This document shows, in pieces, positions 1-64,000 of a DNA stretch of 64,000 nucleotides. The notes under the pieces are model-generated. The model did not search any database, had not been told where the DNA came from, and worked only from the letters and a program-made list of their open reading frames with translations. Source of the stretch: Spirochaetia bacterium (GTDB lineage: Bacteria > Spirochaetota > UBA4802 > UBA5550). The stretch lies in the NCBI GenBank assembly GCA_009885955.1, contig VFJS01000031.1, positions 124,001 through 188,000 on the forward strand, written 5' to 3'. Within the stretch, counting starts at the first letter, position 1. Each line of letters opens with the position of its first letter. The position numbers and the translations under genes were made by a program.

Positions 1-1791
1 TCACTCATGGATAGAAAAAATCTCCCTGTCATAGAAAAAAACAGAAATATCTTTCACGGGGTCATCGGGAACGTCACAGCTACCAGGTATAACCGGCTGG
101 GTGAAATAAAAATAATTCATACCGATGGGGATAGCAGCCATGATGATATCGGGGGTGCGCCGCGCATTCTCGGTTTTTTTCCGGGAAATTCAAAGATCAG
201 GCCCGGCGATGAAATTGTCTTCTTTTCAAAAATACGGGATCTCCATGGAGAACCGCCGTCTCCCCAGTCCTTGCAGGAAATGAGAAAAGGGATACGCTAT
301 ACCATATCCCTTATGGAAAAGGATTATGATATTGTACGGCCTGAACAAGCGCGGGGGCTTGAGGATATTAAAGATATGATATCCCGGATGATAGACGCCT
401 GTTTCTCCCATGACACCGGCGGTCTTGTAAAGGCGCTCTTCTACGGGAATAAGGACACCGTAAGCAAGGAAGAGATACGGGCATACAGGAGAGCCGGTGT
501 AATGCACATCCTGGCTGCAAGCGGATTCAACGTTGGCATTGTCTCAGCAATTCCTTTCTTTATACTTGGCCTGGCGGGAATAAATAAAAAAATAATATTT
601 ATCGTTGCAATAGCCGCTGTTGGATTCTACCTGGCGCTCACAGGCATACAGGTATCCCTCCTCAGGGCATGCCTTATGTTTTCCATATTTTCGCTCTGTG
701 CGGCGCTGGATCTCGACAGAAATATTTTTAATGCTCTCTTTATATCCGCCGCAGTCATACTATTATTGTACCCTTATGAACTTTACAGTATCGGGTTCCA
801 GCTCAGTTTCGGAGCCACTTTCGGGATACTGCTCTTCCATAAATTTTATAAAATTTCACTTGCCGGCCTGCCCGGGCCTGTCGCAAATTCTCTTGCTTTG
901 ACCCTTTCGGCGCAGATATTTGTCATCCCGGTAATTTTAATTGAAATGAGCGAATTAAATCTGTCGGGCATAATTTCAAATATGATCATAGTCCCCCTGA
1001 CATCGGCAATAATGGTACTGTCCATAATCACGCTGGTTTTATCAGTCCTGTCCATGAATCTTGCCATGGTGCCGGGCTATGCCACCGATATGTTATACAG
1101 ACTGAATTCATTTGCAGTTGAAAATATCTCAGGAATAAACGGGCATTTTTATATCGATAAACTGCAGCCATTACTCATTATCCCGTTCATCCTTCTCCTT
1201 ATTCCGCTGCTGCCGGTAAAGAAAAAAAAATTTATATCCCTGTCCATTGCCGCTTCACTGGCACTATCATGGGCCGTACTTGCTTCCGGCACGGAACCGC
1301 CGCGTTCAATAAATCTTTTTACCCATGCCGCCGGAAGGGTGATGATGATAAAAGTAAATGACCGGGCATATTTGACCGGCAGCATTCCGGGGATAAGGGA
1401 AAGCGGAGAAATCTCGAAATTCATTGAAAAAAGCGGGGTCATACACATGGAGATCATGATAAACCGGCCGGATTTCAGCAATATCCGCTCATATATCCAT
1501 GTAATAAAAAAAGGAATAATAAAAAAAATCTATCTCTCATCAAAATACAGGTTTGATGATACATTAAAAGAACTCTTCAAGCTGATAGATGATGAGAAAA
1601 TAGCCCTCGAGATTTTTGACGAGAGGGGCCTCCATTTCAACCCGGAGTTTGAGAGGTTCTGCTTTGGCGGGACAAATTCATGCAATGCTGATGAAACTAT
1701 TCCAGTTTATCAGGTCATAGAAGGGGAATGGCACATGGAAAAGATAAGACAAACGGCCCCATCATTTTCAATCAGGGAATTTTTTATCTGA
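1..1791 (+). CDS. comEC: ComEC/Rec2-type DNA-uptake channel protein, 5' end probably outside the window
   Basis: This is a ComEC/Rec2 family inner-membrane protein, the channel that takes single-stranded DNA into the cytoplasm during transformation. The competence-domain signature is clear: the stretch around residues 165-182 (GVMHILAASGFNVGIV) matches the family's GLSHLLAVSGLHVG motif, and a helix-rich region with an LLRA motif follows (residues about 180-420). The first ATG is at position 7, but the frame is open to the window edge and the usual N-terminal membrane segments are missing, so the true start probably lies upstream. The C-terminal 150 residues sit where ComEC often has a metallo-beta-lactamase-like domain, but I see no DVGQGD or HxHxDH motif. 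That domain is absent or degenerate. It converges on the cheD-like gene. Family assignment is firm; whether the protein is active in uptake is inference. Confidence 0.85.
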   Translation, partial: SLMDRKNLPVIEKNRNIFHGVIGNVTATRYNRLGEIKIIHTDGDSSHDDIGGAPRILGFFPGNSKIRPGDEIVFFSKIRDLHGEPPSPQSLQEMRKGIRYTISLMEKDYDIVRPEQARGLEDIKDMISRMIDACFSHDTGGLVKALFYGNKDTVSKEEIRAYRRAGVMHILAASGFNVGIVSAIPFFILGLAGINKKIIFIVAIAAVGFYLALTGIQVSLLRACLMFSIFSLCAALDLDRNIFNALFISAAVILLLYPYELYSIGFQLSFGATFGILLFHKFYKISLAGLPGPVANSLALTLSAQIFVIPVILIEMSELNLSGIISNMIIVPLTSAIMVLSIITLVLSVLSMNLAMVPGYATDMLYRLNSFAVENISGINGHFYIDKLQPLLIIPFILLLIPLLPVKKKKFISLSIAASLALSWAVLASGTEPPRSINLFTHAAGRVMMIKVNDRAYLTGSIPGIRESGEISKFIEKSGVIHMEIMINRPDFSNIRSYIHVIKKGIIKKIYLSSKYRFDDTLKELFKLIDDEKIALEIFDERGLHFNPEFERFCFGGTNSCNADETIPVYQVIEGEWHMEKIRQTAPSFSIREFFI

Positions 1792-1842
1792 CCCGATCCA
1801 CGGAAAATAAAAATATCCAGGCCCGGATCAGGGCTGATGGTC

Positions 1843-2508
1843 TTATACACCAGGCGCATTCCTTATACCTGTTATGATAGGGATTACATTCTCACTGGCA
1901 AGGAATTCAAATCCGAAGTTATTAGGTTCCAGCATGGATGCAGGAAATATTTTCCCATCCCTTACATTCATGTTGAAAAGAAGATCGAGATCTATTACCA
2001 GAGATTTATGATAGCTGATATTTTTGTTTTCAACCATCACTGATAGAAACCTGTCATTAATCGAATAACTTGCAAAAAAATGGCTTCCCGTATCCCTGAA
2101 CAGTACCCCCATTTTCCTGTTATCCAGAACTTCCAGCGTATTAATGATATTGGTTTCATGAACATTAAACCGGCTTTTCATAAGCTTCATCCCAGCTCCC
2201 ACCAGGTGCAGACAGTAGAATTGATCAATTCCCAGTATCTCCCTGAATATACAGACAATCTCCTCCACCTGCTCCCCGGCGCTCTTTGTTGCGAGGGATG
2301 AAACCCTGGCAGGTTTGGCTATGACGATATGGTTCGCCCCGAGGTGATAACCGTCGTTTCTTCCGATTATCACCGTTGAAATGCATGTCCCCAGGGCAAG
2401 AGATAAAGTCTGCCTGTCTTTAATGACCCTGATCTCGTTGAGACCCGGTATGCAGTACCTTTCATCGCTGCCAAGTATCTGTTTATCAAGCTTTAAATTA
2501 TATTTCAT
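1843..2508 (-). CDS. CheD-like chemoreceptor glutamine deamidase family protein
   Basis: A 221-residue protein resembling CheD, a cysteine hydrolase that deamidates specific glutamines in chemoreceptors. The CheD core is visible: ALGTCIS with the candidate catalytic Cys42, GANHIVI with candidate His60, and a later HLVGAGMKLM ... FRDTGSHF segment matching CheD's KLFGGA and GGxxGR regions. Spacing of Cys and His (18 residues) is close to that of known CheDs. It is longer than typical CheD (about 160 residues), with a C-terminal extension of about 60 residues. Its start overlaps the end of the upstream CULT gene by 11 bp, so the two are probably translated together. No other chemotaxis gene is in the window, so a non-chemotaxis substrate is possible. 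Divergence means the name is a family call, not a proven function. Confidence 0.72.
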   Translation of the reverse strand: MKYNLKLDKQILGSDERYCIPGLNEIRVIKDRQTLSLALGTCISTVIIGRNDGYHLGANHIVIAKPARVSSLATKSAGEQVEEIVCIFREILGIDQFYCLHLVGAGMKLMKSRFNVHETNIINTLEVLDNRKMGVLFRDTGSHFFASYSINDRFLSVMVENKNISYHKSLVIDLDLLFNMNVRDGKIFPASMLEPNNFGFEFLASENVIPIITGIRNAPGV

Positions 2509-2962
2509 TTTCTTCTATATTATCCAGTATAAGCCCGTAAAATCCTGCATTCCCTGAGGTATAATGCCATCCAAGATGTGCATGGCATACGGAACAGATA
2601 GCATATCGCCATAAAAATCCCGGGAACCAGGAATACTCCCCGGTATGAATCCCCATATTCATACATCCACGGGCTGATACATAGCACCCGATGTGAAAAA
2701 TGATGCCGGCCGGATTTTTAAAAACATGATAGTGGCGGCCATTAATTTCCATCATGTCTTTTTTTTTTGCCACAATATTTCTGCAGAACCTGCATACAAT
2801 AACGATTTCCCTCTCCTGTTCATCATCCTCTTCAGCCGATGCAGCGCTCTCCTCTCCTGCAGCAGGTTTTTCTAATTCTTTAAAAAAAATTATTTGCCCG
2901 GGAGAGATGAGGCCCCTGATATTGTCGAAATCAAATTTTGCCCTTGTAAAATCTGCTGCCAT
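2498..2962 (-). CDS. CULT-domain (cereblon-like) zinc protein
   Basis: A 154-residue protein whose residues 55-147 match the CULT domain, the thalidomide/cyclic-imide binding fold of human cereblon. Zinc ligands are Cys57/Cys60 and Cys123/Cys126. The aromatic cage tryptophans are all present: Trp112 and Trp118 in YSWFPGFLW and Trp132 in HLGWHY, equivalent to cereblon Trp380, Trp386 and Trp400. The Asn-Pro pair (83-84) equivalent to cereblon Asn351-Pro352 is also kept. The position of cereblon His378 is Tyr110 here, and Phe402 is Tyr134. Residues 1-54 are a short N-terminal segment with an acidic linker. Single-domain bacterial CULT proteins are known, but their biological role is not established. 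The gene overlaps the downstream cheD-like gene by 11 bp. Fold assignment is strong; the natural ligand is unknown. Confidence 0.9.
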   Translation of the reverse strand: MAADFTRAKFDFDNIRGLISPGQIIFFKELEKPAAGEESAASAEEDDEQEREIVIVCRFCRNIVAKKKDMMEINGRHYHVFKNPAGIIFHIGCYVSARGCMNMGIHTGEYSWFPGFLWRYAICSVCHAHLGWHYTSGNAGFYGLILDNIEENEI

Positions 2963-3105
2963 TTATAATTAATATAATAAGAATATTCCTGAATAACAAG
3001 TTAATTATAAATATCAATTTTTTTCAATCATTTTAGAATAAAATGACAATAAATAGGCTGAACATGGTACATTTTTTTGACTTTCCCAAATTTTTATCTT
3101 TAATT

Positions 3106-3144
3106 TAAGGGAACCTCGAATAGTATTGATTTGTGGTTCCCTTA
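3106..3144. other. 10-bp stem hairpin in the 5' region of the zinc-ribbon gene
   Basis: A perfect 10-bp inverted repeat (taagggaacc at 3106-3115, ggttccctta at 3135-3144) with a 19-nt loop lies 38 bp before the start of the small zinc-ribbon gene. A TTGACT hexamer at 3077-3082 with TTTAAT 16 bp downstream could be its promoter, which would put the hairpin in the mRNA leader. No U-tract follows on either strand, so it is not an obvious terminator. Confidence 0.4.
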
Positions 3145-3181
3145 TAGACATATATTTTAATACGATGACAGGAGAATAACC

Positions 3182-3364
3182 ATGAATACACCAACACACT
3201 GCCCTGGATTTGAATCATTCAAAAAACTTGAATCCTTTAAATGCAAGTGCCCGAAATGCAGCAAGGAAAACGAAATATTCTCTGATGAATTCAATAAAAA
3301 CCGGAAATGCTCCGGCTGCGGAGAATATATCGATTTCACAAAATGTTCACTTGTTCAGGGCTGA
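3182..3364 (+). CDS. small zinc-ribbon protein
   Basis: A 60-residue protein with two CxxC knuckles, CPKC at residues 23-26 and CSGC at 40-43, so it very likely binds one zinc (or iron) as a rubredoxin-like zinc ribbon. The start is supported by a good ribosome site (AGGAGA, 7 bp before ATG). Small proteins with this N-terminal CPGF and central CPKC pattern are found as stand-alone genes in anaerobes; I do not know a demonstrated function. It is transcribed alone, between the divergent CULT gene and the subtilase gene. Confidence 0.7.
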   Translation: MNTPTHCPGFESFKKLESFKCKCPKCSKENEIFSDEFNKNRKCSGCGEYIDFTKCSLVQG

Positions 3365-3473
3365 ATTAAACATCAAAAATCAGGGAGCCGGTTATCATTA
3401 TATCAGCGATATACCGGCATTATAGTTGACAGATATTATTGATGTTTTATCGAATTAATTATTGTAATTATCC

Positions 3474-5039
3474 ATGGTAAATATTATTTTACCACAGATG
3501 CTAACATTTATGCCAAGAATTAATTTTTCTGTAAAAATACCGTTTTTTGCAGTTTCGTTATTAATAATTATCAGCAGCGCTTTATCCTGCTCAAATGACC
3601 ACAAAAAAAAGAAACTTCCCCTGGACCCTCTCTTCAAGGATCAATGGCATCTGCAAAATACAGGTCAGGGCGGCGGTATTCCCGGCATGGATATTAATGT
3701 AAGCAGCGCATGGAGCAGGGGATATTATGGATCGGGGATAAAGATAGCCATTGTTGACGATGGGCTCGACTACAACCATGAGGACCTTAAAGACAACATC
3801 CTGACCGCATATAACTATAATTATGTGACTGGTAATTCGATAATTAACAGCGGTTCACATGGCACCTGTGTGGCAGGCGTTGCAGCAGCGGTACATAACA
3901 ATGTCTATGGCGGGATGGGTGCCGCACCTGAAGCAAATCTCTTCGGGTACAACCTCCTGGTTGCATATACTGCAGTGAACGAACATAATGCCATGATTGG
4001 AAATCTGAATATCATCGATGTTTCAAATAACAGCTGGGGCCCTGCTGACGGAACAGGACAGTTGATCCCGTCTCCCATTACATGGCAGATGGGTATTGAT
4101 GAAGGTGTAACTTACGGAAGAAACGGGAAGGGAATAGTATATCTGTGGGCTGCTGGGAATGGCGGACAATCGGAAGTGGATAACTCCAACTATGACGGAT
4201 ATGCCAACTATTACGGCGTTACCGCAATTTGTGCCGTCACGGACCAGGGGACCAGGGCCTGGTATTCGGAAAAGGGAGCTAATCTCTGGGCCTGTACCTA
4301 TTCCAACGGCGGTAGTTCAGGAATAACAACTACTGACATAACAGGTTACGGAGGATATAAAACTTCTTCCAACTATTATAACGGCTTCGGCGGGACATCA
4401 TCGGCATCGCCACTTGCCGCGGGAATTGTCGCCCTCATTCTCGATGCCAACCCGAACCTCTCCTGGAGGGATGTGAAGAACATACTTGCCGGCTCGGCAA
4501 AGAAAATTGATCCAACAGACTCCGATTGGCAGACAAACGGAGCAGGTTATCATATAAATCATAAATACGGCTTTGGAGCTATTGATGCATCGGCGGCAGT
4601 GGACCTGGCCCTTACATGGACTAATCTTTCCGCCATGAAAACTGCAACAGCATCATTAATAACACTTAACCAGCCAATCCCTGAAAATAGCAGCGGCATT
4701 ACATCCACTTCAACAGTGACTGGGACCGGCATAACCCATATTGAATACATGACATTAGCGATCGACATCAATCATTCCTATTCAGGAGACCTGGAAATTT
4801 CCCTTAAATCTCCAGCAAATACAGTAAGCATCCTGTCGGAAGAACATATATGCTGGGATGATTCCGGCATCAATCAGGCGACATGCACCTATTTCCAGGG
4901 CGGCAATAGCTTCACCTTCGGTACTGCCAGAAACCTGGAAGAAGCTGCCGACGGCCTTTGGACATTAACAGTTAAAGACCTTGCATCAGGGGATATCGGG
5001 ACAACGACAAGCTGGCACCTTACGTTTTACGGGAGATGA
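3474..5039 (+). CDS. subtilisin/kexin-like serine protease lipoprotein with P domain, lacking a propeptide
   Basis: An S8 family serine protease of kexin type. A hydrophobic signal segment (residues 20-38) ends in a lipobox with Cys39 (SALSC), so the mature protein is predicted to be a lipoprotein. The catalytic triad is visible: Asp95 in IVDDGLD, His129 in GSHGTCVAGV and Ser309 in GTSSASP; the oxyanion Asn lies in SNNSWGP. A proprotein-convertase P domain follows at about residues 400-521, with the typical SGDLEISLKSP and DGLWTLTVKD segments. The catalytic domain begins almost immediately after the lipobox (LDPLFKDQWHLQNTGQ is the usual first segment of the mature enzyme), so no propeptide is present. 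The start codon is uncertain; ATGs at 3498 and 3510 are equally possible and none has a clear ribosome site. The stop overlaps the next gene by 4 bp. Confidence 0.92.
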   Translation: MVNIILPQMLTFMPRINFSVKIPFFAVSLLIIISSALSCSNDHKKKKLPLDPLFKDQWHLQNTGQGGGIPGMDINVSSAWSRGYYGSGIKIAIVDDGLDYNHEDLKDNILTAYNYNYVTGNSIINSGSHGTCVAGVAAAVHNNVYGGMGAAPEANLFGYNLLVAYTAVNEHNAMIGNLNIIDVSNNSWGPADGTGQLIPSPITWQMGIDEGVTYGRNGKGIVYLWAAGNGGQSEVDNSNYDGYANYYGVTAICAVTDQGTRAWYSEKGANLWACTYSNGGSSGITTTDITGYGGYKTSSNYYNGFGGTSSASPLAAGIVALILDANPNLSWRDVKNILAGSAKKIDPTDSDWQTNGAGYHINHKYGFGAIDASAAVDLALTWTNLSAMKTATASLITLNQPIPENSSGITSTSTVTGTGITHIEYMTLAIDINHSYSGDLEISLKSPANTVSILSEEHICWDDSGINQATCTYFQGGNSFTFGTARNLEEAADGLWTLTVKDLASGDIGTTTSWHLTFYGR

Positions 5040-5662
5040 AGGGGATGATAAAAAAAAATTCTCTTAAAATAACATGCCTCACCATTCCATTCGCAGCGCT
5101 ATTATTCATTAATTTTCCATTCCTTTCTTTATCATCAGCCCAGAACCTGAACTATGAGATTGTTCATTACAGCGAAGGTAAAAAAAGCCATACATTAAAA
5201 CTTCTCCATGAAGAGATCGCAGAAATTAACGGGGATAATGACGGCCAGGAAAGGGGCAAAGGCATTAATGATGACAAAGCCGAATTGATTTCAGAGAAAA
5301 AAAATATAAGGCTGTGGAAAGTGACGGTTGATTGGCACAGGGCTTATTTCAGCAAGGGGCGCCAGGCTGGTGATATAAAAGGGACCTATTCGCCGGTTTT
5401 CATTGATCCCTCAGGGAGAAAAAGGGTTCTGCCGGGAAATATAATTGTTTTCATGAAAAAAGGAATGAACGAGGGGGATGTCATAACATGGGCCGGCGCG
5501 AAGGGGCTTAAAATTATAAAAATTGTATCCCGGTACAGCAATTCCTATGTTTTATCTACCCCGCCCGGAATTGAAAGCCTGAATATGTCCAATGAGCTTA
5601 ATAATGACGAATCGGTTGTTGCATCTACTCCAGACTGGTGGACCGAAGTATTTCACAGGTAG
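5036..5662 (+). CDS. secreted stand-alone subtilase propeptide-like protein
   Basis: A 208-residue protein with a signal peptide (hydrophobic residues 10-33, likely cleavage after SSA). Its start overlaps the protease stop (ATGA), so the two are translationally coupled. The C-terminal half (PSGRKRVLPGNIIVFMK, then KGLKIIKIVSRYSNSYVLSTP, then DESVVASTPDWW) looks like the propeptide that normally precedes the mature domain of kexin/fervidolysin-type subtilases, ending where the mature domain would start. The neighbouring protease lacks this region. Such propeptides act as folding chaperones and inhibitors, so I infer that this protein folds and/or inhibits the protease in trans. The middle (residues 60-95) is charged and low complexity. 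The similarity is from pattern reading and has not been aligned. Confidence 0.65.
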   Translation: MKGMIKKNSLKITCLTIPFAALLFINFPFLSLSSAQNLNYEIVHYSEGKKSHTLKLLHEEIAEINGDNDGQERGKGINDDKAELISEKKNIRLWKVTVDWHRAYFSKGRQAGDIKGTYSPVFIDPSGRKRVLPGNIIVFMKKGMNEGDVITWAGAKGLKIIKIVSRYSNSYVLSTPPGIESLNMSNELNNDESVVASTPDWWTEVFHR

Positions 5663-5669
5663 GCAAAAT

Positions 5670-5969
5670 TCAATCGGGCCTGACATTAATATTATACATA
5701 TATGTATCCTCACCCTCTTCCGACTTCACTAAAAGATAAAACTTGCAGGAAAGGCATGACTGATATTTCACGGCAAAGGTCCCCTGGACATCGCCTCCGC
5801 ATAAAGTGCCGCTTATAGCCCAGCAGATCCTGCCGCCGTTTTTGCCGGAATTTATTCCGTCGGCCTTCGTATCCATTGACACGGGGCATGTGCTCAGAAT
5901 ATCCGACAGGGGCCCGCCCGACTCCCTTCCGCATTCCATATATTCCCAGCAGTTCAGTTTTTTAGGCAT
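5670..5969 (-). CDS. two-CW domain-containing cysteine-rich protein
   Basis: A 99-residue cytoplasmic protein of the two-CW family: an N-terminal NCWEYMECGRE segment, a central CPVS, then GGRICWAISGTLCGG and SCLSCKFY. The repeated Cys-Trp pairs and conserved cysteines suggest metal or Fe-S binding. The function of the family is unknown; it is common in anaerobes and often found beside sensory proteins. The frame is open to 6128, but the start at 5969 is preferred: it gives the family's usual N-terminus, has a GAGAGG ribosome site 6 nt upstream, and removes an overlap with the porin gene. Confidence 0.75.
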   Translation of the reverse strand: MPKKLNCWEYMECGRESGGPLSDILSTCPVSMDTKADGINSGKNGGRICWAISGTLCGGDVQGTFAVKYQSCLSCKFYLLVKSEEGEDTYMYNINVRPD

Positions 5970-6057
5970 ATTGCCACCTCTCATAACTTTATAACACCAT
6001 GCGGCTATGCATATGTCAAGGATGATTTCATCGGGATATCCATGCCGGATAGCGGGT

Positions 6058-7533
6058 TTATTTGATAACCGGGCTGTTCCCCAGTGTCCCGGAAATGATA
6101 AATGCCACCTTCCAGAACTTCGTATCAATCTCCTTCACGGTTTTATCATGGAGTGAATCACCTGTACTCACCGGGTATCCGGGGACTGTGTAGAATCCGA
6201 GCCCCTTTCCTTCACCCCGTATGATGCTGATTGAATATGAAAACTTTTCATCCTTTATTTTATGTCCCAGCCCCAGGTTGAGTCCCACGGCGTCCTCATA
6301 GTGGTCTCCGGCAGGCGTATTGTTGTTATTTGATGTATGAATATTTCCAAAGCCAGGATGGCGGGAAAACAGGGTGAAAACGCCAAGACGCAGCTGGAAG
6401 GTTTCTGAAAGAAAATATTCACCGCCTATGTTAAAGTTGTATCCCATCTTTTTCTGGTAAAGGTTGTGCTCTGCCTCTGTGCTTCCGGGAAGGAGAGGAT
6501 CCCTGTCCAGGTATCCCTTAATGGCCCCTGAAACCTCTGCCGAAATTTCCAGGGCAAAAAGGGAATTTACGGTATACCCTAAACCTCCCTTTATCTTCCA
6601 TGGATATTTAAGAACTGTATCCAGGCTGGTTTCCACATGTTCCTGCGAATGGACATCGGTGCCGTTTAAATTTTCTGAACCTGCTGTTGTGATTACCCTC
6701 TGGACATTTGTCTTCCCTCCAAGGGGAATGGATTTATAATTCCCAGTAATGCCGAGATGAAGGGTACTGCTCAAATTCATCTGCATCCCCAGGGATGGGA
6801 TGAAGGAGAAATTCCTGTACTGCTCAGAGAATGACCGCGCATTAATATATTTAGACTGGCTGGCAACTTTGGTATCTTCAAAAAGGTTGTAGGTATATTC
6901 CTTGTCGAAGATGCGGACAAAAAGCGAAGTGCCCATGGAGAAAAGCTTTGTCCCTGCAGCGTATGACGGCCCGACAAAATAGTCATTATAGCTCTCATGG
7001 GTCGAGAAAGTCATCTTCATATTATCAGCACGGTTTTTGAAGACCACGCTCCCCCTTGACTTGTCCGAATCGGGAACAAGTACTGACAGGGCCAGGGAAT
7101 TTTTAAATCCGTCTGATTTGAAGGTGTAGGCATAGATGAGGGTTGAAGGATAAAAATTCACCGATTTTGAATCAAAGGATGCAGTACTGTTTCCCTGGGA
7201 CCCGGGCTCTTTGAATTCCACAAAATTATTATATTGCATTGACTTGTACTGGTAAACAGTTGCTGATATATTGAGAACCATATTCGGCACGTGAACCAGG
7301 CCTGCGGGATTGTACCATGCCGATGAAGCGTCATCGGCCAGTGCCGTGTATGCCCCGCCCATTCCTATTGCCCTGTCGCCGATACTCTGTGACATGAGGG
7401 GCCCATGGAAAATTGCTGTTATGATAATAATAACAGGGGCCATAATATGGCTTTTCAACATATTCATGCGAATAGACGGCTGATAAAAAAGTCTTCCTGC
7501 TCTAAAAAATGATTTGATGATAGATTTTTTCAT
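6058..7533 (-). CDS. FadL/OmpP1/TodX-family outer-membrane protein
   Basis: A 491-residue outer-membrane beta-barrel of the FadL/OmpP1/TodX family, which passes long-chain fatty acids and other hydrophobic compounds across the outer membrane. An N-terminal hydrophobic segment ends near SQS (about residue 50). The mature N-terminus carries the family signature GMGGAYTALADDASSAWYNP, equivalent to the hatch region of FadL. The remainder alternates short amphipathic strands and turns, as in a beta-barrel. The long N-terminal pre-sequence (about 48 residues) is unusual; the Met at residue 24 (MNMLKSH) could be the real start. It is transcribed singly. Confidence 0.85.
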   Translation of the reverse strand: MKKSIIKSFFRAGRLFYQPSIRMNMLKSHIMAPVIIIITAIFHGPLMSQSIGDRAIGMGGAYTALADDASSAWYNPAGLVHVPNMVLNISATVYQYKSMQYNNFVEFKEPGSQGNSTASFDSKSVNFYPSTLIYAYTFKSDGFKNSLALSVLVPDSDKSRGSVVFKNRADNMKMTFSTHESYNDYFVGPSYAAGTKLFSMGTSLFVRIFDKEYTYNLFEDTKVASQSKYINARSFSEQYRNFSFIPSLGMQMNLSSTLHLGITGNYKSIPLGGKTNVQRVITTAGSENLNGTDVHSQEHVETSLDTVLKYPWKIKGGLGYTVNSLFALEISAEVSGAIKGYLDRDPLLPGSTEAEHNLYQKKMGYNFNIGGEYFLSETFQLRLGVFTLFSRHPGFGNIHTSNNNNTPAGDHYEDAVGLNLGLGHKIKDEKFSYSISIIRGEGKGLGFYTVPGYPVSTGDSLHDKTVKEIDTKFWKVAFIISGTLGNSPVIK

Positions 7534-7812
7534 TTCAGTAGCTCCAACATTTTATTATTCAGACCATACAATATATATACATTGAATTCAAGACTTTTTT
7601 AAAATATTTATCTGAAACTGCTCTGCCAAAAAATCAAATATTGATCACCGATTTGCACTGATAAACCCTGATATAAAAAAATATGAAAAACTTTCCAAGC
7701 TGATTTATTATTAATTTTTTGGAATCAACCTGAAATTTAAAGGGAAGTTCATTTTACGGAAGTAAAAATAAAAAAATCCACGAGCTAATATGAATAAATG
7801 AAAAGTGACTAT

Positions 7813-8610
7813 TTATCTCCCTTTGAAGACGGGTTTCCGCTTTTCAAGAAAAGCTGCAGCTCCCTCCCTGAAATCTTCGCTTCTATATGAATCATCGATT
7901 AATGTATGTATCTCCTGCATAGGTTCAGGTCTTAACAATTGATTGTTGTTCATGACCGTGAAAATTTTTTTCAGCCCCCTGAGGGACATGGGGGCGTTTT
8001 CAGCAATTTCACCTGCAAGCTCATAGGAGAAAGATACAAGATCTTTCTCCGGAATAATATGATTTACAAGGCCCATCTCCATTATCCTGTCCGCTGAAAA
8101 ATACTTACCTGTATAAAAAAGCTCCCTGGCGTTTGCCATGCCTATGATGTTGATTACCTTCTGTATCCCCGAGGGTTGGTATACAATACCGAGTTTCGAT
8201 GAGGGTATCCCCATCCTTGATTTTTCCGAGGCAACCCTGATGTCGCAGGTAAGCGCGAGTTCGCACCCGCCACCCAGTGCATAGCCGTTAATCATGGCTA
8301 ATACCGGATATGGATAATTTTCTATTGCCGAGAGCCCTGTGTCAAGGGCCGTTTTCACCACGGCCATGACATCGTGCCGGTCAGCGCTCTTCTGTGAAAG
8401 CTCTGATATGTCGTACCCGGTGGAAAAAGAGACATTCCCTTCTCCGCGGATTACAACGACCCGTATCTCCCGGGATCCGGCAAGGCCATCCAGATACCTG
8501 GCAAGATCTGAAAGCATATCATGGTTAAAGGAGTTCATCTTACCGGGCCTGTTGAACACGATGGTTGCAACATGCCCTTTTTTTTCCAGATAGATATTTT
8601 TAACTGACAT
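7813..8610 (-). CDS. enoyl-CoA hydratase/isomerase (crotonase) family protein
   Basis: A 265-residue crotonase-fold protein, the usual length. The CoA-binding and oxyanion-hole segments are clear: FSTGYDISEL near residue 65 and GYALGGGCELALTCD near 110-123. Glu117, equivalent to the first catalytic Glu of enoyl-CoA hydratase, is present. The second catalytic Glu (in the usual PEI motif) is replaced: the matching segment reads GIPSSKLGIVYQPSG, with Ser137 at that place. So simple hydration is doubtful. Isomerase, methylmalonyl-CoA decarboxylase or another crotonase reaction is possible; the following segment (FYTGKYFSADRIMEMGLVNH) resembles that decarboxylase group. A GGGGAA ribosome site supports the start. 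It is a single gene. Confidence 0.85.
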   Translation of the reverse strand: MSVKNIYLEKKGHVATIVFNRPGKMNSFNHDMLSDLARYLDGLAGSREIRVVVIRGEGNVSFSTGYDISELSQKSADRHDVMAVVKTALDTGLSAIENYPYPVLAMINGYALGGGCELALTCDIRVASEKSRMGIPSSKLGIVYQPSGIQKVINIIGMANARELFYTGKYFSADRIMEMGLVNHIIPEKDLVSFSYELAGEIAENAPMSLRGLKKIFTVMNNNQLLRPEPMQEIHTLIDDSYRSEDFREGAAAFLEKRKPVFKGR

Positions 8611-8917
8611 GGGATTCCCCTTCTTTTCATCTAAATATTATTATCCACCTTATCATTTCAATATATTTTTTTACATTTTCTAGAATGCTGTTCGTATTAA
8701 TATGCAATAATAGCCAATTTTTTAATAAGAAATTTTTCTTTGTTACAATATAATCTTGACTTGTTATAAATAATTAATGATATTTTAACAAATAAAATTT
8801 ATATTATATGCTTAATTCAAATCTTTTGACTATAGAATGAGAAATGACCAATTACATTATAAACCTAATTTTTTGTAAATATATATGAATGTGAAATAAT
8901 TTTCAGGGATAAAATTA
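8611..8917. other. AT-rich intergenic region without a recognised gene
   Basis: This 307-bp stretch between divergent genes is very AT-rich. It must hold the promoters of the crotonase gene (minus) and the retropepsin-like gene (plus). I see no convincing ORF, hairpin or repeat. Confidence 0.5.
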
Positions 8918-9295
8918 ATGGGTTTAACTCGAGTTACAGCAAAAATCAGCAACCTGACAAAAACAGGAGTTTCATACGAAGCTGAATTTTTAGTTGATAC
9001 AGGCGCAATAGACTGTCTGGTTCCGGGAAATGCTTTAGTAAACGCAGGAATAGAGGTAGAAGGGAAGGAGGTCTATCAACTGGCAAACGGGCAGGCTGTG
9101 GAATCTAACTATGGATTTGCAAGGATATCCTTTATGGGATATGAAACAGTGACTCAGGTAATATTTGCACCTGAAGATATTGAACCAATTCTTGGAGTGG
9201 TAGCGCTTGAAAACGCAGGCATAGGAGTTGACCCGGTTACGAAGACTTTAAGGCGTATGACTGCCAAGCCGTTAAAAAAATATAGTCTTCTTTAA
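8918..9295 (+). CDS. clan AA retropepsin-like aspartic protease
   Basis: A 125-residue single-domain protein with the retroviral-type aspartic protease pattern: FLVDTGA at about residues 25-31 (DTG active site) and a C-terminal ILGVVALENAGIGVD hydrophobic-hydrophobic-Gly motif. It matches the small bacterial clan AA family that would act as a homodimer, contributing one Asp per subunit. The substrate is unknown. It stands alone upstream of a degenerate hicBA module. Base use is like its neighbours. Confidence 0.75.
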   Translation: MGLTRVTAKISNLTKTGVSYEAEFLVDTGAIDCLVPGNALVNAGIEVEGKEVYQLANGQAVESNYGFARISFMGYETVTQVIFAPEDIEPILGVVALENAGIGVDPVTKTLRRMTAKPLKKYSLL

Positions 9296-9348
9296 TAGTT
9301 CTTCCATTACCAGTGCTGCAATACGCATTTGTTCCATAGATATTACCG

Positions 9349-9400
9349 ACCTCATCCCCCCGGCCCCCTTCTCCTGGGAAGAGAAGGGGGTGTTTTTACA
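9349..9400. repeat. direct repeat copy 1, terminator-like hairpin, left of hicBA
   Basis: A 52-bp unit repeated at 10065-10116 with one mismatch. Inside is a 10-bp stem (ccccttctc flanks pairing with gagaagggg) with a 7-nt loop, followed by TGTTTTT on the plus strand, so it can act as an intrinsic terminator for the retropepsin-like gene. It belongs to the CCTCA..CCGGCCCC type of interspersed repeats also seen at 11.6, 13.6 and 37 kb. Confidence 0.7.
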
Positions 9401-9531
9401 TTGTCACCGCTAACGGTTTTGATGCACCGAAATTTTCTATGGAGGATAATTTTTTTTCAATGGCGTCCAGGTTGGATTTTAGTAAATGAATGATTATATT
9501 AGGTCAGAGAAAATACATTTCTTGAAATTTT

Positions 9532-9741
9532 TTAGTTTTTTACCACTCCTCTATTCCTGCAGTTTTCATAATTGCTTTTAATAGTCCTATTTTTTAAACT
9601 TCTATTAGAATGAACCGGAATGCTTATTCGCTCTTTCCTGCCCTCTTTCATAAATACATGATGACTTCCTTTAATTGTCTTTAAAATCCATCCGTTTCTT
9701 TCTAAAATTTTGCATGCGTCCTTACCGGAAATTAATTTCAA
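9532..9741 (-). pseudogene. hicA: HicA-family mRNA interferase toxin, frameshifted C-terminus
   Basis: HicA is a small double-stranded-RNA-binding-fold toxin that cleaves mRNA; its partner HicB lies upstream and overlaps by 4 bp (TTGA, with a TTG start). The N-terminal two thirds are normal, including the catalytic GSHHVF segment (His27/28) and the HSNRSLKNRTIK segment. After that the frame is wrong: the encoded tail is SNYENCRNRGVVKN. Removing one base from the T4 run at 9576-9579 (plus strand) restores AIMKTAGIEEW and a stop at 9540-9542, which is the usual HicA ending. So the gene carries a +1 frameshift, either a real inactivating mutation or a sequencing error. Confidence 0.8.
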
Positions 9742-9941
9742 ACAACTACCTCAAAAACTGTATCTTCTTTGGTGATTTGAATATCATTTATATCAATACT
9801 CATACAGGCTTCAACAGCTTCATAAATATTCTGCAAAAGCTCTTCCCATGTATCGCCCTGGGTCATGCATCCCTGTATTGCCGGCACCTCAGCCCAGTAA
9901 CCGCCCTCTTCTGCATTGTGAATAATAACTTTTAATTTCAT
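9738..9941 (-). CDS. hicB: HicB-family antitoxin, short form
   Basis: A 67-residue protein with the partial RNase H-like HicB fold: it begins MKLKVIIHNAEEGGYWAEVP, continues with the family's IQGCMTQGDTWEELLQNIYEAVE, and ends soon after. It lacks the C-terminal helix-turn-helix or ribbon-helix-helix DNA-binding domain found in longer HicBs, so it would neutralise HicA by binding it but may not repress transcription alone. It overlaps hicA by 4 bp. The module sits between two 52-bp direct repeats. Confidence 0.85.
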   Translation of the reverse strand: MKLKVIIHNAEEGGYWAEVPAIQGCMTQGDTWEELLQNIYEAVEACMSIDINDIQITKEDTVFEVVV

Positions 9942-10064
9942 GGTAACCAGCCTTTTAATTTTTTTTTCATTTTAGATCACATACAAATAAAATACAAGAA
10001 TTTTTTTATTAAGTCAAGAATAGCGGAGTTGTTTGAAATATATATTGGTCAGGAAAAACTTCCT

Positions 10065-10116
10065 ACCTCATCCCTCCGGCCCCCTTCTCCTGGGAAGAGA
10101 AGGGGGTGTTTTTACA
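10065..10116. repeat. direct repeat copy 2, terminator-like hairpin, right of hicBA
   Basis: Second copy of the 52-bp unit at 9349-9400, in the same orientation and differing at one base. The same stem-loop plus T-run is present. The two copies bracket hicBA with about 660 bp between them. Confidence 0.7.
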
Positions 10117-10138
10117 GAAAATACTTTGTTCTATAAGA

Positions 10139-10286
10139 TTTGCTCTGAGCAATGACTTTGAGAAATAAATTGCTCAGAGCAAAAAGCAAAGTAAACTGCT
10201 GCTCTGAGCAAAATGTCAGTGAGCAAAATATACTGAAAACAGCTGCTCAGAGTAATATATCAATTTAATTAATTTACTCTGAGCAG
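10139..10286. repeat. cluster of five TGCTCTGAGCA-type palindromes
   Basis: Five copies of an 11-bp near-palindrome occur in 147 bp: 10141-10151, 10171-10181 and 10200-10210 (full TGCTCWGAGCA), and 10244-10254 and 10275-10285 (one half changed to AGTA/TACT). The first two form a perfect 15-bp inverted repeat (10139-10153 with 10169-10183). The last two are exact reverse complements of each other, making a longer stem of at least 13 bp. The region lies downstream of the sfsA-like gene (minus strand) and is not coding. Confidence 0.7.
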
Positions 10287-10369
10287 TGAAATAGAGAAAC
10301 TCGAAATTCTCGAACTGATGAAAATCTTCTTACTGGGACGAGATTAAATCCGATAATAAATATGCCCTG

Positions 10370-11494
10370 CTATAACACATTCAGATTAATTCCTTCATCC
10401 TGATACTGCCCATACCTCTTCTCAAAAATATAATCCCAGAACTCCCTCATCTCCAGGGGACTGGTTTCAAAATAGATGAGGTGGCTCCGGCATGAACAGT
10501 CCGATGATCCGAAACGGTCAACAGGGATACCATTTAACCCTCTCATTCCAGCAGCAAGAATGCATTCATCTATGTCTGTCGAAAGTACCGGGATGTCGGC
10601 TATGATTTTCATCTCAGTTTTGATGTAATCGATGTGCCAGTGCCTTGACTTCTGCATCTGCCGATGCCTGGCGATCCTCTTGAATATGTTGGCCCCGCCG
10701 TTCCCTGCATAGGCATAATATCCGGCCCGATATACTATCTTCCCAAGGCCGCCTGTATCTATGCATCTGTCTTTATCATTCTTAAAAATAACAAGGTAGC
10801 TCCCCATGGGAAGCGCCTCCGGGATAATCACGGAAACCTTTTGTACATCTTTAATCTTATAATCATCTCCGAAATCCAGTGAATAGGCGCGGATGTCGAT
10901 TCGATCACGGTTGTTGCGGAGGGACATATAGAAGTCATAATCTGTATGGTAGTTGGGGACAAAAAATTTCACCCCGCGGTGCATGATGAGGAAAACAACA
11001 ATGCCCCTCCCAGACTCTGCCAGCATCTCAACATGCTTCGACGCCCTGGCGCTCACTGCATCGGGAAATGCAGACACGTCCTTCCATGCCAGGGTGCAGG
11101 ACTTGAGCTCGATGAAATACTCCTGGCCATTGCCGTTCCGGACCAGGATGTCGAATCGGTGCCTGCCGTATGCCGGTTCCATGCTCGATATCCGGTATGT
11201 ATCAAGCCCGTCGATCATCCCCTCCTCCATGAGCCCTGCAGCCAGGTGATTACTGAAGATGGAATCTATCATCACCGGATATCCTTTATAATAGATGAAA
11301 ACAATTTTATATGGATAAACGCCTCCAGAAGGGACCATGACCACAAGGGAACCGGGAATTGCAAGTTCAGCCATCCTGCCGGTGTTCGGGACATATACCT
11401 TGATAACATCTCCATTCAGGTTTACAAAAGCTACAAACCGGTTGATACGTTTGATAAGTTCAGCTTCAATGAAGCCACCTTCCGGTTTTTTCAT
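10370..11494 (-). CDS. sfsA: SfsA nuclease-like protein fused to a DUF123 (GIY-YIG-like) domain
   Basis: A 374-residue two-domain protein. Residues 1-225 are SfsA (formerly sugar fermentation stimulation protein), an OB-fold DNA-binding module plus a restriction-endonuclease-like fold; the nuclease-type motif is visible as RFDILVRNG ... YFIELKSCTL, and PNTGRM near residue 37 is the SfsA N-terminal signature. Residues about 230-355 are DUF123, with GSYLVIF, YAYAGNGG and RHWHIDYI, resembling the GIY-YIG nuclease fold. Fusion of SfsA and DUF123 joins two nuclease-like modules; a role in nucleic-acid processing is inferred. The last about 20 residues are unique. Start is supported by AGGAT upstream. 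Confidence 0.85.
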   Translation of the reverse strand: MKKPEGGFIEAELIKRINRFVAFVNLNGDVIKVYVPNTGRMAELAIPGSLVVMVPSGGVYPYKIVFIYYKGYPVMIDSIFSNHLAAGLMEEGMIDGLDTYRISSMEPAYGRHRFDILVRNGNGQEYFIELKSCTLAWKDVSAFPDAVSARASKHVEMLAESGRGIVVFLIMHRGVKFFVPNYHTDYDFYMSLRNNRDRIDIRAYSLDFGDDYKIKDVQKVSVIIPEALPMGSYLVIFKNDKDRCIDTGGLGKIVYRAGYYAYAGNGGANIFKRIARHRQMQKSRHWHIDYIKTEMKIIADIPVLSTDIDECILAAGMRGLNGIPVDRFGSSDCSCRSHLIYFETSPLEMREFWDYIFEKRYGQYQDEGINLNVL

Positions 11495-11559
11495 AATAAT
11501 ATCCTAAATTACCACTATTATCATTGCGCCGGCATTTAATTCAGACCCCTTTATAATAA

Positions 11560-11955
11560 ATGCCCTCCCCCGCGCTACTGCGCACCCTCTCCCGGTAGGG
11601 TGAGGGTTATGAATCAGAAACAATTTATATGACAAAAAGCCTTCCTCGGGGATGATGGCCCATTTCATAACAAATTCCTTCCCCTTCGCTACTTATCCTT
11701 CAAACTTAATTGACATTTATTTCTTCTTTTAATATTGTGTAAATTCATATTGAGGCTGTTTTTCCTGATATCGGACTTTTTACATGGCAACCAGTTTGTA
11801 ACATTTATAATTATGGCATTTCATATTTTAAATATATATGTTTTTATTTAAAAAAATCCTCTCCCTGCAAAGAGAGGCGACAAGCAGGAGGATTTAGTGG
11901 AGAGAGTGGACACGATGTACAAAAAGCGCTCTCCGGTGCAGCGCGCGGTAAGGGC
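11560..11955. repeat. palindromic MITE-like element (about 400 bp), no coding capacity
   Basis: The ends match other elements in this window. The left end has tgccctcccccgcgct followed by caccctctcccg; the right end reads gcgcggtaagggcat, the same right end as at 13.74 kb and similar to that at 37.37 kb. Internal hairpins occur at 11594-11612 and 11868-11882. There is no ORF of note. It fills most of the 517-bp gap between the sfsA-like gene and the cooT-like gene. Boundaries are approximate. Confidence 0.5.
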
Positions 11956-12011
11956 ATTAGGTTTAACAATTAAGAAATCGAGATAATCTAAAATAAAAAA
12001 AGGATTCTTTT

Positions 12012-12209
12012 ATGTGCCAGATGAATGTGGTAGTCATGAATGAAAATATCGAAAATGAAACAATTGAGAACGTCACAAGGGTGGAATCAGTTGACGGGGG
12101 GGTTACCATCAACTCCCTCTTTGAAGACATAAAATTTATTCCCAATGCCCATGTGAAGAAGATCGACATGTCTGCTAATTCAATTATCATATCCAGCAAC
12201 GGAGGTTGA
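12012..12209 (+). CDS. cooT: CooT-like small nickel-binding protein
   Basis: A 65-residue protein matching the CooT family: it starts Met-Cys (MCQMNVVVM), has an EDV/ENVTRVESVDGGVTINSLF segment and ends with the short beta-rich VKKIDMSANSIII tail. In characterised CooT proteins the Cys2 side chain is the Ni(II) ligand at the dimer interface. It is the first gene of an apparent operon; the His-rich protein starts 4 bp after it, and the dehydratase genes follow. There is no CO-dehydrogenase gene here, so the nickel may serve another protein or only be buffered. Ribosome site AAAGGA lies upstream. Confidence 0.8.
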   Translation: MCQMNVVVMNENIENETIENVTRVESVDGGVTINSLFEDIKFIPNAHVKKIDMSANSIIISSNGG

Positions 12210-12213
12210 AACG

Positions 12214-12483
12214 ATGACAGAAAATCATAAACACCATCATGAACATCATCATGAACATGACTCTGAATCGAAATCGGACAAGCATGATCTGGAAAGGCTC
12301 AAGATCCTGCTCCCTCACTGGATTGAGCACAACCAGAGTCATGCAAAGGAATTTAAAAAATGGGCTGACATTGCAAGGGAAAAAAGTATCACCGAAACAG
12401 CCGCGCTCATTGAAAAAGCGATAAAGTCCATGGAAGAGGCCGATAGTTATTTGCAAACAGCCCTGAACAGGGTAATCGGATAA
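12214..12483 (+). CDS. histidine-rich small protein, probable metal (nickel) binding
   Basis: An 89-residue protein. Residues 5-14 are almost all histidine (HKHHHEHHHEH), followed by an acidic-basic linker and a helical domain with HWIEHNQSHAKEFKKWADIA. Poly-His tails of this type occur in nickel storage and insertion proteins (CooJ, HypB, UreE tails). The helical part matches a small family of unknown function often next to CooT. The ribosome site GGAGG is strong. It lies between cooT and the dehydratase genes, so metal supply or storage for this operon is inferred. Confidence 0.7.
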   Translation: MTENHKHHHEHHHEHDSESKSDKHDLERLKILLPHWIEHNQSHAKEFKKWADIAREKSITETAALIEKAIKSMEEADSYLQTALNRVIG

Positions 12484-12494
12484 CAACCCGGTAT

Positions 12495-13616
12495 ATGTCG
12501 AACCTTGATGCTTTTTATCATGCTCTGGAAAATCCCGGACGGTATATCCGCCAATGGAAGAAGGAAACCGAAAAAAGGGCCATCGGTTTTTTCTGCTCCT
12601 ATGCCCCGGAAGAGCTCATACATGCAGCCGGCGCCCAGCCTGTAAGGATATTCGGTTCCGGAGAGAACATGTCACGGGCCGATTCTCACATACAGGCCTA
12701 CTGCTGTTCCCTGGTGCGGGGCAGTCTGGCAGACGCCCTGTCTGGAGCGCTGGACTACCTTGACGGCACAGTTTTTCCTCACACCTGCGATTCTATTCAG
12801 AGGCTGTCGGATATATGGCGTCTCAATTCTCCAATTAAAATGCACATTGATGTCATTCTCCCTGTTAAATTGAACACAGCCAGTTCCAGAGAGTACATGA
12901 ATGATGTGATAAAAAAATTCAGGCGCGACCTTGAAAATAAAATGGGCATTTCCATTAGTGACGAGGAAATAATTAAATCTTCAATCCTGTATAACAGAAT
13001 AAGAAAAGCTCTCAGGGAACTATATAAAATTAAAAGCATGAATCCCGGCGCCATTCGCGGCAGGGACCTCCACACTGCGGTGAAGGCAGGGATGGTGATG
13101 GACAGGAATGTATATGCTGACCACCTGGAGGAATATATCAAAGAACTCAGAAGCGCCATGCATGGCGCTTCCAGCGACCGATACAAGCGGGTTTTCCTGG
13201 CAGGGGGGATATGCAATATTCCGGATATCTATTCGAGCCTTGAGGAGAGCGGCGGTGCTGCCGTATGGGACGAGTTATGTACCGGCACCAGGTACTTCGA
13301 CGGTGAAATAAAAATCACCGGCGATCCTGTTGATGCCATAGCGGAAAGGTACATGGAGAGGCTCATTTGCCCGGTTAAATACAGGTCCATGAACGAAAGA
13401 AGCGACAGTCTCGTCAGGCAGGTACGAGAGCATGATGCCGGCGGTGTCATCTTCCTTATACTGAAATACTGCGATCCCCACAGCTTTGATTATCCTGACA
13501 TGAAGAAGAGGCTCGACATGGAAGGAATCCCGAGCACACTTCTGGAATTGGAAGACGGCAGGGGAATCGATGGGCAGATTAAAACAAGGATTGAGTCATT
13601 TTTAGAGATGCTGTAA
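12495..13616 (+). CDS. 2-hydroxyacyl-CoA dehydratase / benzoyl-CoA reductase BcrC-like subunit
   Basis: A 373-residue protein of the HgdB/BcrC (dehydratase D-component) family, which carries an Fe-S cluster that receives an electron from the ATP-driven activase and then reduces or dehydrates an acyl-CoA. The three cluster-ligand cysteines are placed as in BcrC: in AYCCSLVRG, FPHTCDSIQRL and KYCDPHSFDYP. The FFCSYAPEELIHAAGAQPV start is typical. It pairs with the larger subunit at 13786. Between them lies a 169-bp gap with a repeat element. Because only one activase gene follows, the complex is closer to 2-hydroxyacyl-CoA dehydratases or double-cubane proteins than to BcrABCD. Substrate unknown. 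Confidence 0.85.
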   Translation: MSNLDAFYHALENPGRYIRQWKKETEKRAIGFFCSYAPEELIHAAGAQPVRIFGSGENMSRADSHIQAYCCSLVRGSLADALSGALDYLDGTVFPHTCDSIQRLSDIWRLNSPIKMHIDVILPVKLNTASSREYMNDVIKKFRRDLENKMGISISDEEIIKSSILYNRIRKALRELYKIKSMNPGAIRGRDLHTAVKAGMVMDRNVYADHLEEYIKELRSAMHGASSDRYKRVFLAGGICNIPDIYSSLEESGGAAVWDELCTGTRYFDGEIKITGDPVDAIAERYMERLICPVKYRSMNERSDSLVRQVREHDAGGVIFLILKYCDPHSFDYPDMKKRLDMEGIPSTLLELEDGRGIDGQIKTRIESFLEML

Positions 13617-13629
13617 TCAAATATTAAGG

Positions 13630-13750
13630 CCACTGCCCTCACCCCCGGCCCCTCTCCCGAAATAGGGAGAGGGGAGTTTGTGGCATATACGTTTTGCATA
13701 AGAAGCCCTCGCCCTATTGGGAGAGGGCGCGCAGAGCGCGGTAAGGGCAT
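13630..13750. repeat. palindromic interspersed element between the two dehydratase genes
   Basis: A pair of hairpins: cccctctcccg pairing with gggagagggg at 13647-13677, and gccctattgggagagggc near 13710-13728, followed by the shared right end gcgcggtaagggcat. It interrupts an otherwise tight operon. It belongs to the same family as the elements at 11.6 and 37 kb and, more distantly, the 52-bp repeats at 9.3 and 10.1 kb. Confidence 0.6.
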
Positions 13751-13785
13751 ACAGTTTAGGATAATAAAAATACATGGATAGGTAA

Positions 13786-15027
13786 ATGATCGATAATCCG
13801 AAAATAACAGATCCTGAAAAGGAAAAGCGTAAGATAAAATGCGTCAAAAAAATGAAGGAGATAATGACCTCCTACTACATAGACGCAAAGACTGCAGTAC
13901 AAAACAATAAAAAGGTCGCATGGATTACCAGTGGTGGCCCTGTGGAACCCCTCATTGCCATGGACATCATCCCGGTCTACCCCGAAAACCATGGAGCCAT
14001 GATCGGCGCAGGCAAAATGGGAGCCGACCTCTGCTCAAAAGCTGAAGATATGGGCTACTCCAGGGACCTCTGCTCCTACGCAAGGGCCGACATAGCAGCA
14101 TCCCCGATTAATGGCGGCCCCATCGGAGGCCTTCCGAAACCTGACATGCTTGTCTGCAGCAATAACATCTGCGGCACAGTGGTAAAATGGTACGAAATCC
14201 AGGCCAGGTATTACAATGTGCCTCTTTTCATCTTTGATACACCATTCATCCACAGCGAGCCATCCCCTGAAGCTCTGAAATATGTCAAGCGTCAGATGGG
14301 AGAATACATCACATTTCTCGAGGAACATTCGGGCCGCAGTTTAAATCATGACAGGATGAAGGAAGCGGGCATCCTTGCGATTCGGGCGCAAAACCTGTGG
14401 CAGGAGATACTGGACACCGCTGCAAACAGGCCGGCGCCCATGACCGCCTTTGATGCTTTTTTCCACCTTGCCCTTATTGTCACACTCAGGGGTACCAGCA
14501 CAGTTGTTGACTATTATACCGAACTCCTCGCAGAATTAAAAGAGAGAATCAGCCTGGGCATCGGCATGGTGCCGGAGGAAAAATACCGGCTCCTCTGGGA
14601 CAATCTCCCGGTATGGTACAGAACACGGTGGCTATCGGACAAGCTCTCATCGCACAGGGCAAGCCTCGTTGCCGACACATACACCTCGGCATGGTGCGGC
14701 ACAACACACCTCTATGATGAAAACAATATTCTGGAATCCATGGCCGTGGCCTACTCAAGCGTGTATCTCAATATATCCATTGACAGGATGTACGAAATTA
14801 TCAGGGGGATGATATTCAAATACGGAATCAACGGGATGATCATGCACTCCAACAGGAGCTGCAAGCCCTACTCTTTCGGGCAGTACGATCTCCAGAAGAT
14901 GATCATGAAAAATCTGAAAATTCCCGTCCTCATTATTGAAGCCGATATGGTTGATGAAAGGGCCTTCAGCGAAAGTCAGACGGAGACAAGGATTGATGCA
15001 TTCATGGAGACCCTGGCATCGGGATAG
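13786..15027 (+). CDS. 2-hydroxyacyl-CoA dehydratase / benzoyl-CoA reductase BcrB/HgdA-like subunit
   Basis: A 413-residue protein of the same superfamily as its neighbour but in the larger BcrB/HgdA branch. Candidate cluster cysteines are in DLCSYARADI, SNNICGTVVKW and SNRSCKPYSFGQ. Other family features are the PKPDML stretch near residue 120, FRGT-like LRGTSTVVDYY near 235, and LIIEADMVDERAFS near the C-terminus. With the BcrC-like subunit it would form the heterodimer that carries out the radical chemistry on an aromatic or 2-hydroxy acyl-CoA. The sequence just upstream of its start is nearly identical to that upstream of the activase gene. Substrate cannot be read from sequence. Confidence 0.85.
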   Translation: MIDNPKITDPEKEKRKIKCVKKMKEIMTSYYIDAKTAVQNNKKVAWITSGGPVEPLIAMDIIPVYPENHGAMIGAGKMGADLCSKAEDMGYSRDLCSYARADIAASPINGGPIGGLPKPDMLVCSNNICGTVVKWYEIQARYYNVPLFIFDTPFIHSEPSPEALKYVKRQMGEYITFLEEHSGRSLNHDRMKEAGILAIRAQNLWQEILDTAANRPAPMTAFDAFFHLALIVTLRGTSTVVDYYTELLAELKERISLGIGMVPEEKYRLLWDNLPVWYRTRWLSDKLSSHRASLVADTYTSAWCGTTHLYDENNILESMAVAYSSVYLNISIDRMYEIIRGMIFKYGINGMIMHSNRSCKPYSFGQYDLQKMIMKNLKIPVLIIEADMVDERAFSESQTETRIDAFMETLASG

Positions 15028-15063
15028 CATTAAACATAATCGTGGCATCAAATATTAAAATAT

Positions 15064-15201
15064 TGCCACAGAGGCGCAGAGACACAGAGAAGTAATAATA
15101 TATTAATCTAAATTTATTATTTAATAATTCCATGTCAGATTTAATTTGCATAACAAAAATTAAAAATAAATTAAACTCTGTGCCTCAGTGCCTCTGTGGC
15201 T
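15064..15201. repeat. long palindromic repeat of the CACAGAG family, copy 1
   Basis: The left arm contains gccacagaggcgcagagac and the right arm (15176-15201) ends gcctctgtggc. Together they form an imperfect stem of about 26 bp around an AT-rich loop of about 86 nt. Related copies are at 57391, 61256 and 63071. It separates the larger dehydratase gene from the activase gene. Confidence 0.75.
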
Positions 15202-15248
15202 GACTTTTCAGATAATTTAGGATAATAAAAATATATGGAAAACACTAA

Positions 15249-16022
15249 ATGATAACTGCCGGAATCGACATAGGCTCCATAACGACCAAGGCCGCAATAC
15301 TCAGGGATGGTGAAATCCTGGGGACACGGGTTGGATTCACCGGGTACAATGCCGGAAGCGCAGGTACCGCAGTTTACCTGGGCCTCATGAAGGAACTGGG
15401 CCTCGATGAGTCATCGGTAAAGGCTATTGTTTCAACTGGTTACGGGCGGAACAGTGTAAAATTCGCTACTAAGGCTGTAACCGAGATCACCTGCCATGCG
15501 GCAGGGGCCCACCTCCTCTCGCCCGGAATAAAGTCTATCATAGACATCGGAGGCCAGGACAGCAAGGCCATACTCCTGGGCCCCGACGGCAGGGTGCGCG
15601 ACTTTGCCATGAACGACAAGTGCGCGGCGGGTACCGGGAGGTTCCTTGAAGTCATGGCAAGGGCCCTTGAAATTGACCTCGACGAGTTCGGGGAGGCATC
15701 GCTGAAGTCGGACACCCCGGCCGTCATAAGCAGCATATGCACTGTTTTTGCAGAATCCGAGGTAATCTCCCTTATATCCAGGGGAGACAGCAGGGAGAAC
15801 ATCATAGCCGGGATACACGAGTCCGTGGCATCCAGGGTTACTGCCCTGGCTAGGAGGGTCAACATTGCTGATCCAGTAATGATGACCGGCGGAGTGGCCA
15901 AAAACATCGGTCTTGTCACAGCCCTGGAAAAAAAGCTGAACATGAAGCTGATTATTTCGGAGCACGCACAGGTCAACGGTGCCATAGGCGCTGCGCAGAT
16001 AGCAGCTGGGATTGTGGTATGA
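15249..16022 (+). CDS. 2-hydroxyacyl-CoA dehydratase activase (HgdC/BadG type ATPase)
   Basis: A 257-residue ASKHA-fold ATPase that hydrolyses ATP to fire a low-potential electron from its [4Fe-4S] cluster into the dehydratase. Visible motifs: phosphate-1 loop GIDIGSITTKA at the start, the second phosphate loop DIGGQDSKA near 100, the adenosine motif MMTGGVAKN near 213. The bridging cluster ligands are the conserved cysteines in NDKCAAGTGRF and SSICTVFAESE, one cluster per dimer. Length is normal. A 68-bp copy of its 3' end is found again at 19618. It is the only activase, so it must serve both dehydratase subunits. The sequence upstream of its ATG repeats that of the larger dehydratase gene. 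Confidence 0.9.
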   Translation: MITAGIDIGSITTKAAILRDGEILGTRVGFTGYNAGSAGTAVYLGLMKELGLDESSVKAIVSTGYGRNSVKFATKAVTEITCHAAGAHLLSPGIKSIIDIGGQDSKAILLGPDGRVRDFAMNDKCAAGTGRFLEVMARALEIDLDEFGEASLKSDTPAVISSICTVFAESEVISLISRGDSRENIIAGIHESVASRVTALARRVNIADPVMMTGGVAKNIGLVTALEKKLNMKLIISEHAQVNGAIGAAQIAAGIVV

Positions 16023-16243
16023 AAAAAATACTGCCGGTACAGATATACATGATAATGGAACATTTTCCCTGTGTAAATAAAATTTTCTATTGACATCATA
16101 AATCTTTTTGTCTAAAATAATTTTATGCAATTCATCCAGCCGGATGAATGAATTGGATGTCGGATATATCGTATCATAACTGAGCACTGGTTGTCATTTA
16201 ATTTATATTTGAATATTATTCACTAAATCTTCATTAGGGTGCC

Positions 16244-18212
16244 ATGATTATTTATTTAGCCGAACTTTCACATACCGGAAAGGGGCGCAGTCCAAATGTT
16301 GTACCGCTTGCAGCAGGATTCCTGGCGGCCTATGCTAAATCAATTTTCCCTGACATCGCTATCACCATTTACCGGGATCCAGACAAACTCCTGAAGGATG
16401 TAAAAACAAAAAAACCGGATTTGGTCGGCTTTTCAATGTATGCCTGGTCTGAGCGGCTTTGTTTATTCAGTGCTAAACGAATCAAGGAAATTTCCAGGGA
16501 CATTATCACTGTCGCAGGCGGAGCATCAATTGATGATATAGATGAAGAATTGCTTTCATTTCTGCATATCAACCCGCAGATCGATGTCGCCTGTCCAAAT
16601 GAAGGTGAAATGTCATTCGCCGCCCTCCTGGAACATATTCTCGCTTACAAAGGGCTTAAGCCGGGTTTAAAAATTGACGGGTGTGCCCGGCTTGCTAAAG
16701 ACGGTACGCTGCTACGCGGTTATTATAGGCGACCCATACTCAGCGAACTGCCCTCCCCATATCTCTCGGGTTGGATGGATGAATTCCTTGCCGATAAGTA
16801 TATGCCGGTTATTCAATCAATGCGGGGTTGCCCGTACCGATGTTCCTTTTGCGTGAGCGGAAATTCCCAGTGGTCGCACCTTTTTGACTTCGACCTGGAA
16901 CGTGTTTTTTGCTGAAATAGAATACATTAAAAAACGTACAACTTCTGAATATCTCATTTTAACTGATGAAAATTTTGGAATTCTCAAAGAACGTGATGTC
17001 AAGCTCGCTGAATATATTATTTCTTCGCACAAAGCCGACGGTTTTCCTGGAAGAATTTATTATTACACGGCAAAAATAATAACCTCTCATGTACTCAGAA
17101 TTGTTGAAATCATGAACAAAATAGGGGAATTCGGCATCAGCTTTCAGACATTAAATAAAAATGTTATTAAGGAAATCCATAGAACAAATGTTTCCTGGGA
17201 AAAATTTTTAACAAGCATTTCCTGGGCTTATAAACATAACATCATCACTTCAACCGAAATGATTTTTGGATTTCCTGGAGAAACGGTTGAAACTTATCTG
17301 ACCGGTATTGAACAACTTATGCAGTCAGGAGTAAGCAGGATATATTCATACAACTTGAGATTATTTAACGGAATTGATTTAGCGACAGGAAAAAACCGGG
17401 CACATTATGGCTATATAACGAAATTCCGTTCAATGGAACGCACTTACGGCACCTATGACAACACCGTAATTTCTGAAACCGAGGAGGTGGTTGTCGGGTC
17501 AAACAGCTTTATCTACAAAGATTATTCCCGTATCCGTTTGCTGGGATTATTTCTTGAAATTCTTCGCGGCCGCGGATATTTTACTGAATTCATGGACTTT
17601 CTGAAATTAAGCAATGTCCCGGGCGAAAAACTGCTGCGATTTCTGCTTGATTATGACTTCTCGAAGCATCCTGCGATTTGGCAGGTGCTCACTGACTATT
17701 TGACCCGTGCTGACAATGAACTTTTTGACACCCCCGAACAATGTGAAAACTTCATCCGGGAAAGAATCAAATCTGCGCTGCCGATTCCCGAGGTCAAGTT
17801 GAACCTGATATTTGTGGGCAAAATAATGCTAATTCCACAAAACCGGCATAGCCTTTTCTCAATATTGAAAGAATTTGTCCTGAAACACAATCTGGAGAAT
17901 ACCATCCAGGAATTTTTTGCGGACTATCTTGATAACGTTCTTGAGAAACAGGTTGTCTCATTTAATAATGAATTATCTGAAATTCCATGCAAGACCAGAT
18001 TCAATCTCAAGGCAATCAAATATCATACTGGCAAATCCCTGCAGGATTTTTATAGTCCAACTCACCGCCATTTCAAACTTGCACTCCATCAGGACACTGT
18101 TGATTTTATTGCCGGCAAGCATGGTTGTGATTTTTTGAGCGATGATATCCTTCAGGATATTTATATGTCAATATCGCGATTCGGTCTTTTGCGTATCATC
18201 CAAGAGCCATGA
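16244..18212 (+). pseudogene. B12-binding-type radical SAM protein, interrupted by a frameshift
   Basis: Two adjacent frames together make one radical SAM protein of about 655 residues. The first (16244-16915) has a B12-binding-like Rossmann region (PDLVGFSMYAWSE, TVAGGASID) and the Fe-S motif GCPYRCSFC. It stops at ERVFC. The second (open from 16884 to 18212) continues with AEIEYIKKRTTSEYLILTDENFGI and EMIFGFPGE, the typical radical SAM continuation. Removing one T from the T6 run at 16905-16910 restores a continuous ERVFAEIEYI reading. The C-terminal 250 residues are of unknown type. It overlaps the next gene by 4 bp (ATGA). The substrate is unknown; with the neighbour, a surface-glycan or lipid modification role is possible. 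A sequencing error is as likely as a real mutation. Confidence 0.8.
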
Positions 18213-19576
18213 TCGGAAAAACCCGAAAACCCATTAATAAAATGCCGGAAAATTTTAATTTCGAAAACACTGATCCGCTTGATGTATTCAAAGTATTGTC
18301 CGGCATGCCTGATCTCGAAACAGATGCCGTTGAGCTTCTCAGGTTCGAAATCGGGAACCGGTTATTTTTTTATGGAGCTCATTTCGAAAATCCTTTTGAG
18401 CGTGATGCCATGCCCCGGCGCCATTATCTAAAAAAAAGTTTTCAACCGTTAAAACAATTTCTGCATAATGTATATTTTCAGCATCAGTCCTTCACAGGCA
18501 CCGGATACTCAGGGACGATTTGTTCCAATGCCTACTTCGGAATTGATGAAGATTTCAAGCAATTTGGTTATACAATACTCCCCCCGCCACCTATTTCCCT
18601 GCCAGCCGGCAGTATATACCGCAACCTGCGCAAACTGGCTGGCACTTTACGGCGTATAATCAACCATGGTACACTAGTCGAGATCCTTGACCTTACCCGC
18701 AGTACGTTAATTAAAAATTACATCTCCGAGGCTGCAGCTTTTTTTGCAGCAGAAAAAATCCGGGCACTTGTTGTGCCGTATGACCTGCCATTTTGGGAAC
18801 GAGTAAACATTTTAGCTGCACGCCTGGCGGACATCCCATCATTTATTTTCCTCCATGGGATACCAGGCCGCTATAACCTGATTGATGACAATTGGACTGA
18901 TTTTATCGCTGTCTGGGGCAAGGCAATCCGGGGACATTATCTGGCTGCAGATTTCAAAACGGAAAAACTGCTGGTAATTGGGCATCCAAGATATCGCTCA
19001 TACACCGGTTCTGTCCAGGAAAAACCTGGCGACATCCTGGTAACTACTTACGGAATGAACGGCAGCCAGCACAGCGATAAAGCCAGAGGACAAAACCGCG
19101 GCAATTTAATTTCTTACGTATATTCCATTCAGCGTGCCCTGGCTGCATCAGGAATTACCTGTGCCAGATTACGCCCCCATCCATCAGAAAACCAGTTATG
19201 GTACGCTGATAAAATCGACAGAAATTTTTACTCTCTCGATACCGCACCCCTGACCCAATCTCTACAGGTGGCATCACTGATCATTGGTGCACCGTCAACT
19301 TTAATAATCGACAGCGCCTACCTGGGTAGAACATATATTGTTTATGAACCCTTGAAAACTGGCCAGAATTTATTGGATTTTTCTGTTGTCCCGCCCTTTG
19401 ACGGCTCTGATCCGCGCCTGCCAGTGGTGAGAACAGAAGAAGAATTATGTACTATGATTAAATCAAAACCGGTAATTGGAAAGGAATTCTTTACAGATTA
19501 TGTAGAGTTGCCCTTCAACCTGCAACCATGCCTGGAAAAAATTAACGAATGGTGGTCAAAACGCTCTGCAATTTAA
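18209..19576 (+). CDS. putative GT-B-like / capsule polysaccharide-type protein of unknown specificity
   Basis: A 455-residue protein that I cannot name closely. The C-terminal half resembles glycosyltransferase-B or capsule polysaccharide-export/CDP-glycerol transferase folds: DILVTTYGMNGSQHS, then LRPHPSEN, then a VASLIIGAPSTLIIDSAYLGRTYIVYEP segment typical of the nucleotide-sugar-binding domain. Upstream is a probable first Rossmann half with IRALVVPYDLPFWERV and FIFLHGIPGRYN. There is no membrane segment. It is translationally coupled to the radical SAM gene and probably acts with it on a surface glycan or lipid. The two genes lie between duplicated ends of the activase gene, which suggests insertion as a unit. 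Confidence 0.5.
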   Translation: MIGKTRKPINKMPENFNFENTDPLDVFKVLSGMPDLETDAVELLRFEIGNRLFFYGAHFENPFERDAMPRRHYLKKSFQPLKQFLHNVYFQHQSFTGTGYSGTICSNAYFGIDEDFKQFGYTILPPPPISLPAGSIYRNLRKLAGTLRRIINHGTLVEILDLTRSTLIKNYISEAAAFFAAEKIRALVVPYDLPFWERVNILAARLADIPSFIFLHGIPGRYNLIDDNWTDFIAVWGKAIRGHYLAADFKTEKLLVIGHPRYRSYTGSVQEKPGDILVTTYGMNGSQHSDKARGQNRGNLISYVYSIQRALAASGITCARLRPHPSENQLWYADKIDRNFYSLDTAPLTQSLQVASLIIGAPSTLIIDSAYLGRTYIVYEPLKTGQNLLDFSVVPPFDGSDPRLPVVRTEEELCTMIKSKPVIGKEFFTDYVELPFNLQPCLEKINEWWSKRSAI

Positions 19577-19617
19577 AGCATGGAAAGCATTCTGCCAGAA
19601 ATATAACCGGCCCCGCC

Positions 19618-19685
19618 CAGGTCAACGGGGCCATAGGCGCTGCCCGCATTGCAGCGGGGATTGTGGTATGAAAAAAATACTGCCG
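19618..19685 (+). pseudogene. remnant of a second activase 3' end
   Basis: This 68-bp piece matches positions 15969-16036 at 62 of 68 bases. It encodes QVNGAIGAARIAAGIVV and a stop in the same register as the activase C-terminus, then continues into the same first bases after the stop. There is no start or upstream part. The differences are mostly third-base or conservative, as if the piece came from a diverged paralogue, not from a recent copy. Confidence 0.75.
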
Positions 19686-19752
19686 CTGGTGTGCGGAGTT
19701 TTCGTGCCGTTCGTGCTTTTCGTGGTTATTATTTTTATAAAATTTCAGCCTG

Positions 19753-20700
19753 CTACATGAGCTCTGAAATCAAATTCTCCGGCAGGTACCCCCTTATCAT
19801 CCCCCATACTTTTTTGATACGTTCATCCTCCCCGGCATATTCAACAACATACCGCAGAGTGGGGATAATGTAACCCTCAAAATATTTCTTTTGTTTCACC
19901 GTGACAAGATATCCGAAACTCCCCACAGCCTTTATATTTCTCTGAAAGGCCATGAGGTTAAAGAAAAAATCAAATTCATCACGGCCCATTTTGTGGATGC
20001 CTTCATTCCTTGACTCATGGTAATAAAAATTTTTAAGGGCATTCAATGTACCGGTTTCGAGCTGCACGTAGGAGTCGCGTATCAGGGATACGAGGTCGTA
20101 GTGAGGGAGTCCCAGCCTGGCGTCCTGGAAATCAATGTAGCAAATCCTATTATTGTGTATCATGATGTTCCTAGAATGAAAATCCCTGTGGTTCAGGACA
20201 AAGAGGTCCGGCGCCGATAAAATCTCTGCTATTCCAAGAAGTTCAGTCCGGAGCATGTTTTTATCTTTATCATGAAAATTGACCCCTATATATCCTTCCA
20301 GGGCATGTTCTATAAAAAAATTAAACTCGAACATCAGCTTTTCAATATCAAAGGCAAGGGTAAAGGGGAGCGACCCGTTATCCTTAATCTTCTGTATCCG
20401 GATCATGGCGGTGATGATCTTTTCATAAAGCGGGACAAGGTCCCCTTCATTGCTATTCTTAAGATAATCCTCCAGCAGGGTGTCACCCAGGTCCTCGAGG
20501 AGAATAAGGCCAAGGGCGGAGTCGATCTTCAATATATCCGGGACATCAATGCTGTTTGCCGATAGAAGCTTCTGCATTATTACAAAAGGGTAGTCACGGG
20601 GAGAGGCGCCCGCAAGTCTGCCATCGGTGCAGAGGACATAGCTTTCATGTGCGGTAAAAATCCTGTAATATGATCTGTCAGAGGCATCGCCTTTCAGCAT
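19753..20700 (-). CDS. amgK: AmgK-like sugar kinase (aminoglycoside phosphotransferase family)
   Basis: A kinase of the APH fold, close to AmgK, which phosphorylates N-acetylmuramate (and GlcNAc) at the anomeric position in cell-wall recycling. Motifs: GDASDRSYYR at the N-terminus, the catalytic loop LNHRDFHSRNIM and the metal-binding YIDFQDARLGLPHYDLVSL. The first ATG (20700) seems to cut off the usual N-terminus: the frame is open upstream, reading DITEFLNAFTGGFDRAE just before. In that extension there is no ATG, GTG or TTG, but a CTG at 20761-20763 has AAGAGG 6 nt before it, so a CTG start is possible. It follows ftsZ on the same strand, which suits a link to peptidoglycan recycling; MurU is not in the window. 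Confidence 0.75.
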   Translation of the reverse strand: MLKGDASDRSYYRIFTAHESYVLCTDGRLAGASPRDYPFVIMQKLLSANSIDVPDILKIDSALGLILLEDLGDTLLEDYLKNSNEGDLVPLYEKIITAMIRIQKIKDNGSLPFTLAFDIEKLMFEFNFFIEHALEGYIGVNFHDKDKNMLRTELLGIAEILSAPDLFVLNHRDFHSRNIMIHNNRICYIDFQDARLGLPHYDLVSLIRDSYVQLETGTLNALKNFYYHESRNEGIHKMGRDEFDFFFNLMAFQRNIKAVGSFGYLVTVKQKKYFEGYIIPTLRYVVEYAGEDERIKKVWGMIRGYLPENLISELM

Positions 20701-20804
20701 TTCCGCCCGGTCAAATCCCCCGGTGAAGGCATTCAGAAATTCCGTTATATCAGAGGAAAACAGGGGACACCTCTTAATTTGCTTTTAAAGTATTGAAACA
20801 TTCC

Positions 20805-20834
20805 ATGGCCCGGGGCGCAGGAACCCCGGGCCAT
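20805..20834. terminator. GC-rich hairpin after ftsZ
   Basis: A perfect 11-bp stem (atggcccgggg / ccccgggccat) with an 8-nt loop, 20 bp beyond the ftsZ stop. It is not followed by a clear U-run on the minus strand, so it may stabilise the mRNA end or attenuate transcription into the amgK-like gene. Confidence 0.6.
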
Positions 20835-20854
20835 ATGAGGGAGAGAAATTCTGT

Positions 20855-22012
20855 TTACTCCATGCTGTCCCTTAAAAAAGTGGGGATATTTATGTCCACG
20901 CTGGAATAATCCTTTTTCTTCAGGGTGAAAACCTGTGAATTGCTCTGACCGGTTTTCACCGTTTTCTGCTGGTTCCCTTCAATGAGGGTAACCGAAGTCC
21001 CTGATTTTTTGTTCAGCTCGCTTATAACATTTGTATTTCTCGACAGCATGTTCTTTTTCTTGTCGAACCCCGTAGCAATGACAGTGACCCTCACCTTGTC
21101 CTCCAGGGCAGGGTCGATTGTTGTGCCGAAAATGATGTTGGCATCAGGATCAACCTGCTGAGTGATCATCTCCGTCACCTCGTGCACTTCATGAAGGGAG
21201 AGGTCATTGCCGCCTGCTATGTTGATGAGCACGGCCTTGGAGCCCTCAATGTTCGATTCTTCCAGCAGCGGGCTGTTTATCGCCATCTGTGTCGCTTCAA
21301 TAGCCTTGTTCTCGCCCACACCGAGGCCCACTCCCATGAGCGCATCGCCTGTCTCCTTCATAACCGTTCTCACGTCGGCAAAGTCCACATTGACAAGGCC
21401 GGTGACCATGATAATGTCTGCAATCCCCTGGACTCCCTGGCGCAGGATGTCGTCAGCAAGTTTGAAGGCATCATCAATGGGGGTCTTCTTGTCTATTATC
21501 TTTAAAAGCAGATCATTGGGTATGGTTATGAGAGTATCCACCTTCTCCTTAAGCTTTGCGATCCCCTCAAGCGCCTGGTTCATCCTCTTCTTCCCTTCCA
21601 CGGAGAAAGGTTTGGTTACTACTCCGATTGTTAGTGTCTTCTGCTCCTTGGCAATCTCCGCTACAATCGGAGCCGCCCCGGTGCCTGTTCCGCCCCCCAT
21701 ACCTGCCGTGATAAAAATCAGGTCGGCGCCCTTAAGGGCTTTCTGGATCCTGTCTTTATCTTCGTTGGCCGCCTCCCTGCCGATCTCCGGGTTTGCCCCG
21801 GCCCCGAGTCCCTTGGTAAGCTTGGTCCCGATCTGGATCTTTATCGTGGCCAGGCTCTCCCTGAGCTGCTGGGCATCAGTATTGACCACGATGAATTCAA
21901 CACCCTCCATGCCGGTGGCAATCATCCTGTTGACCGCGTTTGTTCCGGCTCCTCCGACCCCTATGACCTTGATGATGGTGGACAGGGGCTTCTCTTCTTC
22001 TAATCTGAACAT
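20855..22012 (-). CDS. ftsZ: cell division GTPase FtsZ
   Basis: FtsZ, the tubulin-like GTPase that forms the division ring. All GTP-binding parts are present: [15 protein letters not shown] (T1), the [10 protein letters not shown] tubulin signature near residues 107-116, NTDAQQL, and the T7 synergy loop NVDFADVR near 210. The 385-residue length is normal. The C-terminus ends [13 protein letters not shown], preceded by a linker; the FtsA/ZipA binding peptide is recognisable as IPTFLR. A GAGGGAGT ribosome site lies just before ATG. It follows ftsA after a 156-bp gap that holds an inverted repeat. Confidence 0.98.
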
Positions 22013-22032
22013 ACTCCCTCCCTCAGTTTTTA

Positions 22033-22068
22033 TGTATTATGTCTCATTATGATGTGTGACATAATACA
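22033..22068. promoter_or_regulatory. inverted repeat between ftsA and ftsZ
   Basis: An 11-bp inverted repeat (tgtattatgtc at 22033-22043 and gacataataca at 22058-22068) with a 14-nt spacer, 20 bp before the ftsZ start. The half-site TATTATGTC also appears, as AATGAGACATAAT, upstream of mraZ and, by chance or not, at the rsmH start. It may be an operator or an mRNA leader hairpin. Confidence 0.4.
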
Positions 22069-22168
22069 AAATTTTTACGTTTCCATGAATATATATTTAT
22101 GACACAACCGGAAATCCGGAGGTGCCTGATTCTCAGATCCAAAACACCGGAAACACTCCGGTATGCCG

Positions 22169-23392
22169 TCACAGGTATTCCTCAAACCACTTCTTGATCC
22201 TGCTCATCATGGTTACCTTGTTATTTTTGAAACGGGCCCCGTCTTTGAACCTGTTCAGCCGTATGCCGTATTTCAAGAGCCCCACGCCGTTGGAAAACTG
22301 GGGTGTGGAAACCTCGTTCACCAGGCCCGCCAGGTCCTCCGGGATTCCTATCTTGACCGGGATCCTGAATATTTTTTCCGCGACTTCAACGCATCCGTCT
22401 ATCATTGAACCTCCGCCGGTTAATACAACGCCGGCCCTGAGCCTGTCCTTCTTCCCGCTTTTCTGGAGTTCATGGTCAACCATGTCCATAATTTCTGTCA
22501 TCCTGGGTTCAATGATCTGGGTGAGTTCCTGCCTGAACAGGTTTCTGGGCGGCCTCCCCCCCACTGACGGAACTTCAATGACTTCCGCCGGGTCCACCAG
22601 GTCTATGGCAGTACAGCCGTGCTTCTTCTTGATGATCTCAGCGGCATCGATTGGGCATTTCAGGCCCTCGGATATGTCGTTTGTCACATGGATACCGCCC
22701 ACTTTTAAAACCGATGAGAAGACAACTCCGCCGTTCAGGTATACTATGATGTCCGTTGTTCCGCCTCCGATGTCTATGAGCACCACACCCAGTTCCTTCT
22801 CCTCCTTGCTCAGTACCGCTTCAGCCGATGCAAGGGGGTTGAATACAATGTCCTCACACTGATACCCTGCTTTGCCGATGGATTTTAAAAGGTTCTGTAT
22901 GCTCGTTGACGAGGCCGTTACAATATGAACCTCGGATTCCAGCCTCACCCCGCTCATGCCGATTGGATCATCAATGCCCCACTGGCCGTCCACGGCAAAA
23001 TCGGTGGAGAGGACATGAATAATCTCCCTGTCCACCGGTATGACCACTGCCTGCGCCGCTTCTATCACCTTCTTTACCTCGAAGTCCTTTATTGTCCTGC
23101 TCTTGTTCGTAATGGCAACGATGCCCCTGGAATTCTGGCCCTGGATATGGTCCCCGCTCATTCCTGCGTATACCGAGGCGACCTCCTGAAGCGCCATGGC
23201 TTCGGCGGTTTCGATGGCCTTTTCAATGGCCAGCACGGTGCTGTCGATATTCACGATGTTCCCGTTCTTCAGCCCCCGTGACATTGCAACACCTACGCCT
23301 GCTATCTCAATCTGCCTGTTTTCATTTTCAAATCCGATAACCGCGCAGGTTTTTGTTGTTCCAATATCCAGTCCGACTACGATATCTTCCAT
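22169..23392 (-). CDS. ftsA: cell division protein FtsA
   Basis: FtsA, the actin-like protein that ties the FtsZ ring to the inner membrane. ATPase motifs are clear: VVGLDIGTTKTCAVIG at the start, VVLIDIGGGTTDIIVY in the middle and VVLTGGGSMIDG near residue 330. The C-terminal amphipathic helix that binds the membrane is visible at the end (MSRIKKWFEEYL). Length 407 residues is normal. GGAG lies upstream of the ATG. It is preceded by ftsQ with a 14-bp gap. Confidence 0.97.
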   Translation of the reverse strand: MEDIVVGLDIGTTKTCAVIGFENENRQIEIAGVGVAMSRGLKNGNIVNIDSTVLAIEKAIETAEAMALQEVASVYAGMSGDHIQGQNSRGIVAITNKSRTIKDFEVKKVIEAAQAVVIPVDREIIHVLSTDFAVDGQWGIDDPIGMSGVRLESEVHIVTASSTSIQNLLKSIGKAGYQCEDIVFNPLASAEAVLSKEEKELGVVLIDIGGGTTDIIVYLNGGVVFSSVLKVGGIHVTNDISEGLKCPIDAAEIIKKKHGCTAIDLVDPAEVIEVPSVGGRPPRNLFRQELTQIIEPRMTEIMDMVDHELQKSGKKDRLRAGVVLTGGGSMIDGCVEVAEKIFRIPVKIGIPEDLAGLVNEVSTPQFSNGVGLLKYGIRLNRFKDGARFKNNKVTMMSRIKKWFEEYL

Positions 23393-23406
23393 TATAAACT
23401 CCAGTA

Positions 23407-24123
23407 TTAGGGCTTCATTATTGCTGCTTTTCCGGAAATAGTTAACCTGTCAGGATAATAACTTATCCTGTCAAAATATCCCGTCACATGCTTCAGCCTG
23501 TTAAAACCAGTCATGTCCGGCTGAAGCTCAAACCTGGTCTTCCGTCTGCTCAATACTACTATTATCGAACTTTTGTCGATAAAAGATAATTCAGATATCT
23601 GGCTGAACAGCCCTGGATCACTTTTTTCAACCATTTTAAGAAGGCTGCAAAGCCTTATTACATGCTTCTGAAGCTGTCCATCTACCGCATCGCCCTGCCC
23701 TATGATTATCAGGGGGTTTTCCCGGGAGTAGATTATGTCCCTGCTTATCACATTAAACTTCTCATCTACCTCAAAAGGGAGAAGCCTGTCCCCCCTCCTC
23801 ATGGCCAGGGCAGCATAGGGCTTCTTTTCCACAATGTGTATAAGGAGCCTGTCGCCCCCCCTTGCAATGGTAAAATCCCTTATCATTGCAGTCCCTTTCA
23901 GTACTTTTATTAAAGCGTCGTTATCAAGGGTGATACCGGTCTCATCTGCCCTTACATCAATCTTCCGTATTATTTCATTTTTTGCAAGATATTTCAATCC
24001 GCGGAATTCAATCTCCCTGACCTTTATCATATGCTCCCCGGAAGCGGAAATTGCCGGGAACATGAAGGCTGCCGCTGCTGATGTGTAGAGGAGGATAGTC
24101 ACTTTTTTTGCTATTCTTATCAT
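23407..24123 (-). CDS. ftsQ: cell division protein FtsQ/DivIB-like
   Basis: A 238-residue protein in the ftsQ position, between murC and ftsA. After one N-terminal hydrophobic stretch comes a POTRA domain (HMIKVREIEFRGLKYLAKNEIIRKI), then the FtsQ beta domain with VEKKPYAALAMRRGD and a C-terminal FELQPDMTGF segment. It would sit in the inner membrane and link early and late division proteins. The N-terminus is odd: the hydrophobic segment starts after only about 7 residues and ends AISASGE, which looks as much like a cleavable signal as an anchor. Start overlaps the murC stop by 4 bp (ATGA). Confidence 0.85.
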   Translation of the reverse strand: MIRIAKKVTILLYTSAAAAFMFPAISASGEHMIKVREIEFRGLKYLAKNEIIRKIDVRADETGITLDNDALIKVLKGTAMIRDFTIARGGDRLLIHIVEKKPYAALAMRRGDRLLPFEVDEKFNVISRDIIYSRENPLIIIGQGDAVDGQLQKHVIRLCSLLKMVEKSDPGLFSQISELSFIDKSSIIVVLSRRKTRFELQPDMTGFNRLKHVTGYFDRISYYPDRLTISGKAAIMKP

Positions 24124-25490
24124 TCCCTGATCCTCGCTGCTATTTCCCTTCCGGCCTTGTAGATATCGCCTGCCCCCAGGGTGAGTATGATATCCCCCTC
24201 CCTTGCCTCTTTCAGAACGGCATCGGCAATGTCATCAAATTTAATAATTTCCACGCTCCTCCCCTCATGCTTCTTCACCGATTCGCCGATGAGGCCCGCG
24301 GACACTCCTTCAATGGGCGCCTCTCCGGCCGGGTATATCTCGGCAAGGAAAAGCACGTCGGCATTGGGGAAGGACTGGCCGAATTCGTCCCAGAGATATT
24401 CCGTTCTGGTGAACCTGTGGGGCTGAAACACGGTGATAATCCTCCTCCCAAGAGACCTGAGGGCGCTGAGAGTGGCCCGTATCTCCGTGGGATGGTGGCC
24501 GTAATCGTCATAGACAAGAATTCCCTTTCCGCTGCCCAGGAGCTCAAGTCTTCTCCCTACACCCTTGAATTCCGCAAGGCCGTCCCTGATTTCATCTATT
24601 CCCATCCCCAGCTCCATGGCAACCGCAATGGCAGAGAGTGAATTGGAGACATTATGATTGCCCAGGAGCGACATTGAAAAGCTGCCGAGAGGCTCCCCCT
24701 TGTACAGGCAGGTGAACGTAGTCTTTCCGTCTTTGAAACCGGTATCCACGGCCCTGAAATGGGCATCCTCACAAAAGCCGTAGGTGTAATAGGGCCTTTC
24801 AACTTTGGGCAGGAGTTCCCGTATTGTCACATCATCAAGGCAGAGAACCGAGTATCCGTAAAACGGGATGTTATTCATGTAGGTCAGGAAAGCGTCCTTT
24901 ATATTGTTGAAGTACTTGTAGTGGTCAAGGTGGTCGGCGTCTATGTTTGTCACAACCCCGATGGTGGGGAGCAGCTTCAGAAATGAGCCATCGGATTCAT
25001 CGGCTTCAAAAACCAGGTATTCCCCCTCGCCTATTCGCGCGTTAGATCCGAAATTGAAAACCTTGCCCCCGATGACTGCAGTGGGGTTTACTCCGCCGTG
25101 ATAAAGGATGAACGCAAGCAGCGATGAGGTAGTAGTCTTTCCATGTGTCCCGGCAACCCCGATCCCGTGTTTCAGCCGTATAAGTTCAGCCAGCATCTCA
25201 GACCTGTGTATGATTGGAATCCGCTTTATCCTTGCCTCTATGATCTCGGGATTATTCTGGGTTATGGCGCTTGAGGTGATAACAACGCAATAGTCCCTGA
25301 TGTTGGATGGATGATGTCCTAAGAATATTTCGGCGCCCATGGAGGCAAGCCTCTTTGTCTGCTCCGATTCATGAAGGTCGGACCCGGAGACCCTGTACCC
25401 CAGGTTGATGAGGATCTCTGCTATGCCGCTCATCCCTATGCCGCCGATCCCGATAAAATGCATATTTGCTGATTTTCTGAACAAGTTCAT
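24120..25490 (-). CDS. murC: UDP-N-acetylmuramate--L-alanine ligase MurC
   Basis: MurC adds the first amino acid, L-alanine, to UDP-MurNAc in the cytoplasm. Motifs: the UDP-binding IGIGGIGMSGIAEI at the N-terminus, the ATP loop VAGTHGKTTTSSLLAF near residue 110, the FEADESDGSF stretch and a C-terminal YDDYGHHPTEI. The 456-residue length is normal. Ribosome site GAGGGA lies 4 nt before ATG. The usual neighbour murB is absent; ftsQ follows directly with a 4-bp overlap. Confidence 0.97.
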   Translation of the reverse strand: MNLFRKSANMHFIGIGGIGMSGIAEILINLGYRVSGSDLHESEQTKRLASMGAEIFLGHHPSNIRDYCVVITSSAITQNNPEIIEARIKRIPIIHRSEMLAELIRLKHGIGVAGTHGKTTTSSLLAFILYHGGVNPTAVIGGKVFNFGSNARIGEGEYLVFEADESDGSFLKLLPTIGVVTNIDADHLDHYKYFNNIKDAFLTYMNNIPFYGYSVLCLDDVTIRELLPKVERPYYTYGFCEDAHFRAVDTGFKDGKTTFTCLYKGEPLGSFSMSLLGNHNVSNSLSAIAVAMELGMGIDEIRDGLAEFKGVGRRLELLGSGKGILVYDDYGHHPTEIRATLSALRSLGRRIITVFQPHRFTRTEYLWDEFGQSFPNADVLFLAEIYPAGEAPIEGVSAGLIGESVKKHEGRSVEIIKFDDIADAVLKEAREGDIILTLGAGDIYKAGREIAARIRE

Positions 25491-25508
25491 TTTCCCTCTA
25501 TCTTTTTT

Positions 25509-26660
25509 TCAGTCCGTTTTTCCAGGGCGCACGTCATTCCTCTTCACGTCCATTTCCAGACACCTGGCCGCGATATCTTCAGCAATAATACGGGCCGCAT
25601 CCCTTCTCGCCAGCAATATGCCCCTGTCCGACATCCCTTTCATTATCCTCGGATTGCCGAGAATTTTCATTAAAAGGGGCGCAATGGCTGCCGGCGTAGC
25701 GCCGGAATTATCGACCATGTACGCCGCCCCCTCGGCCGCAAAAACCGCGGCATTCTTTTCCTGGTGGCCCATGGCAGCATAGGGGTAGGGAATCAGGATT
25801 GAAGGGATTCCCATTGCAGCAAGTTCCATCATCACCCCGGCACCTGCCCTGCTTATGGCAACATCGCTTGCCTTGTATGCCAGGCCGATTTTTTTAATGA
25901 ATGGTGAAATGTATATTGAACCGCCGTACATGCTGTCATGAATCATCTTTTTATATGTCTCGTAGGAGGCCTCTCCTGTGCTCCATATGAAGCCGGTCTC
26001 CTTGAAATCATCCCTGAAATCATTCTTTAAACCGGCAATCAGGCTGTTGATCTGCGTTGCCCCCTGGCTTCCGCCCAGGACAAGTATGATTTTTTTGCAA
26101 TGGCCCAGGTTGAAACTCCTCCTTGCTTCCTCCCTGGAAACATCGGCCAGCACCTTTTTCCGAATTGGATTCCCCGCATGAAAAAATTTATCCCCGAACT
26201 TCATATACCCCTTTGATGCCTCAAAGGTACCGTATATCTTTTCAGAATATTTTTCAAAATACCGGGTGACCTTTCCCGGGACGGTGTTCTGTTCACAGAG
26301 AAAAATGGGCTTTCCACAGAGCCTTGCGGCAATCAGCGCAGGGGCGGTGACATACCCGCCCATTCCAATAATTGCTGTTATGCTGTATTTTCTGATTATT
26401 ATGCACCCTCTGATTACAGAGGTTATAAACCTGAATATAAAAAACGGCAGTTTGAAAATATTTCTGGTGGCCTGGGGTGCGCGGTAGTAGAGAATATCCT
26501 TTTCGTCCATGTCGTCGGAAATGGAAAATCTTTTATCCCTCACGGTGGCTAGAAAATACGCATCCACCCCCCGCCCCCTGAACTCCTCATACAGGGCAAT
26601 ACCCGGGGTTATGTGGCCGCCTGTGCCTCCGCCTGTAATCAATATCTTCAGCTCAGCCAT
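25509..26660 (-). CDS. murG: UDP-GlcNAc transferase MurG
   Basis: MurG transfers GlcNAc to lipid I, giving lipid II, at the inner face of the membrane. It is a GT-B glycosyltransferase: TGGGTGGHITPGIA is the first glycine-rich loop, LVLGGSQGATQIN the second, and SRAGAGVMMELAAMGIPSILIPYP the nucleotide-sugar-binding region. Length 383 is somewhat longer than the E. coli enzyme. The start overlaps ftsW by 13 bp; GGAGG lies upstream. murC follows after 18 bp. Confidence 0.97.
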   Translation of the reverse strand: MAELKILITGGGTGGHITPGIALYEEFRGRGVDAYFLATVRDKRFSISDDMDEKDILYYRAPQATRNIFKLPFFIFRFITSVIRGCIIIRKYSITAIIGMGGYVTAPALIAARLCGKPIFLCEQNTVPGKVTRYFEKYSEKIYGTFEASKGYMKFGDKFFHAGNPIRKKVLADVSREEARRSFNLGHCKKIILVLGGSQGATQINSLIAGLKNDFRDDFKETGFIWSTGEASYETYKKMIHDSMYGGSIYISPFIKKIGLAYKASDVAISRAGAGVMMELAAMGIPSILIPYPYAAMGHQEKNAAVFAAEGAAYMVDNSGATPAAIAPLLMKILGNPRIMKGMSDRGILLARRDAARIIAEDIAARCLEMDVKRNDVRPGKTD

Positions 26661-27811
26661 TCCCGGATTCCTCCTTCCAGTGATATGCCTTTATCCACAG
26701 CCCCGCTGTACCTTGAAATATTCAGAATAATTCCGCCGGCAACCATGTTTGTTATGAGGGATGATCCTCCGTAGCTTATGAATGGGAGGGGGAGCCCGGT
26801 TGTGGGGAGGATCCCGCACACCACGGCGATGTTTATGTATGCCTGCACGGCGATCATGAGGCTCAGCCCTGCTCCCAGAAGCATTCCGAAACGGTCCGGG
26901 GCATTGAGTGATATCTCCATCCCCTTCCAGAAAACTATGAAAAATAAAAATGCGATAAGCACCGTTCCGATGACCCCGGTCTCTTCAGCGACTACGGCAA
27001 AGATGAAATCGGTATGCGGTTCGGGCAGCCTGGCAATCTTCTGCGTCCCGTTCCCGAGGCCCGCGCCCAGGAACCCCCCCTTTTTGAAGGCGATGAATGA
27101 CTGGATGATATGATATCCGATCCCGTAACGGTCATTCCAGGGGTTCAGGTAGGCGAGAATCCTCTCCCTCCTGTAGGTCACCTGGTAGATGAGAAGGTAA
27201 AACATGGGTATGCTGATGATGAAAAGAAAAAGTATGTATACAAGGGGGAAGCCCGATATGAAGAGCATGAACACGGACACAATGAGGAGGTCAATGGACG
27301 TGCCGAAGTCGGGCTGCATCATGATGAGCATGAAGACCACGGCCACTATGATGAGCGGCACAAGGAACCTCACCAGGTGGCCTTCATTTTTCTCCGAGGA
27401 GAACATCTTGGCAATGTATATGATAATGACAATCTTTACGAATTCCGACGGCTGGATTGATACCGATCCCATGTGGAGCCATCTTGCCGATCCCTTTACG
27501 TTGTGTCCAACTCCCGGGATAAGGACAAGGACCAGCAGGATAAGGGATCCCAGTATCATCACCATTGTATAATCCTGAAGCTTCCGGTAGTCCACCTGCT
27601 GTATCACGATGAGCATGATAAACCCGATGATGACCCACAAAACCTGCTTTTTCAGAAAATAGAAGGAATCACCATAAATCTTCATCGCGTTAACCGCGCT
27701 TGCGCTGTATATCATGGCAACCCCTATGCCCGCGAGGACAAACAGGGCCATAAACAGCGCAAGGTCCGGTTCCATTCTCTTTCTTGCATCCATGGCCGGT
27801 TTCATGTCCAA
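26648..27811 (-). CDS. ftsW: SEDS peptidoglycan polymerase FtsW
   Basis: A SEDS-family membrane protein with about ten membrane helices. It polymerises septal peptidoglycan together with a class B penicillin-binding protein. SEDS motifs: GSARWLHMGSVSIQPSEFVK in the periplasmic loop, GNGTQKIARLPEPHTDFIFAVVAEE, and PTTGLPLPFISYGGSSL at the end. Position between murD and murG supports FtsW over RodA. Start is uncertain: TTG at 27811 has a GGAGGG site 9 nt away, ATG at 27805 forms a 4-bp overlap with murD. The partner PBP gene, ftsI, is not in the cluster. Confidence 0.95.
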   Translation of the reverse strand: MDMKPAMDARKRMEPDLALFMALFVLAGIGVAMIYSASAVNAMKIYGDSFYFLKKQVLWVIIGFIMLIVIQQVDYRKLQDYTMVMILGSLILLVLVLIPGVGHNVKGSARWLHMGSVSIQPSEFVKIVIIIYIAKMFSSEKNEGHLVRFLVPLIIVAVVFMLIMMQPDFGTSIDLLIVSVFMLFISGFPLVYILFLFIISIPMFYLLIYQVTYRRERILAYLNPWNDRYGIGYHIIQSFIAFKKGGFLGAGLGNGTQKIARLPEPHTDFIFAVVAEETGVIGTVLIAFLFFIVFWKGMEISLNAPDRFGMLLGAGLSLMIAVQAYINIAVVCGILPTTGLPLPFISYGGSSLITNMVAGGIILNISRYSGAVDKGISLEGGIREWLS

Positions 27812-29190
27812 TTGAGTTTGCCCTCCTTCAATTTTATGAAAGATTCCTTGAACACCTTACCCCTCTCCTCATAGCTCTTGAACATGTCAAAGGATGCGCA
27901 TGCGGGAGAGAGGAGGATAACATCACCCCTGGAACTGAGCTTCATGGCTTGAACAGCCGCATCATCAAGAGAGTCGGCGAGGACATGGCTGAATCCGTTG
28001 AATAGGGACGAAAAAGCCTCCCTGGATTCACCGATGAGCACAAGAGACTTTACCGCGCCCTTCAAAGCCGGAGTAAGCCTGGAATAATCATCCCCCTTTG
28101 TCCTTCCTCCGATGATAAGTATGCCGTTACCGGTGAGGCCCCTGAGGGCCATCTCCACGGCGCCGATTGTCGTTGCCTTGGAGTCGTTTATGAAGACCCT
28201 CCCTTCATATTCGCCTATCCTCTCCATCCTGTGCTCCAGGGGCCTGAATGAATATATGGATTTCGCGATGCTCTGAAAATCCGGTTCAACCTTCATCTTC
28301 TCCAGTATCGAGCAGGCCATGAGGATTGCGGCCATGGCGTTCTGAATATTATGGACTCCCATTATCGCGAGCCTGGGCGTATCGAGAACCCTGACGGTCC
28401 CCTTTTTATTCTTCATATATATTCCATTGTTTTCAAAGTAAGCGCCTGCACTCCTGTCTGAAAGTGAAAATGACAGTTTCCCGGACCTGATACCCCGGAG
28501 CCCCCCTGCAATGAAGGCATCGTCGCCATTGAAAATGAAATAATCGCTGTCCTCCTGGTTCATGGCTATCCTGAACTTGGCCGCTGCATAGTCCTCCATG
28601 CTCCTGTACCTGTCCAGGTGGTCCGGCGTGATGTTGAGGATCGCAGCGGCATCGGGCCTGAAACTGTCTATGGTTTCGAGCTGGAATGATGAGAGTTCCG
28701 CAACGGTCACCGAATCGTCCGATGTCTCTTCTGCAAAGGAGATGAGAGGCGTGCCGATATTCCCGCCGACAAAAACCTTCATTCCCAGGTCTTTCAGGAG
28801 GTGGCCGGTGAGGCTTGTGGTTGTTGTCTTGCCGTCGGTTCCCGTAACACCGATAATCCTCCCCCTGAGCACCATGAAGGCAAGTTCTATCTCGGAGATT
28901 ACCGGTATCCCCTTTCTTTCCGCTTCGGCGATGAGGGGTATTGTCCTTGGAACACCGGGGCTCAGGATGATATGGCTGTACCCTTCGCCCAGCATGGAGG
29001 GTTCCTGCCTGCCGAGAACCTGTTTTACGGAGCCATGGAGCTTTTTCAGTGTGTCCATGAGCTCATCACTCCCCTTGATGTCGGATACGGTTACATCAAT
29101 CCCCTTTGAGGCGAAAAAATTTGATGTGGAGAGCCCGGTCCTGTATCCCAGTCCCACTACCAGCGCTTTTTTTATGTCATCTATTTTCAC
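27802..29190 (-). CDS. murD: UDP-MurNAc-L-Ala--D-glutamate ligase MurD
   Basis: MurD adds D-glutamate to UDP-MurNAc-L-Ala in the cytoplasm. Motifs: ALVVGLGYRTGLSTSNF at the N-terminus, the ATP loop IGVTGTDGKTTTTSLTG, ELSSFQLETID and a C-terminal FINDSKATTIGAVEMAL, all typical. Length 462 residues is normal. The start codon is GTG (29190), with AGGAT about 10 nt upstream. ftsW overlaps its end. Confidence 0.96.
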   Translation of the reverse strand: MKIDDIKKALVVGLGYRTGLSTSNFFASKGIDVTVSDIKGSDELMDTLKKLHGSVKQVLGRQEPSMLGEGYSHIILSPGVPRTIPLIAEAERKGIPVISEIELAFMVLRGRIIGVTGTDGKTTTTSLTGHLLKDLGMKVFVGGNIGTPLISFAEETSDDSVTVAELSSFQLETIDSFRPDAAAILNITPDHLDRYRSMEDYAAAKFRIAMNQEDSDYFIFNGDDAFIAGGLRGIRSGKLSFSLSDRSAGAYFENNGIYMKNKKGTVRVLDTPRLAIMGVHNIQNAMAAILMACSILEKMKVEPDFQSIAKSIYSFRPLEHRMERIGEYEGRVFINDSKATTIGAVEMALRGLTGNGILIIGGRTKGDDYSRLTPALKGAVKSLVLIGESREAFSSLFNGFSHVLADSLDDAAVQAMKLSSRGDVILLSPACASFDMFKSYEERGKVFKESFIKLKEGKLNWT

Positions 29191-29215
29191 AGCCGCTTAT
29201 CCTATTAATATTCCA

Positions 29216-30301
29216 TCATAATATCTTCAGGGAACTGAGCCCCAGTATTGCCAGGATACCCCCGAGGATCCACATCCTCACAACCACCTTCTGCTCGGAC
29301 CACCCCGAGAGCTCAAAATGGTGGTGGATCGGCGCCATTTTGAAGACCCTCTTCTTTGTCATTTTATACCATAACACCTGTATGATGACCGACAGGCACT
29401 CTATGACAAAGACCCCGCCCACGATAAACAGAAAAATCTCCTTTTTGATCATTATCGCGATGATGCCGATAATCCCGCCCAGGGCAAGGGACCCGGTGTC
29501 GCCCATGAAGACCGTTGCCGGGTTGCTGTTGAACCAGAGGAACCCCACCGATGCGCCGATGAGGGCAGAAACAAATACGGTGAGCTCTGCTCCGTCGGAA
29601 ATGTACGGTATCCTGAGATAATTGGCGATCTTCACATGGCCCGAGAGGTATGTCATGATTCCCAGGCTTATGGCCACGATGACGACTGAGCCGATTGCCA
29701 GGCCGTCAAGGCCGTCGGTGAGGTTTACGGCATTGGAACTGCCCACGATGACAATTACCCAGAAGACTACAGCCAGCCAGCCCAGGTCTACGAGCGCCCC
29801 GTTCATGAAAGGCACAAAGAGGTTTGACGCGTGGTCTTTGCTTGACGGGAATAGATAGACCAGGAGTGCCACTGCCGTTGCGATGAGTATCTGGAAAAAA
29901 AACTTACCCCTTGCAGGCATGCCGTCCTTTCTCTTTTTCACGGCCTTTATGTAGTCATCGATAAATCCCAGGGCCCCGAGGAAAACAGTGGCTCCCAGTA
30001 TTATCCAGAGATAGTGGCAGGTAAAATTCCCCCACAGAAGAACTGAGATTATGATTGAACCCAGTATCAGAATCCCGCCCATGGTTGGGGTACCGGCCTT
30101 GGCCGCATGGCTCTTGGGGCCCAGCTCCCGTATCTCCTCCCTGAACTTTATCATATGGAGCCATTTGATGACGAACTTTCCGAATATGAGAACGAGTATC
30201 AGCGCGGTCAGGGCCGCATAGGCTGACCGAAAAGTAATATACTGGAAGAGCCTGAGAAACGAGAGGTACTCTTTCAGGGGAAGTATAAAATAATAGAACA
30301 T
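29216..30301 (-). CDS. mraY: phospho-MurNAc-pentapeptide transferase MraY
   Basis: MraY makes lipid I by moving phospho-MurNAc-pentapeptide to undecaprenyl phosphate at the inner membrane. It has about ten membrane helices and the family's acidic motifs: AGTPTMGGILI near residue 70, FIDDYIKAVKKR near 117, NLTDGLDGLAIG near 195 and the cytoplasmic PIHHHFELSGWSE at the C-terminal end. Length 361 is normal. AGGAGG lies directly upstream of the ATG. It sits between murF and murD. Confidence 0.97.
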   Translation of the reverse strand: MFYYFILPLKEYLSFLRLFQYITFRSAYAALTALILVLIFGKFVIKWLHMIKFREEIRELGPKSHAAKAGTPTMGGILILGSIIISVLLWGNFTCHYLWIILGATVFLGALGFIDDYIKAVKKRKDGMPARGKFFFQILIATAVALLVYLFPSSKDHASNLFVPFMNGALVDLGWLAVVFWVIVIVGSSNAVNLTDGLDGLAIGSVVIVAISLGIMTYLSGHVKIANYLRIPYISDGAELTVFVSALIGASVGFLWFNSNPATVFMGDTGSLALGGIIGIIAIMIKKEIFLFIVGGVFVIECLSVIIQVLWYKMTKKRVFKMAPIHHHFELSGWSEQKVVVRMWILGGILAILGLSSLKIL

Positions 30302-30313
30302 ATGCCTCCTGTA

Positions 30314-31702
30314 TCAGCCGGCCAGCGCCCGGACTATCTCTTCCATTTTCATGGAACGCGATCCCTTAACAAGAATCACATCCCCGATGGATACGCTGCC
30401 CGTGAGTGACGTGATAATATCGCCCTTGCTCTTGAAAATCTTTACCCTGTTCCTGTCCATGCCGCCGGTGACCGCGCCGCTTGCATAGGCCTCGGACATG
30501 TCCCCCCAGAGGAGAAGGAGATCAAACCCGTTCCTGGCCGCCTCTTCGCCGGTTTCTCTATGGAGCGGCTCCGCTGCTGCCCCGAGCTCCTTCATGTCCG
30601 AGAGGACCGCTATTTTTCTCAGATCAGGAAATATCTCCTTCACCGATCTCAGCGCATATTTCGCGGAGAGGGGATTGGAGTTATAGGTATCATCGATGAC
30701 CAGGTAACCCCTGTCGATGACCTGGCTCCTCCCTCCCGCGTTTGTAAATCCTGTTAATGCCTTTCCCATCTCCTTCAGCGTCAGGCCGTATTCCAGCCCA
30801 ACCTGCACGGCCGCAATGAGGTTGTATACATTATGAATGCCGTAGAGGGGCGCCCATACTTCCCCATCCTTCAATTTCAGGGTGATCCCGGCGCCGTCCA
30901 GGGAGTAGCTCTCGGGATAAAAATCGGCGCCTGATTTGACGCCGAAGGTCCTGACTGCCAGGCCTCCGGCAAGTGCCCTGTCCCTTGCAATTTCAAAACA
31001 AGCGGTCTCCCTGTTTATGAACAGGGGCGCGCCTGAGGGCATCCCCTCCATGATCTCGCACTTCGCCCTGGCCACGTTCTCTATGGTGCCGAAAAATTCC
31101 AGGTGGCCCTCGCCTATATTGGTGATCACCGCGGCATCTGGAGCAGTTATGCGGGACAGCCTCTCCAGTTCACCGGGATGGTTCATCCCCATTTCAATCA
31201 CCGCCATGTTGTCCCCTTCCCTCAGCCCCAGGAGTGTGAAGGGTACTCCGATTTCATTATTATAATTTTTTTCATTCCTGTGGCACTTGTATTTCGCGCT
31301 TAAGAGTGAGTATATGAGCTCCTTCACCGTCGTCTTTCCGTTGGTACCGGTGATTCCGACAAGGATCGGGCTGATATTTTTCCTCTGAGCTGAGCCGATT
31401 GCGCCCAGGGCGCCGAGGGTGTCTGCGCACCTTACCATGGCTACGCCGTTATCCGACGCGGCCTTTTCATAGCCGTCCCTCATGGTGAGCAGCGCGTCTA
31501 TTCTCCTGTTCACGCATAATTCATGGATAAAATCATGCCCGTCGAACTTCTCTCCCATGAGGGGGATAAAAAGGTTCCTTTCTCCCAGGTCGCGGGAATC
31601 CGTAGTGATGGTGCCGATGGGTGTTCCGGCGCTTCCGTGGATGATGGTTCCACCTGTGAGGGCCGCTACATATCCGATGGTTGTGTTGTATCCGGCCTTC
31701 AC
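30314..31702 (-). CDS. murF: UDP-MurNAc-tripeptide--D-Ala-D-Ala ligase MurF
   Basis: MurF adds D-Ala-D-Ala to the tripeptide precursor. Motifs: LVGITGTNGKTTVKELIY (ATP loop), HRNEKNYNNEIGVPFTLL, AVIEMGMNHPGE, and LVIDDTYNSNPLSAKYAL, all diagnostic. Length 462 is normal. The start is GTG and overlaps the murE stop by 4 bp (GTGA). mraY follows after a 12-bp gap. Confidence 0.96.
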   Translation of the reverse strand: MKAGYNTTIGYVAALTGGTIIHGSAGTPIGTITTDSRDLGERNLFIPLMGEKFDGHDFIHELCVNRRIDALLTMRDGYEKAASDNGVAMVRCADTLGALGAIGSAQRKNISPILVGITGTNGKTTVKELIYSLLSAKYKCHRNEKNYNNEIGVPFTLLGLREGDNMAVIEMGMNHPGELERLSRITAPDAAVITNIGEGHLEFFGTIENVARAKCEIMEGMPSGAPLFINRETACFEIARDRALAGGLAVRTFGVKSGADFYPESYSLDGAGITLKLKDGEVWAPLYGIHNVYNLIAAVQVGLEYGLTLKEMGKALTGFTNAGGRSQVIDRGYLVIDDTYNSNPLSAKYALRSVKEIFPDLRKIAVLSDMKELGAAAEPLHRETGEEAARNGFDLLLLWGDMSEAYASGAVTGGMDRNRVKIFKSKGDIITSLTGSVSIGDVILVKGSRSMKMEEIVRALAG

Positions 31703-33243
31703 CGTGCTGCCCTCATGCCGAGATATTTATTCGCGATTTCATGGTCATCAAAGTGTATCTTCTCCCTGCCGATAATCTGGTAGTCCTCGTGCCCCTTGCC
31801 GGCTATGACGATGATGTCCCTCTTTCCGGCCATGGAAACGGCCCTGGCTATGGCCTCCTCCCTGTCCGGGATAATCTCAAAGCTCCCCGTATCGATCCCT
31901 GCAATTATTTCGCTTATGATGACTTCCCTCTCCTCGGTCCTGGGATTGTCGCTTGTCACAATGACGTGGTCCGAATTTTCCACTGCGACCCTTCCCATGA
32001 CAGGCCGCTTTGTCCTGTCCCTGTCGCCGCCGCATCCGAAAAGGGTGATCACCCTGCCGGCCTTAAGCTCATTCACCGACTGGAGGAGCTTCAGCAGGGC
32101 ATCGCCGGTATGGGCATAGTCTACAACTATGGAAAAGCCTTCGTCTGAATGTATCACGTCAAACCTTCCGGGTACCCGTTTCAACGCCGAAATTCCCCCG
32201 GTGATGGTTACCCAGGGAACATCGAGCCCCCGCATTGCCGCTACCGCAGCCATGGAATTGTATATATGGAACCTGCCGGAAAGCTGAAGCTTCACGGCAA
32301 TCCCCTTCTCCGGCGATTCCAGCTCGTAGAACAAACCGTCAATTTCATTCCTGATGGTACCGGCTTCAGGCCTGAACATGGCGCCGCTCCCCAGCCCGTA
32401 TGAGGTCATGGGAAAGGACCAGGAGTCCCTCCCCTGGTATATGCGCATGCCGTAGCTGTCATCAACATTAACGATGCCCGCTTTTTTCGTTTTGCAGCTC
32501 AGGTGAAGCAGGTCAAAAATTTTTCTCTTCGCGTTGAAGTAGTTCTCAAAATCCCTGTGAAAATCTAAGTGGTCCCGCGTGAGGTTGGTAAAGATTGCCG
32601 CATCAAAATGAATGTCATCGGCCCGGTTGAGTTCAAGGGCATGGGACGATACCTCGATGACAACGGCCTTCACGCCGTCGTTTTTCATCCCATGGAGAAG
32701 CTCATGGATATCCCTGGACTCCGGGGTTGTATTCGGAGCGGGATAGTCCTTTCCGCCCCACCGGTAGTTTATGGTGCCGATGACTCCGGTTGAGATCCCG
32801 TGCATGGCGAGGATCGATTCGATCATATAGGTGATGGATGTCTTTCCGTTTGTGCCGGTGACGCCGATTATCATCATGTCTTTTGATGGATCTCCGAAAA
32901 ATGCTGCCGATGCCGCGGAAAGCCCTTTCCTGGTATTTCCCGATGCCAGGACGGCAACCCCTTTCCCGGCAAGGTGCATGAATTCCCCGGCCCTCTTCTC
33001 CGACAGTATGACCGCGGAAGCACCTGCATCAACGGCCCTGTCAATGTACTTGTGGCCGTCTGCCTCATACCCTTCAATGGCTGTGAAAAGGCACCCGGGA
33101 GCAGCCTTTCTCGAGTCGTACTCCACGGATAGGATATCCCCGTCAACGGGTCCGGCGACATGGCGTATCAGGCCCCCTGAAGCTTGAATGAGGCCCGATA
33201 TTTTCAAAAGGCTATTTATTTTTTTTTCTTTCATTTTCATCAT
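31699..33243 (-). CDS. murE: UDP-MurNAc-tripeptide synthetase MurE, meso-DAP type
   Basis: MurE adds the third residue of the stem peptide. Motifs: SVEYDSRKAAPGCLFTAI at the N-terminus, IGVTGTNGKTSITYMIES, NLTRDHLDFHRDF and a C-terminal VTSDNPRTEE. The DNPR signature in the C-terminal domain is the mark of meso-diaminopimelate-specific enzymes (lysine or ornithine enzymes differ), so this organism probably has DAP-type peptidoglycan. Length 514 is slightly long. Three ATGs in the first four codons are possible starts. The start overlaps ftsL by 32 bp. The ftsI gene normally found between ftsL and murE is missing. Confidence 0.96.
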   Translation of the reverse strand: MMKMKEKKINSLLKISGLIQASGGLIRHVAGPVDGDILSVEYDSRKAAPGCLFTAIEGYEADGHKYIDRAVDAGASAVILSEKRAGEFMHLAGKGVAVLASGNTRKGLSAASAAFFGDPSKDMMIIGVTGTNGKTSITYMIESILAMHGISTGVIGTINYRWGGKDYPAPNTTPESRDIHELLHGMKNDGVKAVVIEVSSHALELNRADDIHFDAAIFTNLTRDHLDFHRDFENYFNAKRKIFDLLHLSCKTKKAGIVNVDDSYGMRIYQGRDSWSFPMTSYGLGSGAMFRPEAGTIRNEIDGLFYELESPEKGIAVKLQLSGRFHIYNSMAAVAAMRGLDVPWVTITGGISALKRVPGRFDVIHSDEGFSIVVDYAHTGDALLKLLQSVNELKAGRVITLFGCGGDRDRTKRPVMGRVAVENSDHVIVTSDNPRTEEREVIISEIIAGIDTGSFEIIPDREEAIARAVSMAGKRDIIVIAGKGHEDYQIIGREKIHFDDHEIANKYLGMRAAR

Positions 33244-33502
33244 TCAGCATCAGCACAATAAAATCGTCCCTGGAAATCCTCTTCAGATTCAGCTCCCGTG
33301 CCCTGGCCTCAATGACATCTATTTTTCTGAGGCTCTCTATCTCTCCAAGAATGCGGTTCCTGTCCCTTATGATCTGCTTTTCAGCAGTAATAAGCCTGTT
33401 AAAACCCATCTTGATTTTCATCACTTCAATATTCTGCCATATGTAGACAATAAAAAAAATACAGATGGCAATCACAACAATAAAATGCCTGATGGGAATC
33501 AC
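33212..33502 (-). CDS. ftsL: FtsL-like small bitopic division protein
   Basis: A 96-residue protein with one N-terminal membrane helix (residues 6-22) and a periplasmic coiled coil (residues about 25-65, heptad-like KIKMGFNRLITAEKQIIRDR). Sequence similarity in FtsL is always weak, so the call rests on size, topology and position between rsmH and murE. FtsL forms a complex with FtsB and FtsQ that activates septal synthesis. The start codon is GTG with GGGAAAGG just before it. It overlaps murE by 32 bp. Confidence 0.8.
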   Translation of the reverse strand: MIPIRHFIVVIAICIFFIVYIWQNIEVMKIKMGFNRLITAEKQIIRDRNRILGEIESLRKIDVIEARARELNLKRISRDDFIVLMLNDENERKKNK

Positions 33503-33530
33503 CCTTTCCCGTTAAATTCAGCCTTCATGG

Positions 33531-34502
33531 CTACAGCTTTTCACAGACCCTGAGCCTGGCGCTCCGCGACCTGCTGTTCTCATTCACCTCATCGTCCGAC
33601 GGCCTTACCGGCTTTTTCGTTATCAGCCTGGCCAGGGGCCCGCCGGTGCAGTAGCACTTTCTTCCATCCATGCCGCAGGTACACCCCTTTTCCAGCATCT
33701 TAAAATGCCGCTTAACGATCCTGTCCTCCAGCGAATGATACGATAGCGCCAACGTCATTCCGCCCGCAGACATGATGCCGCTGAGGCCGGCGAGGCTCTC
33801 TTCAATCAGCCCCAGCTCATTGTTCACCTCTATCCTTACCGCCTGGAACACTCGTGTGGCCGGGTGGATGTTCTTTACATGGAACCGTTTCGGAATGGCC
33901 CCCAGGACAATGTCCGCAAGCTCACGGGTGGTCTCAACCGGTTTAACCTTCCTTGCGCGGCATATAGCCGATGCAATCTTTCTTCCCCATCTCTCATCAC
34001 CATAACGATATATGAGCCCGGCAAGTTCTTTTTCATCATAGGTATTGACAACGTCCCTGGCGTCAAGGGGATTCCTCCTGTCGAGCCTCATGTCAAGGGC
34101 CTCATCGGAACTGAATGAGAAACCCCTTCCCGGGGCATCAAAATGATATGACGATACGCCGAAATCATACAGGCAGTAGTCGGCTTTCCTTCCCATGGAC
34201 TCCATTTCCCCGGCAATATGGGAAAAGTCCATGTTGCAGAAAACAACCCTGCCGCCAAAGCGCGACAGCCTTTTCCTGGCGATTTCCATGATATCGCCGT
34301 CCCTGTCAAAACCGACAATGGAAAGTTCCTGGAACTGCCCGAGCAGTATCTCCGTATGACCGCCCTCTCCCAGGGTTGCATCAACCAGGGTCCCGCGGCC
34401 TCGGTGATATGACTTTTCAATGAAAGATGCAATCTCCCTCCAAAGAACCGGTTGGTGGATATATGACGAACCGTCACCATGATTGTCAGTATTATGTCTC
34501 AT
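33531..34502 (-). CDS. rsmH: 16S rRNA m4C1402 methyltransferase RsmH (MraW)
   Basis: RsmH methylates N4 of C1402 in 16S rRNA using SAM. Motifs: HQPVLWREIASF near the N-terminus, the SAM loop LVDATLGEGGHTE, DFGVSSYHFDAPGRGFSF, and a C-terminal LSYHSLEDRIVKRHF, all typical. Length 323 is normal. It is the second gene of the dcw cluster. Its first codons (ATGAGACATAAT) repeat a motif found upstream of mraZ. Confidence 0.97.
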   Translation of the reverse strand: MRHNTDNHGDGSSYIHQPVLWREIASFIEKSYHRGRGTLVDATLGEGGHTEILLGQFQELSIVGFDRDGDIMEIARKRLSRFGGRVVFCNMDFSHIAGEMESMGRKADYCLYDFGVSSYHFDAPGRGFSFSSDEALDMRLDRRNPLDARDVVNTYDEKELAGLIYRYGDERWGRKIASAICRARKVKPVETTRELADIVLGAIPKRFHVKNIHPATRVFQAVRIEVNNELGLIEESLAGLSGIMSAGGMTLALSYHSLEDRIVKRHFKMLEKGCTCGMDGRKCYCTGGPLARLITKKPVRPSDDEVNENSRSRSARLRVCEKL

Positions 34503-34526
34503 TAGAAAAATATGATTTCCCCTTTA

Positions 34527-34964
34527 TTAAAAGCCCAGATCATCGGCAAAAATTTCAATTGCATCACTGCCGGGCTTATGGTCCCGGTAAATGTCAGTGG
34601 ACCATATCTCGATCCTGTTATAAAGTCCAACGATGGTAATGTCCTTTTTAAGCTCTGCGTCGTCAAGGAGATGGCCGGGTATGAGCATCCTCCCCTGTTT
34701 GTCAAGGTCGCACTCGTAGGCGCCGCCGAAGAGCCGCCTCATGATCATCCTGTTTTTCGGCAGGGACTGGGACAGGGGGACAAGTTTCTTTTCAACAAAA
34801 TCTTTCCAGTCCTCTTCCCTGAAAGCCATGATGCATTTGTCATATCCATGGGTGATAATCAGCTTATTGATTATGGAATTCTCGCCAAAGGCCTTTCTCA
34901 GCCTGACAGGAATTGCCACCCTCCCTTTTTCATCAAGAATTGGGAAATATTCCCCCATGAACAT
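34527..34964 (-). CDS. mraZ: transcriptional regulator MraZ
   Basis: MraZ is an AbrB-fold DNA-binding protein, ring-forming, that represses its own dcw operon. It starts MFMGEYFPILDEKGRVAIPVRLRKAFG, and the second AbrB half is seen at GAYECDLDKQGRMLIPGHL. The family DXXXR signature (DEKGR, DKQGR) is present in both halves. Length 145 is typical. It is the first gene of the cluster. Two TGGGG boxes with 5-bp spacing lie upstream (35012-35026), fitting known MraZ operators. Ribosome site AAAGGA precedes the ATG. Confidence 0.95.
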   Translation of the reverse strand: MFMGEYFPILDEKGRVAIPVRLRKAFGENSIINKLIITHGYDKCIMAFREEDWKDFVEKKLVPLSQSLPKNRMIMRRLFGGAYECDLDKQGRMLIPGHLLDDAELKKDITIVGLYNRIEIWSTDIYRDHKPGSDAIEIFADDLGF

Positions 34965-35011
34965 CCGGGTACATCCTTTACGAACAAAATTAGGTTGAAA
35001 TCAACAAAAAT

Positions 35012-35026
35012 CCCCACTTTTCCCCA
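35012..35026 (-). promoter_or_regulatory. predicted MraZ operator upstream of mraZ
   Basis: On the minus strand the sequence reads TGGGG-AAAAG-TGGGG, two TGGGN boxes with a 5-bp spacer, the arrangement that MraZ binds in other bacteria. A degenerate third box (TGTTG) follows in phase. A TTGACA hexamer lies a little further upstream (35050-35055), without a clear -10. This predicts autoregulation of the dcw cluster. Confidence 0.65.
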
Positions 35027-35240
35027 TTTTTCACACAATGAGACATAATTGTCAAGAAAAAAACTATTTTCATGCCTTAAAAATAAAATTTTTTGTGAAA
35101 TTTTGTAAAATGATTAGTTTGAGGGGAATCAGTATATTTTATCTGATTTGAGGCGCATGAAACAATAAAATAAGAGTAGAGATGTCAAACAATTCATTCT
35201 TGACAATTACTCTATTATATTATTTTTGGCATTAATATAC

Positions 35241-35311
35241 GCGGGTGTAGTTCAGTGGTAGAACATCAGCCTTCCAAGCTGTTTACGTGAGTTCGATTCT
35301 CATCACCCGCT
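35241..35311 (+). tRNA. tRNA-Gly (anticodon TCC)
   Basis: A 71-nt cloverleaf. The 7-bp acceptor stem pairs gcgggtg with cacccgc, the anticodon loop is cTTCCaa with TCC, and a T-arm contains gTTCGATTc. No CCA is encoded. A TTGACA hexamer 36 bp upstream may be its promoter. Confidence 0.93.
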
Positions 35312-35445
35312 CAGATTAGATACTTGAAAAGTTGATCATTGCCCCACCCCGCTGTAAAAAATAAAATTTATCATGAATTTATATGCACATGGCGATTGAG
35401 CAGCTGAAATTTGAGAATGTCACTGAATTAAGGAAACCACAAACA

Positions 35446-36069
35446 CTACTTATTTGAGTTTTTCTTATAATCATCCCGGTAGAGTGAGCGGTATGCATCC
35501 AGCGTGGAGGAATCAATTTTGCCCTTAAAATGCGACTCCTTCACAGGGGACAAAGGTTTCATGAGGGAATTATCATTTTGTATGTGATCTAAACCTATCA
35601 TGTGGCCTATTTCATGGGACAATACCCCTTCGATGTAATAGGCATCGGGCTTATTGGTGCGCAGGGTGGTAAATGAAGCAACGGCCATGTTCAGGATGAT
35701 GTCGGACTCCACGATTTCACCTTTGTCGTTGTACCAGTTTCTGCAATAGGCAACCTTGCCGATGGGGATCTCAGGCGGCCATTTGATGAGAAATGAAACG
35801 GTATTTTTACCGTCCTTTTCCAGGCCGGCCTTGTGCCTCCCCTTGTAGATAAATTTAAAGCGGGTGGCCTCTTCCCATCGCTCAAAGGTTTCACGGACCG
35901 TTATTTCTGTGAGATTGCTGGCTTCTATATTTAGGTAATATTCCACATTTGAACTTTTTCTGAGATGGGGTATATTATCATCAATCTTTTTCTCCTCCCT
36001 GCAGGAGAGATAGGCACAGATAATTATAGAGAAAAAAATAAAAAATCGAGTTATTATCATAAATTTCAT
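35446..36069 (-). CDS. matrixin-like metalloprotease lipoprotein
   Basis: A 207-residue secreted metalloprotease of the metzincin clan. The zinc motif HEIGHMIGLDH is complete, and a Met-turn (SLMKP) follows at the usual distance, as in matrixins (M10). A signal peptide ends in a lipobox (CAYLSC, Cys near residue 22), so it is predicted to be a lipoprotein. No propeptide cysteine switch is visible. The frame is open to a TTG at 36147, but the ATG at 36069 directly precedes the signal peptide and is preferred, although neither has a good ribosome site. It is a single gene between the tRNA-Gly gene and another lipoprotein gene. Substrate unknown. Confidence 0.8.
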   Translation of the reverse strand: MKFMIITRFFIFFSIIICAYLSCREEKKIDDNIPHLRKSSNVEYYLNIEASNLTEITVRETFERWEEATRFKFIYKGRHKAGLEKDGKNTVSFLIKWPPEIPIGKVAYCRNWYNDKGEIVESDIILNMAVASFTTLRTNKPDAYYIEGVLSHEIGHMIGLDHIQNDNSLMKPLSPVKESHFKGKIDSSTLDAYRSLYRDDYKKNSNK

Positions 36070-36226
36070 TGTATATAATTTTGCAGATATGGCTTTACGG
36101 GCAATAGAAATTTTAATTGAAGGGCTATATTTTAGAAAAAAATTCAATTTAATGATCCAGAGATAGAAAGAGATATCGACATGGCAAGAATATCTCTTTC
36201 TATCACATAGGTTTCACTTTTATCTA

Positions 36227-36859
36227 TTAGTTATTGCCGACTTTTGTAACAGACATTCTTGTTTGACCATAGTAAGGTAAATCATAACCGCTATTTTGAC
36301 GCACCTCAACTTTTATTATATCATTTAACCATAACCTGGCTACACAGGTAGCAGTAACGTATGAATACCCCGTGGCAGGTGTCGAAACAGTCGAAGAAGC
36401 CATATCTTTCGCAGTTGCGCATACACCAGTATTTGTAATAACGCTAACCTGACGATATCCCGAATGAATCGAAGTTCCAAATTCAACCTGGGCCACAACC
36501 ATATATATACCATTTTCTTTAATAGTAACAATGGTTGGCGATGCAGATGAAAACATGCCCCGGTTGTCATGACCTGGAGTTCCAAAAATAACATCCATCG
36601 GGGTGCCGGATGTTATTGGGGTTGAAGACGCAAAAATTTGAGTATGAGCAGTACTTGTGCTTACCATGCTATCAACAGCGCTTTTAGTATAAAAATTTGC
36701 ATCAATATCTGTCTTAGAATAGTATAGGGCAGGGTCGAAGTCCGCCCCGCCTCCGCCAACGGTTGTAGAACTGTCTTTGCTGTCACTGCCGCTACAGCCC
36801 GATAGAATGAATGAGCATACAATTAATCCCATTGTGAAAAATATCAAAGTTTTTTTCAT
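36227..36859 (-). CDS. lipoprotein with a C1q/TNF-like domain
   Basis: A 210-residue lipoprotein: signal segment then lipobox LSGC with Cys near residue 22, a Ser/Gly-rich spacer, a short segment YSKTDIDANFYTKSAVDSMV that resembles the YTKSEVD repeats of phage-tail and trimeric stalk proteins, and a C-terminal beta domain with IVTIKENGIYMVVAQVEF and VRQNSGYDLPYYG. That pattern resembles the C1q/TNF jelly roll, which is trimeric. I infer a trimeric surface-exposed protein, possibly adhesive. The ATG at 36859 has a near-perfect GGGAGG site, so the TTG further upstream is rejected. The call is from motifs only. Confidence 0.65.
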   Translation of the reverse strand: MKKTLIFFTMGLIVCSFILSGCSGSDSKDSSTTVGGGGADFDPALYYSKTDIDANFYTKSAVDSMVSTSTAHTQIFASSTPITSGTPMDVIFGTPGHDNRGMFSSASPTIVTIKENGIYMVVAQVEFGTSIHSGYRQVSVITNTGVCATAKDMASSTVSTPATGYSYVTATCVARLWLNDIIKVEVRQNSGYDLPYYGQTRMSVTKVGNN

Positions 36860-37544
36860 AAATCCTCCCAACATTAGATTAGTTTTAAACGAAACCATTT
36901 TTATTAAATGGCTCAAATTTTTATTATAATATCAAAATAATTTGTAAATGTCAAATAAAAAAATTAGGCCCTTTCAGGATAGTTGGAATTTATATATATT
37001 TTAAGACTTATTTTTTTCCAATGATACCCTCGCCCTACCGGGCTGACTACTACCCACATCTTACGTAGCAGCCCCCGGCCGAGGGAATTTTTATGATTTG
37101 TTAATCTTTTCCGTCCACCCCCGGAGGGGGTTAATAAAAAAAGTATTTTTTATGCAGTGAAATACATTAATTCAGATATTTTTATATAAATAGTTTGCGA
37201 AAAACGTTTTCTGGAATGAAAAAAAGTGGTAATAAACCCCCTCCGGGGGTGGCGGCAGTATGTTATAATCAAGAATTGATTCTATCCGCCGGGGGCTTAG
37301 GTTAAAGTACCTCTTTTACAGAAATGTGGGTAGAAGTGTGCCTGCCGGGAGAGGGTGCGCGGAGTACGGATAAGGGCATTTGATTTTAATCATGAAAATC
37401 CTTTTCAGTTAAAATCCAGGATAATGCATGAAAAGCTGAACTTCAATATATTAATTTATTTTTAGTGGACTTTTTTGCTTTACTTTTAGTCTTTGGTCAT
37501 AGAAAAATCATTGGTATACTAATTAAGGAGATAATATAACCAGC
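36860..37544. other. intergenic region of about 685 bp
   Basis: It holds the promoter area of the lipoprotein gene (AT-rich, 36860-37025), the palindromic element 37026-37381 and an AT-rich leader before the SLOG-like gene. No additional gene is supported. Confidence 0.5.
37026..37381. mobile_element. large nested-palindrome MITE-like element
   Basis: About 356 bp whose two halves mirror each other in order: ccctcgccctaccgg with ccgggagagggtgcgcgg at the outside, ctacccacat (37070s) with atgtgggtag (37320s), cagcccccggc with gccgggggct, and ccacccccggaggggg with ccccctccgggggtgg inside, around an AT-rich centre. The right end matches those at 11.95 and 13.75 kb (taagggcat). No ORF is present. 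Such elements are usually moved by a transposase encoded elsewhere; none is in this window. Confidence 0.7.
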
Positions 37545-38099
37545 ATGAAAAATTTCAAAGAATATACCCTTTACAGCGGCGGCCACCGGGGGACTGAAAG
37601 TGAATTTGGCGCCCAGGCTGAAGCATTCGGAATCGAGGAGGTAAATTTTTCCTACGAGGGCCACCAGATGGAACGCGCCCGGGGCATCGTCGTACTCAGC
37701 ACGAAAGAACTGGAACGCGGTGACGTGAGCATGGAAATCGTTTCCAAGCGTCTCGGCAGGAAATACCATCAGGCGGAAAAAATCCGTATGGTCATACAGT
37801 CCATTTTTCATATGGTCAACAACGGCTTTCAGATTTTTGCCATCGGCTGGATTCAGCCCGATAATACGGTTAAAGGCGGAACAGGATGGGGAGTTGAATT
37901 GGGGCGCCTTTTCAACAGGCCCCTTTCCGTTTTTGATCAGGATAAAAACAGGTGGTTTACCTGGAAAGACAATTCATGGGTGGAAGACTTGCCCATCATC
38001 AGTAACAAAACTTTTGTAGGTACCGGTACCAGAGAACTGACCGACGGGGGCCGCAAGGCAATCATCGATCTATTCAAAAGAAGCTTCGACGGGAACTGA
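37545..38099 (+). CDS. SLOG/LOG-like predicted nucleotide-binding protein
   Basis: A 184-residue cytoplasmic protein. It begins with a beta strand leading into YSGGHRGTESEFGAQAE, which is the type of glycine-rich loop seen in SLOG (DprA/LOG-like Rossmannoid) families, continues with EEVNFSYEGH, and ends with FVGTGTRELTDGGRKAI, a second glycine-rich phosphate-binding segment. SLOG proteins bind nucleotides or nucleotide-derived ligands; specific function here is unknown. A GGAG is present but 14 nt before the ATG. It is not in an operon. Confidence 0.5.
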   Translation: MKNFKEYTLYSGGHRGTESEFGAQAEAFGIEEVNFSYEGHQMERARGIVVLSTKELERGDVSMEIVSKRLGRKYHQAEKIRMVIQSIFHMVNNGFQIFAIGWIQPDNTVKGGTGWGVELGRLFNRPLSVFDQDKNRWFTWKDNSWVEDLPIISNKTFVGTGTRELTDGGRKAIIDLFKRSFDGN

Positions 38100-38480
38100 G
38101 ACCGGTACTGTCAGATGCATGATCCCTTGTGCCTGTGCTTGTATAACCGGCATGGGCATACCGGATTCATACACCACAACTTCACGCAGATTTTTCTACT
38201 TCCGGGGACCATCGCCGCAGTTAAAAAAGACCGTCACATGTATAAATGTCCATGCCCTTTAATAATTATTTACATATTTTATCCTATTCACATGCTGAAA
38301 TTATTTTTATTCACAATATAAAATTGTTGTATCTTTTTATAAACGAAATGATTATGTTAATTACAAAATAAATTCATGAGCAGATATTAGATTATGTCTG
38401 ATTAGAATATTTCACTGAATCTGCTCATACTGCTGTGCCGATTTTAATTAAAAATATTCTCTGATTTACAGGTAACTGAT
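38100..38480. other. intergenic region with one weak hairpin
   Basis: 381 bp without a supported gene. A 9-bp inverted repeat (tgagcagat at 38377-38385, atctgctca at 38419-38427) lies about 55 bp before the next gene. A short frame at 38115-38321 has no ribosome site or recognisable product. Confidence 0.45.
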
Positions 38481-39089
38481 ATGATGGAAAAGGACCTCAT
38501 CAAAAATATTATCAACAAGAACAAATATCTCTATTTTTCCATGAACAGCAGCTGCCTGAAACATTTTTCAGATAATGTGATATCGATCCCCAGAGACGGG
38601 AGTGACATGGAACGGATGGTCAAAGAGCATATATCCTATTTGGTTGTGCTCAACAGTAACCTTGTCATGCTCAGCACTTTTGAAAATTCAGGGTATTTTG
38701 ATGAAAAGTATGATGTCACTTTCGGTTTCGGAACAAATTTTATTCTGAACAGCGACTATTTTGTATTCAACAGGAATGCCCTGAAGAGTGAGGATATCAG
38801 GGATGTGGAAATACTGATGAGAAAAATCATCCGCCGCAAAGGCAAATTCGATTATGATTGTGACATTCTCATGGAGAAGCTCGACCTGAATAAGGCAGCG
38901 GGGATCCTGTATTACACGAAGGATGCAAAAAAGAATATTAAGGATGCGAAAATAAATAAAAAAATAATCCAGTTTGACCTTATTGACAGCAGGAACTCCT
39001 CCCTGGATGCCTACCGCGATTTCGATAAAAAGATGGCCGGGGGTTCAATGAAGGAATACGACTGGAATAAGAATGAATTTTATTTTTAG
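38481..39089 (+). CDS. hypothetical protein, unrecognised
   Basis: A 202-residue, soluble, charged protein that I do not recognise. It has no signal peptide or membrane segment. The N-terminal part is predicted alternating helix/strand (KYLYFSMNSSCLKHFSDNVI), and a Lys-rich stretch occurs near residues 148-163 (KDAKKNIKDAKINKK). Start ATG has AGGT upstream. The stop overlaps the convergent MFS gene by 4 bp. Codon use resembles its neighbours, so it is likely a real gene. Confidence 0.65.
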   Translation: MMEKDLIKNIINKNKYLYFSMNSSCLKHFSDNVISIPRDGSDMERMVKEHISYLVVLNSNLVMLSTFENSGYFDEKYDVTFGFGTNFILNSDYFVFNRNALKSEDIRDVEILMRKIIRRKGKFDYDCDILMEKLDLNKAAGILYYTKDAKKNIKDAKINKKIIQFDLIDSRNSSLDAYRDFDKKMAGGSMKEYDWNKNEFYF

Positions 39090-40669
39090 AGAGCAGCAGA
39101 GCCTTTCCCCCCGGTCTCTTCATGATCATGCCCGCCGAGATGAAGCTCCCTGATAAAAAATGAAGCAGCCAGAGCCGCGAAGGCTATGAAAACCGTTATG
39201 GCAAAAACATAATGAATTGAATTGGCGAATACCCCTTTCATCTCAATCATGACGGCATCGAAAGCCGGAAGCAGTTCCCGGGGTATTGCCGAACTGATCG
39301 ATGCAAGAGCCCCGCGGTTCAAAAGCGTATGAGGATCGCTGAGGGACTTAACAATTGATGGCGGAAGGGAGCCGAAATTGATTTCCCTTATTCCGCTGAG
39401 AAGACCTTTGGCCATGACCGATCCGAAGAGGGCCGAACCTGCTGCGCCTCCGATATTTCTGGAAAGCTGAAGGGTTGACGTTACCACTCCGAGATGGGAG
39501 CGTGAAAAGCAGGCCTGCCCGGAGATGTTGAGGATTGGCGTGTTAATGCCGAGACCGATTCCCACTATGACTGCCGCGATTACTATATGAAGTATAATTG
39601 AATACTGGTCCAGCAAAAAAAGAAGCGCAGTTCCAACGAGAGCGAGTAAGAATCCGGTTATCTGCATCTTCCGGTAGCGGCCGGTGCGGGACACGGCCTT
39701 TCCGGTTATAATGACGGTAATTACGAAGGATAGGGTCATCGGCATCACGCACATTCCCGATACTGTGGGGCCTGCCCCAAGGACATTCTGCATGTACAAC
39801 GGGAGAAAAATGATAACTGCAAAAAATACTGCATGTGAAAAAAATCCGCATAAAACAGAGAAATTAAAAATGCTATTTTTGAATAAAAAAAGCGGGATCA
39901 GCGGGTCCTGCGCTCTCCTTTCTATCCATAGAAAAAGCGGAAACAATATAAGCGGAACAATAAAAAGCGCCATGACCAGCGGAGAATGCCACTGATAATC
40001 CCGTCCCCCGATGGAAAGACCGATCATAAAAGGGATTAAAATTAATAAAAATGTAAAATTCCCCAGGTAATCTAAGGAACGTATCTTCCCGAGATGGAAG
40101 TGTGAATGAAATTCTGTTGCAATGATGAAAAAGGCCAGAAACCCGATTGGAATATTAATATAAAAAACCCATCTCCATGAAAGATGCTCAGAGATGATTC
40201 CGCCGAAAAAAGGACCTATGATGCTTGCGATGCCGAACATGGACACAACATATCCGATATACTTCCCCCGTTCACGCAGAGAAAACATTTCGCCTATAAT
40301 AGCAAAGGCGTTTGATATTAAAATCCCCCCTCCGATTCCCTGCATGCCCCGGAACACGATCAGATGGGTCATTGTCTGTGAAAGCCCGCACAAAATAGAT
40401 GATATGATGAAGATTAAAATTCCGATAAGATAGATTTTCTTTCGCCCGTAAATGTCCGCCAGCTTCCCGGAGATGGGTATGGCAGCGGTTGAGAGAAGTA
40501 TATATGATGTGAAGGGCCAGGAGTAATGCTCGATTCCTTTGAGGTCACGGATGATGGTCGGCATTGCAGTTCCCACTATGGTGCTGTCGAGAGCGGATAG
40601 AAGAACACCAAGCGAAAGCCCTATGAGGGTGAAAACCACCTGGCGCCTGGTCATGGACTGTAAATGCAT
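39086..40669 (-). CDS. MFS drug exporter, DHA2 (14-helix) EmrB/QacA type
   Basis: A 527-residue major facilitator transporter with 14 predicted helices. DHA2 motifs are present: LDSTIVGTAMPTI (motif D1) in helix 1, GKLADIYGRKK (motif A) after helix 2, and SMFGIASIIGPFFGGII (motif C) in helix 5. Members expel drugs, dyes or bile salts by proton antiport; some export siderophores or lipids. No EmrA-like partner gene is nearby, so it may work alone in the inner membrane. GGGAG precedes the ATG. A cytoplasmic C-terminal tail (HLGGHDHEETGG) is histidine-rich. Confidence 0.9.
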   Translation of the reverse strand: MHLQSMTRRQVVFTLIGLSLGVLLSALDSTIVGTAMPTIIRDLKGIEHYSWPFTSYILLSTAAIPISGKLADIYGRKKIYLIGILIFIISSILCGLSQTMTHLIVFRGMQGIGGGILISNAFAIIGEMFSLRERGKYIGYVVSMFGIASIIGPFFGGIISEHLSWRWVFYINIPIGFLAFFIIATEFHSHFHLGKIRSLDYLGNFTFLLILIPFMIGLSIGGRDYQWHSPLVMALFIVPLILFPLFLWIERRAQDPLIPLFLFKNSIFNFSVLCGFFSHAVFFAVIIFLPLYMQNVLGAGPTVSGMCVMPMTLSFVITVIITGKAVSRTGRYRKMQITGFLLALVGTALLFLLDQYSIILHIVIAAVIVGIGLGINTPILNISGQACFSRSHLGVVTSTLQLSRNIGGAAGSALFGSVMAKGLLSGIREINFGSLPPSIVKSLSDPHTLLNRGALASISSAIPRELLPAFDAVMIEMKGVFANSIHYVFAITVFIAFAALAASFFIRELHLGGHDHEETGGKGSAAL

Positions 40670-40704
40670 ATATACTCCCTTTTTTTTCTCCTGTGATTCC
40701 CCGG

Positions 40705-40968
40705 TCAGCCATGTTTTATTTTCATAATGAGTATGTATATTGCCAGTACAAAAGTAATCGCATTGGATACTATTACCGGCCAGGCAATGAGAATAATCCC
40801 ATACACAAGCCAGAGGGAGATCCCGAAGCTGATAATGCTGTACATAAGCAGGGAGAGGTCATGTGTCTTTTTTGTTTTAAAAATTTTATATGCCTGGGGC
40901 AGAAATGCCCCGGTTGTACAGATACCTGCAGCGAAACCCAATATATCTATCCAAGTCACCTTTATCAT
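40705..40968 (-). CDS. SemiSWEET sugar transporter
   Basis: A three-helix protein of 87 residues of the SemiSWEET/MtN3/PQ-loop family, which dimerises into a bidirectional sugar pore. Signature segments are IDILGFAAGICTTGAFLPQAYKIF (helix 1 with the PQ motif), THDLSLLMYSIISFGISLWL and VSNAITFVLAIYIL. The frame extends to a TTG at 41034, but the ATG at 40968 matches the family's N-terminus. It lies 36 bp upstream of the MFS exporter gene on the same strand and could be co-transcribed. Confidence 0.88.
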   Translation of the reverse strand: MIKVTWIDILGFAAGICTTGAFLPQAYKIFKTKKTHDLSLLMYSIISFGISLWLVYGIILIAWPVIVSNAITFVLAIYILIMKIKHG

Positions 40969-41168
40969 CCCCCGCTTAAATCTGGAAGTTACCATGGTCT
41001 GCGTATTAATTGCCGCACTAAAGAATTCTGACAATAAAAAAAGAAATGATGATTCGTCAATTGATAAAAAAATGCTCTATGTATGGATGTCATGGAATAA
41101 TTTCATGATAGTTTATCGGGACAAAGGCAGGGTTTTGTTAAAATAAAATTTCCGGTGTTTCAATCCTG

Positions 41169-41242
41169 CGCGCCTGACAGGATTCGAACCTGTGGCCCAC
41201 AACTTAGAAGGCTGTTGCTCTATCCAACTGAGCTACAGGCGC
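41169..41242 (-). tRNA. tRNA-Arg (anticodon TCT)
   Basis: A 74-nt cloverleaf on the minus strand: acceptor gcgcctg pairs with caggcgc, D-arm, anticodon loop cTTCTaa with TCT, variable loop, and T-arm with gTTCGAAtc. It lies 20 bp from tRNA-Pro, so both are probably one transcript. Confidence 0.95.
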
Positions 41243-41261
41243 ATAGAATTTTAAAATTCTT

Positions 41262-41335
41262 TCGGGGCGAGAGGATTTGAACCTCCGACATCATGGTCCC
41301 AAACCATGCGCGCTACCGGACTGCGCCACGCCCCG
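41262..41335 (-). tRNA. tRNA-Pro (anticodon TGG)
   Basis: A 74-nt cloverleaf on the minus strand: acceptor cggggcg pairs with cgccccg, anticodon loop tTTGGGa with TGG, T-arm with gTTCAAAtc. It is upstream of tRNA-Arg in the same orientation. Confidence 0.95.
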
Positions 41336-41424
41336 TGAATAAAAATCAAACTAATTATACCCTTTGCAGGTGTCAATTTTTTTTTATGATTAAAAAAATC
41401 TCTGAGATCCGGAAACCCCCTGTT

Positions 41425-41727
41425 TTACAGGAGCATTGAGAGGATATTTTCAGCAGCCCCTTCGATTTTCTCCCTGCTTTCGAAATCATAGGCATCCTGC
41501 TCAATCATCCCCTTTATTTTCTCAACCCTGAGGGAGTGAATCTGTTCCTGCATTTTATGATAATTTTTATTATCAAACCTCAATTTTGCCTCTTCTGAGA
41601 TATCAACCCTGTCGAACTGGAGCTTTCTGCCGCCCGCCTTCTCCGCATGCCTGTATACGCCAGGTTCAATATTCTGATTTCCCTGCCTGATAAACTCCTT
41701 TGTGATTACACCATTACTAATTTTCAT
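41425..41727 (-). CDS. FlgM-like anti-sigma-28 factor
   Basis: A 100-residue protein whose C-terminal half resembles FlgM, which holds the flagellar sigma factor FliA inactive until the hook is built. Similar parts: DRVDISEEAKLR near residue 40 (matching VEISSEA of FlgM), then LRVEKIKGMIEQDAYDFES and a final GAAENILSMLL helix. The N-terminal 35 residues are basic and likely disordered, as in FlgM. AAAGGAG lies 7 nt before ATG. It stands alone, away from flagellar genes. A motif GAGACATAATT lies 24-35 bp upstream. Confidence 0.65.
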   Translation of the reverse strand: MKISNGVITKEFIRQGNQNIEPGVYRHAEKAGGRKLQFDRVDISEEAKLRFDNKNYHKMQEQIHSLRVEKIKGMIEQDAYDFESREKIEGAAENILSMLL

Positions 41728-41995
41728 TTTTATACTCCTTTGTTTTTTTCATTGAGACATAATTATATTCGGCAATATACCCGTCTTATGTTTAGCACTA
41801 TTTTTGTGTAGTATTAAAATTTTTTAAATTTTCTGATGATTTTTAAGACAGCTCCGATGCTGATAGGTTTTGAAAAAAAATTTATTGATGCCGCTGTTCA
41901 TGAATATAAACATATATGGATATTTTCATATATCACTTGACAAATAGTTTTTTCAAATTAAATGTTTACCTCCAACCAAAAGGGGATAACATTGA
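41728..41995. promoter_or_regulatory. divergent promoter region
   Basis: 268 AT-rich bases between the FlgM-like gene (minus) and the phosphatase gene (plus). It contains GAGACATAATT at 41754-41764, also found upstream of mraZ. Nothing else is evident. Confidence 0.4.
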
Positions 41996-43945
41996 ATGAT
42001 CGAGAATAGAATACCCGGATTTGGCTCCAGAAGGTTCTGCCTGCTCGTCCTGGCCATTCTCATTTTTTACTGCGAACCTGCCCTTGCCCAGCCGGTAATA
42101 TCTCTCAAGTATTCAGATACAAAGATCCCGCTGGGGCCTTATGCCCAATACTACAGGGACAGTACCGGAAATTTTACCCTTGATGATATCCGCTCCCTTG
42201 GCGAATCAGCGTGGAGTACATTCGGGAAAGGATCGGCTAATTTCAGGTACACAAACGATGCCGTATGGATAAGGTTCAGGATAAAGGACGATAGCGGCGG
42301 GAGCTCATGGATCCTTGAATCGGCCTTCCCCATCCTTGACAGGATTTCCCTCTACAGGCCTGATAGAAACGGTTCTTATGTATCCACTGAAACCGGAAGG
42401 CTCCTTCCCTATAGCCATCGTGAAATTGACAACAAAAAATTTCTCTTCAACCTGCAGCGCGTGGATGATACACGCCCCTATTATGTGAGGATTCAGTCTC
42501 ACAGCACACTCATATGCGATTTAACAATATGGCGGCCTGAACACCTGACAGGCATGTTTGATCATGAACGACTGTTCAGCGGAATATTCTACGGCATCAT
42601 GCTCATCATGGTGCTCTATAACTTTTCAATATTTCTTGCAGTCAGGGATGAGACATACCTTTACTATTCGTTATATCAGACCTTTGCCGCCCTGTTTTTT
42701 TTCACCCTGGAAGGATATGCTTCACAATACCTGTTTCCGAATACCCCGGTACTCGGAAAACACAGTCATTTAATTTTCGGAGGCCTCGGGCATCTATCCG
42801 GTTATGTATTTGCTCTAAAGTTTCTGAAATTGAAAGATACCTTTCCCGCAGGGAGATGGATGATCTTCCTGATGACCGTGCCGAGCCTGATCCAGATTTC
42901 AAGCCCCATCGTAGGCTATCATATGGCAGCCAGGACGGCCCAGGTTTCAAATATCATCGGCCCCGCGGTGATTATCACCTGCGGTGCCGTCTGCCTTGCC
43001 AGGGGCTACAAGCCGGCCAGGTTCCTCCTGCTGGCATGGATCGCGCCCCTTGCTGCCATCATCATCTACGCCCTGGCCAGGTTTAACATAGTCCCCTTCT
43101 CCTTCATTACTGAACATGGCCCCCAGATAGGTATTGCCGTGGAAGCATGGCTCCTCTCCCTGGCCCTTGCCGACAGGATCAACATCATGCACAGGGAAAT
43201 AGAAGAGCAGAACAGCAGGGAGATGCTTCACAACGCGGCCCTTGCACAGGCGCGCAGCATACAGCAGAGCCTCCTGCCGGCGTCAGCTCCGTCCATAACA
43301 GGCCTGAATGTGGAATCTGCATTTTTCCCCATGGAGGATGTGGGCGGCGATCTCTACGAATTCCGGGAACTTCCGGACGGTGAATTCATGATTTTCGTCG
43401 GAGATGTCTCCGGGCACGGCATACCTGCGGCGCTGCTTGCTGCCACTGCAAAGACCCTCCTCTATCTCTTCGGGGAGAAGCGCCCGTCACCGGGAATGTT
43501 TTTACGTTACATGAATGAGATCCTGGTGGGACGGACCGCGGGGAACTTTCTCTCCTGCGAACTGGCCATCATATCCCCTGACAGAAAAAAGCTGACCATG
43601 GCATCGGGCGGCCATCCGCCCATGCTCCACATCCGCAATGGAAACATCAGCCAGGTGAAAGGGAAAGGCGTTGTCATCGGGCTTTTCCCCGTTGCAGAGT
43701 TCGAAGAGGTATCGATAGACCTGGAACAGGGTGATCGCCTCCTGTTCATCACTGACGGGCTCCTCGGGATGCAAAACAGCGGGGGGGAATATTTTGAGAA
43801 TACCGTGCTCGTCGAAGTCTGCAGGGATGCCGGCGGCGCCCGGCTGAAAGATTTCATTGCCCTCCTGGTCGGCGCTTCGGAAAAATTCAAGATACAGGCC
43901 GCTGACAGGGATGACATCACTATTGTAGCAGTTGAGGTTGCTTGA
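41996..43945 (+). CDS. 7TM-DISM receptor with SpoIIE (PP2C-type) phosphatase domain
   Basis: A 649-residue membrane receptor-phosphatase. After a signal peptide (cleavage near ALA-Q, residue 32) there is an extracytoplasmic 7TMR-DISMED2 beta domain (residues about 35-180), seven membrane helices (about 190-400), a short coiled coil (REIEEQNSREMLHNAALAQARS) and a SpoIIE/RsbU-type PP2C phosphatase domain (about 425-649). Phosphatase metal-binding motifs are VGGDLYEF, VGDVSGHGIPAAL, ASGGHPP and ADRDDITIV. Such proteins dephosphorylate anti-anti-sigma (STAS) factors and start partner-switching cascades. No STAS or anti-sigma gene is in the window, so its partner is encoded elsewhere. Ribosome site GGGGAT lies upstream. 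Confidence 0.92.
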   Translation: MIENRIPGFGSRRFCLLVLAILIFYCEPALAQPVISLKYSDTKIPLGPYAQYYRDSTGNFTLDDIRSLGESAWSTFGKGSANFRYTNDAVWIRFRIKDDSGGSSWILESAFPILDRISLYRPDRNGSYVSTETGRLLPYSHREIDNKKFLFNLQRVDDTRPYYVRIQSHSTLICDLTIWRPEHLTGMFDHERLFSGIFYGIMLIMVLYNFSIFLAVRDETYLYYSLYQTFAALFFFTLEGYASQYLFPNTPVLGKHSHLIFGGLGHLSGYVFALKFLKLKDTFPAGRWMIFLMTVPSLIQISSPIVGYHMAARTAQVSNIIGPAVIITCGAVCLARGYKPARFLLLAWIAPLAAIIIYALARFNIVPFSFITEHGPQIGIAVEAWLLSLALADRINIMHREIEEQNSREMLHNAALAQARSIQQSLLPASAPSITGLNVESAFFPMEDVGGDLYEFRELPDGEFMIFVGDVSGHGIPAALLAATAKTLLYLFGEKRPSPGMFLRYMNEILVGRTAGNFLSCELAIISPDRKKLTMASGGHPPMLHIRNGNISQVKGKGVVIGLFPVAEFEEVSIDLEQGDRLLFITDGLLGMQNSGGEYFENTVLVEVCRDAGGARLKDFIALLVGASEKFKIQAADRDDITIVAVEVA

Positions 43946-44052
43946 TGCCGATCCCGTCGGCATTGACTGGAAATATTAATAATCTAAATCATCTTTCCCA
44001 TTGATTTCCTGCAGAGGTATAATGAAAATTGAATTGGAAAAAGCAACGGCAG

Positions 44053-44853
44053 ATGGATACCATGTCTGATAACATACAGGCGGTAAGATTCATCCTATTT
44101 TTCGCGGGGCTGATTATTTTTTTCGCGGCTGAACTGTTCTGTTCCTACAGGTCTCCCGGCGAATCAAAATTCAGCCGCTGGATTACCAACCTCTCCACTG
44201 CAGGAATTAATTCCCTGGCCTTAAATATTCTTTTTTCGGCGATGATTGCAGAAGCCGGCTCCGGTGCCTTGGATAAAAAATATGGCTTACTGAACCGGCT
44301 TGACCTCCCCTTTTTATTAAAATTAATTTCGGTAATTTTGATCATGGACCTGATGCTCTATGTATGGCATCTCCTCAACCACGTGGTTCCCTTTCTCTGG
44401 AGGTTCCACAGAGTCCATCACTCTGATCTGAACATGGATGTCTCCACTGCAACCAGGTTCCATGCCGGGGAACTTATGATCTCGGCGCTGATAAAGATAG
44501 GCCTCATGAATGCGCTGGGCATCGATCTCATCCAGAATGCCCTTTTTGAAAGCGCTATCGTACTGGCAGCACAGATTCAGCACAGCAGTATAAAGGTCCC
44601 AGCGGCATTCGAGAGGGCGTATATTCTTCTCTTTGTCCCGCCTTCTATGCACAGGGTCCATCATTCGGTCATTATCAGGGAAAGGAACAGCAACTACGGG
44701 ACGATATTTTCAATATGGGACAGGCTCTTCAGAACACTTAAAATGAATGTGGACCAGGAAAAGTTAAAAATCGGTATGGGAACCTACCGTGACCCGGCAG
44801 AACTGGGGATTATCAACCTGCTCCTGATGCCCTTTACAAAATCTGCACGATGA
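44053..44853 (+). CDS. fatty acid hydroxylase / sterol desaturase family membrane protein
   Basis: A 266-residue inner-membrane di-iron oxygenase-fold protein. Histidine boxes are complete: HLLNH, HRVHH and MHRVHH, spaced as in the fatty-acid hydroxylase superfamily, plus QHS before the last. About four to five membrane helices are present. It would hydroxylate or desaturate a lipid. The precise substrate is unknown. Starts are unclear: a strong ribosome site leads to an ATG at 44022 in a different frame, which codes for a 15-residue peptide ending at 44069. The start at 44053 or 44062 lies inside that short frame, so translation may be coupled to a leader peptide. Confidence 0.82.
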   Translation: MDTMSDNIQAVRFILFFAGLIIFFAAELFCSYRSPGESKFSRWITNLSTAGINSLALNILFSAMIAEAGSGALDKKYGLLNRLDLPFLLKLISVILIMDLMLYVWHLLNHVVPFLWRFHRVHHSDLNMDVSTATRFHAGELMISALIKIGLMNALGIDLIQNALFESAIVLAAQIQHSSIKVPAAFERAYILLFVPPSMHRVHHSVIIRERNSNYGTIFSIWDRLFRTLKMNVDQEKLKIGMGTYRDPAELGIINLLLMPFTKSAR

Positions 44854-44966
44854 TTTACTACATGCCAATCATCCGATACCTGAGAAGCAGTTTTGCAACA
44901 CCCCCCGGCTGTATCATTTTATTCTCTTAAGGCAACCCTGAAAACGTATCTCAATATACTGATATC

Positions 44967-46079
44967 TCAAATTCTTATAAATATCCTCTTCTTATGCAGA
45001 ACCAGGGCTGCAAAAAAAAGAACCAGCAGCAGAAACACAGGCCAGGCCAATGACCCGGCTTCATGGCCCAGATATTTTGCAAGGTATTCCGTATATATAT
45101 GGCCCTTTAATAAAACAGGCATCTCGCCTGGCGCGGCGACATTGATCAATGCCCCCGCCTTTGCAAAGACTATTGAGATGAGATACATGAGTATGGAATT
45201 GCTGCCGAAAATTATCAGCGGCAGGGATGCCCGGGTGTACCCCCTGTAATCCATGAGCCAGTGCAGTGCCGTAAGTATATTCAATGCGATACCCGAAGTG
45301 ACGAGGACAAAGGTCCCGGTCCATAGCTGTTTGTTCACAGGCATGAAAGGTTCAATGAGGAAGGATAAAAGTATCATCGCGTTTGCTGTAATGAGAAGGG
45401 GCTTGATCTTTCCCGGAATACCGGTTTTTGATGCAATCCATTCTCCTGAATAATATCCGGACAGGACTGACAGTATGGACGGGATTGTGCTCATGGCCCC
45501 CTCGGGCTCCAGTCCCGGTATCCATGTATGCCTTCCCAGGAGAAGTGTATCCAGGTACTGGACGAAGTTCCCGTCCCTGGCCCAGGGGTCATCTCCCCTG
45601 CCGGGGAATGGTGCCAGGGCCATGATGAGCCAGTAGATGAAAAAAAGGAAAATGGCCCATGCAGCCCTTCCCCTCTTTCCGGAATAAACCGTAATTATTG
45701 ATGCAAAGATATACGTGAGGCCTATCCTCTGGAGCACACCGAAGATCCTCATCCCGGAAAAATCAAATTTCGGGACAAGGCCGGCCAGGACCCCCAGGAG
45801 AATAAGGATAAGCCCCCTGCGCAGAAATTTCAGATGGAGGCTGCTGGCATCGGGAATACCTGCCGTACCAGGAGACAGGGGCATGGCAGCACCCATGATA
45901 AAAAGGAAAAACGGGAACACCAGGTCTGCAGGAGTGCACCCGTGCCACGGTGCATGTTTAAGAAAATCGGGGAAATATCCGGCGCTGCCCGGATTGTTTA
46001 CCAGTATCATCAGGGCTATGGTGCCGCCCCTGAAGGCATCGATGGAGGCAATCCTGCCCCTGTCCCGGCCGGTTTCCAT
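44967..46079 (-). CDS. NagX/HGSNAT-like acyltransferase-family membrane protein (DUF5009)
   Basis: A 370-residue protein with about ten membrane helices. The N-terminus RIASIDAFRGGTIALMILVNN, followed by HAPWHGCTPADLVFPFFLFIMGAAM, is the signature of the heparan-alpha-glucosaminide N-acetyltransferase-like family (NagX, DUF5009/DUF1624). In this family a histidine in the first luminal loop (HAPWHG) transfers an acetyl group across the membrane to an amino sugar. In bacteria the acceptor is generally unknown, probably a cell-envelope glycan. It lies 15 bp after the DUF2207 gene and may be in the same operon. Confidence 0.85.
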   Translation of the reverse strand: METGRDRGRIASIDAFRGGTIALMILVNNPGSAGYFPDFLKHAPWHGCTPADLVFPFFLFIMGAAMPLSPGTAGIPDASSLHLKFLRRGLILILLGVLAGLVPKFDFSGMRIFGVLQRIGLTYIFASIITVYSGKRGRAAWAIFLFFIYWLIMALAPFPGRGDDPWARDGNFVQYLDTLLLGRHTWIPGLEPEGAMSTIPSILSVLSGYYSGEWIASKTGIPGKIKPLLITANAMILLSFLIEPFMPVNKQLWTGTFVLVTSGIALNILTALHWLMDYRGYTRASLPLIIFGSNSILMYLISIVFAKAGALINVAAPGEMPVLLKGHIYTEYLAKYLGHEAGSLAWPVFLLLVLFFAALVLHKKRIFIRI

Positions 46080-46094
46080 TCTGCTATATATTCA

Positions 46095-48869
46095 TCAAAC
46101 CTTCTCAACCCCTGCAAGGAGCCAGTCGTTGTTTACAGCCGGCAGGTCTGCACCGCAGTAAACGCACTTCACCGCGTCGGTCTCCGGAAGCGGCGCGCCG
46201 CAGTTGGGGCAGCTCGGGTCTGCCAGGCCGAACTTGTTGCTCATGCCCAGGGGCATTTTCAGGGTGAACCGGTGGTCCCTGTGGCCGGGCTCGGTGTTCT
46301 TTAAAAATGACGCGCTCCAGAGTATGAGCACCTTGGCCGTTACCGAGTCATCATTGAGACGTACCGACTCAAGGTCAACGGCTCCCACGGATGCCTCGGC
46401 CAGGTACATGCCCTCGGGCCTGAAGGAAGAGAGGAATCCGGGCGCAGCGTCCCTGCCCAGGGGCAGGCTCGTCCCGCGCACTCTACAGTAGAGCCATCTC
46501 CAGAACAGGAACGAGGCCCTGTCCTCAATTATTTCCCTGTTGATAGACAGGTTTTTTCCCTCAAGTCCGGAAAGGCCATCGATTTCGTCTGCCGATGCCG
46601 CGCTCCACTCCTCTTCCTGCGTTATCTCGGAAAGCACCCAGTCATATTCCCCGGAGTTGTAGACCGAACCGCAGCTGGGGCATTTATTCACGGCGCTGAA
46701 GTCGTCGGGGACATAGCCGCAGTTGGGGCACTGCCCCTTCATCATGTCCTTGCTGAAATCGGTCTTCGCACCCCTCTTCCTGGTAAATGAGTAGATCTCG
46801 GTGAAAGGCTCGCTATCGGCCCTGTCCACTGCCTTTTTCTTCTCCTCTGCCGAAAGCCCGGCGGAAACGGTGACATCCCTGGCCTTTGCCGAAATGGATA
46901 CATGGAGCGTCTGGTAATTCAGGGAGGTGCTGATGTCTATGACCGATATTTTTTTTATCTTGTAGTTCCCCATGATGTTCTGTACGCCTTCATCCTTCAT
47001 CATGAGCTCCAGCTGCAGGCGGTACCGGCTGTATATCCCCTGGGACACATAATTCCTCACCGGCAGCATGTTGCCGTCGGACCATGCCCTCTGGATGTTT
47101 TCCGATATCTCCCCGGACCTCTTGTAGAAATGATCTATGGAGAATTCCGGATCTTCCGATTGTATCCGCTGAAGTATATCATCACTGAAGGCCAGTTCCG
47201 TCGGCGCGGCATCCTCCAGTGCCTCCCTTGTCCTCTTCCGTATCCTGAGAATGATAACAAGGGCGATGATACCGGCGATAACAAGCACAACTGCAAGGGA
47301 AGTGAAAATCCTCCATGAATGAAAGTACCATGAATTGGCAGCTTTTATGAACCCCTTCTTAAAAAAACCTGGCGAGGTGAATCCCTTATCGGGCATGTAT
47401 AACCTGAGCTTTACTGTCTGGCCGCCGAAAAGCCCCTCATTGAATTTCACTTTCAGAATTTTCCCTTCCCAGCTCCGTCCCGCATCCACGCTCCTCATAA
47501 GGAGCCACTGATTTTTATACCTGTTCTCCACGAAGAGCTCGCTCCGTATACCGTCCTTATCGGCGAACTGGGGAAACTCAACCTCAAGTTCTATGTCCCC
47601 TGTCTCCTTGTAATGGGTATAGGGGATCAGGATATCGATGAAGTGGCTTTTCCCTTCATAGAATGTCCCCCAGGTTGAATACTCAAGATTATATTTCGCC
47701 TGGCCCGGTTTCACCCTGTCGCCCAGGTATATGACATTTTTGGAATAATTGCTTCCGGAAATTGATTTCTTCTTAAAAGACCAGTAGTATGCCGGCTTCC
47801 TCCACTTTTCATCGGTAACTGCCCCTGGGGAATCGGGGTCCGATATGATATAAGGGGCATCGGCGGTAACCATTATTTTCCCCGTATCCTTCTTAACATT
47901 GAAGGTATACTCACTCTTCACATCGATGATACGGTCGGAATTTATTTTGACCCTGTGGGTGATATTTTCAATGGCAACGGTTTCATCTTTCAAGATACCC
48001 TTACCAAAAATCGCCGCGAAAGCCTCTTTTTTGTAAAATTTTTCAGGAAAGACCGCCCTTATTTCTATGGTCTCCCAGCTTTTAATCTCACGCTTTATGT
48101 ATGCGGTGAACTGCGGGCCCGCGCTCTTGAATTCGATTATTTCAGGCTTAAACTCTCTGTAGGGGACTGCAGGGACTATCCTCACTTCAATCGATTCGAA
48201 TGACATGCCCAGGGGGGCCTGCACCATGATCGACGTACCCATGATCTTCTTCGTCAGGCCCGAGCGCCACAGAAGCGTGGGGCCCGGTTTGCCGGGGACT
48301 ATTGCGCCAGACACCCGGTAATCAATTTCATAGGTACGTGCGCCGGAGACCTTATGCTTTTCATCCCCTATTTCCATATACCCGTTGTTATAATTATTTT
48401 TCACCTTCCAGTTAGTGCTTGATGCCTTGGTAACGAACCATTTCATATACTGCGATTCCAGGTCGAACTTCCTCGTGATCCCGTTCTCCTCCGATGCCAG
48501 GTGGACATTGATCTCTTCATTGACATCAACAGTGGCATCGGGATTTACCTTGAGATGGACGGCGTAATGGCCAATGTCGTATGCATCGGTATAATGGGCA
48601 TAGGTTTTGGCAGAGGTTGATGATGATGATGATGATGATTTTGATCCGGAATAGGGCACAACGATGACCGATGGCCCGCGCCTTGGACTGCCCGATGATG
48701 AGCTTCTCGAAGAAGAGCTGGATCTTGATCCTGATTTTGAACCGCCTGACCGGTAGCTCTGGCCCCTCCCGGCCCTGGGGTAGACATCGCTGCGGCTTAT
48801 GAAAATAATAAACAGGATTACTGTAGAGACTGTTCCCAGCTTTTTCAAAAGTCCATTATACTGATTCAT
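46095..48869 (-). CDS. large DUF2207/TIM44-like membrane protein with zinc ribbons
   Basis: A 924-residue protein. Order: signal or anchor helix (residues 10-28), a Ser-rich low-complexity stretch (40-90, with runs of Ser/Lys), a DUF2207 extracytoplasmic beta domain (about 95-500), one membrane helix (about 533-560), a TIM44-like domain (about 575-690, with FSIDHFYKRSGEISENIQRAW), and two zinc-ribbon pairs, CPNC...CPSC near 712-735 and CPNC...CVYC near the C-terminus. The TIM44-like part and zinc ribbons would be cytoplasmic. The function of these proteins is not established; an envelope or secretion role is inferred. The ATG has GGAG upstream. It precedes the NagX-like gene on the same strand. 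Confidence 0.8.
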   Translation of the reverse strand: MNQYNGLLKKLGTVSTVILFIIFISRSDVYPRAGRGQSYRSGGSKSGSRSSSSSRSSSSGSPRRGPSVIVVPYSGSKSSSSSSSTSAKTYAHYTDAYDIGHYAVHLKVNPDATVDVNEEINVHLASEENGITRKFDLESQYMKWFVTKASSTNWKVKNNYNNGYMEIGDEKHKVSGARTYEIDYRVSGAIVPGKPGPTLLWRSGLTKKIMGTSIMVQAPLGMSFESIEVRIVPAVPYREFKPEIIEFKSAGPQFTAYIKREIKSWETIEIRAVFPEKFYKKEAFAAIFGKGILKDETVAIENITHRVKINSDRIIDVKSEYTFNVKKDTGKIMVTADAPYIISDPDSPGAVTDEKWRKPAYYWSFKKKSISGSNYSKNVIYLGDRVKPGQAKYNLEYSTWGTFYEGKSHFIDILIPYTHYKETGDIELEVEFPQFADKDGIRSELFVENRYKNQWLLMRSVDAGRSWEGKILKVKFNEGLFGGQTVKLRLYMPDKGFTSPGFFKKGFIKAANSWYFHSWRIFTSLAVVLVIAGIIALVIILRIRKRTREALEDAAPTELAFSDDILQRIQSEDPEFSIDHFYKRSGEISENIQRAWSDGNMLPVRNYVSQGIYSRYRLQLELMMKDEGVQNIMGNYKIKKISVIDISTSLNYQTLHVSISAKARDVTVSAGLSAEEKKKAVDRADSEPFTEIYSFTRKRGAKTDFSKDMMKGQCPNCGYVPDDFSAVNKCPSCGSVYNSGEYDWVLSEITQEEEWSAASADEIDGLSGLEGKNLSINREIIEDRASFLFWRWLYCRVRGTSLPLGRDAAPGFLSSFRPEGMYLAEASVGAVDLESVRLNDDSVTAKVLILWSASFLKNTEPGHRDHRFTLKMPLGMSNKFGLADPSCPNCGAPLPETDAVKCVYCGADLPAVNNDWLLAGVEKV

Positions 48870-49309
48870 ATTTATCTCCAGATCTGATATAATATTCCTG
48901 CAAATTGTATCTGTTCATTCCTCAAAATTTGCTCACGGATATACACGGATTTTCACGGATTGTTTTATTTTTTCAAAGACATATTAAAAATTCTATTCTT
49001 CCCCAATAATTGCACCTTCATGAGAATCATATTTAATTATTCGGAATTCCCTTATTATAAACAATCTTTCCCGTTTCTGTTTTATCAATGTTTGTCCGTG
49101 AAAATCCGTGAGCAATATTTTTTCTTCATATTTCAGCAGTTACTGCGCATTACTTACTGGCTGCCGGTCCCGGGAAAGGTCACGTATGACTATGACGTCA
49201 GGGCAAATGAATAGTAACAATCTTCAATAACCCATATACAATAGTTCCGGCAAAGAATCAATCAAAAAAATGCAGGCCGGAACCAATTATTTACCTGCAC
49301 CGGGCTGTA
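48870..49309. other. intergenic region with a long hairpin
   Basis: 440 bp. The stretch 48931-49115 is the CACGGAT palindromic repeat (listed separately). A short plus-strand frame at 48960-49214 lies inside and beyond the repeat; it has no ribosome site and I do not treat it as a gene. Confidence 0.5.
48931..49115. repeat. long palindromic repeat of the CACGGAT family, copy 1
   Basis: Left arm gctcacggatatacacgga at 48931-48949, continuing ttttcacgga; right arm gtccgtgaaaatccgtgagc at 49094-49113. The two arms pair over about 20 bp around a loop of about 130 nt. A second copy is at 53619-53723. Confidence 0.7.
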
Positions 49310-49915
49310 TCATTGGCCCCTTACCTTTTTATCATACCTCTTCATATCCTCGGGATAATTAATATTGATAAATGACTGGAGCCCCGGATCATAAACCCTC
49401 AGAGATTCCTCGCTTATTACCCTGATCTTTGCCCGGCTGTAAAGATCGATGATTTTATAAGAGCCGCTTTTTATCTGTTCCTCCATGATGGGCAGAAGTT
49501 TTTTGCCATAGACTGCTAAGAGCGGCTCGTAGTGCCCTGAAATTTTTGCGACAGCGGCATCGTATCCATGGGATGAGTTGAGGATGTATTCTATCACTGC
49601 CGGATTGACGAAGGGCATGTCGCACGCAGTGACAAAAACCCTCTCGTGAACAGCAAGCGTGAGGCCGGAGAAGAGGCCGCCCAGGGAGCCCATGTCCCTG
49701 TATATGTCTCCGGTGAGGGTGACATTCAGGTAAAGGTATGACTCTGGAGTGTTTGTGACAATTATCACTTCATCGAAAAGAGCTCTGAATTTTTCCGTGA
49801 TGGAGTCGATGATCCTAACGCCGTTTATCTCGGCCATAGCCTTGTTCGAACCGAAGCGGCTGTTCCTGCCGCCGCTCAGTATAACCCCGGTAAAATCCCG
49901 GCCCGCCTTATTCAT
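49310..49915 (-). CDS. mobA: molybdenum cofactor guanylyltransferase MobA
   Basis: MobA attaches GMP to molybdopterin to make the bis-MGD cofactor. The N-terminal nucleotide-binding loop GVILSGGRNSRFGSNKAM is typical, as are RDMGSLGGLFSGL and VTACDMPFVNP. Length 201 is normal. It follows mobB in the same direction with a 25-bp gap. Its presence implies molybdo- or tungstoenzymes of the DMSO-reductase family elsewhere in the genome. Confidence 0.92.
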   Translation of the reverse strand: MNKAGRDFTGVILSGGRNSRFGSNKAMAEINGVRIIDSITEKFRALFDEVIIVTNTPESYLYLNVTLTGDIYRDMGSLGGLFSGLTLAVHERVFVTACDMPFVNPAVIEYILNSSHGYDAAVAKISGHYEPLLAVYGKKLLPIMEEQIKSGSYKIIDLYSRAKIRVISEESLRVYDPGLQSFININYPEDMKRYDKKVRGQ

Positions 49916-49940
49916 AGTCCCCTGCTCAGCCCTTTCATTC

Positions 49941-50591
49941 TCACTCCCTGTCTATCCTGATCCGTATTTTACCCGGGCTCCCGCAGCCCTTAAGGGAGGA
50001 TATCATGCCGTATATGGCCCTGGTGAGCATGGAGCTGATGAAAGGCTTTAATGGCACCATCTCTCCGTCGATTTCCAGGGCAATCCCGCCTTTCTCCCCT
50101 TCCCGGAGAAATTTCTGTTCAATCAGGGTAGCCAGGCCGCCGGCATCATTGATGTCATACTGTGGCACGCCGAGGTCGTGAATTATGTCCGTGGCCAGAG
50201 CCAGGAGGTTGTCATCGGCTGTGCATAAAAGATCTGGATAGGCCTCCTTCCGGTAGACCTCGATCTTGGGTTTGCTGTTTCCCTTGTATCCCTCGGTGAT
50301 GATCAGGTCCACACCGTCCATATATTTAAATACTATCTCGTCGATATCCATGTCACGGTCCGTGTCGGTTATGACTGCGGCCTTTGCCGGAGAGGATATC
50401 ACGGTGATACGGGAGCCCGCTGCCCTGTGCCGGTAGCTGTCCTTCCCCTCCCGGTCTATGTCAAAGCCGTGGACATCGTGCTTTATGGTGCCGATGCGGT
50501 AACCCCTTGAAGTTAATTCCCTCACGAGCTTTTCAATAAGGGTTGTTTTGCCGGTATCGCTCCGGCCGACTATTGAAACCACCGGTATCAT
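49941..50591 (-). CDS. mobB: molybdopterin-guanine dinucleotide biosynthesis protein MobB
   Basis: A P-loop GTPase that assists MobA. Motifs: VSIVGRSDTGKTTLIEKL (Walker A), TIKHDVHGFDIDREGKDSYRHRAAG, and LIITEGYKGNSKPKIEV. At 216 residues it is longer than E. coli MobB (about 175): a C-terminal extension (about 165-216, LEIDGEMVPLKPFISSML) is present, seen in some anaerobes. GGAGG lies upstream of the ATG. The gene is followed by mobA. Confidence 0.93.
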   Translation of the reverse strand: MIPVVSIVGRSDTGKTTLIEKLVRELTSRGYRIGTIKHDVHGFDIDREGKDSYRHRAAGSRITVISSPAKAAVITDTDRDMDIDEIVFKYMDGVDLIITEGYKGNSKPKIEVYRKEAYPDLLCTADDNLLALATDIIHDLGVPQYDINDAGGLATLIEQKFLREGEKGGIALEIDGEMVPLKPFISSMLTRAIYGMISSLKGCGSPGKIRIRIDRE

Positions 50592-50995
50592 TATATACCT
50601 CCGCCAGAATAGATGTCATCACACAATCTTAATAAAAATAATCCCCGGGCTCATAGTTACCAGCCCCGTACATTACATTTGAAAAACTCCCGCTGTATGT
50701 CCAATCTTTTTCATAAGAAATATAACCACGAAAAGCTCGAAAATCACGAAAATGCTATATTTTTTATTTCGTGATTTTCGTGGTTAAAAATTCTTTCTCC
50801 GCCTCCGCACGAGGTATCATTATCAATATTTAATAATTGACATGGACATCAACCTGTGCCAATGATGAATGGGCGGGAAATTATCCCTGGTTACACCGGA
50901 TTTGTAATATGATAATATAATCCTTGTATTGATCCGGACCATATGAATTCCCGGAATTTTTCAAATTATTTCTGCATAATCAAACTATTTTTTTA
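50592..50995. other. intergenic region with a palindromic repeat
   Basis: 404 bp between the divergent mobB and vapBC genes. It contains the CACGAAA palindromic repeat (50724-50785). No gene is visible; the rest is AT-rich. Confidence 0.5.
50724..50785. repeat. palindromic repeat of the CACGAAA family, copy 1
   Basis: Left arm aaccacgaaaagctcgaaaa with a second unit tcacgaaaat; right arm ttcgtgattttcgtggtt (50768-50785). The arms pair over about 18 bp with a short AT-rich loop. A second copy is at 51716-51766, so the pair brackets the vapBC module. A decayed piece is at about 19699-19727. Confidence 0.7.
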
Positions 50996-51050
50996 TTGAC
51001 ATTTTATTTCTCCTTACCTATTTTAAATAGGGTAAGGAGAAATAAAATGT
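50996..51050 (+). promoter_or_regulatory. promoter inside a 20-bp perfect palindrome, start of vapBC
   Basis: TTGACA at 50996-51001 and TATTTT at 51019-51024, 17 bp apart, form a good sigma-70-type promoter. A perfect 20-bp inverted repeat (50999-51018 and 51031-51050) with a 12-nt centre covers the spacer, the start site and the ribosome site AAGGAG plus ATG. The -10 element lies in the centre. AbrB-type antitoxins bind palindromes, so this is the likely autoregulatory operator. Confidence 0.75.
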
Positions 51051-51283
51051 TTTCAAAAATTACTTCAAAATTTCAAACGACAATCCCCAGGGAAATCAGG
51101 TCAAAGCTTAAGTTAACCAGAAATGATTCAATAGAATGGATTGATGATGCCGGCAAAATAATCATTAAACCGGCAAAAAATGATTTTTTGAATTTCCGGG
51201 GATCAATCAAGGTCGGTTCCGGCAGCATAGAAAATGATATTGAGTCATCTAAAAAAATGAGGGCACTTAAAGCAAATGAATAG
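51047..51283 (+). CDS. AbrB/SpoVT-fold antitoxin (VapB-like)
   Basis: A 78-residue DNA-binding antitoxin with the swapped-hairpin AbrB fold: MFSKITSKFQTTIPREIRSKLKLTRNDSIEWIDDAGKIIIKP is a complete AbrB domain. The C-terminal 30 residues should bind and block the toxin. The frame is open to 50996, but the ATG at 51047 has AAGGAG 7 nt upstream and gives the family's usual N-terminus. It overlaps the PIN-domain gene by 8 bp. Its promoter lies in a palindrome. Confidence 0.88.
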   Translation: MFSKITSKFQTTIPREIRSKLKLTRNDSIEWIDDAGKIIIKPAKNDFLNFRGSIKVGSGSIENDIESSKKMRALKANE

Positions 51284-51692
51284 CTACATTCTCGATACCA
51301 ATGCATTAATTTCATTTATAACGGACCGGGATATTCATCAACAAAGCAAAATAGCGGCATATTTCGAAGAGGCTGCAATGATGAATTGTGAATTGATTAT
51401 TATTGATGCCGTTATCAATGAATTCGTCTATGTACTTGAACAGGTTTACCGTATTAGACCAATTAAAATAGCTGATATGATAAAATCCCTGATTAAAACG
51501 CCGGGAATAAAGCTAATCGGTAGTTTTAATCTTGAATCCCTTCTTGATTTCTGGCCGGTAAAAATAGACGATTATGGTGATGCATCTCTTGCCCTGTATG
51601 CAAAAACGTCAAACATACCGATTATTACCTTTGATAAAAAACTGACAAAACAACTCATGAAGGAAAAAATTCCAGTTAAAAAACTCTATTAA
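51276..51692 (+). CDS. PIN-domain ribonuclease toxin (VapC-like)
   Basis: A 138-residue PIN-domain RNase. The acidic active site is visible: ILDTNALISF (first Asp), the INEFVYVL Glu, DYGDASLALYAK (Asp pair) and ITFDKKL. Such toxins cut tRNA or rRNA when the labile antitoxin is lost. Overlap of 8 bp with the antitoxin gene supports a working TA pair. No frameshift is present. It is flanked downstream by a palindromic repeat. Confidence 0.88.
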   Translation: MNSYILDTNALISFITDRDIHQQSKIAAYFEEAAMMNCELIIIDAVINEFVYVLEQVYRIRPIKIADMIKSLIKTPGIKLIGSFNLESLLDFWPVKIDDYGDASLALYAKTSNIPIITFDKKLTKQLMKEKIPVKKLY

Positions 51693-51715
51693 AAAAAAGA
51701 AGTATAACCACGAAA

Positions 51716-51766
51716 GGCTCGAAAATCACGAAAATGATATTTTTTTATTTCATAATTTTCGTGGTT
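51716..51766. repeat. palindromic repeat of the CACGAAA family, copy 2
   Basis: Left arm aaccacgaaaggctcgaaaa, second unit tcacgaaaat, right arm cataattttcgtggtt (51751-51766), a slightly decayed version of the copy at 50724. It follows the vapC-like gene by 24 bp and could act as a terminator hairpin. Confidence 0.65.
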
Positions 51767-51938
51767 ACTATTTATTAATCTCCGCGCCTCCGCGCCTCCG
51801 CGTGACACATCTTTTTTCATATTAAATCATTGACACCGCCCTAAACATCAGGTATTATGAATCAGCAGGGATTTTACCGGCCTTTTCATGAGGAAGCCAT
51901 AATCCCCGGGATCTATAAATTAACTGGCAGGTATACAT

Positions 51939-52403
51939 ATGAGAGAAATAAAATTGAAACCAGGGGACGCCGCTCCCGACTTTACTTTAAAAGATCAGTT
52001 TGACGGTGATGTGACCCTTTCTGCGCTGAAAGGCAAAAAGGTACTCCTCTCCTTCCACCCGCTTGCCTGGACCGGCGTATGTGAAATCCAGATGAGATCC
52101 CTGGAGCAGAAATGCAGGGCACTGGGAGAGCTGAACACCATAGCCCTGGGCATAAGCGTGGACAGCGCCCCGTGCAAAAAGGAGTGGGCAGACTACATAG
52201 ACGTGGAGAATACACAGCTCCTGTCCGATTTCTGGCCCCACGGCGATGTGGCAAAAAAATATGACCTCTTTATTGAAAAGGCAGGTATATCGGGCAGGGC
52301 AAATATCCTTATAGATGAAAAAGGAAAAATCGAGCTCGTTAAAATATATGAAATCCCTGAAATCCCCGATATTGAAGAGATTATCAGGTTCATAAAAAAA
52401 TAA
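51939..52403 (+). CDS. peroxiredoxin (AhpC/TSA family)
   Basis: A 154-residue thiol peroxidase. The peroxidatic motif is PLAWTGVC (Pro-x3-Thr-x2-Cys, Cys near residue 47). A second conserved Cys (PCKKEW near 85) may act as resolving residue. It reduces hydrogen peroxide or organic peroxides using thioredoxin. Start is supported by a weak AGG site. It stands alone between the toxin-antitoxin pair and cysK. Confidence 0.9.
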   Translation: MREIKLKPGDAAPDFTLKDQFDGDVTLSALKGKKVLLSFHPLAWTGVCEIQMRSLEQKCRALGELNTIALGISVDSAPCKKEWADYIDVENTQLLSDFWPHGDVAKKYDLFIEKAGISGRANILIDEKGKIELVKIYEIPEIPDIEEIIRFIKK

Positions 52404-52585
52404 TTCAACCTCATCCTCATTCTTCCACAAATAAAGCTCCAGGAGCTCAGAAGCCTCTATGGAGAGGCCCATGGCAAGGTTTTTAGGGGAGTGAAATTTT
52501 CTCCAGTCCCTCTCGTCCCCTTATCTCCCTACCTTATCCCCCTATCTCCTTTTATTACATTTTTTTTATTTTTTTAAAAATTAAT

Positions 52586-52630
52586 TTGACAATAATATCA
52601 ATACCCTACTATTTAGAGTCAAATGGTAGT
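52586..52630 (+). promoter_or_regulatory. cysK promoter with IscR/Rrf2-like operator
   Basis: TTGACA (52586-52591) and TACTAT (52607-52612, 15-bp spacing) form a probable promoter. Overlapping it is ATACCCTACT...AGTCAAATGGTA (52601-52628), of which the left half matches nine of ten bases of the IscR type-1 half-site ATASYYGACT. An Rrf2 regulator gene of the IscR type lies at 57624 in the same cluster. The right half is poorer, so the site is only a candidate. Confidence 0.4.
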
Positions 52631-52666
52631 AATTAAATACTTTAATAAAAATCTCAGGAGTTTGTT

Positions 52667-53587
52667 ATGAAAATTTTTAATACGATAGTGGATACCATAG
52701 GCAACACGCCTCTTGTCAGGATTAATAAACTGAATTCCGGCGGGAAAGCTGAAATTCTTGCTAAATTGGAGTCATTCAATCCCTTTTCCAGCGTAAAATG
52801 CCGTATCGGCTTTGCCATGATAGAAGCTGCAGAGAAGGCAGGTTTAATGAAAAAAGATAGTGTAATCATTGAGCCCACGAGCGGGAACACGGGCATAGCT
52901 CTTGCCTATGTTGCAGCTGCCAGGGGATATAAAATAATCCTTACAATGCCCGAAACCATGAGCATTGAGAGGCGGAAGCTTTTAAAAGCGCTGGGCGCCG
53001 AACTGGTACTGACAGAAGGGGCCAAGGGGATGAAAGGGGCCATTGAAAAGGCTGAAGAGCTTGTGAAAACCACACCCAACGGCTATATGCCCCAGCAGTT
53101 TAAAAATCCTGCAAATCCTGAAATTCACCGGAAAACCACTGCTGTGGAGATTTGGAATGATACCGACGGTAAGGCAGACATACTCGTAGGCGGCGTAGGA
53201 ACCGGCGGCACAATCACCGGCGTTGGAGAGTATATGAAAGCAAAAAAACCTTCATTCAAGGTAGTGGCAGTGGAACCTTCAGGCTCGCCGGTGCTTTCAG
53301 GCGGAAACCCGGGCCCCCACAAGATCCAGGGGATTGGCGCCGGATTTATCCCCGAGGTTCTTAATATGAAAATAATTGATGAAATAATAAAAGTCAATGA
53401 AAACGATGCTGGAAACACGGCGCGTGAACTTTCAAAGCAGGAAGGGATCCTCTGCGGGATATCCTCGGGTGCGGCGCTCTGGGCCGCCCTTGAAATCGCA
53501 AAGCGCGAAGAAAATGCCGGCAAGCTCATCATCGCAATTCTTCCTGACACTGGAGAGCGCTACCTGAGCACCTGGCTCTATGAATAG
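52667..53587 (+). CDS. cysK: cysteine synthase (O-acetylserine sulfhydrylase)
   Basis: A PLP enzyme of 306 residues that makes cysteine from O-acetylserine and sulfide. Lys44 in [10 protein letters not shown] carries PLP. The substrate loop [16 protein letters not shown] and the phosphate-binding [13 protein letters not shown] are typical. Normal sequences have VKDRI, here VKCRI. The C-terminus ends in [13 protein letters not shown], as in CysK. It is first in a set of sulfur-amino-acid genes, with a promoter and possible Rrf2 operator upstream; AGGAG precedes ATG. Confidence 0.95.
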
Positions 53588-53618
53588 CTGAAAAAATAAA
53601 ACAACCCAATAAAATATT

Positions 53619-53723
53619 TGCTCACGGATGGCGCGGATGAACACAGATAAACGGGATAAAAAATAAATGTTCATACTATTAAGAAATATAAAATCCGTGA
53701 TTATCCGTGTAAATCCGTGAGCA
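53619..53723. repeat. palindromic repeat of the CACGGAT family, copy 2
   Basis: Left arm tgctcacggatggcgcggat (53619-53638) and acacagat; right arm ttatccgtgt followed by aaatccgtgagca (to 53723). The arms pair over about 25 bp around an AT-rich loop. It lies between cysK and metY, 45 bp before metY. Confidence 0.7.
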
Positions 53724-53767
53724 TTAAATAGCAGTTGATACATTAATTATTAATCAAGGAGAATGAT

Positions 53768-55066
53768 ATGTCTGATAAAAAATACCGTTTCGAAACACTG
53801 GCGCTCCACGCGGGGCAGGTTCCCGATCCTACAACCCTTTCCAGGGGGGTTCCGGTATACCGCACCAGCTCATATGTATTTAAAAATACTGAACATGCCG
53901 CTAACCTCTTCGCGCTGAAGGAACTGGGCAACATCTACACCAGGCTCATGAACCCCACCCATGACGTCCTTGAACAGAGGGTGAGCGCGCTGGAAAATGG
54001 CGCCGCATCGGTTGCACTGGCATCGGGCACAAGCGCCATACATTACACGGTCATCAACATGGCCAGGCAGGGGGATGAAATAGTATCTGCAAGCAACCTC
54101 TACGGAGGCACCTACACCATGTTCGATGCAATATTTCCGCAGTTCGGCATAACCACGAAATTCGTTGATTCAAGGGACCCGAAAAATTTCAAAAAGGCAA
54201 TAACACCAAAGACTAAAATGCTGTTTATCGAAACCATTGGAAACCCGGTCCTCGATTTTACCGACATAAAGGAGGTGGCGGATATAGCCCATGAGAATGG
54301 CCTTCCGCTGGTTGTTGACGCAACATTCACCACTCCCTATCTTCTCCGCTCCATGGATCACGGCGCGGACATCGTGGTAAACTCCCTCACAAAATGGATG
54401 GGAGGCCATGGCTCGGCAATCGGCGGGATAGTCACTGACTCAGGAAAGTTCAACTGGAACAGCGAAAAATTTCCCCTCCTCTCCGAGCCCGATCCAAACT
54501 ACCACGGCATGAGGTGGGCGAAGGATCTTCCGGCTGTGCTTGCCCCAATTGCCTTTGCATTGAGATTGAGGACAGTTCCGCTCAGAAACCTTGGCGCTGC
54601 AATCTCCCCTGACAACGCCTGGATATTCATTCAGGGAATTGAGACGCTCCCTCTCAGGATGGAGAGGCACTGTGAAAACGCTGTAAAAGTAGCCCAGTTC
54701 CTCAGCAAAGACAGCCGGGTGGAATGGGTCCGCTATCCCGGACTCCCCAATGATCCTGCGCACTCAGTCGCGAAAAAATATCTCAAAAAAGGATTCGGGG
54801 GAATGGTTGTATTCGGGATAAAAGGCGGTTATCAGAAAGCCGTTAAGCTCATCGACAATATAAGGCTGTTTTCGCATCTGGCAAACGTGGGGGACGCGAA
54901 AAGCCTCATCCTCCATCCTGCATCCACATCTCATTCGCAGATGAGCGAGGAACAGCAGCGCCAGGGTGGACTCTCTCCCGACCTGATCCGCCTCTCCATA
55001 GGCCTCGAGAATGCTGATGATATCATTGAAGCGCTGGACGAAGCGCTGTCCATCGCACAGAAGTAG
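53768..55066 (+). CDS. metY: O-acetylhomoserine sulfhydrylase
   Basis: A 432-residue PLP enzyme that joins O-acetylhomoserine with sulfide (or methanethiol) to give homocysteine (or methionine). It begins [16 protein letters not shown], typical of MetY. The PLP-binding lysine lies in [11 protein letters not shown]. The PTS-like YGGTYTMFD and [11 protein letters not shown] segments are present, and the length (430 rather than 380) separates it from cystathionine synthases and lyases. The ribosome site AAGGAG is strong. Confidence 0.93.
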
Positions 55067-55076
55067 CTGGCGGAAG

Positions 55077-56213
55077 ATGAAGATAGAGACTCAATTAGCG
55101 CGAGCCGGGCTCTGCACCGATGAAAAAACCGGGGCAATAAGCACGCCCATTCATCCCAGCGCCACCTTCAGGCATGAATCTCTGGGATGCTCAACAGGGT
55201 TTGATTATTCGCGGACATCAAATCCCACGAGGGCAGTTCTGGAAAAAGAGATGGCCTCGCTAGAAGGAGGATATGGAGGATTCGCCTTTTCATCGGGCAT
55301 GGCTGCGGTCACCGCAGTGGCCTCGCTCTTTTCCCATGGGGACCACCTGGTCCTTTCCGATGACCTCTATGGCGGGACCTACAGATTTTTCAAGAAAATA
55401 GCCGAACGGTTCGGTATCAGGTCCGACTTTGCTGATCTCACGGACATCGGGGAGGCCGAAAAGGCAATTCAGCCCCGGACAAAAGCCCTGTTCATAGAAA
55501 CACCCACGAACCCCATGATGAAAATATCGGACATTGCAGCTCTGTCGTCACTGGCAAAAAAAAAGGGGATCCTGTCAATAGTGGACAATACGTTCATGAC
55601 CCCCTATCTCCAGCAGCCGATAAAGCTGGGCGCCGACATTATAATCCACAGCGGCACCAAGTATATCGGCGGCCACAATGACGTCCTCTGCGGCATTGCC
55701 GTATGCGCAACAAAGGAGCTCAGCGAACAGCTGGGCTTCATCCAGAATGCCACGGGCGGCGTTCTCTCCCCCTTTGACACATGGCTTGTCATCAGGGGGC
55801 TGAAGACTCTTGCCCTCCGGGTAGACAGGTCGCAGGATAATGCCGGGGAGATTGCCGTCTGGCTTTCAGGCAGGAGGGACGTGACTGCCGTCTTCTATCC
55901 CGGGCTTCTCAAGGGAAGGGACGGCGAAATTCACAGGGGCCAGTCGCGCGGATCAGGTGCCATGGTATCCTTCTGCATGAAGGATAAAGGCCAGGCTGAA
56001 AAAGTCATCAACAGCGTAAAAATAATAAGCTTTGCAGAAAGCCTGGGCGGCGTAGAATCGCTCATAACCTATCCGGCGGTACAAACTCACTCGGATGTAC
56101 CAGCAGAGATCCGCGAAAAACTAGGGATAACAGACACACTTCTCAGACTGTCTGTCGGCATAGAGGACTGCCAGGATCTCATAGACGACCTGAAACAGGC
56201 AATGGAAGGATAG
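55077..56213 (+). CDS. cystathionine gamma-synthase/lyase family PLP enzyme (first of two)
   Basis: A 378-residue trans-sulfuration PLP enzyme. PLP lysine in HSGTKYIGGHNDVLCG; other signatures are YSRTSNPTRAVLE, FSSGMAAVTAVA, YGGTYRFF and SLGGVESLITYP. The frame is open upstream to 55011, but the ATG at 55077 gives the usual N-terminus (MKIETQLARAG) and follows the metY stop by 11 bp. The family includes cystathionine gamma-synthase, cystathionine beta- and gamma-lyase and methionine gamma-lyase, which motifs alone do not separate. The next gene is a paralogue. Confidence 0.9.
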   Translation: MKIETQLARAGLCTDEKTGAISTPIHPSATFRHESLGCSTGFDYSRTSNPTRAVLEKEMASLEGGYGGFAFSSGMAAVTAVASLFSHGDHLVLSDDLYGGTYRFFKKIAERFGIRSDFADLTDIGEAEKAIQPRTKALFIETPTNPMMKISDIAALSSLAKKKGILSIVDNTFMTPYLQQPIKLGADIIIHSGTKYIGGHNDVLCGIAVCATKELSEQLGFIQNATGGVLSPFDTWLVIRGLKTLALRVDRSQDNAGEIAVWLSGRRDVTAVFYPGLLKGRDGEIHRGQSRGSGAMVSFCMKDKGQAEKVINSVKIISFAESLGGVESLITYPAVQTHSDVPAEIREKLGITDTLLRLSVGIEDCQDLIDDLKQAMEG

Positions 56214-56216
56214 CCG

Positions 56217-57359
56217 ATGAAATATGCAACCAGGATACTTCATGGCGCCGGGGACAGGGACCCCTTCACCGGCGCGCTCAGCATGCCGATCTACCCGGCA
56301 TCAACCTATCACCAGAAGGACATCTCCATAACCCAGGAGTACGATTATTCCAGGTCCGGGAACCCGACGAGAAGGGCCCTGGAAGAGACACTGGCGTCTC
56401 TTGAGGAAGGCGCGGCAGGATATGCCTTTTCCTCCGGGGTTGCGGCCATCACTGCGGCCATAACATCGGTGCTCAGCGCCGGCGACCACATGGTTGTCAC
56501 TCGGGACGTCTATGGCGGGACCTACCGGCTCCTTACGAGATACCTTGATCGCCTGGGAATCACCCATACTTTTACCGATACAACCGATCCCGAAGCCACG
56601 GAGAGGGTTGTGCAGAAAAACACAAAAGCCCTGTTTCTTGAAAGCCCGTCGAATCCGCTGCTCAGAATAATAGATTTTGAATCAATGCGGAACATTGCCG
56701 GCAGGCACGGCCTCATCACCATGGTTGACAACACATTTCTTTCGCCCTACTTCTTTCAGCCGCTCCGTTTCGGCATGGATATGAGCATCCACAGCGCAAC
56801 AAAATTCCTTGGAGGCCACAGCGATCTCATTGCCGGCGCAGTTGTAACCCGCACCAGGGAACTGGGCGATGCAGTGCGCCAGGTTCAAAACACAACGGGC
56901 AACATGCTCTCCCCTGAAAATTCCTGGCTCCTCATGAGGGGGATAAAAACCCTGAGGGCCAGAATGGAGATGCAGGCTGCGGGGGCCATGGAGATTGCAC
57001 TGCGGCTGAAAAACCTCCCGTGGGTCAGTGAGGTTTATTATCCCGGCCTTACCGGCCATGAAGGCCATGAAATTATTAAGAGCCAGGCAGGGGGATATGG
57101 AGCAGTAGTATCGTTTAATGCCGATACCGTTACCAGGGCGATGTCCATCATGAAAAATGTCCATTACTGGACCGTTGCAGTTTCTCTGGGCGGCGTTGAA
57201 TCGATCCTGTCGTATCCGGTTAAAATGTCCCATGCGGCAATGCCGGCTGCGGAGAGGGAAAAACTCGGGATAAAAGATACGCTCATAAGGCTCTCCATAG
57301 GCCTTGAGGATACAGGTGATCTCATTGAGGACCTTGAAAAAAGTGCGTCTCGATTATGA
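56217..57359 (+). CDS. cystathionine gamma-synthase/lyase family PLP enzyme (second of two)
   Basis: A 380-residue paralogue of the preceding protein; 3 bp separate the genes. The PLP lysine is in HSATKFLGGHSDLIAG; signatures YSRSGNPTRRALE, FSSGVAAITAA, YGGTYRLL and SLGGVESILSYP match. A tandem pair of this type could supply both synthase and lyase activities, converting homocysteine to cysteine or back. GGAAGGA lies upstream of ATG. The end is followed by a CACAGAG palindromic repeat. Confidence 0.9.
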   Translation: MKYATRILHGAGDRDPFTGALSMPIYPASTYHQKDISITQEYDYSRSGNPTRRALEETLASLEEGAAGYAFSSGVAAITAAITSVLSAGDHMVVTRDVYGGTYRLLTRYLDRLGITHTFTDTTDPEATERVVQKNTKALFLESPSNPLLRIIDFESMRNIAGRHGLITMVDNTFLSPYFFQPLRFGMDMSIHSATKFLGGHSDLIAGAVVTRTRELGDAVRQVQNTTGNMLSPENSWLLMRGIKTLRARMEMQAAGAMEIALRLKNLPWVSEVYYPGLTGHEGHEIIKSQAGGYGAVVSFNADTVTRAMSIMKNVHYWTVAVSLGGVESILSYPVKMSHAAMPAAEREKLGIKDTLIRLSIGLEDTGDLIEDLEKSASRL

Positions 57360-57390
57360 GTACGATATGAATCAACCAAAAAAGAATTTT

Positions 57391-57531
57391 GCCACAGAGA
57401 CACAGAGACACAGAGAGATGACAGTAAATTAATGAGAATTAAAAATATAATTTTAATAGTATGGTGTTATTTTGCTGATAAACAATCATACTAAACTAAC
57501 TCATACTCCGTGCCTCTGTGACTCTGTGGCA
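57391..57531. repeat. long palindromic repeat of the CACAGAG family, copy 2
   Basis: Left arm gccacagagacacagagaca (57391-57410), right arm ctctgtgactctgtggc ending near 57531. The two arms pair over about 26 bp with an AT-rich loop of about 85 nt. It lies between the second trans-sulfuration gene and the Rrf2 gene. Confidence 0.75.
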
Positions 57532-57623
57532 GACTTTATTATTAGCTTCATGAGAGTGAGAGTACAGGTTCAGTCAAACCAACAGCCCATGCATGATAAA
57601 GGACAGCTGCCAGGAGGCATTCA

Positions 57624-58061
57624 GTGAAACTCTCAACCAGGAGCAGATACGGAGTACAGATGATGTATGAACTGGCCGCACACTACGGCAGCGAACCCCT
57701 GGTAATCAGGGAGATTGCCAGACGGCAGGAAATATCGGAAAAATATCTGAGCAAGCTTATTATCCCTCTCAAAGCGGCAAAACTAGTACATTCAACAAGG
57801 GGATCCCATGGCGGCTATACCCTCGCAAGGGATCCCGGGCAAATTACAATCAGGGAGATAGTAGAAATTCTTGAGGGTGATATTACCCCGGTGGAATGCG
57901 TCAGAAACAGCCAGGCATGCGGAAGATCCGGTACATGCCCGGCAAGGGATATATGGTGCAGGCTCGATGATACTATCTACAAATTTCTGAACAGCATAAC
58001 GCTTAAAGACATGGCCCGGGACTTCCTGAAGAACCGGAGCGACCCTACATACTCTATATAA
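57624..58061 (+). CDS. Rrf2-family transcriptional regulator with IscR-like cysteines
   Basis: A 145-residue winged-helix regulator. It starts MKLSTRSRYGVQMMYELAAHYG and has IREIARRQEISEKYLSKLIIPLKAAKLVHSTRG as the DNA-binding domain. Three cysteines, Cys92, Cys99 and Cys105, fall at IscR's cluster-binding positions (92, 98, 104); a matching ligand for IscR His107 is not obvious. Rrf2 members include CymR (cysteine metabolism) and IscR (Fe-S supply). Its place next to cysK, metY and trans-sulfuration genes suggests that it regulates them. GTG start with AGGAGG upstream. Confidence 0.9.
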   Translation: MKLSTRSRYGVQMMYELAAHYGSEPLVIREIARRQEISEKYLSKLIIPLKAAKLVHSTRGSHGGYTLARDPGQITIREIVEILEGDITPVECVRNSQACGRSGTCPARDIWCRLDDTIYKFLNSITLKDMARDFLKNRSDPTYSI

Positions 58062-58063
58062 TT

Positions 58064-58522
58064 CTAATCCTTGTCATCTTCATTCACAGGTTTATGAGAC
58101 TTCATTTTCCCCCCTTTTCTGGGGAACATACTTTTTAATGATTCCTTGACACTCTTGTCAGAACTGAATTTTGTCATAATTGTATTTATGGAGTTCCCCA
58201 GTCTGTCCTGGGTCTCCTGGTATTGTTTATATACGTCTTCTATCGCCGGTGGTATTGTTTTTGGATTTCTCAGATTAATGTCCTTATATTTTTTCATAAC
58301 AGTTCTGAATTTAGGGGTTGCTGCATTCATCTCCTTTTTATACAGTTCTATTGCATCGATAATTTTTTTTGAACTGTCTGCAGAGTCGATAGACGACACA
58401 AAAACATCCCCGACTTTTATAACTTGATTGAAACTTTCCCGGAGATCAGAATATTCCTTTTTGCACCCTGCGCCCATTATTATGAAAATGAACAAACTAT
58501 AAATGAAAAATTTATTGAGCAT
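58064..58522 (-). CDS. small lipoprotein, paralogue of the gene at 58781
   Basis: A 152-residue probable lipoprotein. The signal peptide ends IIMGAGC, with Cys near residue 20. The mature part is helical and charged: SDLRESFNQVIKVGDVFVSSIDSADSSKKIIDAIE, with a Lys-rich C-terminus. It resembles the protein at 58781 in its first mature residues (CKKEYSDL and CRKDYTDV) and in AADSSKK/AAESSKK. No function is known. It converges on the Rrf2 gene with 2 bp between the stops. Confidence 0.7.
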   Translation of the reverse strand: MLNKFFIYSLFIFIIMGAGCKKEYSDLRESFNQVIKVGDVFVSSIDSADSSKKIIDAIELYKKEMNAATPKFRTVMKKYKDINLRNPKTIPPAIEDVYKQYQETQDRLGNSINTIMTKFSSDKSVKESLKSMFPRKGGKMKSHKPVNEDDKD

Positions 58523-58780
58523 AACAACCTCTTATTATCTAATATATTCTAATATAAACTCCCTGACAAATAATCATCCAATCATTTTGTGTCAAGTTAA
58601 ATTATACGATTTTTTTTTTGCTGAATCCTGACCGGTAACGGGATGAATTGACTATGTGCATGGCCTTAGATATTTTGAAATAAGAATGATATCAACATGT
58701 CATGTTGCAGACAATTGTACCATCGGAAAATATTTCATATGATCGGGACCCATCCTGATGGAATGGCATCCCCCGGGGCA
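58523..58780. other. intergenic region between two lipoprotein genes
   Basis: 258 AT-rich bases between two same-strand genes. No recognisable gene, repeat or terminator. It should hold the promoter of the downstream lipoprotein gene. Confidence 0.4.
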
Positions 58781-59203
58781 TTAATTTTTTGAATCGGTTA
58801 ATAGCCTGATAAGATTTTGAATTGATTCAGCAACATCGGGTTCTGATTTATATTTTAATCTGACCTCTTCAATTGTTTTCATTAACCTGTTCGCCGTCAT
58901 ACTTCTGTTTGTGACTGCCTGTTTTAAATCCTTTGGCATATCCTCGAGATACTTGAAATTGCCCGCATTCATCTTTTCCTGGATTTTTTTGTATTGATGG
59001 GTTACTACCTTAAATTTGACACTATAGGCATTGATTTCAGCAATAACTTTTTTTGAACTTTCCGCTGCCTTGATCGTTTCTGTTAAGGTAGAATCGAGCA
59101 TGCTCATCGTGTTGTAAAAATTAGCGACATCAGTGTAGTCTTTCCTGCACCCGATACCGAATATCAACACTGTCATTAAAAAATAAATTGAACCTTTATT
59201 CAT
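58781..59203 (-). CDS. small lipoprotein, paralogue of the gene at 58064
   Basis: A 140-residue probable lipoprotein with signal peptide ending IFGIGC (Cys near residue 19). Mature part is helical, with LDSTLTETIKAAESSKKVIAEINAY similar in pattern to the neighbouring paralogue. Both are likely periplasmic or outer-membrane small helical proteins. No function is known. AAGGG lies upstream of ATG. Confidence 0.7.
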   Translation of the reverse strand: MNKGSIYFLMTVLIFGIGCRKDYTDVANFYNTMSMLDSTLTETIKAAESSKKVIAEINAYSVKFKVVTHQYKKIQEKMNAGNFKYLEDMPKDLKQAVTNRSMTANRLMKTIEEVRLKYKSEPDVAESIQNLIRLLTDSKN

Positions 59204-59314
59204 TATGCAACCCTTTTAGAAAAATTTATTGAAATCTGGAAACATTTTCCCCGGGGATATTTTCATGTCAATATTAATTATATGAAAGAACTCAATCAAA
59301 TAAAAAAAACAGCA

Positions 59315-60094
59315 TCAGGATTTCACCATGTCAAAATCGGCATCCATCCAGGCAGGAAAATTTTTCCGGTACTCCAGAAGTTCCTCCATGGACAGTGTAA
59401 AGGAATGGACAACCGTCTCATGCTGCTTTTCAAAAAGGGCCCCCCCCCGGAAGTTGATGACCATGGAATCCCCGCTGTACAGGATGCCGTTGCCGTCGAG
59501 CCCCACCCTGTTGACTCCGATAACATAGCACTGGTTCTCAATGGCCCTTGCCCGTAAAAGGGTTTTCCAGTGGAGCGAGCGGCTTTCAGGCCAGTTTGCC
59601 ACATAGAGGGCCGCATGATAATCGTTATTCACATTCCGGGCCCAGACGGGAAAGCGGAGGTCATAGCATATGAAGGGCCTGAACCTCCACCCCTTCAGTT
59701 CCACGGTGATATTTGAATTCCCGGGAGCATAGACCTTCTCCTCGCCGGCATAGCGGAAAAGATGCTTCTTGTCGTACACGTGAAGTTTCCCGCCCGGCCC
59801 GGCCCATATGAGCCTGTTGTAGAAATTCCCGCCTTCCTTAATAATCATGCTGCCGGTTATGTCCATACCCCTGCGGGCAGACATTTCACGGATCCATGCA
59901 ACTGTCCCGCCGTCCATATTCTGGGCCAGGGCTGCGGCATTCATGGTGAACCCGGTGGTGAACATTTCCGGGAGCACCGTAAGATCGGTTCCACCCGGAA
60001 TAGAATCCATGAGCTTTTCGAACATGGCCAGGTTTGCGCTGATGTTCTCCCATTCCAGGGAGGCCTGTATGATTGCAATCTTTATATCCTGCAC
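59315..60094 (-). CDS. nitrilase-family omega-amidase (YafV/NIT2 type)
   Basis: A 259-residue carbon-nitrogen hydrolase. The Glu-Lys-Cys triad is visible: Glu43 in LPEMF, Lys in YDKKHLF near 109 and Cys in RPFICYDLRFPVW near 143. It resembles omega-amidase YafV, which hydrolyses 2-oxoglutaramate formed by glutamine transaminases. Its start (GTG) overlaps the aminotransferase gene by 13 bp. This pairing matches the YbdL-YafV pair in other bacteria. Confidence 0.88.
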   Translation of the reverse strand: MQDIKIAIIQASLEWENISANLAMFEKLMDSIPGGTDLTVLPEMFTTGFTMNAAALAQNMDGGTVAWIREMSARRGMDITGSMIIKEGGNFYNRLIWAGPGGKLHVYDKKHLFRYAGEEKVYAPGNSNITVELKGWRFRPFICYDLRFPVWARNVNNDYHAALYVANWPESRSLHWKTLLRARAIENQCYVIGVNRVGLDGNGILYSGDSMVINFRGGALFEKQHETVVHSFTLSMEELLEYRKNFPAWMDADFDMVKS

Positions 60095-61224
60095 AGCTTT
60101 AGAGCAGCCTCCTTGAGTGTTTCATCCCTTTTGGCAAAGCAGAACCTGAGCACATGGCTGTCATCACCGCCGCTGTAAAATACCGAAGGCGGGATTGATG
60201 CAACTCCGTGCTCTTTAATCAGCCTTTTAGAGAAATCCCTGTCCCTCTCCGTTGAAATATCCGAATATTCCAGCATCTGGAAATATGTGCCGCTGCTGGG
60301 GACGGCTTTAAATGACGAACCTGCAATGCCTGAAAGGAACAGGTCGCGTTTCTTCTGATAAAATTCCCCCAGCCCCAGGTAATGCTCTTTATGTACCATG
60401 AACTCGGCATAGGCATGCTGAATGGGTGTGTTCGTGGCAAAGGTAAGGTACTGGTGGACCTTCCGGAACTCCCTGCTGAGAGCCGCAGGCGCCAGGGAGT
60501 ATCCAATCTTCCATCCCGTTGCATGATAGGTCTTCCCGAAAGAGCCGATGACAAAACTCCTTGCAGCCAGGTCGGGATACCTGGACATGCTTTCATGCGC
60601 AGCCCCGTCAAAAATGATATGCTCGTAGACCTCGTCGCTCACGATAAAAAATTCATGCCTGGAAGCCAGTTCCCTGAGGGCAGATATATCATCCTCCCCG
60701 AGCACCGCCCCTGTGGGATTGTGGGGGGAGTTGAGTATGATGAGCCTGGTTTTCGCCGTGAGGGAATTCTCCACCCTGCCCCAGTCGATCCTGTATCCGG
60801 GATAGGACATTCTGACAAAGACGGGGACTCCCCCGCAGAGCTTCACTGCCGGGACATAGGAGTCGTATGCAGGCTCAATGACTATCACCTCGTCACTTTC
60901 TCTTACAACAGCTGTTATTGCTGCGAAGAGGGCTTCCGTGGCGCCCGAAGTGACGGTGATCTCCGTTTCGGGGTCGTACCTGGCGCCGTACAGTTCTTTC
61001 ACCTTTTCCGAGATCCTTTCTCTTAATAGGGGCACCCCCTGCATCGGCGCATACTGGTTATATCCCATTCGCATATATTTTTCAATAAGTGAAATGATCT
61101 CAGGGTTTACATCAAAATCAGGAAAACCCTGTGAAAGGTTGATGGCGCCGTGCTCATTGGACAGGGCCGTCATGATGGAGAAGATTGTCGTACCCACGTC
61201 CGGGAGTTTTGATACTATGTTCAT
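60082..61224 (-). CDS. class I aminotransferase, probable methionine/glutamine aminotransferase (YbdL-like)
   Basis: A fold-type I PLP aminotransferase of about 380 residues. Motifs: INLSQGFPDFD near the N-terminus, SGATEALFAA, NSPHNPTGAV, VSDEVYEHIIFD, and the PLP-lysine site SFGKTYHATGWKIGY. Similar enzymes (YbdL, kynurenine/glutamine transaminase K) pass amino groups from glutamine to 2-oxo-methylthiobutyrate, remaking methionine; the oxoglutaramate by-product is then split by the omega-amidase encoded downstream. The frame extends to a GTG at 61260 inside a repeat, but the ATG at 61224 is preferred. Confidence 0.9.
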   Translation of the reverse strand: MNIVSKLPDVGTTIFSIMTALSNEHGAINLSQGFPDFDVNPEIISLIEKYMRMGYNQYAPMQGVPLLRERISEKVKELYGARYDPETEITVTSGATEALFAAITAVVRESDEVIVIEPAYDSYVPAVKLCGGVPVFVRMSYPGYRIDWGRVENSLTAKTRLIILNSPHNPTGAVLGEDDISALRELASRHEFFIVSDEVYEHIIFDGAAHESMSRYPDLAARSFVIGSFGKTYHATGWKIGYSLAPAALSREFRKVHQYLTFATNTPIQHAYAEFMVHKEHYLGLGEFYQKKRDLFLSGIAGSSFKAVPSSGTYFQMLEYSDISTERDRDFSKRLIKEHGVASIPPSVFYSGGDDSHVLRFCFAKRDETLKEAALKLCRI

Positions 61225-61255
61225 GGAGTATTCGCCATGCCTTAAAATAATATTT

Positions 61256-61332
61256 GCCACAGAGGCTCAGAGACACAGAGGGATAATTGATAAAAAAATC
61301 TATCTTACTCTGTGCCTCAGTGTCTCTGTGGC
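61256..61332. repeat. palindromic repeat of the CACAGAG family, copy 3
   Basis: Left arm gccacagaggctcagagac (61256-61274) and acagagg; right arm ctctgtgcctcagtgtctct (61308-61327) and gtggc. Stem of about 25 bp with a short loop of 27 nt. It is the most compact copy and nearly perfect. Confidence 0.75.
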
Positions 61333-61359
61333 CTTCTTATCGAATATTTCGATATAAAT

Positions 61360-62499
61360 TCACTTTACCGTTGAAACTTCCTTTTCGTCCTTATCATAAA
61401 TGATCGACCCGAAATTATTCAATTTAACCGGGATCTCCTTATTCAGGATATACTTCTTCTCAAAGGATAGAGGGCCCGTGGTGAAAATTGCCTCCCTGGG
61501 CCCCTTCCCTTTATCCGATGACTTCCTGATTGACACCGTATACTTTTCCACGCGCTGCCCCTCGCGGTCGGGCCTGCTGTCAACGCCTGTGCCCAGCCTG
61601 ATTTCGGGCCATCTCGGAGAGTTATCGGAGCCATTCTGACTGGCTGTCTCATGGATGCCGAAGTTCTTTGACCTGTAGGTTATTTTCGACGCATAGACCG
61701 GGAAGTCCCGGTAAACCGGCACGTCCCTTGTGCGCGTCACATTCCTGGAGGAATATACCGGGACATCTTTACATTTGGTAACCTTCTTGCTTGCCCCGGA
61801 TCCCGTGGACTGGTACGATGTGGAGCACTCCTCCTTTTTGCCGCTCTGGTACTGCTCGGATTCGGTATAGATTTCGGACCTGATACCCACCTGCCTCTTT
61901 TCATAACTGCGGATATCCCTGATCCTTGAGATCTCCCTCACATCATCCCCTTTGACCTCCCCCTCCCAGTCGGTTTTCTGTGACCAGGCGTAACGCTCAT
62001 GGGGGATGACTCTCTCCCAGTTCACCTTATTGACAAGATAGACAGCCTCTTTTGTCGAAAAGCCCCATATGAGAAGGCCGGCGATAACAACTGCCGCAAT
62101 CCCCCCGATTTTCACGAACTTGCTGCTGAACCAGCTCTTTTTACCTGTATCCGCTGGAGGCTGATCTGCAGCCGGGGCCTGTTCCTTCCCTTTTAAATCA
62201 AAATAATTCCTGACACTGTCATCCCTGGCAACTCCGCAGTTTGTGCATTTTCCGTCCTTCTGTGAGATGAGGGATCCGCAGTAGGAGCAGACCCAGTCCG
62301 GGCCTTTTTTGAATGTATCCGCCTGCCCCTCGTCTGTGACAAGCTCGTCGATCTCTTTACGGTAAAATTTTATGGTGTCGTCCCTGGTAAAGCCGCACTG
62401 GGCGCAAACCCTGAAATCGCCCCTTACCCCCTTGTTTCCACACCGCGGGCAGTCCCAGTATTCATAAACATATTCTTCCTTTATCCGTTCGTCAGTCAT
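61360..62499 (-). CDS. zinc-ribbon membrane protein of unknown function
   Basis: A 379-residue protein. Two zinc-ribbon pairs at the N-terminus (CPRC...CAQC at about 17-37 and CSYC...CTNC at about 70-88), a linker rich in Ala/Pro/Asp, one membrane helix (about 130-150, GGIAAVVIAGLLIWGF), and an extracytoplasmic C-terminal domain with repeated charged motifs (SRNVTRTRDVPVYRDFPVYASK). The repeated RDVPVY-like segments are notable. The function is unknown. The start at 62499 has a GGAGGG site; the ATG at 62514 has none. It is alone, downstream of a possible noncoding RNA. Confidence 0.75.
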   Translation of the reverse strand: MTDERIKEEYVYEYWDCPRCGNKGVRGDFRVCAQCGFTRDDTIKFYRKEIDELVTDEGQADTFKKGPDWVCSYCGSLISQKDGKCTNCGVARDDSVRNYFDLKGKEQAPAADQPPADTGKKSWFSSKFVKIGGIAAVVIAGLLIWGFSTKEAVYLVNKVNWERVIPHERYAWSQKTDWEGEVKGDDVREISRIRDIRSYEKRQVGIRSEIYTESEQYQSGKKEECSTSYQSTGSGASKKVTKCKDVPVYSSRNVTRTRDVPVYRDFPVYASKITYRSKNFGIHETASQNGSDNSPRWPEIRLGTGVDSRPDREGQRVEKYTVSIRKSSDKGKGPREAIFTTGPLSFEKKYILNKEIPVKLNNFGSIIYDKDEKEVSTVK

Positions 62500-62669
62500 T
62501 GCCTGTCCCTCCATTAAGTAGTTTGATGATAGTGGCAGAAATAAGAATTTCTGTCAATTTCATTTTGCTCCTATCGGGGTGATAATATTTTATAATCTGC
62601 AGCTGATTTGCCCCGGTAGAAAAAAAGCAAAAAAAACTTTCCGAATCTCAAAAATTTTTCATTTTTAAT

Positions 62670-62698
62670 TTGACATAATCCAGCCCATTTGCTATAAT
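62670..62698 (+). promoter_or_regulatory. perfect consensus sigma-70 promoter
   Basis: TTGACA at 62670-62675 and TATAAT at 62693-62698 with exactly 17 bp between them. Transcription should start near 62705. No coding gene begins downstream before a strong terminator. Confidence 0.85.
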
Positions 62699-62704
62699 AT
62701 CGAT

Positions 62705-62946
62705 AGTTATATATCATTGACCGATAGTAAGGCAACCGGGGCAGAGGAAGTTAAAAAGGCACAAAAGTTAATATTCCCCCTCAGTAAGATAATAAGATCA
62801 AATGCCCTCTACAAGTCGATCAGTTTGCATAACGTACATAATCAATCCAGGTTAGTAATGTTGAGAATTTGTTTTCGGTTTTAGCAGCATGGATTGATAG
62901 GTGGAATAAAAGGGGCTGCCGGTTGTGGTAGCCCCTTTTATTTTAT
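62705..62946 (+). ncRNA. predicted structured noncoding RNA, about 240 nt, unidentified
   Basis: A transcript from the perfect promoter to the intrinsic terminator would be about 240 nt. It has a 9-bp inner stem (atcaatcca at 62841-62849 with tggattgat at 62890-62898) and a terminal 14-bp hairpin. It does not read like tmRNA, RNase P, or SRP RNA, and I cannot see the 6S layout clearly. It may be an unassigned housekeeping RNA, an sRNA or a leader with a short peptide. The start site is inferred. Confidence 0.55.
62907..62946 (+). terminator. strong intrinsic terminator
   Basis: A 14-bp stem (62907-62920 with 62927-62940, one G-T pair) with a 6-nt loop, followed by TTTTAT. This is the best rho-independent terminator in the window. 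Confidence 0.9.
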
Positions 62947-63070
62947 CATTCCCCCCTTTTATCCAAGAAAATTCATTGACATAATTTATATTTCAGGCTA
63001 TAATATGATCTCATAAAGGCACTTCTGTAAATCAATATTTGCTCCAGGGGCATACGAAGATAAAGATTAA

Positions 63071-63188
63071 GCCACAGAGGCTCAGAGACACAGAGAATTA
63101 ATGGCAAATTATACAAAAAACATAAAACAGGCATTAATATATTGATAATAGGTTTAATCATACTCTGTGCATCAGTGTCTCCATGGCT
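63071..63188. repeat. palindromic repeat of the CACAGAG family, copy 4
   Basis: Left arm gccacagaggctcagagac (63071-63089), right arm ctctgtgcatcagtgtctcc at 63163-63182 and atggct. The stem is slightly more decayed than the copy at 61256. It lies upstream of the binding-lipoprotein gene. Confidence 0.7.
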
Positions 63189-63308
63189 TACTTTTTTAGA
63201 CAGCACCTGATAAATACTGATATTCCACTGTATTTGTGCCTTAAAGGGAGCCGCCTGGCTGATGTAATCCGGGTTCCCATATCAGAAAAAAACTTTCAGG
63301 AGGTTCAC

Positions 63309-64000
63309 ATGTTAAAAAAAACATATTTAGTGGCGATACTGCTGGCAATATGCGTGGCGCTTGTTCCGGGCTGCAAAAAAAGCGGAATGACAGGTGTATC
63401 GGATAAGGAGATAGTTGTGGGCATTACCGGCCCGCTGACAGGGCCTGCTGCACCCTGGGGAAACCTGGGGAAAGGTGCAAAGGCATGGGCCGATTATGTA
63501 AATGCCCAGGGCGGTGTTAACGGCAGGATGATAAAAGTCATTCTTAAAGACGATGGATATAACCCAGCTAAGGCCCTGGCCAATCTGCAGGAGATGAAGG
63601 GGCAGATTTTTGCAGGAATCGGACTTCTTGGCACTGCAGTTGTAAACACATGCAGGGACTTTTTCCCTGACAACAAAATCGTACTTGTAAATGCCTACGG
63701 AAATACCAGGATGTGGGTAGGCTACCCCAAGGAGAAGATGAAATATGTTTTCGTCTCTTATCCCGACTACGAGGATGAGGCGGAATGGTTAACCGAGTAT
63801 GCCTATAAAAATCTTGGGAGCAGAAGTTTCTCTATATTTTACCAGAATGATGATTTCGGTAAACTGGGCCTTGTAGGAGTTGAAAAAGCGATCAAAAAGC
63901 TTTCCGGGGCAAAGCTAATCGGAAAGATCTCCTATGAAGTAAGCGAAAAGGCCCTGAGCACCCATGCGCTCAAGCTGAAGGAGTCAGGCGCCGATACAAT
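63309..64000 (+). CDS. LivK-like substrate-binding lipoprotein of an ABC transporter (3' end outside window)
   Basis: A periplasmic binding protein of the branched-chain amino acid (LivJ/LivK, type I periplasmic) group. A signal peptide ends in a lipobox ALVPGC (Cys near residue 22). The mature N-terminus EIVVGITGPLTGPAAPWG and GKGAKAWADYVNAQGGVNG are the family signature. About 230 residues are seen, with the second lobe starting (SRSFSIFYQNDDFGKLG); the gene runs past the window end. Many members bind amino acids, amides or aromatic compounds, so the ligand is unknown. AGGAGG lies 7 nt before ATG. It probably heads an operon of transporter genes to the right. Confidence 0.9.
   Translation, partial: MLKKTYLVAILLAICVALVPGCKKSGMTGVSDKEIVVGITGPLTGPAAPWGNLGKGAKAWADYVNAQGGVNGRMIKVILKDDGYNPAKALANLQEMKGQIFAGIGLLGTAVVNTCRDFFPDNKIVLVNAYGNTRMWVGYPKEKMKYVFVSYPDYEDEAEWLTEYAYKNLGSRSFSIFYQNDDFGKLGLVGVEKAIKKLSGAKLIGKISYEVSEKALSTHALKLKESGADT

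Follow-up and report, generated by a model that had tools for sequence, protein, structure and literature searches.

The CULT/CheD-A locus

Two overlapping genes on the reverse strand were followed up within the window, the 64,000-nucleotide stretch of spirochaete DNA that was analysed as a whole. The upstream gene encodes a small cereblon-like protein with a CULT domain, and the downstream gene encodes a protein with a divergent CheD fold, here called CheD-A (Table 1). Direct reading of the window sequence places both open reading frames (ORFs) and their overlap where a preliminary description of this DNA had put them. The overlap implies co-translation and, as such an overlap usually reflects some selection, it counts against mere shuffling of the genes. 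The vicinity of the pair was scanned for promoters and terminators, and promoter matches were no more numerous than in shuffled sequences.

Table 1. Genes, overlap and key residues of the CULT/CheD-A locus (window coordinates)
Feature	Position	Strand	Remarks
CULT-domain gene (bacterial cereblon-like, MsCI4 type)	2498..2962	-	154 aa; CULT domain at about residues 54-151
First zinc Cys pair, C57 and C60	2783..2794	-	Invariant in 22 CULT proteins
Asn83-Pro84, NPxG hairpin tip	2711..2716	-	Invariant in 22 CULT proteins
Trp112, cage residue (MsCI4 W79)	2627..2629	-	Invariant in 22; aligned to MsCI4
Trp118, cage residue (MsCI4 W85)	2609..2611	-	Invariant in 22
Second zinc Cys pair, C123 and C126	2585..2596	-	Invariant in 22
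Trp132, third cage tryptophan	2567..2569	-	Invariant in 22
11-bp overlap	2498..2508	-	ATGAAATATAA; CheD-A start ATG within last CULT codons; read directly
Divergent CheD-fold gene, CheD-A	1843..2508	-	221 aa, with a conserved stretch of about 70 residues appended at the C-terminus; putative Cys-His(-Ser) amidohydrolase
Ser36 (TmCheD Thr21/NTAN1 Ser69 position)	2401..2403	-	Ser or Thr in 8 of 10 orthologues; the other two have Ala or Ile
Cys42 (TmCheD Cys27 position)	2383..2385	-	Invariant in 10 CheD-A orthologues; alignments
His60 (TmCheD His44 position)	2329..2331	-	Invariant in 10 CheD-A orthologues; alignments

Other genes of the window were noted in passing. Divergent from the CULT gene is a small ORF at 3183-3364 (+), some 60 aa long, whose two CxxC pairs resemble a zinc ribbon. 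Next, judged by reading, comes a subtilisin-like protease gene at 3474-5662 (+) with a P-domain-like end and then an overlapping gene for a secreted protein of 208 aa. Further along, an ORF at 10370-11494 (-) reads like a fusion of an SfsA-type protein with a DUF123/GIY-YIG-like part at its C-terminus.

The CULT protein

The best match of the CULT protein in the PDB is MsCI4 of Magnetospirillum gryphiswaldense (4v2y; phmmer E 7.7e-25), and human cereblon (CRBN) is matched at an E of about 1e-8. A profile made from 22 orthologues finds MsCI4 at E 3e-36. Even the single-sequence value, in round figures 8e-25, is far beyond chance, and the identification of the gene as CULT in the preliminary description can be accepted. 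With Pfam and NCBIfam, the window protein matches Yippee alone, below the cut-off. Eleven residues (C57, C60, N83, P84, G86, W112, W118, C123, C126, W132 and Y134) do not vary among 22 aligned CULT sequences from related genomes. They include the tri-Trp cage, Asn83-Pro84 and both zinc Cys pairs, all of which had been correctly named and called intact beforehand; the NPxG motif of CULT domains has been described (PMC4449219). As the cage, NPxG and Cys residues are invariant, the pocket known from crystal structures is intact and, to judge by these residues, should form an aromatic cage of the MsCI4 kind able to bind cyclic imides or uracil.

The window protein resembles MsCI4 and the bacterial CULT group of PMC4287342 in consisting of the CULT domain only, with the cage, the NPxG tip and the zinc site, and in having no added catalytic domain. 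It differs from MsCI4 in an N-terminal extension of some 50 residues, in having Phe116 at the position of MsCI4 Tyr83 and in the overlapping CheD-fold gene downstream. Compared with cereblon, the CULT domain is homologous, but the window protein has neither the Lon-like domain nor the E3 ligase context. By analogy with MsCI4 and human CRBN, the most probable ligand of the window protein is either a small molecule resembling a cyclic imide or a cyclic imide at the C-terminus of proteins. The protein would then be soluble and bind a cyclic-imide-like group, whether carried by a small molecule or by a protein C-terminus. In the literature that we found, no natural ligand or partner of a bacterial CULT protein is named.

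The survey of CULT genes covered Spirochaetota, the nearest 393 genomes all lying within this phylum. The domain is present in 29 of the 46 genomes of the window's class versus 3 of about 347 from the rest of the phylum, which adds a Spirochaetota clade in which CULT is common. Plasmids, phages and IMG/VR contigs were searched and contained no CULT relative at the limits used, giving no support to a mobile origin. One isolated CULT gene outside the class (L160:6010-7834; G193:C35) is flanked on either side by a PIN-domain-like toxin gene, shares 4 bp with a small ORF and is possibly a horizontally acquired cassette.

CheD-A, a divergent member of the CheD superfamily

Taken alone, the CheD-A protein of the window has no match in Pfam, in NCBIfam or in a PDB sequence search. 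Its AlphaFold2 model (pLDDT 83.0, pTM 0.84) has as top Foldseek match in the PDB the CheD of T. maritima (TmCheD; 2f9z_C, E 3.4e-7, probability 1.00), with human NTAN1 next (E 3.4e-3). At the level of profiles, CheD-A aligns with the canonical CheDs of the same genomes at 96% probability (hhalign), and CheD-A and other CheD-family profiles detect one another's families. The Pfam CheD model is matched by three of the ten CheD-A orthologues, with a best E of 0.018. We regard the homology to CheD as remote in sequence and firm in the predicted structure. PCNA, the top PDB match of the CheD-A profile, was rejected, as the match is a single weak stretch that occurs three times in a PCNA fusion, with an i-Evalue of 33 each time. 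The family numbers ten with the window protein, to which the others are 40-49% identical, and all ten belong to the window's class; a scan of genome contigs gave seven loci, all in Spirochaetota MAGs. CheD-A thus adds a divergent CheD-fold family for which Pfam has no model.

The Cys42 and His60 singled out as CheD-like in the preliminary description are present, invariant in all ten orthologues and, in sequence alignments, from which the pairing was judged, equivalent to TmCheD Cys27 and His44. The third residue of the triad is Thr21 in CheD and Ser69 in NTAN1 (PMC7022378); Ser36 occupies this position in CheD-A. The ten-sequence alignment further reveals a conserved C-terminal appendage ending in an FITG-like motif.

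CheD-A nevertheless departs from the CheD of chemotaxis. The Pfam model PF03975 finds four canonical CheDs in the window's genome and misses CheD-A. In a tree of 25 proteins, CheD-A together with a second divergent family, CheD-B, is split from canonical CheD at 100/99 support, CheD-A lying outside the canonical clade. Met101 and Phe102 of B. subtilis CheD are required both to deamidate receptors and to bind CheC (PMC3513319), and in CheD-A these positions are aligned to Lys108 and Leu109. The Pfam miss, the separate branch, the loss of CheC/receptor-contact residues and the C-terminal appendage together mean that CheD-A is not a canonical CheD; from TmCheD, whose fold and Cys/His pair it shares, it differs in all these respects and in the change of Thr21 to Ser36. 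The term 'CheD-like deamidase' used in the preliminary description therefore suits the fold and the Cys/His pair but not a chemotaxis CheD. It is improbable that CheD-A is a chemotaxis paralogue acting on chemoreceptors and unrelated to CULT, since the fold and the Cys-His pair, which would fit this, stand against the four canonical CheDs already present, the separate branch, the lost contact residues and the failure to recognise CheC or any che gene among the annotated neighbours of the ten copies.

NTAN1, the N-terminal Asn amidohydrolase (6a0f), matches CheD-A in fold only, with 11-13% identity in the structural alignment. Each protein carries an appended C-terminal region; that of NTAN1 confers its specificity for terminal Asn (PMC7022378). 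CheD-A may be described as a putative divergent cysteine amidohydrolase of the CheD superfamily, its activity being what we infer from the fold and the Cys-His pair. Most likely it would deamidate a protein other than a chemoreceptor by way of the Cys nucleophile, and the conserved appendage may set its specificity, as in NTAN1.

CheD-B, found in the same class (L012, L013, L014 and L016-L021), has the motif GxNHLFKxR and an invariant Cys and His, and is distinct from both canonical CheD and CheD-A. Two genomes of genus g4 have a histone-deacetylase-family gene downstream of CheD-A (L058:8928-11181, PF00850; L061:7163-9082).

Conservation of the gene pair

The preliminary description had suggested that the CULT protein and the CheD-like protein share a role in making, sensing or repairing modified Gln or Asn residues, and adjacency of their genes in other genomes had been set beforehand as a test. 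CheD-A is present in 10 of the 46 genomes of the class, and all ten also carry CULT. The two genes are adjacent in one of these ten, that of the window, and lie on different contigs in the other nine, where both flanks of every CheD-A gene are visible and the immediate flanks contain no CULT gene. Viewed from the CULT side, the adjacency is seen at one of 31 readable loci, and none of the other 30 has a CheD of any kind beside it; the class loci were scanned with HMMs for CheD-A, CheD-B and canonical CheD and the three beyond the class were examined by eye, several loci being at contig ends with some neighbours thus out of view. The surroundings of CULT change between genera: nearly all of the 20 same-strand genes that lie no more than 150 bp from CULT at the 31 loci are unrelated. 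The neighbours of CheD-A also vary among genomes. As the adjacency is absent from related genomes, a shared job for the two proteins is not supported.

Co-occurrence provides weak support for a shared role. Within the class, CULT is found in 10/10 genomes with CheD-A versus 19/36 without it (Fisher 0.005); within the two families that have CheD-A the value is 0.047, and these figures are uncorrected for phylogeny and MAG incompleteness. The 19 CULT-positive genomes of the class that have no CheD-A mean that CULT does not need CheD-A. The chance of one co-directional CULT/CheD-A adjacency in ten genomes is about 0.002, and that of adjacency to any CheD-type gene over 29 CULT loci is about 0.04.

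The reading that we prefer, with a probability of about 0.72, is that the locus encodes two distinct proteins of a single domain each, which in this lineage are co-translated and need not share a function, the adjacency being lineage-specific. It probably arose through ordinary gene shuffling.

It is unlikely, by comparison, that the two form a functional pair in which CheD-A acts on Gln/Asn or a derived cyclic imide and CULT senses or sequesters the imide form. Such a pair would agree with the 11-bp overlap, with a CULT pocket and a CheD-A Cys/His that are both intact and with the confinement of CheD-A to CULT-positive genomes. We know of no CheD that makes or opens an imide, which counts against the pair, as do the single adjacency among ten genomes and the 19 CULT-positive genomes already mentioned. 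The CheD fold does include a terminal-Asn deamidase, NTAN1, with a specificity that comes from its C-terminal region, and CheD-A also has a conserved region there, but deamidation in the CheD family proceeds via a Cys nucleophile (PMC7022378).

PIMT, Lon and other neighbours of CULT

The genome G005 belongs to the same family as that of the window. In it, a gene for a protein-L-isoaspartate methyltransferase (PIMT; PF01135, 133 bits) is overlapped for 17 bp by the start of the CULT gene on the same strand (L069:306-1404; G005:C23). In G006, a Lon gene begins 140 bp downstream of CULT (L070:190-3245; G006:C4); it reads as two ORFs, a LON/AAA part and a Lon_C part, and is either an interrupted Lon or the product of an assembly frameshift. 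The other co-directional neighbours of CULT include genes for a lipid A acyltransferase, NIF3, RadA, a PP-loop ATPase and a glycosyltransferase. Just upstream of the PIMT-CULT pair in G005 is a gene for an MlaE permease.

Both neighbours recall human proteins. PCMT1, a human PIMT, converts C-terminal Asn to a cyclic imide that cereblon recognises (PMC11974815), and in cereblon itself CULT is combined with an N-terminal domain that is Lon-like (PMC4287342). The overlap in G005 is an independent, single-genome hint that bacterial CULT proteins handle damaged Asn, Asp or Gln. It could be argued that bacterial CULT reads the C-terminal cyclic imides that PIMT produces and may supply an ATP-dependent protease, for example Lon, and that the partner differs between genomes (PIMT in G005, Lon in G006 and CheD-A in that of the window) around a common theme of Asn/Gln damage. 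Both neighbours and both human parallels favour this, but each bacterial case comes from one genome and was picked out post hoc from some 20 neighbours on the same strand, the majority of them unrelated, and PIMT genes are found in all 46 genomes of the class whether CULT is present or absent. We give the proposal little credence; the two cases are suggestive, and constitute grounds for a wider survey rather than a result.

A broader version of the same idea, which we hold to be a long shot, is a bacterial protein-damage pathway in which PIMT or an amidohydrolase of the NTAN1/CheD fold would make or repair C-terminal cyclic imides, free-standing CULT would read them and Lon would possibly serve as the protease. 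Such a pathway would be a prokaryotic counterpart, and might be an ancestor, of the PCMT1-cereblon degron pathway. The PIMT overlap in G005 offers a cheap and direct way to ask whether cyclic-imide reading of the human-cereblon type predates eukaryotes.

A different arrangement is conserved in genus g4 (L064, L071, L073, L074, L076 and L080), where, by reading, the CULT gene is convergent with an anti-sigma-factor-like gene 1 bp away, which is followed by a gene for an ECF sigma factor.

Follow-up and report, generated by a model that had tools for sequence, protein, structure and literature searches.

Two adjoining genes lie on the forward strand of the window, the 64,000-nucleotide stretch of the Spirochaetia contig VFJS01000031.1 analyzed here. 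The first (positions 3474–5039) encodes a 521-residue kexin-like S8 protease with a P-domain, a predicted lipoprotein without a propeptide, and the second (5036–5662) encodes an exported protein of 208 residues, which family profiles, an alignment, and an AlphaFold model support as a detached propeptide. Both open reading frames lie where a sequence-only reading of this DNA had put them, and they share the four bases ATGA (5036–5039), in which stop and start codons overlap, making translational coupling likely. Promoter and terminator scans returned no signal clearly over expectation.

The kexin-like protease and its small downstream neighbor

The classification of the first product follows from Pfam and PDB matches. 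Peptidase_S8 covers residues 86 to 368 (E = 4.5e-41; catalytic domain at 3729–4577) and P_proprotein residues 424 to 518 (1e-13; proprotein convertase P-domain at 4743–5027); the nearest PDB relatives are kexin and furin, followed by the Aeromonas protease ASP (3hjr, 3wqb). D95 (3756–3758), H129 (3858–3860), N229, and S309 (4398–4400) are all present and, together with the P-domain, place the enzyme in the kexin subfamily S8B. The acidic pair characteristic of the kexin S1 pocket is also present as D192 and D241, the counterparts of what we take to be D277 and D325 of Kex2. The S2 acids that give Kex2 its dibasic preference, presumably D210 and D211, are absent, with G127 and S128 found at these positions, which are variable across the family; their absence predicts monobasic rather than dibasic cleavage by the window protease. 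Dentilisin PrtP was considered as an identity for this protein and rejected, with the NCBIfam model denti_PrtP scoring 35.4 bits against a cut-off of 300.

At the N terminus, a signal peptide (3474–3590) closes in a lipobox-like ALS-Cys39, a match to a sequence pattern only; lipoboxes of spirochaetes are loose in sequence. The segment DPLFKDQWHL (residues 51–60, 3624–3653) aligns to the mature N-termini of kexin and of relatives that carry their own pro-region in a single chain, referred to below as one-piece proteases. Because only 11 residues separate Cys39 from Asp51 of this mature-like start, the protease has no prodomain, just as the sequence-only reading had described it.

The small protein begins with a signal peptide (5036–5143), a low-confidence part of the model, for which cleavage is expected near SSAQ-NL. 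An N-terminal β hairpin (residues 40–64, 5153–5227) is shared with the pro-region of one-piece relatives, as judged from the alignment and models; a C-terminal segment (5426–5659) is defined by the AlphaFold model and its structural matches and ends in Arg208 (5657–5659), the predicted P1 residue for the S1 pocket of the protease, with the stop codon directly after it. No Pfam model was reached by this protein, a direct sequence search of the PDB and profile searches gave no significant match, and NCBIfam holds no family for it. The PC1 prodomain (1kn6) aligns with it in register up to the last residue, at an E-value of 1 that is too weak to count alone.

Homology to cis propeptides and the predicted fold

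A profile of the small-protein family matched the N-terminal pro-regions of six one-piece proteases from other phyla (2e-22 for L112, 8e-22 for L138, 1e-16 for L103, 1e-14 for L124, 6e-11 for L080, and 4e-10 for L134). In four of the six the match is near full length, stopping just before an NDPLF..QWHL motif, and a basic site, RTKR, RVKR, RTTR, or similar, marks the junction of pro-region and mature enzyme in the one-piece chains. A profile built from spirochaete sequences only aligned with the L138 pro-region over 169 columns (hhalign E = 9e-17), and the window protein by itself reached 1e-9 against L138, but 0.016 against L112. For the alignment, one-piece rows were trimmed by hand at the basic junction and separate genes kept their native stop codons; a mixed alignment of split halves and one-piece chains was set aside, its C-termini being misplaced. 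The Pfam family PF22148 (Fervidolysin_NPro-like) scores above its cut-off in four spirochaete relatives (G101, G120, G124, and G164), though not in the window protein itself, and appears at E-values up to 0.1 in 14 of 34 aligned members, one-piece pro-regions among them. In fervidolysin this prodomain is part of the protease chain, whereas it is a separate protein in the four matching spirochaete relatives.

These comparisons support the small protein as a detached propeptide homologous to the cis pro-region, by a link that runs through its family. It had been suggested from the sequence that the C-terminal half looks like a prodomain and ends where the mature enzyme would begin. The end point agrees with the one-piece matches, which stop at the basic site; the prodomain likeness is borne out as homology but was drawn too narrowly, since the whole exported part, N-terminal half included, matches the one-piece pro-region. 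The one-piece kexin-like proteases (from Desulfobacterales, Hydrogenedentes, Lentisphaerae, and others) thus share both a homologous pro-region and the protease with the window pair and differ in being single chains, expected to be cleaved at the basic site, that are not lipoproteins. Two loci show further arrangements: L103 has a separate lipoprotein-like propeptide gene (L103:2606–3334), its product ending in ATRPESR, just upstream of a one-piece zymogen with its own propeptide, and in a myxococcal small protein of 158 residues (L085:5426–5902) most of the prodomain core is gone, with the N-terminal half and a PDFWMRGFAR tail at the C terminus retained.

The AlphaFold model of the window small protein (pLDDT 85) was compared with known structures, a comparison for which subtilase prodomains had been proposed as the reference. 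After VIA re-alignment, the top nine chains comprise only subtilase prodomains or pro-enzymes and the ASP partner ORF2, with pro-subtilisin E at Z 8.2, the PC1/3 prodomain bound to furin at Z 8.1 (72 residues, 1.9 Å), and the BPN' prosegment also among them. ORF2 (3wqb_B) aligns at Z 7.0, a score below 8 that common arrangements can also reach, with 91 of 99 residues at 2.4 Å over residues 41 to 208, and is the only one of the nine that spans both halves of the small protein. Unrelated folds start at Z 6.7 in the same ranking. Because Foldseek E-values of the model are all greater than 0.001, the fold assignment depends on the VIA re-alignment together with the homology to cis propeptides; on its own the fold match is modest, and it counts jointly with the sequence link. 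When the one-piece zymogen L112 was modeled, its protease portion resembled furin (Z 50), but the prodomain is not placed as in pro-subtilisin (20 Å over 432 columns), so that docking of the propeptide is unsupported by this prediction.

Distribution of the pair and conservation of its predicted contact residues

Among 392 spirochaete genomes, the small-protein profile identified 20 genes in 19 genomes and the protease profile identified 23 genomes, which include all 19 with a small gene; a convincing small gene is absent from all 369 genomes that lack the protease, and weak matches of the small-protein profile in the phylum (E-values of 6e-4 to 0.009) were counted as chance. The small gene lies directly 3′ of the protease gene in 16 spirochaete genomes, at a spacing of −11 to +249 bases, mostly below 40, and the flanking genes differ among these pairs. 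The protease profile, run against genome contigs, yielded 80 loci, and at 20 of these, all outside the spirochaete records, a propeptide-less protease is followed by the small gene. Recurrence in 16 spirochaete genomes amid differing neighbors and at 20 loci elsewhere shows that the pairing is not a product of chance. In three genomes of one genus (G101, G120, and G195), the small gene and the protease gene are on different contigs, which suggests that the small protein acts in trans.

The D-H-N-S residues are intact in all 18 spirochaete proteases that adjoin a small gene, and catalytic residues have been lost in three of the four genomes with a protease and no small gene (the Asp in G148 and all four in G188 and G199). 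Two genomes count against a split zymogen: G112 has an intact protease and no detected small gene, and G195 keeps the small gene with an unlinked protease that looks frameshifted. The kexin-like pseudoproteases of G188 (L146) and G199 (L147 and L148), without a small partner gene, have the catalytic four replaced by S-L-D-G and S-S-D-R. At another locus (L049:2905–7096, in G116), a single small gene lies between two intact kexin-like protease genes, and one propeptide may serve two enzymes there.

At the position of the basic junction, the last residue of the separate small proteins is exactly Arg or Lys in 40 of 41 sequences, against an overall K+R content of 12%; the single exception (L060:4142–4783, in G203) has the conserved Arg followed by a 19-residue tail, which could be cleaved off. 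D192 and D241 show no variation across 39 split proteases, and this acidic S1 pair would fit an Arg or Lys at P1, just as the missing Kex2-type S2 acids would fit small proteins whose penultimate residue varies. This pattern bears on whether the small gene might be a non-functional remnant of a broken one-piece zymogen, as could be imagined from its separate frame beside a complete protease and from a window copy that falls under every Pfam model. We regard such decay as extremely unlikely, given that the small gene lies 3′ rather than 5′ of the protease, encodes a signal peptide of its own, has persisted in many families and phyla with Arg or Lys conserved at the C terminus, and belongs to proteases that one tree branch (see below) parts from the one-piece enzymes.

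Known split systems, proposed mechanism, and predicted lipid anchoring

The nearest studied system is that of Aeromonas sobria, in which the kexin-like, propeptide-less protease ASP requires for its maturation the chaperone ORF2, encoded just downstream; ORF2 inhibits ASP with an IC50 of 84 nM, its C-terminal Lys lying at the catalytic center, and asp-orf2-type operons are on record for four other genera (PMC5638518). In a 2022 survey, ASP stands as the exception among subtilases for its lack of an N-terminal propeptide chaperone (PMC9549277). The window pair resembles ASP/ORF2 (PDB 3HJR and 3WQB) in combining an S8 and P-domain protease without a propeptide with a small gene directly downstream, whose product, like ORF2, ends in a basic residue. 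The sequence-only reading saw in this a reversed gene order; the protease gene is indeed first, but that order was already known for asp-orf2 (PMC5638518).

At the level of sequence the small protein falls outside the ORF2 family. The window small protein scores 11.3 bits against the ORF2 family PF18492 (cut-off 29.2), although it is the sole match in its own genome, and hhalign of the small protein against the ORF2 of Vibrio campbellii, with an unrelated control run alongside, gave 1.8%. Plasmid records held no further ORF2 relatives, so no ORF2 profile could be built. The V. campbellii pair (L142) is of ASP type (PF18492, 1.1e-25), and its protease has a long branch, lacks the D192/D241 pair, and shows no lipobox by eye. 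The window lineage differs from it in these respects. Unlike the ASP type, it bears the sequence signs of a lipid anchor and is related to one-piece enzymes whose propeptide is homologous. By analogy, the window small protein would work like ORF2 while falling outside PF18492.

We consider it likely that the two genes form a split zymogen, that is, an exported, lipid-anchored protease with a soluble external propeptide that acts as chaperone or inhibitor, as proposed from the sequence alone and now joined by the homology to one-piece cis pro-regions and the predicted prodomain fold. The ASP/ORF2 precedent and the genomic pattern lead us to infer the role in trans as chaperone and inhibitor, and binding, lipidation, and the place of both proteins in the cell are likewise proposed. 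Protease and small protein would be exported separately, and the small protein would assist as an external chaperone by binding the protease during folding. The tail of the small protein, with Arg208 where the ancestral enzyme processed itself, would then enter the active site as a mimic of a cleaved product, and the enzyme would be inhibited at first and become active once the small protein dissociates or is degraded. A protease with no need of its own cleavage could retain its N-terminal lipid anchor.

Prodomain-like folds as separate products are also known from MEROPS family I9 (POIA1, yeast PBI2, and Plasmodium SUB1-ProM), of which 1v5i_B aligns to the window model at Z 6.1. The proteases that such stand-alone inhibitors target come with propeptides of their own, and the inhibitors are not known to be dedicated partners in folding. 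The small protein might, on this pattern, purely inhibit and so guard the cell envelope, with the protease folding unaided. Propeptide-like inhibitors unneeded for folding (POIA1, PBI2, SPI-1, and SUB1-ProM; PMC6993865) give it precedent, and some small-protein homologues are unlinked to a protease; however, the window protease has no pro-region of its own, the small protein covers the entire cis pro-region beyond the inhibitory core, and ASP requires its partner for maturation, which together make inhibition alone improbable. Myxococcus PopC and PopD, compared by function alone, also pair a subtilisin-like protease with a separate inhibitor; PopD complexes PopC, blocks its secretion, and is degraded on starvation (PMC6434023).

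Another spirochaete surface subtilase with separate partner lipoproteins, the Treponema denticola dentilisin complex PrcB-PrcA-PrtP, requires PrcB (PMC8167434), and by that example the propeptide-like small protein could stay permanently in complex with the protease, as a subunit or anchor. Residues 19–158 of PrtP form a cis propeptide, and its mature form is lipid-free and held by PrcB and PrcA1 (PMC8167434). In the window pair the lipobox is on the protease itself and the small protein has an ordinary signal peptide; with denti_PrtP at some 35 bits against 300 and no denti family matched by the small proteins, we judge a permanent complex very unlikely.

Returning to the split zymogen, we examined its origin in a tree of 63 proteases from which the Vibrio ASP-like row and L126 were left out. 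One branch (support 100/99) has all one-piece proteases on one side, a single change of state suffices, and the split was probably a single event in this lineage. A quick tree that included both rows needed two changes, with an unsure placement of the Vibrio protease on its long branch. Binning of metagenome-assembled genomes may misname hosts, as for L075, which was binned as an archaeon and nests with spirochaetes.

A crude lipobox pattern occurs in 32 of the 39 split proteases. Of the seven without it, two are truncated at a contig end, and most of the remainder show a lipobox by eye at another start codon. The pattern was found in two of 50 one-piece or unassigned proteases; many one-piece rows are archaeal, and lipobox and split may both be marks of a single clade. 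Of these two, L078 resembles a split protease on a contig that ends within the gene, and in L138 the Cys sits in the hydrophobic core of the signal. A propeptide encoded by its own gene would spare the lipid anchor because a cleaved cis propeptide would carry the N-terminal lipid away, as in PrtP of dentilisin (PMC8167434), and keeping the anchor may have been the reason for the split. Whether the pair represents an old two-gene zymogen class, probably from one split and common to Spirochaetota, Pseudomonadota, Nitrospirota, Bdellovibrionota, and Myxococcota, whose separate propeptide gene let a kexin-like protease retain its N-terminal lipid anchor, seems to us evenly balanced. Several split proteases of Nitrospirota and Pseudomonadota (L065–L069, L076, L088, and L118) have an extra domain of ~80 to 100 residues between lipobox and catalytic domain, in the propeptide's place, which reads TPYFYVVTAVN... 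and is FN3-like by eye.

The proven chaperone and inhibitor action of ORF2, with the same gene order, lowers the surprise of the window pair; new here are the breadth of the distribution, the direct tie to one-piece zymogens, a single supported branch for the split, and its link with a predicted N-terminal lipid anchor. The results point to a widespread lineage of kexin-like proteases that lack a propeptide and pair with a separate partner, the partner being tied by sequence to real cis propeptides. They provide natural split and one-piece enzyme pairs for studying the conversion between intramolecular and external chaperones, with a testable reason for the split in the lipid anchor that is kept, and proteases of this kind may be inactive when expressed alone.

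Other protease genes were noted in passing. A short open reading frame of the window (8918–9295) encodes a retropepsin-like aspartyl protease (Asp_protease_2, 2e-5). The only other S8 protease of this genome (G000:C102, locus L015) is IetS (L015:3995–6421; 1e-103), adjoining the AAA ATPase IetA (2982–3998; 4e-93) and a type IIG restriction enzyme-methyltransferase (15–2873), a locus read as an Iet anti-phage system.
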